Shown here piece by piece: positions 1 through 32,920 of a stretch of DNA of 32,920 nucleotides. Source of the DNA: Hyella patelloides LEGE 07179 (GTDB lineage: Bacteria; Cyanobacteriota; Cyanobacteriia; Cyanobacteriales; Xenococcaceae); contig NZ_LR213818.1 of the NCBI RefSeq assembly GCF_900659865.1, positions 1 through 32,920 on the forward strand, read 5' to 3'. Under the pieces are notes generated by a model that saw only the letters and a list, made by a program, of their open reading frames with translations, did no database searches and was not told the origin of the DNA. A program made the translations under genes and the position numbers. The stretch's first letter is position 1. Every line of letters starts with the position of its first letter.

Positions 1-412
1 TGCCACTAGCGTTCTCGAACTACGGCAGCCAATGGTAGCGAAAGAGACCAAGTATTACCTCTACTAGATGAAATTAAAATTCAAACAGTCAAACCAGGTC
101 GCCCTAGACGAAGATTTTCAGTGTTAGCAGCAGACAAGGGATATGATAGCCATGAGAAGCGAGAGCAATTAAGAAAAAGAGGTATTAGACCACAATTCCC
201 CAAAAGAGTCTACAAATCAAAAAAACATCGTGGAAGACCAATTAAAAGTGATACACCACGTTTTCAGCAAGAAAGATGTTTCTCTTGGTTTCAAAGAAAA
301 TATAGACGTTTAGTGGTTCGTTGGGAACGTCAATCTCTTGTTTTTGATGGTTTTTTGACTTTGGCAACTATTCATATGTGGATTACCAAAATCATATTAG
401 TGGGATAGGTTC
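1..412 (+). mobile_element. IS5-type insertion sequence, 3' end only
   Basis: The window opens inside an insertion sequence whose transposase reads on the plus strand and stops at 408. The interrupted MFS gene on the other strand runs into this sequence and stops at 392, so the element's right end must lie close to 408-415. The bases GGGATAGGTTC at 402-412 look like a terminal inverted repeat end, but the left end is outside the window, so neither the repeat nor the target duplication can be confirmed. Confidence 0.75.
3..408 (+). pseudogene. IS5-family DDE transposase, C-terminal part, probably frameshifted
   Basis: Only the C-terminal part of the transposase is in the window. The frame running to the stop at 406-408 contains the family-typical stretch LAADKGYDS (second catalytic Asp region, about 124-150) and, near the end, RRLVVRWERQ (about 307-336), which carries the catalytic Glu region of IS5-type enzymes. 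This frame is open only from position 10. The residues expected just upstream (PLAF) are read in another frame at 3-14, and RTTAANGSERDQ resumes at 16. That pattern fits one extra base near position 15. I recognise the family from motif memory. Whether the shift is real or a sequencing error cannot be told, and programmed frameshifting is a less likely alternative at this position. Confidence 0.7.
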
Positions 413-1006
413 ATCTAATTTCTCTTGACTAAAATTATCATCTGGTTGTGGTTGCGGGATGGAAATCCAGAGTAAAGTAGCGTTCGCTATAAAAAAAGTC
501 ATTAGATCGATGGGTAAAATCCCCCCTAAACCAAAAATCGGATAGAGGAATCCTGCTATCCCAGGGGCAATAATACTCGATCCATAGTGGACAATCCATT
601 TCATACTGTTAGCACGAGTGTAATTTTTGGAAGAGACTAATAGAGTAATTGAGGTAGAATAGGCTAGTTGCTGAATTTGACCGAAACCACCATTAATCAA
701 TGCAGCAAGATACAAATGCCAGATAGCAAGCTGTCCTATGAGATAGAGAATTAAGATAGCTAAGGTAGAAATAGCAGCAATTCCATCACCTAAAATCATT
801 AAATATTTCCGATTGGTGCGATCGACTATTATGCCAGCAAACAGAGATATAAAAATGCGAGGCACTTGAGAGAAAAATCCCACTAAAGCTAGGGCTGTTG
901 CTGAACCAGTCAGTTGCCAAGCCCAAAGAGTTAAAGCAAACTCACTCATGTGACTACCAATCGTAGAGACTAGTTGACCAAACCAGATAAGGATAAATTT
1001 ACGCAT
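392..1006 (-). pseudogene. MFS transporter, N-terminal half, cut by the IS
   Basis: This 204-residue frame begins MRKFILIWFGQLVSTIGS and holds about six membrane helices with the loop signature AGIIVDRTNRKYLM (cytoplasmic loop 2-3 of the major facilitator superfamily). Full-length relatives of this drug-efflux-like (DHA3-type) group have about 400 residues and twelve helices, so roughly half is missing. The last residues (PIPLI) are read from the adjacent IS end, which marks the break at about 410. The remaining half is not downstream in this window and may lie on the far side of the IS. As it stands the product should not transport. The substrate cannot be inferred. Confidence 0.8.
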
Positions 1007-1104
1007 TATATCTTGAGGTTAGAGGCTGCTTGATTTCACTCTAGACAGTTGATTTTTAAAATATATCTATTTCTTGGATTGACTATATATTCAATCTCTT
1101 TAGT

Positions 1105-1230
1105 CTAAACTCCAGTTTCAACTTTTGACCAATCAGTTTGTTCGAGAACTAGATCTAAAACATCTGATATATTACAATCCTGCTCATATGCAATCCGTCT
1201 AAGAATTTTGACCTCACTATTGATAATTAA
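1105..1230 (-). pseudogene. Relic resembling the helical part of an RHH antitoxin
   Basis: In the spacer between the cut MFS gene and the O-antigen ligase gene, the minus strand has a 41-codon open frame with no ATG, GTG or TTG at a suitable place. It includes EVKILRRIAYEQDCNISDV followed by LDLVLEQTDW. The spacing of two short helices joined by a polar turn (DCNISD) resembles the C-terminal helices of ribbon-helix-helix antitoxin-type proteins. The N-terminal strand and start are missing, so it is either a decayed remnant or chance. No toxin gene is next to it. Confidence 0.3.
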
Positions 1231-1238
1231 CTATTTAG

Positions 1239-2555
1239 CTAGTTTCGAGAATTGATATAATCATTAATCTTGGTATTATTAAAATTTAGTGGTTTTTGAA
1301 TAACTCCTGCTATAACAGCCAAGATAATCCAACCAATAGTATTAACTCTTAAATCAAATAGTGTAACATCAAAAATATTAAATAAAACACAACTTATAAA
1401 AGTTATTACATAAGTAAAATTAATTAACTTATCTTGCTGATTTAAAGTAGTTTTTTGATTAGCTATTAAAGATAAAATTGCCTTAACTAAAATATATCCT
1501 ACAATCAAACAAAGAAAAATTGTCCCAACTATTCCTATTTCGAGACTTAACATAATAAATAAATTATGAGGATGCCCAAACCAAAAATTAGTTTCTTCTA
1601 AATATAATGGTGTAAAGTTACGTAATCCCCAACCCATTAAAGGACGCTCTTGAATTTTTGACCAGCAAAATTGCCATTGTGTAATCCGTAAAGTTTCTAC
1701 AGGTCTGTCAGGATACATCTCATCTGATAGTCTACCCCAAATAAGTTCGGGAACAATTTTTCTTAGCCATTGCTGCCCCCAAAAGTCACCAAAAGAAGCC
1801 CCTAAAATAATCGCGATCGTTGCAGTAATTCCAGAAACTAACCAATACCAACTAAGGTAAATAGCGAAAGTAAAACAAGCCAAAAATACAATTAACCAGG
1901 AGTTACGAGAATTAGCAAGTATTAAACCAATGCTATTAATAATTAAAACAACAGTTAGTATGATTAAGCTAGAATTTTGCTTAGGTTTACTGTACCAGTT
2001 ACTCAGCCACAAACCAACAGTTAAAATAAAAGTAAATGATAAATAAATTGCTAAAAAATTAGCATAAATAAAGACAGATGACATTCTTCCTGGAGGAACA
2101 CCTTGAGGAATTAATTTCCAGCCCAAAATATTAGCTAATAATTGCGGACTACTACCATTAAAATATAGTTGATACAAACCTAAAACAATTATTGGTACAG
2201 AAGGAATAATTAATAACCAAGCTAACTTATATAATTGCCCACAAGTATTTACTAAATTACTAATCGCAATAAACAAAGCAAAAAAAGGTAGAAAATTTGC
2301 TAAACCCAACCAAGCTTCTGAGGGTTGATAGGCAAAAAAAGAATTAATTATTAACCAAACAGCAAGGATTAGCCATCCCCAACCAAGAGGATTACGAATT
2401 ATGCGAGAAAAGTTAGAATGCCAAACACTAACTAAGATAAAAAATAACCCCAATTCCCCCAAAGCAGGAAATAAAGGTAATACTAAAATGCTAATTTGAA
2501 ATATCAGCCAAAGATAACTTTTTTGCTTGCTATGTGGTTGTTTATTAATGAACAA
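1239..2555 (-). CDS. O-antigen ligase/polymerase family membrane protein (Wzy_C domain)
   Basis: The 438-residue product is an integral membrane protein with about ten to twelve hydrophobic segments. The Wzy_C region is recognisable from ANSRNSWLIVF in a mid-protein helix and, after a long external loop, GHPHNLFIMLSLEIGIVG. The loop also holds ERPLMGWGLRNF, typical of cyanobacterial members. Proteins of this family join or polymerise surface glycans at the periplasmic face, but the family also contains proteins of other function, so the exact substrate is open. The start is weak: the frame begins at a TTG (2553-2555) with no clear ribosome binding site, and there is no ATG until far inside. 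It lies upstream of the cut MFS gene on the same strand, but the 230-base gap argues against co-transcription. Confidence 0.8.
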   Translation of the reverse strand: MFINKQPHSKQKSYLWLIFQISILVLPLFPALGELGLFFILVSVWHSNFSRIIRNPLGWGWLILAVWLIINSFFAYQPSEAWLGLANFLPFFALFIAISNLVNTCGQLYKLAWLLIIPSVPIIVLGLYQLYFNGSSPQLLANILGWKLIPQGVPPGRMSSVFIYANFLAIYLSFTFILTVGLWLSNWYSKPKQNSSLIILTVVLIINSIGLILANSRNSWLIVFLACFTFAIYLSWYWLVSGITATIAIILGASFGDFWGQQWLRKIVPELIWGRLSDEMYPDRPVETLRITQWQFCWSKIQERPLMGWGLRNFTPLYLEETNFWFGHPHNLFIMLSLEIGIVGTIFLCLIVGYILVKAILSLIANQKTTLNQQDKLINFTYVITFISCVLFNIFDVTLFDLRVNTIGWIILAVIAGVIQKPLNFNNTKINDYINSRN

Positions 2556-2642
2556 TTTTAAGACTTGAATATTTATTATTCAATTGAGATATTTTGCTCT
2601 ATTGAACTATATATTTAGCTAATAACCAATAACTAACTTTAT

Positions 2643-3479
2643 TCAATTGGCAAAACAATAATCTCCGCGAGTTAAACGAATTTGTGCTAAGGTAAAAATA
2701 ATAGGCACAATACGACTATAATTAGTTGCGATCGCTCTCCAGCCTAAATCAGCAATCAACCAAGCCCACATTACCGAACCCATCAAACTCAATACAGTTT
2801 TTGTTGCACCATAACGAGCGACTGTAGTAGTCATTCCCTTTTTTGCTGCATTCAGAGCAAATTTGCTTTGTAACAAGGTTAATGTTCCTCCTTTTACTAA
2901 AGCTGTTTTAGCTGCTTGATAACGAGCAAAATGAATAGCAAGCTGTTGAGCAATATGTTTTAAAAGCCATTTTTTCAAAATAGAATTAACCGCAATCAAA
3001 CTACCTCCTGTCATCAAAATCTTAACTGGATTATGTTGTATATGCAGTGGCAAAGGTGTAGGAGGTTGTTTTTCTGCCAAAGCATTACTAATTTTTGCTT
3101 GTAAAGACTTTTGCTCAGTTAAAGGTAATTTTTTCCAAGCATTACTTACTAAATTAAGAAAAATTTCTGCTTCAATATCCGTAGTACTCATTTGTTGCGA
3201 ATAAGGTATTTTCAGATATAGACAAACTTGAATTAAAATCTTTCTGTAAGGTAATTCATTTGTATTTCCTCGCAATACAGTAAAGCCATCCGCAGCCAAA
3301 TAACGAAATCTTCGATCCAGAGAATTAATCCAAGCATCCCAATTCTGGCTTTGAATCTCTAACGGTTGAGGATTCTGCCAATAGTCTAAGGGGTTAAAGC
3401 GCGGTTGAAATAATATCTGAGTTATTTGTTGTAACTCTTCTTCTGTAGCTAATTCTAGGGCAGCCTTCAGTTCATCCAA
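2643..3479 (-). CDS. YaaW-family protein of unknown function
   Basis: The 278-residue protein starts MDELKAALELATEEELQQIT, the short helical N-terminus typical of YaaW/DUF3944-type proteins, and includes the linker FNPLDYW and the conserved-looking block DRRFRYLAADGFTVLRG near residues 55-71. The C-terminal half is alanine-rich and hydrophobic (about 160-270), suggesting membrane-associated helices. Family function is unknown. The start codon is TTG (3477-3479), supported by a good AGGGAG ribosome binding site nine bases upstream. The gene has its own spacer on both sides (about 87 bases to the O-antigen ligase frame and about 195 to the acetyltransferase). Confidence 0.7.
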   Translation of the reverse strand: MDELKAALELATEEELQQITQILFQPRFNPLDYWQNPQPLEIQSQNWDAWINSLDRRFRYLAADGFTVLRGNTNELPYRKILIQVCLYLKIPYSQQMSTTDIEAEIFLNLVSNAWKKLPLTEQKSLQAKISNALAEKQPPTPLPLHIQHNPVKILMTGGSLIAVNSILKKWLLKHIAQQLAIHFARYQAAKTALVKGGTLTLLQSKFALNAAKKGMTTTVARYGATKTVLSLMGSVMWAWLIADLGWRAIATNYSRIVPIIFTLAQIRLTRGDYCFAN

Positions 3480-3674
3480 TGTTTTTTTCTCCCTTTATCT
3501 ACATCGAGTTTACTCGATAACTGACATCAACAATCTTATCCTAGAAAATAAGTTCTCATGGTTATTCAATTATTCTTAAGTTATTACTTTTTGAGATCAT
3601 ATAATCATGTTCGCAATGATCTGTAATGCAAAGAATTTGTTGGTTATTGGTTGTTGGTTTTTGTTGCTCGTCGT

Positions 3675-4130
3675 TCACAGTTCTTTGGTCATGAAAACAC
3701 TGTTTGGATCTTCTTTGTATGGGTCAAAAGGCGCGCAATTCTTAAAGCCATATTTTGTATATAAATTGCGTGCAGGCTCAAAAAAAGGCATTGAACCAGT
3801 TTCTAGACTTACACGACGATAACTTCGTAGCTTTGCTTCGTTCAAAATATGCTGAAGCAGCATTGATGCAATGCCCTTCCCTCTATGGGAAACACCCGTG
3901 CGCATCGACTTAATTTCAGCGTGGTTTGCGCTCAATTCTTTAATTGCACCGCAGCCAATTAGGATACTATCATCCCAAACTGTCCAGAATGTAATTTCTG
4001 ATTTTTTCAATCCATCTAAATCAAGCGCGTGATTACTTTCAGGTGGTGAAACGGCTTTCATATCTCTAATATGCTCTTCAAGGAAATTCGCAATTTCCGC
4101 GCTAGAAAGATCATCCACCTTTATGTCCAT
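3675..4130 (-). CDS. GNAT-family N-acetyltransferase
   Basis: Starting at ATG 4128-4130 gives 151 residues, MDIKVDDLSSAEIANFL onward. I prefer this to the longer frame from 4184 because that frame would overlap the upstream gene, and a GAAGAG ribosome binding site sits just before 4130. The acetyl-CoA binding motif A is clear: IKSMRTGVSHRGKGIASMLL (R/Q-x-x-G-x-G/A pattern). After it come SLETGSMPFFEPARNLYTKYGF and the ending EDPNSVFMTKEL, all typical of small-molecule or amino-acid acetyltransferases related to YsnE/PsiE-like proteins. The substrate is unknown. The base use is more GC-rich than in the flanking genes, and the protein resembles family members I associate with proteobacteria, which hints at transfer but is not proof. 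Confidence 0.85.
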   Translation of the reverse strand: MDIKVDDLSSAEIANFLEEHIRDMKAVSPPESNHALDLDGLKKSEITFWTVWDDSILIGCGAIKELSANHAEIKSMRTGVSHRGKGIASMLLQHILNEAKLRSYRRVSLETGSMPFFEPARNLYTKYGFKNCAPFDPYKEDPNSVFMTKEL

Positions 4131-4162
4131 TTTCTCTTCAGTTTCGCTTTTGCCACACAAAA

Positions 4163-5422
4163 TTAAAAAATAACTACTCCACAAATCAAGCCCAAAGCGA
4201 TCGCAATAACCAAACCAATCACTCTTAAGGTATTATCTTGTTGGCTCAATGGTAATTTTTGTAATAAAACATAACCCAGAGTAGCTGTTTGAGCAATTAT
4301 GGTTGCTAAACCCATAGCAACGGCTTCACCCTTCCCAAAAATAAATCCTGTTATAATGGCTAAAATTATGGGAACAGAAATTGCTACTATGATACCCTGT
4401 TTTTTCTCGGAATTATCGTTAGTAATAATAGTGGCTGATGCTGATTGAGTTAAATAAATAATTACCATTCCCATCAACGCAATGGTAATATTAATTAAAG
4501 ACTTTTCTGTGGCTTTTTGAGTGACATTAAAACCTAATGCGATCGCACTTCCCAAGACTATCATAGTAACCAATCCTGTAGCAAAAGCGCGATTGGAAAG
4601 CACAACATTATCATTAGATTTTACAACTGGCTCAATTGCATCCCAAGAACTTGTTTGTAATGCTTTTTTGGCGGTTTCGGCATCGGGATATCTTTTATTT
4701 AGCTCTGGTTCTACCATTGTATTTAACCATTCTTGAAAGCCACTATCTAACTCAGATAATGTAGAAGCATCTAATTTATTGTTAGTTACTAAAGATAGTG
4801 ATTGTTGCTTTTTGATTAATCTATTCAAGGTTACGCCTAACCCATAAATATCCGATGCTTTACAAGGTGCATTTAATTGTTCTGGAGCAATAAATTCTGC
4901 ATTACTGGTTTTAATTAAACTAAAATCAACCGTATTATTAGTATTTTGAGCCAGACTAAAATCAGTTAGATAAACATTTTTTTGCTCATCAACAATAATA
5001 TTATTTGGTGTAATACCAAGATGTAACACTGGAGGTTTTTGCTGTTGTAAGTAAACCAAAATATCTAAGATTTTAACAGCAATTATTTTGAGATTTTTCT
5101 CCGTAGTTTCTATAAACTCTGCTAAAGAAACTCCTTCTATATACTCTCTAACAAAACAAAAACTATTATCTGTTTCAAAACTATCTAGATATCTAGGAAT
5201 ACCTGGATGTTTCAAAGTTTTTAGCAACTCAATTTCTCGCTGATAGGTTTGATATCCAGACCAACTAGAATCTTTAGTAGCAAAACAAAACTGTTTAATT
5301 ATTACAGAAATATTATTGTTAGTGGTAATTCCCTGCCAGATAATATTACTTTTGTTTTTATCTTGACCTAACTTTTCTATGATTTTATATCCATATTGTG
5401 TCAAATCAGGTATATTATTCAT
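4163..5422 (-). CDS. Membrane-anchored Ser/Thr kinase-like protein, probable pseudokinase
   Basis: The 419-residue product has an N-terminal kinase fold (about 10-262) and a C-terminal membrane region of four or more helices (about 280-419). Present: the ATP-binding Lys in SVIIKQF (K43), a DFG-like DFS (154-156), the APE motif in FIAPEQL, and SDIYGLGVTLNRL. Altered: the catalytic loop, usually HRDxKPxN, reads HLGITPNN (134-141). The catalytic Asp is therefore Gly136 and the loop Lys is Thr138. The glycine-rich loop is also weak (KLGQDKNKSN). This predicts lost or very low phosphotransfer, with nucleotide or protein binding perhaps kept. The start is ATG 5420-5422. The stop is 32 bases from the acetyltransferase start, so co-transcription with that gene is likely. 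Confidence 0.8.
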   Translation of the reverse strand: MNNIPDLTQYGYKIIEKLGQDKNKSNIIWQGITTNNNISVIIKQFCFATKDSSWSGYQTYQREIELLKTLKHPGIPRYLDSFETDNSFCFVREYIEGVSLAEFIETTEKNLKIIAVKILDILVYLQQQKPPVLHLGITPNNIIVDEQKNVYLTDFSLAQNTNNTVDFSLIKTSNAEFIAPEQLNAPCKASDIYGLGVTLNRLIKKQQSLSLVTNNKLDASTLSELDSGFQEWLNTMVEPELNKRYPDAETAKKALQTSSWDAIEPVVKSNDNVVLSNRAFATGLVTMIVLGSAIALGFNVTQKATEKSLINITIALMGMVIIYLTQSASATIITNDNSEKKQGIIVAISVPIILAIITGFIFGKGEAVAMGLATIIAQTATLGYVLLQKLPLSQQDNTLRVIGLVIAIALGLICGVVIF

Positions 5423-5458
5423 CTATGAATACAAATAGCTACTAATTAATAACCTACT

Positions 5459-5486
5459 GTACAGGCGGACATTTGTTCGCATATAC
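5459..5486. repeat. Imperfect palindrome, GTAGGGGCGAA-type repeat
   Basis: An imperfect inverted repeat with arms GTACAGGCGGAC and GTTCGCATATAC. Its pattern matches a diverged form of a hairpin widespread between cyanobacterial genes (GTAGGGGCGAAT with its complement). It lies directly against the STRR that begins at 5486, in the gap between the PHP gene and the kinase-like gene. Confidence 0.5.
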
Positions 5487-5514
5487 AACTAACAACTAAC
5501 AACTAACAACTAAC
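5486..5514. repeat. STRR: four perfect CAACTAA heptamers
   Basis: Four exact tandem copies of CAACTAA plus one base. The array runs into the 3' end of the PHP-domain gene, so the last residues of that protein (VVSC) and its stop codon are provided by the repeat. Shorter or imperfect related blocks occur at about 6735-6750, 11044-11060, 21503-21520 and 21714-21728. Confidence 0.9.
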
Positions 5515-6329
5515 TTTTCTGCCTCTTTTTTAATAGAGTCCAAAATAGATAAAGGTAATTGAAAATAATTTAACTGATACTGTTTTTTCGCTCTACCCGC
5601 ATCAGAACCATGATAATCTGTGCCACCTGTAGCGAGTAAATTATAATGATCGCAATACTCTAATAATTGCTGTTGTTGACTAGCAGAAGCATCAGGGTGA
5701 TACACTTCAATCCCCATTAAACCAGCATCAACTAATTCTGGTAAGATTTCCTCTACTTTTCCACCACGAAACAGATAAGGATGCGCCCACACAGGAACAC
5801 CTTTGCAAGCTTTAATTAATGCTATACCTTCTGCTGTGGAAAACTTTTCGTAATGCACATAGGCTGGTTTCTCTTCCCCAATAAAACGCGCAAAAGCCTC
5901 TTGAGTAGAGTTGACATATCCTGCCTCGACCATAGCATAAGCGATATGGGGACGACCTAACGCCATATTACCTGCCAACTCAGGTAAATTGAGCTTGTAA
6001 CCCAACTCTGCCAGGTTAGCTACCATTTTAGCTGCTCTGCGTTTTCTTCCTGCTAAACGCTCCCTTAACGGATGCTCTAATAGCTCTCTTTGAGGATAAT
6101 AACCCAAAATATGGAGCGATCGCTCTTTACAAACCGTACTAAGCTCAACTCCTGGTACTATCTCCATCCAATGGCTATTTGCTGCTTTTTTCGCCTCTTC
6201 CCAACCACCTAAAGTATCGTGATCTGTGATCGCTAAAGCTTTAACCCCTGCTGCTGCTGCTTCTACAACTAATTCTGTAGGCGTTAATCTTCCGTCCGAG
6301 AAAGTAGTATGGCAATGTAATTCCAGCAC
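5496..6329 (-). CDS. PHP-domain phosphoesterase (YciV/RNase AM-like)
   Basis: The 277-residue protein has the PHP metal-binding motifs in order: LELHCHTTFSDG (residues 2-13), ITDHDTL (about 38-44), PGVELST (about 59-65), GRPHIA in the middle, VWAHPY (about 179-184) and GGTDYHG near the end. These give the His/Asp/Glu ligands for a di- or trinuclear metal centre. Family members hydrolyse phosphoester bonds; some trim RNA 5' ends or act on 3',5'-bisphosphonucleotides, so the substrate remains open. The start is GTG at 6327-6329. The C-terminus is formed by a CAACTAA tandem repeat array, which has probably replaced or extended the original last residues without damaging the catalytic domain. Confidence 0.88.
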   Translation of the reverse strand: MLELHCHTTFSDGRLTPTELVVEAAAAGVKALAITDHDTLGGWEEAKKAANSHWMEIVPGVELSTVCKERSLHILGYYPQRELLEHPLRERLAGRKRRAAKMVANLAELGYKLNLPELAGNMALGRPHIAYAMVEAGYVNSTQEAFARFIGEEKPAYVHYEKFSTAEGIALIKACKGVPVWAHPYLFRGGKVEEILPELVDAGLMGIEVYHPDASASQQQQLLEYCDHYNLLATGGTDYHGSDAGRAKKQYQLNYFQLPLSILDSIKKEAEKLVVSC

Positions 6330-6417
6330 GTAATTGTTTTACTAAAGTGAATATGGGCCTTGCCTCATGGTGGTATGAAAAGCGCAAAATTTTACTTTTT
6401 CATTAATATTCAAGAGG

Positions 6418-6600
6418 CTTAAAGCTTAGAGCTTGGAAGCTCCGAACAGTATTACTATCGGTTTGATACCTGTCTTGAACGAGTTGCTCATTGAGGGAAA
6501 CCCAAGGGGCTGATTCTGTCGTTTCACGGCAGAACTTGTAAGCCCCGCCCAAGACCCCTAAAGGACTAGCTTCGCGTCGCGCACTCGTTCGCTAAATCAG
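6418..6600 (+). other. Structured intergenic segment, possible relic of a transposon 3' end or RNA
   Basis: Within the 530-base spacer this stretch has strong nested pairing: GGGGCT (6506-6511) with AGCCCC (6541-6546), enclosing TTCTGTCG (6514-6521) with CGGCAGAA (6527-6534) and a five-base loop. A wider pair GAACGAG (6478-6484) with CTCGTTC (about 6584-6590) and a small GAGCTT/AAGCTC hairpin near 6430 add to it. The layout reminds me of IS200/IS605 (TnpB) 3' ends and their guide-type RNAs, but no tnpB is present and the match is from memory only. Strand is uncertain. Confidence 0.35.
6551..6584. repeat. Dispersed repeat, copy 1 (AAGACCCCTAAAGG type)
   Basis: This segment (AAGACCCCTAAAGGACTAGC, then TTCGCGTCGC) recurs almost identically in inverse orientation at 9481-9511, inside the cobalamin riboswitch. 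Only a few bases differ between the two copies. It appears to be a short non-coding dispersed repeat of this genome. Confidence 0.65.
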
Positions 6601-6661
6601 CAACGCCAAGTGAATATGTTTTAGAGATTTTCTGGTTGGGAGTCACGCCCGTCACCGATTC

Positions 6662-6720
6662 GTAAGGGCAAATGACCATTCGCTCCTACACCGATTCAGT
6701 AATCAGTAATCAGTGACCAG
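6662..6720. repeat. Palindromic repeat followed by CAGTAAT-type STRR
   Basis: Positions 6662-6689 form an imperfect hairpin (arms GTAAGGGCAAATG and CATTCGCTCCTAC), another diverged member of the GTAGGGGCGAATG family. It is followed at 6697-6720 by a short tandem repeat with CAGTAAT units and a diverged CAGTGAC unit. Nothing coding is seen here. Confidence 0.6.
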
Positions 6721-6734
6721 CGATCGTTTATTAG

Positions 6735-6773
6735 TTGACAACTAACAACTGTACGGACGTTTCAGGAAACGTC
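6735..6773. repeat. STRR plus perfect GACGTTTC palindrome
   Basis: A short CAACTAA-type block is followed by GTACG and then an exact inverted repeat GACGTTTC (6756-6763) / GAAACGTC (6766-6773) with a two-base loop. The same STRR-palindrome order occurs near 21503-21539, and its mirror order at 5459-5514. Confidence 0.75.
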
Positions 6774-6780
6774 TCCGCTC

Positions 6781-6850
6781 ATATTATCCCGTTTATACCC
6801 CAATGCGATGGGTACAAGTCCCGTTTAATTTGGGACTTGACGGGACTAGC
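6781..6850. repeat. ATTATCCCG/GACGGGAC repeat module downstream of vipp1
   Basis: The module starts ATATTATCCCG and ends TTGACGGGAC, holding TACCC/GGGTA and an exact eight-base stem CAAGTCCC (6815-6822) / GGGACTTG (6832-6839). The words ATATTATCCCG, TTGACGGGAC and CCCCAA(A)TGCGATGGG also occur in the structured element at 13515-13850, so both belong to one repeat family. It sits just after the vipp1 stop but lacks a T-tract, so I do not call it a terminator. Confidence 0.5.
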
Positions 6851-6862
6851 CACTAACATGAT

Positions 6863-7639
6863 TTAGCTATCTTTAAGTTGAGAGCGTAATTCTTCCAACT
6901 CGGCATCAATTGCAGAACCAGAATCTGGAGACTTCGTCTCAGAGGGTTCCGCAGCAGGTAAAGCTTCTTGATTCACAGAACCACCAGCTAGTTGAGCTTT
7001 CATCGCCTCTAATTCATCATCAACACCGCTACTAGATTCCAATTGAGCAAACTGTTGTTCCAAACCTATGCCACCTAATTCAGCAGCAGATTCAGATTCG
7101 GCTTCTAGCTGCATTACCTTATCTTCCATGCGATCAAATGCACCCATAGCACTACCAGTATCAATTCCGCCGATAGTCTCTTGTAGTTGCTTCTGAGCCT
7201 TAGCAGCATTAGCTCTGGCTTTGAGCATATCTTTTTTCGTTTTCGCTTCAGCAATTTTACTTTCTAAAGCAATCAAATTACGTCTAAGAGTCTCAACATT
7301 ATTAGTTTGTTGATCTAGCTGAATTTTTAAAGTTGATGCAGTATCGCCAAAAGATTTTTTTCGAGTTAAAGCTTCACGGGCTAAATTTTCATCGCCTTTA
7401 GACAAAGCGAGTTGCGCTCTTTGTTGCCAAGTCCCAGATTCCCTTTGGTTTTTATTATACTGTTGTTCAGTACGTTTTTGAGTTGCGATCGCTCTTGCTA
7501 CAGCTTGGCGCAGTTGCACCAAGTCTTCTTGCATATCGATCACAGCTTGCTCTAATACTTTTTCTGGATCTTCTGCTTTACTAACTAAATCGTTAACATT
7601 AGCTCTTACTACTCTACTCAAACGATCGAATAATCCCAT
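6863..7639 (-). CDS. vipp1: Vipp1/IM30, ESCRT-III-like membrane-remodelling protein
   Basis: The 258-residue protein opens MGLFDRLSRVVRANVNDLV, the amphipathic helix of the PspA/IM30 family, and continues as one long helical hairpin (about 25-215) with the typical block DPEKVLEQAVIDMQEDLVQLRQAVA. A linker then leads to a short C-terminal helix IDAELEELRSQL. That tail separates Vipp1 from bacterial PspA and is expected in oxygenic phototrophs. Vipp1 forms rings and rods on thylakoid and plasma membranes and supports thylakoid biogenesis and membrane stress resistance. The start ATG (7637-7639) has an AAGGA ribosome binding site about 13 bases upstream. It appears monocistronic, with long spacers on both sides. 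Confidence 0.95.
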   Translation of the reverse strand: MGLFDRLSRVVRANVNDLVSKAEDPEKVLEQAVIDMQEDLVQLRQAVARAIATQKRTEQQYNKNQRESGTWQQRAQLALSKGDENLAREALTRKKSFGDTASTLKIQLDQQTNNVETLRRNLIALESKIAEAKTKKDMLKARANAAKAQKQLQETIGGIDTGSAMGAFDRMEDKVMQLEAESESAAELGGIGLEQQFAQLESSSGVDDELEAMKAQLAGGSVNQEALPAAEPSETKSPDSGSAIDAELEELRSQLKDS

Positions 7640-7683
7640 GATTTCTGTTTATCCTTTATCAATAGCGTACAAAATTATTGCAA

Positions 7684-7751
7684 AAGCAAGCTCAAGGGTA
7701 CTAGCTTGCAAGCGATCAAGATCGTAAGAGCCTGTAACAGACTCTTACGTC
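7684..7751 (-). promoter_or_regulatory. Two stem-loops in the vipp1 upstream region
   Basis: The 395-base gap 7640-8034 contains the vipp1 promoter region and the cobW terminator. About 45-110 bases before the vipp1 start are two stem-loops: GCAAGCT (7686-7692)/AGCTTGC (7703-7709), and CGTAAGAG (7723-7730)/CTCTTACG (7742-7749) with an inner CTG/CAG. They may shape the vipp1 leader or be ordinary palindromic repeats. I see no recognisable riboswitch or convincing promoter boxes. Confidence 0.3.
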
Positions 7752-7947
7752 TATAGTTTTACATATTCCCCTAGCCTAACGTTGATTTTGATCTTAGACT
7801 ACTAAAACTGACAATTCCCAAATAAGAATCAATATTTTGTTCAATTATTATTATATTTAGCATTGACCCAACTTAATGTCAGCTAAGTACAAAGAGTTGT
7901 TCTTGACTGATTTAGTGTTACAAAAAAAGCTCCACTTCGTATTTTCT

Positions 7948-7986
7948 GGAAAAATTAAGCCCAGAAAGAAAAACTTTCCAGGCTTT
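7948..7986 (-). terminator. Rho-independent terminator after cobW
   Basis: On the minus strand a stem AAGCCTGGAAAG pairs with CTTTCTGGGCTT (ten pairs with a two-base mismatch, loop of about five) and is followed by AATTTTT. It lies about 50 bases after the cobW stop and faces the right way to end the hupE-cobW transcript. Confidence 0.6.
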
Positions 7987-8034
7987 AACTAATTTGGGCT
8001 GTTAGTTATTGTCAATTGTTAAGACTTAAGACAA

Positions 8035-9078
8035 TTAGCGATCGCTAATTGTCAGACTTTGCTCGATCGCATCTTGGGTAAGATTATTACCAATAAACAC
8101 CAAACGAGTTTGGCGAGTTTCATCTTTTAACCACAAGCGATCGTAAAAAGTATCAAAACGATTACCTACTCCTTGTAAAACCAAACGCATTGGCTTATCA
8201 GGAACACTAACAAAACCTTTAATGCGGTAAATTTCCTCTTGTTGAACCAGTTTTTTGAGTTGTGTAATTAAATGTTCGGGATTGAAAGTATCATCACAAA
8301 TTAATTCTACAGAGTTAATATTTTCGTCGTGATCGTGTTCCTCTTCACCATCGTGATGGGAAGGGCGATGAGCTAAGTTATCTTCCACCGCAGCATTAAA
8401 ACCCAGTAAGATATCGGGACTAATTGAACCATCGCGACAAGCAACAATTTTGACTCCTGAAGGAACTTCTTTAGCCAACCAAGTTTTGATTTTGGTCAAA
8501 GTTTCCCCATCTACTAAGTCAGTCTTAGTGAGTAAAATTAAATCTGCACAAGCTAGCTGATCTTCAAATAACTCCTCTAAAGGGGTTTCATGTTCCAAAT
8601 TGGGGTCGGCTTCCCTTTGCGCTTCTAAAGCCTCTAAATCACCGACAATAGTGCCTTCTGCTAGAGCTTTACAGTCTACAACTGTCACTACTCCATCTAC
8701 GGTAGCGGTGTTACGAATTGCAGGCCAACGAAAGGCTTGTATTAGGGGTTTTGGGAGGGCTAATCCTGATGTTTCAATCAAAAGGCTATCGATGCTATCT
8801 CTACGCTGTAAAAGCTCCTGCATCGTCGGATAAAACTCTTCTTGTACTGTGCAGCATAAACAACCATTGGCTAATTCGATAATATTGCTGTTGGGGTCTT
8901 CGTCTTCATCGCATACTTGACAAGAGCGTAATAGTTCCCCATCAATCCCGATTTCCCCAAATTCATTGACTAAAACGGCAATTTTACGACCCTTATTATT
9001 TTGCAAAAGATGGCGCACTAAAGTAGTTTTTCCCGCGCCTAAGAAACCAGTAATTACGGTAACAGGAATTTTATGCAT
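8035..9078 (-). CDS. cobW: CobW-type GTPase metallochaperone
   Basis: The 347-residue protein is a G3E-family GTPase. Motifs: Walker A GFLGAGKTTL (11-20), the metal-binding CxCC motif in NGCLCCTV (about 71-78), Walker B/switch in SLLIETSGLA, and the guanine-recognition motif TKTDLVDG. A His/Asp-rich linker (SHHDGEEEHDHDEN, about 240-253) precedes the CobW_C domain. G3E proteins deliver divalent metals. Here the upstream cobalamin riboswitch and hupE fragment argue for cobalt supply to B12 synthesis rather than a zinc-only role. The start ATG (9076-9078) is 43 bases after the hupE stop, consistent with one transcript. A terminator follows at about 7950-7985. Confidence 0.9.
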   Translation of the reverse strand: MHKIPVTVITGFLGAGKTTLVRHLLQNNKGRKIAVLVNEFGEIGIDGELLRSCQVCDEDEDPNSNIIELANGCLCCTVQEEFYPTMQELLQRRDSIDSLLIETSGLALPKPLIQAFRWPAIRNTATVDGVVTVVDCKALAEGTIVGDLEALEAQREADPNLEHETPLEELFEDQLACADLILLTKTDLVDGETLTKIKTWLAKEVPSGVKIVACRDGSISPDILLGFNAAVEDNLAHRPSHHDGEEEHDHDENINSVELICDDTFNPEHLITQLKKLVQQEEIYRIKGFVSVPDKPMRLVLQGVGNRFDTFYDRLWLKDETRQTRLVFIGNNLTQDAIEQSLTISDR

Positions 9079-9121
9079 TATTTTTATTAATTGTTAATTG
9101 TTAGTGGGTAGAGATGTTCTG

Positions 9122-9382
9122 TCAGAAGCGGTGCATCATACCTGATTTTTTTCTGAAAACAGCCAGTAAACCCACTGCAATCACAAAAGCAAAATGATCT
9201 AAGCCAACAATAGGATGTCCCAAACCAGAAAGAAAACCTTCAACAAAACTAGCAGGAGTCCTACCATCAAAAGGATGATGTGCCAAAGTTGGCTGTACCA
9301 TCACCAAAAAAATTAAACCAAAAGCGATCGCAGATGTTTCTAGATTCGCGATCGCTTTATACTTGAAACTCGAAAATAACAC
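9122..9382 (-). pseudogene. hupE: HupE/UreJ-family cobalt/nickel permease, C-terminally truncated
   Basis: The 86-residue frame has a signal peptide (hydrophobic about 18-32, cleavage expected after LAH or nearby) followed by the HupE signature HHPFDGRTPASFVEGFLSGLGHPIVGLDHFAFVIAVGLLAVF. Normal HupE proteins have about 190-200 residues and six helices; here the sequence ends after the first helix of the core with KKSGMMHRF. The missing part is not found before cobW. The break is next to an STRR-like block and a GTAGAGATG sequence (about 9087-9120), so a repeat-associated deletion is likely. The start is GTG (9380-9382) with AGG about ten bases upstream. With only one core helix it should not form a permease. 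Confidence 0.8.
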
Positions 9383-9425
9383 TATTCTGTACCTCGCAGA
9401 AAATTGCTCAAAGTTATTTAGTTAT

Positions 9426-9618
9426 TTATTGGCGGGCATTCTGACTTAGAGATGGTAGAGAATATCTCGCGCGTTCCTTTGTGCGACGCAAAGCTAGTTC
9501 TTTAGGGTCTTTCGCGCCATGCGGGGTCGCTCGTCTCATTACAGTTGCGGGACAGCGTTGGATTTTCACCAAACTTTCCCCATTACTTCCAATGACTGTT
9601 CCCAATTGGAACCAATAA
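9426..9618 (-). promoter_or_regulatory. Cobalamin (B12) riboswitch with an enlarged arm
   Basis: On the minus strand, the closing stem TTATTGG (9612-9618) pairs with CCAATAA (9426-9432). Inside are the aptamer's conserved blocks in order: GGGAA, GGTGAAAATCC, GCTGTCCCGCAACTGTAA (B12-box region) and, near the 3' side, GTCAGAATGCCCGCC. Cobalamin aptamers bind adenosyl- or methylcobalamin and usually lower downstream expression. It precedes hupE and cobW. Between CTGTAAT and GTCAGAAT the variable arm is unusually long (about 95 bases) because it includes a copy of the dispersed repeat also found at 6551-6584. The expression platform is not obvious; occlusion of the hupE start region is possible. 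Confidence 0.92.
9481..9511. repeat. Dispersed repeat, copy 2, inside the riboswitch
   Basis: In minus orientation this reads AAGACCCTAAAGAACTAGC then TTTGCGTCGCAC, nearly the same as 6551-6584. It lies in the peripheral arm of the cobalamin riboswitch and not in the ligand-binding core. Confidence 0.65.
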
Positions 9619-9643
9619 GCTATATTACAGTATCACAAAAAGG

Positions 9644-9649
9644 TATAAT
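9644..9649 (+). promoter_or_regulatory. Possible -10 box for argJ
   Basis: A perfect TATAAT lies 83 bases before the argJ start. No good -35 box is at the standard distance, so this is a tentative call. Confidence 0.3.
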
Positions 9650-9732
9650 CACGTGGATGTAAAGAAGCTACGTTATTAAAATAAAATACGCAGTTTCGAT
9701 AAATAAGATAATTTTTCTGATTGTAAAGAATC

Positions 9733-10974
9733 ATGACAGATTGGCAGATAGTAGCAGGGGGCGTAACTGCACCTAAAGGATACAAAGCATCGGGTATTGT
9801 AGCTGGGTTAAAGGCTTCTGGCGCACCAGATTTAGCCTTGATCTTATCAGACACAGAGGCGATTGCTGCGGGCGTATTTACTACCTCTCAAGTGAGGGCT
9901 GCTTGTGTTGATTACTGTCGCCAAGTCTTACAAGATCAAAGCAGTATGCGAGCCATTCTCTGTAATGCAGGACAAGCTAATGCTGGTACAGGAGAACTAG
10001 GTTGGCAAGATGCCCTCACAAGTGCAGAATTATTAGCTCAAGAATTAAGTATCTCTCCCAAAGAAATTCTCCTCGCTTCCACAGGAGTAATCGGACAGCG
10101 CATTAAAATGGATGCACTCAGAGAAGGAATTCCCAAGTTAGTCAATGAGATGGCTGCTGATAGAGGGGAAGATGCAGCTAAAGCGATTATCACCACCGAT
10201 TTAGTGACTAAAGAAATTGCTTTAGAAACTATGATTGAAGGTCGTCCAGTACGCATCGGAGGCATTGCCAAAGGTTCGGGAATGATTCATCCTAATATGG
10301 CAACTATGCTTTGTTTTATTACTTGTGATGCGGTGGTTTCTAGCAATCTCTGGCAAGAAATGTTGAAAAGAGCAGTAGATTCTAGCTTTAATCAAATTAC
10401 AGTAGATGGAGACACCAGCACCAACGATTGTGTAATTGCTCTGGCTAATGGACAGTCCCGCACCAGTGCGATTACTTCCATGGGCAAAAATGCCGAAAAT
10501 CTAGAAGCCATGCTAACAGAAGTTTGTCAGTATTTAGCTAAAGCGGTCGCTCGTGATGGAGAAGGAGCAACCTGTCTGATTGAGGTACAAGTTTCTGGCG
10601 CACTCAATAATAACGATGCTTCTACTGTAGCAAGGACAATTGCTGGCTCATCATTGGTCAAATCCGCCGTTTTCGGACGAGATCCTAACTGGGGGCGTAT
10701 TGGGGCTGCTGCGGGTAGAGCGGGAGTCAAATTTCATCAGGATGAATTGAGTATCAAGCTAGGAGATATAGCTTTGATGGATAATGGTCAACCCTTAGAA
10801 TTCGACCGCAATGCTGCGAGTAATTATCTTAAACAAGCAGCCGAAGGGGAATACCTAGAAGGAGATACCGTTTTAATTGATGTCATAATTGGTAGTGGCT
10901 CTGGTAAAGGTACTGCTTGGGGTTGCGATCTGACTTATAAGTATATCGAAATCAATGCAGAATACACCACGTAA
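9733..10974 (+). CDS. argJ: Bifunctional ornithine acetyltransferase / N-acetylglutamate synthase
   Basis: The 413-residue protein matches ArgJ throughout: GVTAPKGYKASGI at the N-terminus, CNAGQANAGTG (77-87), LLASTGVIGQ (113-122) and KGSGMIHPNMATML (180-193). The precursor is self-cleaved between Ala190 and Thr191, and Thr191 becomes the nucleophile. Later motifs VDGDTSTND and GRDPNWGRIGAAAGRAG are present. The enzyme moves the acetyl group from N-acetylornithine to glutamate, making arginine synthesis cyclic; whether it also uses acetyl-CoA (bifunctional form) cannot be read from sequence. Length and start (ATG 9733) are normal. It is divergent from the riboswitch-hupE-cobW unit and converges on the histidine kinase gene. 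Confidence 0.96.
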   Translation: MTDWQIVAGGVTAPKGYKASGIVAGLKASGAPDLALILSDTEAIAAGVFTTSQVRAACVDYCRQVLQDQSSMRAILCNAGQANAGTGELGWQDALTSAELLAQELSISPKEILLASTGVIGQRIKMDALREGIPKLVNEMAADRGEDAAKAIITTDLVTKEIALETMIEGRPVRIGGIAKGSGMIHPNMATMLCFITCDAVVSSNLWQEMLKRAVDSSFNQITVDGDTSTNDCVIALANGQSRTSAITSMGKNAENLEAMLTEVCQYLAKAVARDGEGATCLIEVQVSGALNNNDASTVARTIAGSSLVKSAVFGRDPNWGRIGAAAGRAGVKFHQDELSIKLGDIALMDNGQPLEFDRNAASNYLKQAAEGEYLEGDTVLIDVIIGSGSGKGTAWGCDLTYKYIEINAEYTT

Positions 10975-11070
10975 ACACACCCCAGCGTGAACCAATGAGG
11001 CTCGATCCCTCAGCGTAATTTATCGATGAGTTATCACGAACCATGAACCACTAACCACTAACGAAGAAAA

Positions 11071-12762
11071 TTACTGAATGGTTTTCATCACTGGTAAATG
11101 ATTCAAAGGAACAGTAAAAGTAACAGTAGAGCCTAAATCTTCTCCCATACTGTAAAAAGAAATTGTTCCTCCCATTGCTTCTACCAACTTTTGGGAAATT
11201 GCTAAACCCAAACCAGTACCGCCATAGGATTTGGTGTGAGAACCATCCACCTGAAAGAAGTTTTCAAATAACTTATTTTGTTTTTCTAAAGAGACACCAA
11301 TTCCTGTATCTGCAACGCTGATTTTGACCATACCAGGAAACTGCTGATCGTTGTGAGTTAACTTTTTGCTACCGATTTCCGCATTAATCACAACTCCTCC
11401 TTCATGGGTAAATTTAATCGCATTACCCGCTAAATTAAGCATCACCTGTAGCAAACGCTGATAATTACCATAAATAGTTACAGGAGTTAAAGTAGCAGGG
11501 TACTTAATTTGGAAACTAATATTTTTTTGCTCTGCTTGGGTACGGATTAAATTATCAACATCTTGGAATAGCTCTTCTAACTCGACATCGGCTAGCTCTA
11601 ATTCCATCTTTCCTGCTTCTATTTTGGCAATATCGAGAATGTCATTAATCAAATTCAGCAAATGCAGCGAGGAACGATAAGCTTCTTGAATAAACTCGCG
11701 CTGTTCTTCTGGATTATCCGCCATCCCTTCTAAAAGTAGCTTCAGAAAGCCAATAATGCCATTGAGGGGGGTACGTAATTCGTGGGATGTATTAGCTAAA
11801 AAGTCACTTTTAAGACGATTGGCTTCTTCTGCTTGGATGCTAGCAATTTCTAATTCTTGGTAAAGTTTGGCATGAGCGATCGCCGTTCCCACGTGTTCGG
11901 CTAATTCTTTGAGTAATTCAATTTCTGCGGTAGTCCAACTACGATGGCGATCGCACTGTTGTAAACAGATAATCGCATTATTTTGATTGTTATAGCAAGT
12001 AGCGACCATCAAAATCGACTTAGCATCAAAAGAATCATCAACTAAACGATCTGCTGCAATGGGATCGGAAATATCTAGAGCTTGCTGAAAATAAGGCTCT
12101 GTTTGCCAATCAAAAGTATAGCCTAAAATAGAGTCCAACTCTGGTTGATGATATTCTGCTTCTACCTTTAAATGGGTTTTCTGTAGGTTATGGGACAAAA
12201 TCAAACAGCGACTCACAGAAAAAACTTCACCTAAACTATCTACTGTTTGTTGCCAAATAGTATCTAAATTCAAGCTACGACGAATTTGACGGGTAATTCG
12301 AGTTAATAGCTTTTGATAGCTATAAATAGGCATCAGCGATTTTTCGTGACTGGTGGGAAACACCTCTGTTTCTTTCAAGAGATGACCCATCACCAACACA
12401 ACATTTGGCTCGCCTTCTGGGGGTAATATGGGGCTAATAATTAACTCAAACGCAAACGAACGATCTTGATAGCGAAACAAACAATAACACTGTTCTGGTA
12501 ATCTTTGTTTAAGAACTCGCTTTATTTTGTCAATGTAGGCTTTAACGTCTAAAGGAATAAAAATATCTTCACAACCAGAGCCTACTAAGCGATCGTTTTG
12601 TAACTCATATTGTGAAGATTTTGCCCACCAAAAAGAAATATATACTCCCAAGCTATCTTGAGTAAAAACTAATTCTGCACCCAAATTTTGCCAATGCATA
12701 GAGTTGACCTGTTCTGTGGGAGGTCTATCATTTACTAATTCTGAGTTAAATCCAGCAAACAT
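11071..12762 (-). CDS. PAS-GAF sensor histidine kinase
   Basis: The 563-residue soluble kinase has a PAS-like N-terminus (about 25-130), a GAF domain (about 150-300, ending with QQCDRHRSWTTAEIELLKEL), a HisKA domain with phosphoacceptor His327 in NTSHELRTPLNG, and an HATPase domain with N, G1 and G2 boxes (NLAGNAIKFTHEGG, VADTGIGVS, GGTGLGLAIS). No receiver domain or membrane segment is seen, so it is a cytoplasmic sensor that must pass phosphate to a separate regulator. No response regulator gene is adjacent. The GAF domain lacks a Cys-His bilin attachment pair, so it is probably not a chromophore-bearing photoreceptor. The start ATG is at 12760-12762. Confidence 0.9.
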   Translation of the reverse strand: MFAGFNSELVNDRPPTEQVNSMHWQNLGAELVFTQDSLGVYISFWWAKSSQYELQNDRLVGSGCEDIFIPLDVKAYIDKIKRVLKQRLPEQCYCLFRYQDRSFAFELIISPILPPEGEPNVVLVMGHLLKETEVFPTSHEKSLMPIYSYQKLLTRITRQIRRSLNLDTIWQQTVDSLGEVFSVSRCLILSHNLQKTHLKVEAEYHQPELDSILGYTFDWQTEPYFQQALDISDPIAADRLVDDSFDAKSILMVATCYNNQNNAIICLQQCDRHRSWTTAEIELLKELAEHVGTAIAHAKLYQELEIASIQAEEANRLKSDFLANTSHELRTPLNGIIGFLKLLLEGMADNPEEQREFIQEAYRSSLHLLNLINDILDIAKIEAGKMELELADVELEELFQDVDNLIRTQAEQKNISFQIKYPATLTPVTIYGNYQRLLQVMLNLAGNAIKFTHEGGVVINAEIGSKKLTHNDQQFPGMVKISVADTGIGVSLEKQNKLFENFFQVDGSHTKSYGGTGLGLAISQKLVEAMGGTISFYSMGEDLGSTVTFTVPLNHLPVMKTIQ

Positions 12763-13157
12763 CAGCAGATATCTTGGGTTTATTGTGAGAGTATTTTAAG
12801 CAAGGGTCACGTGCTGTCTTTGCCGCTTTGGCTTGGTGTGAGTCACAAAGTCGCATTATTAACGGCAAAGTAATTTGTGATTTTGCAATCTCTTTCCTGA
12901 AACTATAACCTACAGATATCCAACTAAGGGACATCTTTAAACTGCAAATAGGTTTTAACTTAGATACTTGAGTTTCTGTAAAAAAGTTTCAGATGCTTAA
13001 TATAGAGTACTATTTTATCAATAGATTCAGAAAGTTCAAGGTTGTTATTTGACAGCCCATAATCATGCATACCACCTATATTAAAAAAATATTTGGGAAT
13101 AACTGGGGATATATAGGCATTAAAATAACGCTTTCTCATAATAACACCAAGTATTAA

Positions 13158-13394
13158 CTAATCATTCCATTCTCCTCGCGGTGGTAAAGGCGGATTACGG
13201 CGAAAAGTACGAGTTAAATCACCACTAATTTCTCGCTCTCCCTTAAGCCATTGTTTAATAGCATTTTCGATAGTTCGACTAGGATCGTTAGTAAGCAGCT
13301 TTAACTGTTCTAAAACGTCAGAGTCCAGATTAATTGAGATCTCCACTTTACTAGGGAAATTTTGTTGTTCTATTTCTCCTGTTTGCTCACTCAT
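13158..13394 (-). CDS. Ribbon-helix-helix-like small protein
   Basis: The 78-residue protein has a short charged N-terminus, a strand-like KVEISINLDSDVLEQL, a second helix in SRTIENAIKQWLKG, then a tail TRTFRRNPPLPPRGEWND. The central part fits an RHH DNA-binding fold as in antitoxins or CopG-type regulators. The proline-rich tail ending GEWND I recall as conserved in cyanobacterial homologues, which suggests a partner-binding role. No toxin gene is adjacent, so it may be an orphan antitoxin or a housekeeping regulator. The start ATG (13392-13394) follows a spacer that holds nothing else recognisable. Confidence 0.65.
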   Translation of the reverse strand: MSEQTGEIEQQNFPSKVEISINLDSDVLEQLKLLTNDPSRTIENAIKQWLKGEREISGDLTRTFRRNPPLPPRGEWND

Positions 13395-13514
13395 AGGCTT
13401 TAGTTATTATTGCTATTAATTATTGTACCTGTGATATCAAATTCAATTTATTAATTATAAAAAAATTTTTCAGGTAACTATTGTCTGTCTGAAAAAGGAA
13501 CAGAGTATCAGTAA

Positions 13515-13850
13515 ACAATTTGACGGGAGGAAATGACGGAAGACCCGCGTCCCATCAAGTGTGATAATATCGCCGTAAGACGTTTACACTCGACGCATCT
13601 TCGTGTTTACACCCGTCATATTGGGTATTTATCCCCATCGCATTTGGGGCAAATGCCCAACTTAAACTTCCCTTGGAGACCTCGCCCATTCGCGGACTTA
13701 CCGAATGCTTCTTGATGCTCAAAGGCTCGCTTGCATTCTGGCGACAGTTCTCTGGGTCGGGAAACCCTTCTGCAAGACTGTCGCGCTATTCCATTTAGCC
13801 TTATTATCCCGCCCTGATATTATCCCGCTTGACGGGACGAATGGGATTCC
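13515..13850. other. Strongly structured intergenic element, possible mobile non-coding RNA
   Basis: The 630-base gap 13395-14026 holds a run of compensating stems: TTGACGGGA (13520-13528)/TCCCATCAA (13550-13558); TTGGGTATTT (13621-13630)/AAATGCCCAA (13651-13660) enclosing CCCCA/TGGGG; AAGGCT (13722-13727)/AGCCTT (13797-13802) enclosing GCGACAGT (13741-13748)/ACTGTCGC (13777-13784) with an inner GGGT/ACCC; and TCCCG/CGGGA (13823-13837). It is more GC-rich than the surroundings and shares words with 6781-6850. Open frames on both strands (a plus 60-codon frame at 13533, and a minus frame of about 60 codons with CPKCDGDKYPI) look like by-products of structure. Possible identities are a solo transposon-associated RNA (IscB/HEARO or TnpB type) or a miniature element; none is proven. 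Confidence 0.55.
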
Positions 13851-13984
13851 CGTGTTGACGAGCAAGTTTTATCCAGCGATAGGCTTTAGGCTTATAGCTG
13901 TAAGCTTTGTTTAATTCCTCCACTTCGTGCATAGTGGAATAAGGCTAGGTGGTGGGTAAAATTGCCCCCACACTTGCTTGCTTG

Positions 13985-14002
13985 TAGCTAATAGCTAATA
14001 GC
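13985..14002. repeat. Short TAGCTAA tandem repeat
   Basis: Two and a half tandem copies of TAGCTAA lie in the 3' flank of glgB, another STRR-type block. The rest of 13851-14026 shows no gene. Confidence 0.6.
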
Positions 14003-14026
14003 AAGAAAGCTAATCGCTACGCGATT

Positions 14027-16321
14027 TTAAGACATTTTTTGAACTTTGGTGGTTTGAGGACGATCTAACTTAAAGATGACAACAGCCAAAGGAGGTAAAC
14101 ATAAATCTAAAGAATAGGGCAAATTGTGGAATGACCATTCATCAGTCCACTTACCACCTAAATTCCCCATATTGCTACCACCATACTTCTTCGCGTCACT
14201 ATTAAAGATTTCCCCATAGAATCCAGCTTCAGGAACTCCCACACGATAATGGCTGTGAGGCTGAGGAGTGAAGTTACAAACCACTACTAAAAACTCATTG
14301 GGATCCTGACTGCGACGAATAAAGGAAACCACGCTATGACTGTTATCACTGCAATCAATCCATTCAAAACCTGGTTCTTCATAGTCTCTATCATAAAGAG
14401 CGGGTTGGCTCTTATACATTTGATTCAACTCGGCAAAAAACTGTTTGAGGTTCTTATGGCTGTCGTACTGTAACAAATGCCACTCTAAATCTGCCCAGAC
14501 ATTCCATTCGCTCCATTGACCAAACTCCATGCTCATAAACATGGTTTTTTTCCCTGGGTGGGCAAACATATAGCTGAATAGACAACGAATGTTCGCAAAT
14601 TTTTGCCATTCATCCCCTGGAAATTTGCCAACGATGTTACTCTTACCGTGAACTATCTCATCATGGGAGAGTGCCAGCATATAGTTTTCACTGTGGTGAT
14701 ACCACATACTGAAAGTGATATTGTTTTGATGAAACTGACGAAACCAGGGATCCATGCTGAAATAATCCAACATATCGTGCATCCAGCCCATATTCCATTT
14801 GAGATTAAAGCCCAAACCACCAGTGTAGGTAGGCCAAGATACCATTGGCCAAGAGGTGGATTCTTCGGCAATAGAAAGTGTTCCAGGGAAGTAGCTGAAT
14901 AACAAACTATTTACTTGGCGTAAGAAATCCGCAGCTTCGAGGTTTTCACAACCACCGTATTCGTTAGCTATCCATTCACCATCTTTGCGATCGTAATTAA
15001 GATAGAGCATCGAAGCTACAGCATCTACCCTAATACCATCAATATGATATTTATCAAACCAGAAAAGAGCATTAGCAACTAAAAAGTTACGAACTTCATT
15101 TCGACCGTAGTTAAAAATTAAGGTTCCCCATTCTTTGTGTTCTCCCTTACGGGGATCGGCGTATTCATAAAGGTGAGTACCATCAAAGAAAGCCAAACCA
15201 TGACCATCTTTAGGAAAATGTCCTGGTACCCAATCTACAAGTACCCCAATATCATTTTCATGACACTTATCGATGAAGTACATCAAGTCTTCGGGATTAC
15301 CATAGCGAGAAGTAGGAGCATAGTATCCTGTTACTTGGTAGCCCCAAGAACCGTCAAAAGGGTGTTCGGCGATCGGTAATAATTCAATATGGGTGTAACC
15401 TAGTTCTTTAACATAGGGAACTAGTTTATCTACCAGTTCGTAATAACTCAAAAAACGAGCTTCTGGCTTTAATTCCGAAACTGTTACTGGCTCAGATGCT
15501 CCTGAAAGTAGTGGGGTTTTTGATTCCGAGGAAGCGTGTAGCCAAGAGCCTAAATGAACTTCATAAACAGAAATAGGTTGATTTAAAGGTTCGCTATGAC
15601 GGCGTTTTTCCAGCCAAGCATCATCGTGCCATTGATAACTGTCCAAATCTGCCACAATCGAAGCCGTTTTTGGTCTAACTTCTTGTTGAAAACCATAGGG
15701 ATCGGATTTTTCATAAATATGTCCTTCCCAGTTTTTAATTTCATACTTATAGCTCGTACCAATGCCTAGCTGAGGAATAAATAGTTCCCAGATACCGTTG
15801 CCACGATTGCCCATTTGATGTTCTCTACCATCCCAATCGTTAAAATCTCCTAAAACAGAGACATTTCTGGCATTAGGAGCCCAGACAGCGAAGTAGACTC
15901 CAGCAACTCCCCCTGTGGTTGCTGGGTGCGCTCCTAGCTTTTCGTAAATACGATGATGATTTCCTTCGGCAAAAAGATGAATATCAAAATCTGTTATTGA
16001 AGGAGTGTCAAAACCGTAAGGATCGTAAATGACTTTTTCATGACTATCCTGTTTAATGCGTATTTGATAGTTAGTGATTTGGGGAGTATTAATGATGCAA
16101 ACGAAAAAGTGGGGATGATGCTCGGAATGCATCGGGTACTCAGTTCTTTCTTCTGGGCAGATTACCGAAGCTGATTGAGCTTTAGGAAGATAAGCTCTAA
16201 CAACCCAGCTTTTGCCATCTCCATTACTGTTTAAAGGATGACAACCAAGAACTTCAAAAGGATTTTGATGCAGATTGTTAACGACTTGATTGACTTGTTC
16301 AGGAGCAATAGTTGAGGACAT
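14027..16321 (-). CDS. glgB: 1,4-alpha-glucan branching enzyme
   Basis: The 764-residue enzyme has the long form of GlgB with an N-terminal CBM48-like module (about 15-115), a second CBM48 module (about 125-230, [20 protein letters not shown]), and a GH13 catalytic barrel. The four GH13 regions are visible: [22 protein letters not shown] (nucleophile Asp near residue 430), [10 protein letters not shown] (acid/base Glu near 483) and [11 protein letters not shown]. The C-terminal beta domain ends with [11 protein letters not shown]. It makes alpha-1,6 branches in glycogen. Length is typical, the start ATG is at 16319-16321, and the gene stands alone among the glycogen genes here. Confidence 0.96.
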
Positions 16322-16440
16322 TAAGCTACTAGGATTTTTAAAGTTAATAATTTGTTAATTTTGAAAATATTTTTATACATACTTTAACGACTTTTGTGTT
16401 CAATAGAAAAACTTTATGTAGAAAGAGAACATAATTACTG

Positions 16441-16725
16441 TCAAAATGGGGTTACAGTTCTCAAGAATTTTCTGAGTCGTAATAAAAAAATTAATTCTCT
16501 GATTTTGGGATCGATCGGGGTACTGAATTTACTTTGAGCGATGCGTTCTTGTATTTTGGCGTATTCTGAAGCAGTAAGGGGTTGGTTATCAATAGGAGAT
16601 CGCCCGTTTAAGATAATTTCAGTACGTAAAATTTCTTCGGGAGTATCTTCTGGTGGTGGTAAAGCTTGAGCAGACCTACAATAAAAAGTAAAAGAAAATA
16701 ATAAGCAAACTGTGGTGAGTTTCAT
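16441..16725 (-). CDS. Small secreted protein of unknown function
   Basis: The 94-residue protein has a signal peptide (about residues 1-21, cleavage after SAQA) and a mature part beginning LPPPEDTPEEILRTEIIL. It contains SPIDNQPLTASEYAKIQERI and ends in the basic hydrophobic helix LIFLLRLRKFLRTVTPF. I recall similar small proteins in other cyanobacteria but know no function. An AGGA ribosome binding site lies seven bases before the ATG (16723-16725). It is divergent from the sorbosone-dehydrogenase-like gene, with a 42-base gap, so the two promoters must overlap. Confidence 0.65.
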   Translation of the reverse strand: MKLTTVCLLFSFTFYCRSAQALPPPEDTPEEILRTEIILNGRSPIDNQPLTASEYAKIQERIAQSKFSTPIDPKIRELIFLLRLRKFLRTVTPF

Positions 16726-16767
16726 AGTGTTCCTAAATAACAGTAATTAATAATCAATTATCGGGGA

Positions 16768-18072
16768 ATGAGTAAGATATTTGGAACAGTTAGAATTAGC
16801 TATTATGGTTTATTATTATTTAGTACGATCGCCTGTACTGCGGAATCAGCCCAGCAAGGAAGTATAACTACAGACAATAAGCCTTCTTTTATTCAGACAG
16901 AAGTACTAGAAGTAGCACCAAAATCGCTCGAGATTAAAGATTTACCCCAACCTTACGAAACAGAATCTGCCAGTAGACCACCCAAAACTATTGCCATCCC
17001 TAAAAATCCTACTTTACAAGTTCCTCAAGGATTTAAAGTTAATGTGTTTGCTACCAATGTCAATCGACCTCAATGGATGGCTCTAACCCCCGAAGGAGAC
17101 GTGGTAGTAGCTGAGTCTTATTATAATCGTTTGCTTCTGCTACAAGATCAAGATGAAAATGGAGTAGCCGAAACTAGCCGAGTATTTGCTACAAATGCTA
17201 ATGGAATTAATCAACCTTTAGGAATGGCTTTTACTGATGACAGTTTTTATGTGGCAAATACAGAAAATGTTTTGCGCTTTGATTATCAGCCAGGACAAAA
17301 AGCCTTAACTGGTGAAGGAACGGAAATTACGCAATTAACACCAGGTGGTTACAACCAAAACTGGACTCGCAACTTGGTTATCGCTCCTGAGGATCAAAAG
17401 CTTTATGTTTCAGTGGGTTCTCGCTCTAATGTTGAGTCTGAAGCATTACCTCGTGCTTCGATTCAAGTCATGAATTTGGACGGCTCAGCAAGAGAAACTT
17501 ATGCTAATGGTTTACGTAATCCTGTAGGTATGGATTTTCACCCTGTTACCCAGGAACTATATACTACGGTGAATGAGCGCGAGCTATTAGGAGATAACCT
17601 AGTGCCAGATTACTTTACTAGGGTAGAACAAGGAGGTTTTTATGGTTGGCCCTATGCCTATTTGACCCCTCAACTTCTCGATCCTCGCCGAACAAAGGGC
17701 GGTGTCAGTGAAAGAGCCGATCTTGCAGCAAAAACTGTGACCCCTGATGTTTTGTTTCAAGCTCATTCTGCTGCTTTTGGTTTACAATTTTACGATGGTC
17801 AACAGTTTCCCGAACGTTATCGTAATGGGGCATTTGTCGCTTTTCGTGGTTCTTGGAATCGTAGCCGAGGAACGGGTTATAAAGTAGTTTTTGTTCCTTT
17901 TGGGGAGGATAATCGACCTTTGGGCTATTACGAAGATTTTCTTCAGGGTTTTTTAAAAAATCCGACTGTTCCTACTACCTGGGGACTTCCTGTGGGATTA
18001 TTAGTGTTACCCGATGGCAGTTTACTCTTGGCTGAAGATGGCAACAGTGTTATTTATCGTATTAGCTATTGA
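16768..18072 (+). CDS. PQQ-type sorbosone/glucose dehydrogenase-like lipoprotein
   Basis: The 434-residue protein has a hydrophobic N-terminus with a Cys (FSTIACTAES, about Cys23), suggesting a lipoprotein, though the lipobox is weak. A linker (about 25-80) precedes a six-bladed beta-propeller of the soluble glucose/sorbosone dehydrogenase family, with VPQGFKVNVFATNVNRPQWMA, GLRNPVGMDFHP and GFYGWPYAY. Homologues oxidise aldoses or sorbosone with PQQ, but many bacterial members have no proven activity and the organism may not make PQQ. It acts outside the cytoplasmic membrane. A GGGGA ribosome binding site is unusually close to the start ATG. The gap to ftsY (176 bases) contains T/G-rich short repeats near 18125-18155. 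Confidence 0.8.
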   Translation: MSKIFGTVRISYYGLLLFSTIACTAESAQQGSITTDNKPSFIQTEVLEVAPKSLEIKDLPQPYETESASRPPKTIAIPKNPTLQVPQGFKVNVFATNVNRPQWMALTPEGDVVVAESYYNRLLLLQDQDENGVAETSRVFATNANGINQPLGMAFTDDSFYVANTENVLRFDYQPGQKALTGEGTEITQLTPGGYNQNWTRNLVIAPEDQKLYVSVGSRSNVESEALPRASIQVMNLDGSARETYANGLRNPVGMDFHPVTQELYTTVNERELLGDNLVPDYFTRVEQGGFYGWPYAYLTPQLLDPRRTKGGVSERADLAAKTVTPDVLFQAHSAAFGLQFYDGQQFPERYRNGAFVAFRGSWNRSRGTGYKVVFVPFGEDNRPLGYYEDFLQGFLKNPTVPTTWGLPVGLLVLPDGSLLLAEDGNSVIYRISY

Positions 18073-18248
18073 TTAAGAAAGAAAGAATTGGGAACGAGGA
18101 ATAAGGAATTGTCAGTATCTCTATGTTAGTAGTTGGTTTTTGGTTGGTGGTTATCCGTAATTTATCTTTCCTCTTTTGATACTAAACCTTGTTATTATCA
18201 GAAAATTAGAATAAGAATTATCATAATAAATTTACAATTTACTTCCTC

Positions 18249-19796
18249 ATGTTCAACTGGTTTCGCCGTAACGATAAAGCAAAGCAAGAAGAGCCAAAAA
18301 CTACTCCTCAAATTCAAGAAGTATCTAATACTGAATCTACAGAAACGACAACAGAGACAGCAACGAAAACCCAAGAAGACTATTTAGCCTGGGCGAAAGT
18401 TGCTTACCAGAATATTCAAGAGAAAAAGGAAGAAGTTCAAACCTCTGCTACAGAATTAGAAACCAGTCCCATAGAAGAAACAACTGAAACTGAACCTGTC
18501 TCTGACATAAAAGAAACCGCAGTACAAGAAGCAGTTGCCGAAGATATCGCCGAAGAAACCACAAAAACCGAGCGGATTTCTGAAACAGAAGAAACCCAGA
18601 TACCAGAAAAATCAAGAGAAATCATTACTGAGATTGAGTCAAAAAACGCTACAGAAGAAACAGTAGTAGAATCTGTTACAGAGGAAGAAACAATAGAAGC
18701 CCCTACTAATGTTCCTGCGTGGATGCAAAAATCTCAGGGATTAGAAAAACTCAAAGAAACTGCGATCGCTGAAATCGAACCCGAACCAGAATTAGATGAG
18801 GATTTTGTCTGGTCGGCTAAAGTACTAGCACAACAGGGAAGAAGCCCAGAAGATATTTCTGTTGAAGAAATTAATTGGCTTACCAAGTTACGTCAAGGAC
18901 TGGGTAAAACTCGCCGTGGCTTGATAGTGCAGCTCAAAGCAGTAGTGGGTCAAGGACCTTTAAATAAGGATGCTGTAGAGGAAATAGAAGCTTTATTGTT
19001 GCAAGCAGATATCGGGATTGAAGCCACAGATTATATAGTAGAAACTTTACAGGAAAAACTGAAAGAAGAAGCCTTACCCCCCGAACAAGCGATCGCATAT
19101 CTCAAAACTATTCTCCAAGAAATACTCGATAAACCTCTCCAAGGACAAGATAATAATGACTTTGTACCCGAACAAGATATCTTAAATATTTGGCTCTTAA
19201 CAGGAGTCAACGGTGCGGGAAAAACTACCACCATTGGCAAACTCACCAATTTAGCGAAAACCTCTGGTTACAATTGTTTGATCGCAGCAGCCGATACTTT
19301 CCGCGCAGCAGCAGTACAGCAGGTGCAAGTTTGGGGGGAGCGGACTGATACCGAAGTCATTGCTAACCCAGGAAAAAATACTGACCCCGCAGCCGTCGTT
19401 TATGATGCCATTTCCGCAGCTAAATCCCGCGATACTGACTTACTTTTAGTAGATACTGCTGGTAGATTGCAAAATAAGAAAAATTTAATGGACGAATTAG
19501 CTAAAATCAGACGTGTGGTGGATAAAAATGCCCCCAATTCCAAAATAGAATCATTATTAGTAATTGATGCTACCCTAGGTCAAAATAGCCTCTATCAAGC
19601 TCAAGTATTTAGTGAAGTTGCTCAACTAAGTGGAGTGGTTCTTACTAAACTCGACGGTAGTGCCAAAGGGGGTGTGGCTTTAGCGATCGCGCAACAACTC
19701 AATTTACCCATTCGCTTTGTAGGTGTGGGAGAAGGAATTGAAGATTTGCGTCCTTTCTCTAGTTATGAATTTGTTGAAGCTTTATTAAACGGCTAA
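18249..19796 (+). CDS. ftsY: Signal recognition particle receptor FtsY
   Basis: The 515-residue protein begins with a membrane-contact segment MFNWFRRNDK and an acidic Glu/Thr-rich A domain (about 15-200) with many TE and EET units. The NG domain follows, from about 215: GVNGAGKTTTIGKL (319-332, P-loop), DTFRAAAVQQ, DTAGRLQNK (about 404), TKLDGSAKGG (about 466) and GVGEGIEDLRPF at the C-terminus. It is the docking GTPase for SRP-ribosome complexes at the membrane. Length fits cyanobacterial FtsY with its long acidic region. A weak AT-rich stem TTATCA/TGATAA with TTT (19801-19823) after the stop could be its terminator. Confidence 0.95.
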   Translation: MFNWFRRNDKAKQEEPKTTPQIQEVSNTESTETTTETATKTQEDYLAWAKVAYQNIQEKKEEVQTSATELETSPIEETTETEPVSDIKETAVQEAVAEDIAEETTKTERISETEETQIPEKSREIITEIESKNATEETVVESVTEEETIEAPTNVPAWMQKSQGLEKLKETAIAEIEPEPELDEDFVWSAKVLAQQGRSPEDISVEEINWLTKLRQGLGKTRRGLIVQLKAVVGQGPLNKDAVEEIEALLLQADIGIEATDYIVETLQEKLKEEALPPEQAIAYLKTILQEILDKPLQGQDNNDFVPEQDILNIWLLTGVNGAGKTTTIGKLTNLAKTSGYNCLIAAADTFRAAAVQQVQVWGERTDTEVIANPGKNTDPAAVVYDAISAAKSRDTDLLLVDTAGRLQNKKNLMDELAKIRRVVDKNAPNSKIESLLVIDATLGQNSLYQAQVFSEVAQLSGVVLTKLDGSAKGGVALAIAQQLNLPIRFVGVGEGIEDLRPFSSYEFVEALLNG

Positions 19797-20090
19797 ACAG
19801 TTATCATAAAAATTTGATAATTTCTAATTACTGTTAATGAAAAATCTTGGCAGCGAAGATAATTAGAGTTATGATTAACCAACTCCTGAACAGCCAAGGC
19901 TAATTTGCAAGCTACCTGCAAACAAGGTTAAAGATAATAATTGATGGTATGAACAGTACTTGCCTTAAAAGCAGTGCGTTCACTTTATTAATTAGTTTAA
20001 CTTTAAAAATAACTCAGATATAAGTTATTAATAGCCTGAAACACTGTGTAGCTAAATGTTTTAAAAATAGTTTATTTAACCATCGAGGCG

Positions 20091-21506
20091 ATGACTGTAA
20101 TACCATTCCCTCAACCATTTTCTAATAATAGTAACCAGTCTCCTAATTCTTCTTTAGAAGGCGAAAAAAGCTCTGTTATGGTTCTTAAAGAGTTAATTTA
20201 CTCTCTACAAAAAGAACAAACAAAAATTCAAGACTTACTAAGTTCTCTTGGTTTTGCCTTACGTAGCTTTAGTAACCTCAATCAGTTTTTAGAATTAACT
20301 CCTTTAATGGCAGCTAGAGTTACTGATGCAGTAGGAGGTTCTCTTATATTGTATGACGATGAAGATCGTGTTCGTTTAGAACAAATTCATTGCCAAAACC
20401 ATGAGTTAGGAAGAGAAGTACGTCGAGCCTTAGAAAAAGTAATTTACAATCTCAACACTACTACTGGGAAAATAGTCTCTCAATCATCTTCTTTGGTAGC
20501 CAATTTATTAGATGAAAGTATTGTTCGCGAATTAAGTAGTAAAACAAAAGTTTATGGTACTCCTGTAATTGTCAAAAATGTCGAACAGGGTCGTCTTTAT
20601 GTTTTTAGTAACGAACGCGATTATGAATGGACTCCTACCAGACGCAAACTGGTACAGTTAGTCGCCGATCAAACCGCAGTTGCGATCGCAAATCACGATC
20701 TGACAGTTAAGTTACGCTCCAAAGAAAGACAAGACCGCGAATTGGAAATCGCTTCAGAAATTCAGGTCAGACTTTTACCTACAGAGTGTCCCCAAATTCA
20801 GGGAGTAAAAATTGCTGCAAAATGCCAAACCGCTAATCGAGTAGGGGGAGACTACTATGATTTTATTCCCACTAATTACGATCAAATTGGTCAACACGAA
20901 CCAAAAGAGGCTTCTTTAGTCCCCTGGAGTATTGTGATTGGGGATGTTATGGGTAAAGGTGTTCCTGCGGGTTTAATTATGACAATGACCAGAGGAATGT
21001 TAAGAGCCGAAGTCCTCAACCGTCATAGTCCTGCTCGAATCATGCAACACCTCAATCGTGTTATGTATGCCGATCTGGAAAATTCCCATCGTTTTGTGAG
21101 TATGTTTTACTCAGAATATAACCCCCAAACTCGTCAGCTTTCTTTTACTAATGCAGCTCACAATCCGCCTCTGTGGTGGACAGCAAGTTCTCAAAAGTTG
21201 CAAAAATTAGATACTTGGGGAATGCTGATTGGCTTAGATATGGAATCAGAATATGAAGATGATACAGTGACTTTAAATTCTGGCGACATTATCATGTATT
21301 ACACTGATGGCTTTACCGATGCAGTGAATGCTAATGGCGATCGCTTTGATGAAGAAAATCTCCGCGATGCTTTCCAATGGGGATGTGAAAACCTATCTAC
21401 TACCGATGAAATTTTAGAATATCTTTTTGAGCGGGTAGAAAAATTTATGGGTCAGTCTAGCTCCAGCAAAGACGATATGACCCTGATTATCATGAAGGTT
21501 TGTTAG
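20091..21506 (+). CDS. GAF-domain PP2C-type serine phosphatase (RsbU-like)
   Basis: The 471-residue protein has a coiled N-terminal part, a GAF domain (about 50-205, ending QLVADQTAVAIANHDL), a helical linker with ELEIASEIQVRLLPTECP typical of RsbU proteins, and a SpoIIE/PP2C domain (about 235-470). Metal-binding Asp motifs are present: RVGGDYYDF, VIGDVMGKGVPAGL, YYTDGFTDAVN and SKDDMTLIIMKV. It should dephosphorylate a Ser/Thr-phosphorylated anti-sigma antagonist or similar regulator in response to a GAF signal. No STAS or kinase partner is adjacent. The start ATG has GAGGCG directly upstream. The same-strand hybrid histidine kinase follows after a repeat-containing gap. Confidence 0.9.
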   Translation: MTVIPFPQPFSNNSNQSPNSSLEGEKSSVMVLKELIYSLQKEQTKIQDLLSSLGFALRSFSNLNQFLELTPLMAARVTDAVGGSLILYDDEDRVRLEQIHCQNHELGREVRRALEKVIYNLNTTTGKIVSQSSSLVANLLDESIVRELSSKTKVYGTPVIVKNVEQGRLYVFSNERDYEWTPTRRKLVQLVADQTAVAIANHDLTVKLRSKERQDRELEIASEIQVRLLPTECPQIQGVKIAAKCQTANRVGGDYYDFIPTNYDQIGQHEPKEASLVPWSIVIGDVMGKGVPAGLIMTMTRGMLRAEVLNRHSPARIMQHLNRVMYADLENSHRFVSMFYSEYNPQTRQLSFTNAAHNPPLWWTASSQKLQKLDTWGMLIGLDMESEYEDDTVTLNSGDIIMYYTDGFTDAVNANGDRFDEENLRDAFQWGCENLSTTDEILEYLFERVEKFMGQSSSSKDDMTLIIMKVC

Positions 21507-21562
21507 TGGTTAATTGTTAGAGACGCGAATATCGCGTCTGTACAGTCGTTAGTAATGCGACT
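21503..21562. repeat. STRR block plus GACGCGA palindrome
   Basis: Short GTTAGTGGTTAATTGTTAG repeats lead into a perfect inverted repeat AGACGCGA (21521-21528)/TCGCGTCT (21532-21539), then GTACAG and a second small stem AGTCG/CGACT (21544-21562). The AGACGCGA arm matches a hairpin widespread in cyanobacterial spacers, and the first repeat unit touches the phosphatase stop codon. Confidence 0.7.
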
Positions 21563-21749
21563 ACATAGTTTATAGGTTAAAAATAGAATAATTGGTATTC
21601 AAATATCTCTCGCTCATAACTATTCAATATTTTGACATTAAGTTAATTGGGTGAGCCAGAAAGGTAGAGAAACACTGCTTTTTTCTCTGAAATTAAAAAC
21701 CATTACCAAACAGCAACTAACAACTAACAAAAGTAATTTGCAATCGGTT

Positions 21750-24700
21750 ATGACGACAGAAGCTCAATCTAATTCAGAGCAACCTCAAATTTCCCTGGAA
21801 GCTAAACAACAAATTGAGCGTCTTCAAAAGAAAGTTGCTTCTCTAGAAGCCAAATTGCATCAAGAACAGAAAAAAGCACAGAATTACTTAAAATCACAGC
21901 AAAAAACCCAGCAAATTTTACAAAATATTATTGATACTATTCCTCAGACAGTTTTTTGGAAAGATCATAATTTAGTTTTTCAGGGTTGCGATCGCTCTTT
22001 TGCTCGACAAATGGGTTTAGATGACCCTCAAGATATTGTGAGTAAAACAGACTATGATTTTTTTGAGACAAAAGAAGAATCTGAGGCAATTAGACAAAGC
22101 GATCTCAAAATCATGAAGAATCGTACTCCTCAGTATCACCTTATTGAAACTCAGCAAAATGCCCAAAAAGAACAAATTTGGCTCGATACCAGTAAAGTAC
22201 CTCTAAAAGATACTGAAGGTCATGTATACGGTATTTTAGGAATTTTAGAAGATGTCACAGAGCGTCTGCAAGCCGAAAAAGCGTTACAAGTTAGTGAAGA
22301 CCGTTATCGCACTATTTTTGAAGAAACAGCTATTGGGATTGGGGAAATCGAGCCGATTACAACTCGTTTTATTCAGGTTAACCCAGAACTTTGCGAAATT
22401 TTGGGCTATCCAGAGCAAGATTTGTGTCAAAAGAAATTTTTAGAGATTACTCATCCTGAAGATTTTCCTCTCTCAGCGAATAAAATGCGCCAGTTACAGG
22501 AAAGGAAAATTGCCAAATATACTTTAGAAAAACGCTGTTTGCACCATGATGGCTACGAAGTTTGGACTAATGTAACCGTCTACTGGATTAATACCACATC
22601 AGGAGAAAGCCTGATCTCTGTGGTGGTGAAAGATATCAGCGAACAACAAGCAGCCCTTCAACAAAGGAAACAAACAGAAATACTGTTACATCAAAAAGCC
22701 AAGCAGTTACAAAAGCAAAATTTAGTCCTCAAAGAATTAACTAAAAACCCCGCCATTCACCAAGGAAAAGCGGATATTGCCTTTCAAGCCATTACTAAAG
22801 CGATCGCTGATATTATGGAGGTAGAGCGAGTCAGTATTTGGTTTTTTAAGGGTCGCAAAACCAAGTTAAAATGTGGCAACCTTTACGAATTGAGCTTAGA
22901 TAGACACACTAAAAATCAAGAAATCTACTTAGCAGATTATCCTCATTATTTTCAAATTTTACAAACTGAAGGTACTATTTCCGCTCAAAAAGCTAGCATC
23001 GACCCCAGAACTCAAGAATTAGCCAACTCTTATCTTAAACCCCTCAATATCTACTCAATGATGAACACTTTTGTTTATCTTGCAGGGGAAAAAATTGGCA
23101 TTATCTCTTTGGAACAGGTAGGTACTCATCGTGATTGGAGTTTGGAAGATGAAACCTTTTTGCGTTCTACTGCCGATTTAATTACATTGGCTCTGGAAGC
23201 TAGAAAACGAGCCTCTGCTCAAGCAACTTTAAGCCAGCAGTTAAAAAAAGCGATTTTACTTGAAGAAATTGTCTATCAGATTCGCAGTAGCCTCAATACA
23301 AAAACCATCTTTCAAACCACAGTAGATTTAATTGGTAAAACTTTTGGAGTAGATCGCTGTTATCTGGTTACTTATGAAGGGGCAATTACCTCTAATTCCC
23401 CTATTGTGGCAGAATACTGTACCAGTAATTTTCCGCGAATTTTAGATTTAGAACTTCCTCCCAAAAACAATCTTTATTTGGGGGCGATTTTTGCTCAAGA
23501 AGGAGCAGTCAGTTTTTCGGATGTTTATCGTACTGACTTATTATCATCAGCAGTATCTACCTATCGTCAAATTCAATTAAGATCGCTCTTAACAGTGCGT
23601 ACTTCTTCTCAAGGAGAAATCAATGGTTGTTTAAATTTACATCAATGCGATCGCCATCGTCAATGGACACAAGACGAAATCGATCTCTTAGAAGCCGTAG
23701 CAGCCCAAGTAGGTGTTGCGATCGCCCAAGCTAAATTATTAGAACAAGAAACCATCCAAAAAATTCAATTCAACCGTCAAAACCAACAGCTACAAAGACA
23801 ATTAGCAGCCATTGAAACCACCTCTGATGGGATGGCAATTTTAGAACAAGGCAAATATATCTATCTCAATCAGTCTCATGTAGAGCTTTTTGGCTATAGC
23901 GATCCTCAACAATTATTAGGGAAAAACTGGCATAGTCTCTATCTTCCCGAACAAATACAAAACATCAAAGCAGAAGCTTTTACGATTTTGGAGCAAATAG
24001 GCTCTTGGCGGGGGGAACTTAAAGCAATTCATCACAATGGTAGTCATTTTGATACGGAAGTTACTCTAACTATTGCCCGTGATGGTAATCTGATTTGTGT
24101 TTGCCGAGATATTACAGAACGAAAACAAGCAGAAGCGGTTCTGGCAAAACAGTTACAAAGAGAACTATTACTGAGTCAAATTACTTACGAAATTCGCCAA
24201 AGCCTTGATAGTCAAAGTATTTTTCAAATCGCTGCGTCCCAAATTGGTCTAGCTTTTCAAGCCAATCGCTGTGCTATCTATAGTTATGATGTTGATTCTA
24301 GTCTTCATATTCCTTTAGTTGCCGAACATTTGGAAGTTAGCTTTACTTCCCTGTGGGGAATGGAAATTTCTGTTAAAAATAATACCTATCTCGAAGTGAT
24401 TCTGAAAGCAGACAAAGCGATTTCTTCTCCTAACATCTATGAAGAACCTGTTTTAGCTAACATTTTATCTCTCTATCAAAAGGTACAGTTAAAGTCGATG
24501 TTGGCAATTAGGACATCTTATCACGGTAAGCCCAATGGATTTATTGAAGTTCATCAATGCGATCGCTATCGGGTGTGGACAGATGAAGAAATCGATCTCC
24601 TAGAAGAAGTAGCAGTACAAGTAGGTATTGCTTTAGCCCAAGCTAGATTACTAGAAAAAGAGCAAAAACAACGTCAGGCACTAGAAATAGCCAAAAAAGA

Positions 24701-26147
24701 AGCAGACTTAGCTAATAGTGCTAAAAGTGAATTCTTGGCAAAAATGAGTCATGAATTACGAACACCTCTAAATGTCATTATTGGTTTCAGTCAATTGATG
24801 AGACGCAATAAAGCAACCACCACTAAGCAAAAAGAAACCCTAGACATTATTAATCGTAGTGGAGAACATTTACTAAACCTGATTAACGACATCCTCGATA
24901 TGTCCAAAATTGAAGCAGGGAAAATCACCCTTCAAAAACATGATTTTGACCTGCAAGAGATGTTAAAAGACATCAAAGAGATGTTTATGCTCAAAGCAGA
25001 GTCTCAGGATATAACTCTGAAATTTGAAATTGTGAATTTGCTACCACAATATGTCAATAGCGATCTCCAAAAAATTCGTCAAATTCTGATTAATTTACTG
25101 AACAACGCTATCAAGTTTACCCATAAAGGAACTGTGACTTTAAGAGTATCATTGATGGAGGGAAAATCTGCAACCCAGCAAACAACAATCAAGATTTGCT
25201 TTGAAGTTTGCGATACAGGAGAAGGTATTGCTCCAGAAGAATTAAATTCTCTTTTTGAAGCTTTTACTCAAACTTCTAGCGGTAAAAAATCACAACAAGG
25301 AACGGGTTTAGGATTAGCCATTAGTAATACTTTCGTTGCAGTTTTAGGCGGAAAAATAACTGTAAAATCAGAACTGGGCAAGGGTAGTACATTCCAATTT
25401 ACAATCCCGATGACTATTAGTGAAACTACCTCAGTAGAAAATACTCCTGAATATCAGGTTATTGGGTTAGAACCCCAATTTCGCGATCGCCGTATTTTAG
25501 TAGTAGATGACTCCGATGATAGTCGTTTATTACTGGTAACCTTACTCGAAGAAGTCGGTTTTCAGGTATTACAAGCAGCCAATGGCAAAGACGCGATCTC
25601 AGCTTGGCAGCAGTGGCAACCTCATTTAATTTTAATGGATATGCAAATGCCGATCCTAAATGGCTACAAAGCAACCAAACAGATTAGAAAGATCGCTCAA
25701 GAATCTCAGTTATCAAACCCAATTATTATTGCTTTAACCGCCAGTGCTTTTGAAGAAAGTCGCCATGAAATATTAGAACTTGGTTGTAATGATTTTATGC
25801 ATAAACCTTTCCCCGAATCAGCCCTCTTTACAGCGATCGCCAAGCATTTAAAAATTGACTACATTTATCAAATCATTACTCCTAATTCTCAGAAAAACCA
25901 ATTAGCCAAAAACTATGAATCTCTAAACAAAGAAACAATTAACCAAAAACTATCTCAAATAGATAAAGCTACTTTAAGTAGTCTATATCAAGCTAGCTTA
26001 TGCCTCGATCAAGAACAAACAACTCAAATTATTACCCATATTACAGAACAAGATCGAACCATTGGCGACTGGTTACATCATTTACTAGATGACTTTAATT
26101 TTGAAAATATCATCGAACATTTAGAACAAGTTTTAGAAACAGAATAA
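21750..26147 (+). CDS. Large multi-sensor hybrid histidine kinase (PAS/GAF x6, HisKA, HATPase, REC)
   Basis: I start at ATG 21750 (1465 residues). An earlier in-frame GTG at 21651 would add 33 residues that read through a CAACTAA repeat, so it is less likely. Order: coiled coil (15-60), PAS (about 60-175), PAS (184-310), GAF (330-485), GAF (504-665), PAS (683-792), GAF (803-968), HisKA with His1001 in MSHELRTPLN, HATPase (about 1097-1223, GTGLGLAIS), REC (about 1248-1370) with phosphoacceptor Asp1297 in LMDMQMP, then a helical tail. There is no membrane segment, so this is a cytoplasmic sensor. GAF2 and GAF3 are clear duplicates (both end HQCDRxRxWTxxEIDLLE) and lack a Cys-His bilin site. The downstream partner is unknown; the C-terminal REC could be a phosphorelay step. 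Confidence 0.92.
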   Translation: MTTEAQSNSEQPQISLEAKQQIERLQKKVASLEAKLHQEQKKAQNYLKSQQKTQQILQNIIDTIPQTVFWKDHNLVFQGCDRSFARQMGLDDPQDIVSKTDYDFFETKEESEAIRQSDLKIMKNRTPQYHLIETQQNAQKEQIWLDTSKVPLKDTEGHVYGILGILEDVTERLQAEKALQVSEDRYRTIFEETAIGIGEIEPITTRFIQVNPELCEILGYPEQDLCQKKFLEITHPEDFPLSANKMRQLQERKIAKYTLEKRCLHHDGYEVWTNVTVYWINTTSGESLISVVVKDISEQQAALQQRKQTEILLHQKAKQLQKQNLVLKELTKNPAIHQGKADIAFQAITKAIADIMEVERVSIWFFKGRKTKLKCGNLYELSLDRHTKNQEIYLADYPHYFQILQTEGTISAQKASIDPRTQELANSYLKPLNIYSMMNTFVYLAGEKIGIISLEQVGTHRDWSLEDETFLRSTADLITLALEARKRASAQATLSQQLKKAILLEEIVYQIRSSLNTKTIFQTTVDLIGKTFGVDRCYLVTYEGAITSNSPIVAEYCTSNFPRILDLELPPKNNLYLGAIFAQEGAVSFSDVYRTDLLSSAVSTYRQIQLRSLLTVRTSSQGEINGCLNLHQCDRHRQWTQDEIDLLEAVAAQVGVAIAQAKLLEQETIQKIQFNRQNQQLQRQLAAIETTSDGMAILEQGKYIYLNQSHVELFGYSDPQQLLGKNWHSLYLPEQIQNIKAEAFTILEQIGSWRGELKAIHHNGSHFDTEVTLTIARDGNLICVCRDITERKQAEAVLAKQLQRELLLSQITYEIRQSLDSQSIFQIAASQIGLAFQANRCAIYSYDVDSSLHIPLVAEHLEVSFTSLWGMEISVKNNTYLEVILKADKAISSPNIYEEPVLANILSLYQKVQLKSMLAIRTSYHGKPNGFIEVHQCDRYRVWTDEEIDLLEEVAVQVGIALAQARLLEKEQKQRQALEIAKKEADLANSAKSEFLAKMSHELRTPLNVIIGFSQLMRRNKATTTKQKETLDIINRSGEHLLNLINDILDMSKIEAGKITLQKHDFDLQEMLKDIKEMFMLKAESQDITLKFEIVNLLPQYVNSDLQKIRQILINLLNNAIKFTHKGTVTLRVSLMEGKSATQQTTIKICFEVCDTGEGIAPEELNSLFEAFTQTSSGKKSQQGTGLGLAISNTFVAVLGGKITVKSELGKGSTFQFTIPMTISETTSVENTPEYQVIGLEPQFRDRRILVVDDSDDSRLLLVTLLEEVGFQVLQAANGKDAISAWQQWQPHLILMDMQMPILNGYKATKQIRKIAQESQLSNPIIIALTASAFEESRHEILELGCNDFMHKPFPESALFTAIAKHLKIDYIYQIITPNSQKNQLAKNYESLNKETINQKLSQIDKATLSSLYQASLCLDQEQTTQIITHITEQDRTIGDWLHHLLDDFNFENIIEHLEQVLETE

Positions 26148-26325
26148 AGGGATTGGTTAGTCTTTGGGAGGTCATAAGTAAAGGGGAAAGAGGTAATAGG
26201 TTAAAGTATTGCTCCTTCAACTTCCTTATCTTGGCTTCTACCTTCTGACTTCATTATGTGGTTGTTGAGTGCTTGTTATTATTTATTACTGAATAATGCC
26301 CTATCTCAAAAGTCCTTAAAAAAAA

Positions 26326-27624
26326 CTACAAATTATTCAGTCTATCCTTGAAATATAGCCGATACAATTGAAAGCTAGCAATCGCTTCATTCCCTTTTAG
26401 CTTTATTAAACCCAAACTTTCTAACTGATATGCAGTAATTGATTCAAGCTGGATCGGTTCATATGATGAAATTACCTTTTTAAATGCTTGAGCCAACATT
26501 GGTTTATTATAAAAAATTGCTAAATAATAGCGTAAAATATCACGATAAATACTGGTTTCAGTGGGAGCATTTGCCACTAATTCTTGTAGAGTTAGATTAT
26601 ACTTTGCCAAATTATAAAAAGCTAACCTTGCCAAATAAGGATGACCCCCAATCAAATTCATTAAAGTTGTGAGATTATCGCTATCCGCACTTTTTCTCCA
26701 ATCAAGTTGATGTCTTTGAGCTAAGTCCATCATTTGCTCTCGATTAAATTCAGGAAGAGTGACGGGTAATCCCACATTAAAGGGTGATTGGTTAAAATTC
26801 AAAGGAACATAGCTTTCTGTAGACTGAATAACAATTAAACGTAACTTTTGCCAGATAAGTAAATTATTTGCCTCTTCATGCCAAAAACGCAACAAAGATA
26901 GAAACTCTTGAGCAGTTTCTGTGTGTTCAAAAATTAGATGTAGCTTATCTAATGCTAGTACTAAAGGTTTATCTAGCTGATCTAAAATATGGTCTTGTAA
27001 ATAAGAAGTGCAACTAACCTTAATTCCTAAATCTTTGTCCCAATATTCATCAATAATATTTTCTATTTCTAAAGCAGAACACAAATTAGCACAAAACCAA
27101 CGTATTAACTGACTAAAATTATTGATAATTTTGCTATCAACTTGTTGCAGACTGAGTTTTACTGTGTTGTACTTAGACTCTTCGTCTGCTAGTATCCTTC
27201 TAAGCAGTGACTTTTTTCCCATATTCTTCGCTGCTTTGATACGAACTAACGCTCCTGGTTTAGCAATTTCTAGCCGACAAATTTCTTCAATGGGTGGTCG
27301 TTCGATATAAAAGTTAGAAACAGCAGCTATTGGCCCATCAGGTAACTCTAAAGGTATATTATTAGTTATATTTTGTCGGGATTGCTGCCTCAAAATAGAG
27401 CGAAAGTTATTTTTTGTTACTTTTTCTTCGCAAGCTTCTGTTAAGCTTTGCCACAGTCGAGAACCGACTACTCTAATATAATCAGCATCATAATCAGAAT
27501 TTTCCGCAATTTGTTGATAAGTTTTTCCCTCCCAACATTCACGAAAAATCATCTCTTGCAATGTACTTAATCTTTGCGGTTGAACAAGATTATCTACTAT
27601 GGCTAACGTTTCTTCAATATTCAT
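26326..27624 (-). CDS. vMAP-type HTH plus AAA (AAA_35) protein with altered Walker motifs
   Basis: The 432-residue protein has an N-terminal winged-helix-like region (about 15-80, IFRECWEGKTYQQIAENSDYDADYI), of the kind I know from vWA-MoxR-associated (vMAP) conflict proteins. An AAA_35-type NTPase core follows (about 105-330), with PGALVRIKAAKNMGKKSLLRRI and, later, LIGGHPYLARLAFYNLA. The usual Walker A GKTS reads GKKS (136-139), and Walker B LALDEVD reads LALDKLH (223-229), so the Thr and Glu needed for metal and hydrolysis are changed. It lacks the WD40, TPR or peptidase effector often fused to this head. It may be a DNA- or nucleotide-sensing adaptor, or a decaying paralogue. The start ATG is at 27622-27624. 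Confidence 0.7.
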   Translation of the reverse strand: MNIEETLAIVDNLVQPQRLSTLQEMIFRECWEGKTYQQIAENSDYDADYIRVVGSRLWQSLTEACEEKVTKNNFRSILRQQSRQNITNNIPLELPDGPIAAVSNFYIERPPIEEICRLEIAKPGALVRIKAAKNMGKKSLLRRILADEESKYNTVKLSLQQVDSKIINNFSQLIRWFCANLCSALEIENIIDEYWDKDLGIKVSCTSYLQDHILDQLDKPLVLALDKLHLIFEHTETAQEFLSLLRFWHEEANNLLIWQKLRLIVIQSTESYVPLNFNQSPFNVGLPVTLPEFNREQMMDLAQRHQLDWRKSADSDNLTTLMNLIGGHPYLARLAFYNLAKYNLTLQELVANAPTETSIYRDILRYYLAIFYNKPMLAQAFKKVISSYEPIQLESITAYQLESLGLIKLKGNEAIASFQLYRLYFKDRLNNL

Positions 27625-27795
27625 TGTGACGCTGTAGTTTTATTGATACAAAATATTCCTTGTAGTCACTTTAATGACGTTATACTGAACTTCTTCTCTA
27701 AGTTATTATTTACTCAAAAATCATTGTTACCGCTATTTACTATTCCTGAATAAAATCGATTTTCGGCATAATTGTTAATTACAAGTTAGCTCGAC

Positions 27796-27894
27796 ATGAC
27801 ACTTCTTAATGTAATTTTAGGCTTGACATTAATTGTGTTAGCTATCTTTTTGGCACTCATCATAACTTTAGTCATTATAGATAACAAAAATTAG
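27796..27894 (+). CDS. Possible 32-residue single-pass membrane peptide
   Basis: An ATG at 27796 opens a 32-codon frame, MTLLNVILGLTLIV continuing to VIIDNKN. It is one hydrophobic helix of about 24 residues with a short polar C-terminus. Cyanobacteria have many such small subunits of photosystems, cytochrome b6f or NDH-1, but this one does not match any I know (Psb, Pet, Psa or Ndh). A ribosome binding site is not clear. It is the only convincing frame in the 999-base spacer, and AT-rich DNA makes chance frames of this kind fairly likely. Confidence 0.35.
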   Translation: MTLLNVILGLTLIVLAIFLALIITLVIIDNKN

Positions 27895-28623
27895 ATATCT
27901 GACAATTAGCAAAAAATACAAATAATAACTATTACATCAAAGAAATAATAAGTTTATTTTATCTATAAAGCGATCTCGATTTGGGCTGTTTTCCAAATTA
28001 ATACCGAAAATAATCGTTTTTTTTACTTTAATATACTTAGTAGGTTATGCTGAATGTCTAAGTATTTATTATTAAAATGTACGATATTGTACTTTGTAGT
28101 ACGCTGTAAGTTATCGCCGCAATTCTACAATTACAGATTACTTTGTTAATCATTGACAATCACTATTTCTCACAGACAACTCAAAATTAAGTGTATTAGA
28201 CTAATTTTTATTAGGTTAAAAAGCTATATTGGTAAATTGTCTTGTAGATTGTTCTTGAGCAATAAATTTGATTTTAATAAGACTTACTATTTTGTATAAA
28301 GTGTAAACCTACTAGCTTCTAATCCTGTAAAAAAAATAGGGATGTAATACGAGAATGAACCGTAATTATTTTGATTCAAAGTTAATCAGCTTTTTAGACG
28401 ACCAATTCACATCTTGAGGGAGCTAAAAATCGAATATCGCTATGATCGTCAATAAAACCGCTCTTTTTGAGCTAAACTAGCAGTTAATTTCCTCCGTATT
28501 ACACACTTCCATAATTCCTGATGTGTTTTTAGTATCTTCCTTGATGAGGCTTCCTAATCAAGGCGTTGTATTGCCAAGATCGCTACTTTTACTACCTCAC
28601 AAGCTGTTAATTTTGATATACCC
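27895..28623. other. Long AT-rich spacer without recognised genes
   Basis: I see no gene, tRNA or known riboswitch here. The only visible structures are ATTTGG/CCAAAT (27979-27998) followed 14 bases later by a T-run, and a small GCTC/GAGC hairpin near 28459-28471. A 20-codon frame at 28354 (MNRNYFDSKLISFL) is too short to support. The region must hold the promoter of the GGDEF-EAL gene and perhaps a long leader or small RNA. Confidence 0.5.
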
Positions 28624-30456
28624 ATGGATGAGCAACAGTTCTCACTACCAAACACAGACATTCTAATTGTTGATGATAAAGTAGAAAATCTTGATTTTTT
28701 GGCTCAAATGTTGAGAGAACACAATTATAAAGTTCGTTTAGCCACTAATGCCAAAATTGCTTTTAAATCAGCAAAGGTAGCCCCTCCCAATTTGGTGCTG
28801 TTGGATATCAATATGCCAGGGATGAACGGTTATGAGTTGTGTCGATTGCTTAAAAAAGAAGCAAATACTCAAGATATTCCCATTATTTTTTTAAGTGCTT
28901 CAGGGCAAACATTTAACAAAGTAGAAGCCTTCACTGCGGGGGGTGTTGACTATATAACTAAACCATTTGATATCAGTGAAGTTATCATTCGCATTGAAAA
29001 TCAACTTAAACTGAAATTGGCTCAAGCAGAGATAGTCAAGCTCAACTTTAGTTTAGAGCAGAAAATTCAAGAGCGTACTGCCCAATTACAAGCTGAAATC
29101 CAGAAAAGAGAACGCGCTCAAGCAAAACTTCTCAGAATGGCTTTGCACGATTCTCTCACGGACTTACCAAATCGTAGTTGGTTTTTGCAACAGTTAAAGC
29201 AAGAGTTGGATAAAACTCAACAACAGCCAGATTATCAATTTGCTGTTATTTGTTTTGATTGCGACAACTTCAAAGTTATTAATGATTCTCTAGGACATGG
29301 CGTGGGAGATAGTTTACTCAAAGCAATTCCTTCTCGTTTGGAATGCTGTCTGCCTCAAGATAGCTTTATGGCTCGATTAGGAGGAGATGAATTTATTATC
29401 TTATTGCCTCATATTGGTAGTTTAGCCACTGCGATTACTACAACCTATAAAATTCAACAAGAATTTACTGCTCCGTTTTCTGTGGGCAAACGAGAAATCT
29501 GTCTCAATTTTAGTATTGGCATTGTATTAGGAACAGCCGAATACGATCAACCAGAAAAGATCTTAAGAAATGCTGATTTAGCCATGTATCAAGCCAAAGC
29601 TTTAGGCAAAGCACAATATCAGGTATACAATCAACAAATGCATCAACGTGCGGTAGAACGGTTACAGTTAGAGATAGATTTAAGAAACGCCCTCAAAAAT
29701 AACGAATTTACTCTACATTACCAGCCAATTATTTGTCTCAAAACTGGTCACATCATTGGTTTTGAAAGCCTAGTACGCTGGCAACATCCCCAGTTAGGTA
29801 TGATTTCTCCTGGTAAATTTATTCCCGTTGCAGAAGAAACAGGATTGATTATTCCTTTGGGGATTTGGGTGTTACAAGAAGCCTGTAGGCAAATTAAAGT
29901 TTGGCAACAAAAATACGATTCTTTTATTTCTTTGACTGTTAATGTCAATGTGGCAGTACAGCAATTTTCCTATAGTCGCTTGATCCAAGAAATTGACAAA
30001 ATATTAGAAGAAACTCAATTGCCCTCTAGCTGTTTGAAATTAGAAATAACCGAAAGTGCCATCATGGAAAATAGTGATTCTGCTCACGCCATTTTACAAG
30101 AACTGAGAGATAGAAATATCAAGATTTGTATTGATGACTTTGGAACGGGTTATTCATCTTTAAGTTATTTACATCAGTTTCCCGTTGATAATTTAAAAAT
30201 CGATCGCTCCTTTATCAGCAGAATTAAAAGCGTAGACGAACCAAATAAAGTAATTGATGCCATTGTTAATTTGGCACATTATTTAGATATTAGTGTGACC
30301 GCAGAGGGAATCGAAACACAAGAACAGCTAGACTATGCTAGAAACGTGAATTGTGAATACGCGCAGGGATATTTCTTCTTTAAGCCTTTAAATGCAGAAG
30401 CAGTAGAAGCCATGCAGTTACTCAATCAGAAAAAACCCCTATTTTTAAATGTTTAA
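28624..30456 (+). CDS. REC-GGDEF-EAL c-di-GMP turnover protein
   Basis: The 610-residue protein has a receiver domain (about 12-128, phosphoacceptor Asp61 in LLDINMPGMNG), a coiled linker (135-165), a GGDEF domain (about 166-335, RLGGDEF at 251-257) and an EAL domain (about 350-600). The GGDEF active site is intact, but the RxxD inhibitory site is absent (LPQD in place of RxxD). In the EAL domain the signature reads ESL (381-383), keeping the metal-binding Glu; ITES, DDFGTGYSSL, LKIDRSF and AEGIETQEQL are kept. Both activities are plausible, with phosphorylation choosing between them. The partner kinase is not adjacent, although the large hybrid kinase is upstream. It converges on and overlaps the chimeric receptor gene by 4 bases. 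Confidence 0.93.
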   Translation: MDEQQFSLPNTDILIVDDKVENLDFLAQMLREHNYKVRLATNAKIAFKSAKVAPPNLVLLDINMPGMNGYELCRLLKKEANTQDIPIIFLSASGQTFNKVEAFTAGGVDYITKPFDISEVIIRIENQLKLKLAQAEIVKLNFSLEQKIQERTAQLQAEIQKRERAQAKLLRMALHDSLTDLPNRSWFLQQLKQELDKTQQQPDYQFAVICFDCDNFKVINDSLGHGVGDSLLKAIPSRLECCLPQDSFMARLGGDEFIILLPHIGSLATAITTTYKIQQEFTAPFSVGKREICLNFSIGIVLGTAEYDQPEKILRNADLAMYQAKALGKAQYQVYNQQMHQRAVERLQLEIDLRNALKNNEFTLHYQPIICLKTGHIIGFESLVRWQHPQLGMISPGKFIPVAEETGLIIPLGIWVLQEACRQIKVWQQKYDSFISLTVNVNVAVQQFSYSRLIQEIDKILEETQLPSSCLKLEITESAIMENSDSAHAILQELRDRNIKICIDDFGTGYSSLSYLHQFPVDNLKIDRSFISRIKSVDEPNKVIDAIVNLAHYLDISVTAEGIETQEQLDYARNVNCEYAQGYFFFKPLNAEAVEAMQLLNQKKPLFLNV

Positions 30457-32795
30457 TTAAATTTTAGGGAAACTGAGCCGATAACAGTAAAAGGTTCACC
30501 AGCTTGAATTCCTCTAGTTCTATTAATGGGAGTACCTGTGATGTAATTAATATCGAAAATATTTTTGAAGTTTAAAGCTGTCCGCCAATTATCGCGCTGA
30601 TAATAAATCCCAGCATTGGTTAGAAAGTAACTGTCCAATTCAAAGCTGTTATCTAAATCTCCTTGGCGTGAACCAATAAAATTAAAGCCCATACCAAAAC
30701 CTAGTCCTTGTAAATCTCCCCGTTGAATTTCATAATTTGTCCAAAGACTAGCACTGTGTTCGGGAACTCCTGGTAATTTATTCCCCACTGGAATAGTATT
30801 ATCTTCGGTAACTTCGGCATCAATATAGGAATAGGAAGCGGTAATATTTAATCCTGGTAAAATTTTGCCAATAATATCTAGTTCAATACCATTACTGTTT
30901 TGTTCCCCTGTAGCGACAGAAAATAGGGGATTATCGGGGTCTGCCGTAGCAACATTATTTTTAGTAATATCAAAATAAGCCAAAGTTGCTAAGAGTTTAC
31001 CCGACAAAAATTCAGCTTTAGCTCCAATTTCGTATCCTTCTCCTGTTTCTGGTTCGAGTGCCACATCACCTTCTGCCACTTCTGCATTGGGAGTAAATGA
31101 TTGTGAATAACTAGCGTAAAGCGATAAGTTTTGTAGTGGTTTGTAAACTATACCAAGATTAGGACTGAAAGCATCGTCATTTTGTGTAGTTTCAGTATCA
31201 GTGGTGTTGCTCGCGGTTTCTTGTTCTATTGTGTCATACCTAATACCTGCTGATGCGATCAGGCTATCAGTCAAGGAAACTTGGTCTTGGAGATAAATAC
31301 CTAAACTATCTACTCTTATATCGGTGCTTTGGGAAACGGGTAAATCATCTTCTCCTGGCCTAGGAAATGCTCCATATACTGGAGCGAAAATGTTAATTGG
31401 TATTACTTCTGAAAAATCATTTCTTGATGTTTGCTCCGTTTGATTACGGGCTAGGTCGATTCCCAACAAAAGCTTATGTTCAATTGCTCCTGTATTAAAC
31501 TTCCCGATAGCATTTGTCTGAAGAGAGTAATTTTCAACACCTACATCTTGAATAGCAAAGCTTCTATCAAGGTCACCTGTGGACTCATCTAGTGTGCCGA
31601 TAAAGGGAAAATTGATGGCAGTCTCTAAATGATCGTCATTTTTATCGTATCTAAATGCGTTTCTTAATGTCCAATTGTCACTAAAGCGATGTTCTAAATT
31701 GTAGCCAACATTAAGAGACTCTTTTTCAATGAAATCATCTGGCTCATTAATAACACGATCGCGGGGAATGTCTGCTATTTCATCGCCTAAAGCAACTAAA
31801 CCCGTATCAAAAGGAATGTATCCTATTGCTTCGGCAATAACGCCACTCAATGAACTAGCAATCAAACTGCCAAATGCCTTAATTGAGACTTGAAGGGTAT
31901 AATCTGTACCAGCAGTATTGAGTTGGCTCTTATCCATCATTACGGTGAATTGAGCAGTATGAGTCATCCCAATAGCCATTTGGACAACAATACAAATTAG
32001 ACAGATTAAGGCAAAGCTACTAATTCCCACTGCTGGAATTAGAAACAAGGCGATCGCCAAAGCCAGAAAAATACCAAAAATAATCAGCGATCGCTTTCTT
32101 CCCAAAGGAGTAATCAGAATTCCTGCAATTGGGGAGGCTACCATAGCAGAACTGGAGCCAATAATGCCGATTAAAAGACCGATATCTGAGAGAGAAAATC
32201 CTAAGTCTACCAGCAAGGGTCTAAACATGGTAAACGCCATTCTCGCACCCATCGTGTAGGATATCGTAGTTAACAGCCATTGACCCATTCCTCGCCGACG
32301 ACAGAAGTTAATCAGACCCATAAAATCAGGCTTTTTAGCAAAAGAGGGAGTTTTTACTTGTTCTTGGTGTAGCCAAATGGGAATTGAAGCTAATAAAACT
32401 AAAACGGCTAAAGTAAGCAGACTAGCTTGCCATCCTAAGCGATTGAGCAACAATAACATTCCGCCACCGCCTAGAATTGCGCCTAAATAGTTACCCGCAC
32501 TTTGTACCCCATTACCCAAACCTCGTTCTTCAGGAGAAAGTAAACTAATTGCTAGAGCATCTGTGGCAATATCCTGAGTAGCTGCTAAAAAAGAAACTAA
32601 AAAGAGGCTAAATACGATCGCAGCTATATTTTGCTCAATATCTAAAAAAGCACACAAAACTAAAGTAAGAGCAAGCAAACTCTGACAAACCAAAATCCAG
32701 GGACGATAATGCTCTTTGCTATTAAAACTATAGCGATCTACTAACGGCGACCAAATAAATTTAAGCGTCCAGGGAATTGTAATCAGCGACAGCAA
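30453..32795 (-). CDS. Chimera: MFS siderophore transporter (RhtX/FptX-like) fused to a TonB-dependent receptor barrel
   Basis: One 780-codon frame joins two unrelated proteins. Residues 1-326 are an MFS permease of the RhtX/FptX siderophore-import type: TIPWTLKFIWSPLVDRY, ATQDIATDALAI and GNGVQSAGNYLGAILGGGG. Residues about 327-780 are the outer-membrane barrel of a TonB-dependent siderophore receptor: VINEPDDF, LEHRFSDNWTLRNAFRYD, LYASYSQSFTPN and INRTRGIQAGEP. The MFS part lacks about 45 N-terminal residues and its last helices; the receptor part lacks its signal peptide, TonB box and plug domain. The junction is near 31815-31820 (IGY/IPFDTG). The start is a TTG, and upstream the frame meets a stop in unrelated DNA. 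A hydrophobic inner-membrane half joined to a signal-less barrel cannot sort correctly, so this is probably a pseudogene from a deletion, or an assembly join. Confidence 0.85.
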   Translation of the reverse strand: MLSLITIPWTLKFIWSPLVDRYSFNSKEHYRPWILVCQSLLALTLVLCAFLDIEQNIAAIVFSLFLVSFLAATQDIATDALAISLLSPEERGLGNGVQSAGNYLGAILGGGGMLLLLNRLGWQASLLTLAVLVLLASIPIWLHQEQVKTPSFAKKPDFMGLINFCRRRGMGQWLLTTISYTMGARMAFTMFRPLLVDLGFSLSDIGLLIGIIGSSSAMVASPIAGILITPLGRKRSLIIFGIFLALAIALFLIPAVGISSFALICLICIVVQMAIGMTHTAQFTVMMDKSQLNTAGTDYTLQVSIKAFGSLIASSLSGVIAEAIGYIPFDTGLVALGDEIADIPRDRVINEPDDFIEKESLNVGYNLEHRFSDNWTLRNAFRYDKNDDHLETAINFPFIGTLDESTGDLDRSFAIQDVGVENYSLQTNAIGKFNTGAIEHKLLLGIDLARNQTEQTSRNDFSEVIPINIFAPVYGAFPRPGEDDLPVSQSTDIRVDSLGIYLQDQVSLTDSLIASAGIRYDTIEQETASNTTDTETTQNDDAFSPNLGIVYKPLQNLSLYASYSQSFTPNAEVAEGDVALEPETGEGYEIGAKAEFLSGKLLATLAYFDITKNNVATADPDNPLFSVATGEQNSNGIELDIIGKILPGLNITASYSYIDAEVTEDNTIPVGNKLPGVPEHSASLWTNYEIQRGDLQGLGFGMGFNFIGSRQGDLDNSFELDSYFLTNAGIYYQRDNWRTALNFKNIFDINYITGTPINRTRGIQAGEPFTVIGSVSLKFN

Positions 32796-32920
32796 GTAAA
32801 GTCAGTGAAAGGGTCGCCCCTTCCACTGCTCTCCAAAACGTAGCGTGATAGTTTCCTATCACTACGCTCCTCAGTAATACGGCTGCTGTCATCAGTACGC
32901 CTTTAAATCATTGTTGTAAT
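32796..32920. other. Unrelated sequence at the broken MFS 5' end, with a hairpin
   Basis: The expected N-terminal codons of the MFS protein are absent here. The sequence includes GTGATAG (32845-32851)/CTATCAC (32856-32862) with a four-base loop, and a repeated GTAGCGTGATAG/CTATCACTACGC theme. It is likely the edge of another mobile or repeat element that runs beyond the window. No coding content is recognised. Confidence 0.45.

Follow-up and report, generated by a model that had tools for sequence, protein, structure and literature searches.

We found that the open reading frame at 30453-32795 in the window (the whole stretch of 32,920 nucleotides analysed here, on contig NZ_LR213818.1) is most likely a chimeric pseudogene, formed by a non-homologous rearrangement and carrying a group II intron in its permease part. 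The frame lies on the minus strand, encodes 780 amino acids with no internal stop and extends over 782 codons from stop to stop. Across its span, the other two frames of this strand contain 58 and 80 stops. Residues 10-313 match the Pfam family MFS_1 (PF07690; 115.5 bits, gathering cut-off 33.4), and residues 344-746 match the unrelated family TonB_dep_Rec_b-barrel (PF00593; 251.1 bits, cut-off 27). The NCBIfam model TIGR01783 (TonB-siderophor) matches residues 332-779 with 305.9 bits, which exceeds its curated cut-off of 223.5. An earlier note on this DNA had described 780 codons, without stop or frameshift, that fuse parts of two proteins from different membranes. The frame, which has exactly these bounds, and its two in-frame families agree with that description. 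The strand was absent from the note. The features are collected in Table 1.

Table 1. Features of the fused frame and of the adjoining contig end (window positions)
Feature	Positions	Strand	Evidence
Group II intron 3′ end (domains 5 and 6)	32796..32920	-	Rfam RF00029, 32796-32871
MFS permease part, exon 2, residues 1-327	31815..32795	-	MFS_1, TIGR02718, alignment with ten relatives
Join, residues 326-329	31809..31820	-	Ends and starts of tblastn matches, DNA comparison
TonB-dependent siderophore receptor barrel, residues 328-780	30456..31814	-	PF00593, TIGR01783, AlphaFold2, Foldseek
TAA stop of the fused frame	30453..30455	-	Sequence

The switch from permease to receptor is sharp. In a tblastn search with the fused protein, 25 of the 26 MFS matches that end at residues 300-345 stop at 326-329, and 78 of the 94 receptor matches that start at 310-345 begin at 327-330; many of the 186 loci overlap, so these counts are not independent. 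The break falls at the codons where the earlier note had placed it. Only 12 of the 173 matches in these loci cover residues 310-345, and half of these are the window's own loci. The other six (L136; L083, L011 and L166, which are one place on C163; L061 and L068, which are one place in G015) are receptor or permease alignments that overrun the join by about 20-36 residues. A locus in a Prochloraceae MAG (L148), listed at residues 1-753, was considered as a second fusion, but it consists of a receptor ORF followed by a separate permease ORF.

In searches of 386 phylum genomes, 40 of which gave any match, and of 27 family genomes, 18 of which did, only the window spans the join peptide; its own genome is counted in both sets. 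Homologues with the same fused architecture, which, if they also had a signal peptide, had been named as an observation that would overturn the idea of a rearranged gene, are therefore absent from the genomes searched. The one genome of the same genus that was searched, G001, gave a single weak match (E 5.2e-4). Within the literature searches made, we found no cyanobacterial pseudogene that fuses TonB-dependent and major facilitator genes.

A join that is unique among the genomes searched, in a draft assembly that has 675 contigs and many paralogous receptor genes, could also come from a chimeric read or a misjoin that placed the permease beside the receptor. We consider such an artefact unlikely. 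There is no run of N at the join. C596 ends, within one gene, in exactly the 127 bases with which C354 begins; the first 127 bases of C143, and no more, recur inside C101, and the end of C53 has 127 bases in common with C147 and 128 with C247 and C607. Overlaps of this length are the trace that would be expected of an assembly graph with k = 127, and they speak against a blind misjoin. Because the DNA comparison showed no common 127-base stretch at the join between relatives of the permease and of the receptor, chimeric reads would be needed to create the artefact. We infer that the join arose in the cell and not from such a read. Of the two options given in the earlier note, a recent event or an assembly join, the first is probable and the second is weakened by the contig overlaps.

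The apparent TTG start at 32795 opens exon 2 and is not a gene start, as this codon directly adjoins the 3′ edge of a group II intron. The RF00029 match (domains 5 and 6) scores 50.0 bits, above the cut-off of 40, and the last 125 bases of the contig are the intron's 3′ end; its 5′ end, ribozyme core and any intron-encoded protein would be situated past the end of the contig. Both the intron edge and the missing first exon were overlooked in the earlier note. The last 127-128 bases of the contig recur at the ends of C247, C607 and C147, each with an RF00029 match, and C143 has an intron 3′ stretch that is 91% identical (RF00029, 44.8 bits). Judged by eye, C247, C607 and C147 also run into coding frames past the same intron end. 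The element is like other group II introns in its domain 5/6 match and in its copies within the genome, but here the 3′ end stands alone on the contig. The largest numbers of group II introns are reported from species within the Cyanobacteria phylum (PMC8919778). A search of the assembly for exon 1 (about 45 codons), made with the permease N-terminus at E up to 1, did not recover it and returned only the paralogues on C67, C12 and C596. The case calls for caution, in that a striking fusion of proteins from two membranes can be explained by a rearrangement together with an intron edge that imitates a TTG start.

Both ends of the permease are incomplete. Full MFS topology comprises twelve helices. 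An alignment with ten relatives indicates that the N-terminal region is missing before the intron edge and that the last hydrophobic stretch is replaced by the barrel, so that the first and last helices are lacking; the loss of the permease 3′ end had been correctly recognized. In G003, the permease has 45 residues ahead of the position that aligns with the window's first codon. Residues 2-329 align with the C67 permease at 66% identity, which relates the window to RhtX/FptX and AmpG-like MFS permeases. The window copy differs from them in having lost its last helix and some 45 codons at the N-terminus.

The RhtX/FptX type proposed earlier is one of two candidate assignments for the permease. 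The fused frame scores 156.8 bits with the RhtX/FptX model TIGR02718 (profile positions 40-370 of 390), below the curated cut-off of 356.15. The intact C67 permease of the same genome scores 215.2 bits with this model and 214.3 with the AmpG-family model TIGR00901, and the two models give similar scores, below their cut-offs, for the fused frame as well as for the two intact relatives tested. Given the near-equal C67 scores, we leave the choice between the two subfamily names undecided.

Substitutions in the permease half speak partly for and partly against a dead gene. Its dN/dS is low (0.148/0.717 and 0.242/1.104). The closest relative is the G003:C235 permease, which is 76% identical and itself frameshifted, and it is therefore no clean control for a rate test. 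With C67 as outgroup, replacements specific to the window number 29, against 13 in the G003 permease (chi-square 6.1); with six other outgroups the effect is weak (chi-square 0.12 to 4.17). When the window was compared with C67, none of seven outgroups yielded a significant excess. Six of the 69 columns that are invariant across seven relatives differ in the window. When relatives were left out one at a time, the omitted relative had 1 to 11 changes in such columns and the window 6 to 14.

The receptor half begins inside the barrel, with matches to PF00593 at profile positions 45-436 of 436 and to TIGR01783 at 200-649 of 649. The first 44 barrel-profile positions are present in the C67 and C86 receptors. 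As the match begins at PF00593 position 45, the half has neither signal peptide nor TonB box nor plug, and its barrel is incomplete, the first strands being absent. The plug domain (PF07715) has no match in the fused frame at E up to 1; it is present in the C67, C366, C597, C596 and both C86 frames tested. The earlier claim that signal peptide, TonB box and plug were lost is thus borne out by the positions of the profile matches.

A complete TonB-dependent receptor barrel has 22 strands. From residue 355 onward, the AlphaFold2 model has 17 strands at least eight residues long, together with three short ones, and we estimate that some 4 strands are missing. Confidence is good for the barrel and poor for the MFS half, where pLDDT is below 50 at 144-200 and 202-328. 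The top Foldseek match of the receptor part is FhuA (1qjq). Residues 332-779 resemble FhuA/FoxA-type siderophore receptors in passing the TIGR01783 cut-off, but differ from them in having no plug, AMIN match, signal peptide, TonB box or first strands.

In the mechanism that we propose, permease codon 327 would have been joined, near position 31,815, to a codon inside an FhuA-like siderophore receptor barrel by a non-homologous rearrangement, the reading frame being kept by chance (one in three). The donor receptor would not have been the known partner of the RhtX/AmpG-like permease. A group II intron would have been inserted into the permease part, between would-be codons 45 and 46. The rearrangement is probably recent.

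The same pseudogene could have arisen by a different route, a simple deletion in an adjacent permease-receptor pair with the permease upstream. G003:C235 provides the order needed, with the closest permease relative followed by a receptor gene. However, seven of the eight adjacent pairs examined, which are not a systematic census, have the receptor first and the permease second. In addition, the receptor 3′ part assigned to the G003:C235 pair is on contig C127, a link made by reading only, and it belongs to the C67 type. The window barrel stands apart from this C67 and G003:C127 pair (100/100) in a receptor tree built from residues 502-779 and 29 rows, in which the forks around the window's sister are unsettled. 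Its branch is not unusual (0.37). Given the mismatch in receptor type and the prevailing gene order, the deletion between usual neighbours suggested in the earlier note is poorly supported, and we regard this route as possible but doubtful.

The chimeric gene is very probably dead, and its product would not be expected to work. Against this, the frame has as yet no stop or frameshift and, as in a gene used now or lately, the permease half shows a low dN/dS. The same two properties would suit a functional new protein, in which the permease helices of a spliced product would tether a partial barrel to the inner membrane on its periplasmic side; loss of one of the twelve helices would place the C-terminal part on the periplasmic side. 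Such a protein is very improbable, as the frame has no first helix on the contig, last helix, signal peptide, TonB box, plug or first strands, no relative with the join occurs among the genomes searched, and the MFS half is modelled poorly although the barrel is modelled well. Slightly less probable still is an expressed fusion whose intron splices, either in cis or with exon 1 elsewhere, and whose product is a permease of eleven helices that carries a partial barrel, without plug, on the periplasmic side of the inner membrane. We know of no protein with this architecture. If the gene is expressed after all, its product would fit neither membrane.

Other receptor genes of the genome are also broken, in keeping with a dead gene in the window. 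C597 (463 aa) and C596 (398 aa) have a plug match without a barrel match, and C422 (549 aa) and C163 (532 aa) have a barrel match without a plug match. A plug-to-barrel query from C67 was answered at 17 places in its own genome, including that in the window. The genome's repertoire of siderophore receptors appears to be under break-up.

Two of the plug-bearing fragments were considered as the lost receptor N-terminus, and neither is convincing. C597 ends near the position of the join, but by eye it resembles the C137/C192 type rather than the group of the window. C596:87-1283 seems to fit in general type, with 63% to C67 across 146 positions of the query, but ends too early.

Split or incomplete receptor genes have already been published for cyanobacteria. 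The genes all2620, alr2179, all2578 and alr4028 of Anabaena sp. PCC 7120 are given as incomplete TBDT genes (PMC2771747). One of them, all2620, is transcribed according to the same text, which shows that an incomplete receptor gene can be transcribed and counts against a dead gene in the window. As described there, the Anabaena genes keep the plug and have a partial barrel, whereas the window has lost the plug and has its barrel behind a permease.

A minus-strand frame runs without a stop from 32801 to 30453 and, with TTG as start, encodes 780 residues. MFS_1 matches residues 10-313 and the TonB receptor barrel matches residues 344-746, both far over cut-off. Compared with loci of relatives, 25 of the 26 MFS match ends in the join region lie at residues 326-329 and 78 of the 94 receptor match starts at residues 327-330, counts that are not independent since the compared loci overlap each other. 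Permease and receptor relatives have few bases in common at the join. With both matches in one open frame and a sharp break between them, the earlier note was correct in describing an in-frame fusion of permease and receptor barrel. The frame overlaps a convergent gene by 4 bases, stop codon on stop codon (30453-30456).

Features in the window, and receptor frames elsewhere in the genome (C numbers are contigs)
Feature	Location	Strand	Remarks
Fragment of another MFS transporter	392-1006	-	204 aa; TIGR00900, 134.3 bits, about half of profile
GGDEF/EAL-type response regulator gene, convergent with fused frame	28624-30456	+	named by eye
Fused frame	30453-32795	-	
Group II intron 3′ end	32796-32920	-	RF00029 at 32796-32871, 50.0 bits (cut-off 40)
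Long receptor frames	C67, C86, C192, C12, C596, C290, C180		855-884 codons
Shorter receptor frames	C163, C366, C86, C137		769 (TAG within match), 700, 669, 640 codons
Shorter receptor frames	C422, C163, C597, C596		549, 532, 463, 398 codons
Shorter receptor frames	C160, C283, C252		196, 102, 50 codons

The join was searched for with an 85-residue peptide spanning it in 386 genomes of the phylum and 27 returned genomes of the family. Matches occurred in 40 and 18 of these, respectively, the own genome being counted in each. Among the candidates scored (in a few phylum genomes, 14 of 16 to 18), only the window matched end to end. The others are one-sided and reach no more than about ten residues past the join, except two contigs of other genomes, both 38% identical: G291:C171 (peptide residues 17-85, frame of 891 codons) and G302:C36 (residues 19-85, 834 codons). 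A scan of a contig collection, which may omit records near the own genome, gave 22 loci, 14 of them cyanobacterial going by record titles, and none was fused, judged by residues matched. Thus the fused architecture, which the earlier note would have read as a genuine new protein type if other genomes shared it together with a signal peptide, was found in no other genome or locus of these sets. A Prochloraceae locus (L148), whose match was listed over residues 1-753, was rejected as a second fusion, as it consists of two separate ORFs.

The join might instead be an assembly product, as the earlier note allowed. The own assembly comprises 8.06 Mb in 675 contigs, one of which (C53, 32,920 bases) the window covers in full. 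C596 and C354 overlap end to start by exactly 127 bases, the first 127 bases of C143, and no more, recur within C101, and the window's contig shares end sequence with C147 (127 bases), C247 and C607 (128 each). Such overlaps would be consistent with de Bruijn assembly at k = 127. At the join, relatives of the permease and of the receptor have nothing approaching 127 bases in common, which makes a plain misjoin unlikely; chimeric reads are a possible source. One permease gene lies split between C596 (L073 end) and C354 (L074 start), and gives a 409-codon open frame when rejoined.

The window's final 125 bases belong to a group II intron, of which they form the 3′ end; the RF00029 match adjoins the TTG at 32795. 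Matches to RF00029 also occur in the shared ends of C247, C607 and C147; past the intron end, the first two lead into TnpB-like frames and the third into one rich in repeats (names given by eye). The permease of G003, a relative in the same family, has 45 residues N-terminal to the point aligned with the TTG. A query with the permease N-terminus (E up to 1) returned only paralogues on C67, C12 and C596 from the own assembly, and no exon 1. Taken together, these sequence observations indicate that the fused ORF is exon 2 of an intron-interrupted gene and the TTG a false start. One published account (PMC8919778) attributes over 100 group II introns to some species of the cyanobacterial phylum.

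An alignment with ten relatives shows the permease part to be missing its N-terminal region and its final hydrophobic stretch. The receptor part starts at position 45 of 436 in the barrel profile and 200 of 649 in TIGR01783; in the C67 and C86 receptors, AMIN and plug are present and the barrel match begins at profile position 2. The proposed loss of the permease 3′ end and of the receptor's signal peptide, TonB box and plug is thereby borne out. An AlphaFold2 model (31 sequences; mean pLDDT 73.6, pTM 0.57) has 17 strands of at least 8 residues and three short strands from residue 355, most blocks there exceeding pLDDT 90. The MFS half is poor (below 50 at residues 144-200 and 202-328). FhuA is the top Foldseek match (E 9.5e-32, TM 0.48 by query). 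TonB-dependent receptor barrels have 22 strands, of which about four appear to be lost here, judged by eye on the C67 sequence. Given established receptor anatomy, a barrel placed behind inner-membrane helices and missing signal peptide, TonB box, plug and first strands would not be expected to work.

The permease half has a dN/dS of 0.21 against G003 and 0.22 against C67. With C67 as outgroup, 29 replacements are window-specific versus 13 G003-specific (chi-square 6.1); the window excess recurs with all six other outgroups (C12, C596/C354, L148, G006, G005, G015; chi-square 0.12 to 4.17). When the window is compared with C67 instead, none of seven outgroups yields a significant excess; taking G003 as outgroup, it is C67 that carries more replacements, 37 to 29. 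Of 69 columns in which seven relatives agree, the window departs in 6; when each relative is omitted in turn, it differs in 1 to 11 of the 70 to 80 columns then invariant, and the window in 6 to 14. The branch leading to the receptor half is of ordinary length (0.37). The other two frames of the strand hold 58 and 80 stops, and an old pseudogene would hardly stay so open; the join is therefore probably recent, as the earlier note proposed, or the gene was maintained until not long ago. We regard the fused ORF as a genuine and unexceptional feature of the sequence, most likely a recent chimeric pseudogene that a group II intron also splits.

The earlier note derived the join from a deletion between adjacent genes. 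Neighbouring pairs do exist, but in a non-systematic sample of eight, seven are receptor-first (C67, C12, C596/C354, L148, and G006:C224, G015:C112 and G015:C18, these three ordered by match coordinates alone). The permease-first pair, on G003:C235, contains the gene most closely related to the permease half (76% over 288 codons; dN 0.148, dS 0.717), which itself has a frameshift and a truncated 3′ end (L075, 1780-2922). The receptor beside it (L075; start of L177) is apparently split by an insertion and seems to continue on C127 of that genome, linked by reading with no overlap between the contigs. In the tree, the C127 part groups with the C67 receptor (100/100) and the window's barrel falls elsewhere with no firm sister, so the halves do not come from any neighbour pair known here. 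We favor a non-homologous rearrangement that joined the permease to a different receptor paralogue; deletion inside some other permease-receptor pair is possible.

Receptor genes are widely broken in this genome, some frames being cut by contig ends. Anabaena PCC 7120 is described as having incomplete receptor genes, one of them transcribed, in a passage of PMC2771747. On C252 (L175/L182, about 1-138), a barrel that shares its first 127 bases with the C366 receptor adjoins unrelated DNA; the break lies about 15 codons upstream of the window-join position and is marked by a GCGATCGC site. The MFS fragment near the opposite end of the window is followed by transposase-like sequence (1-391), and similar frames adjoin receptor genes in G003, G005 and G016 (both by eye).
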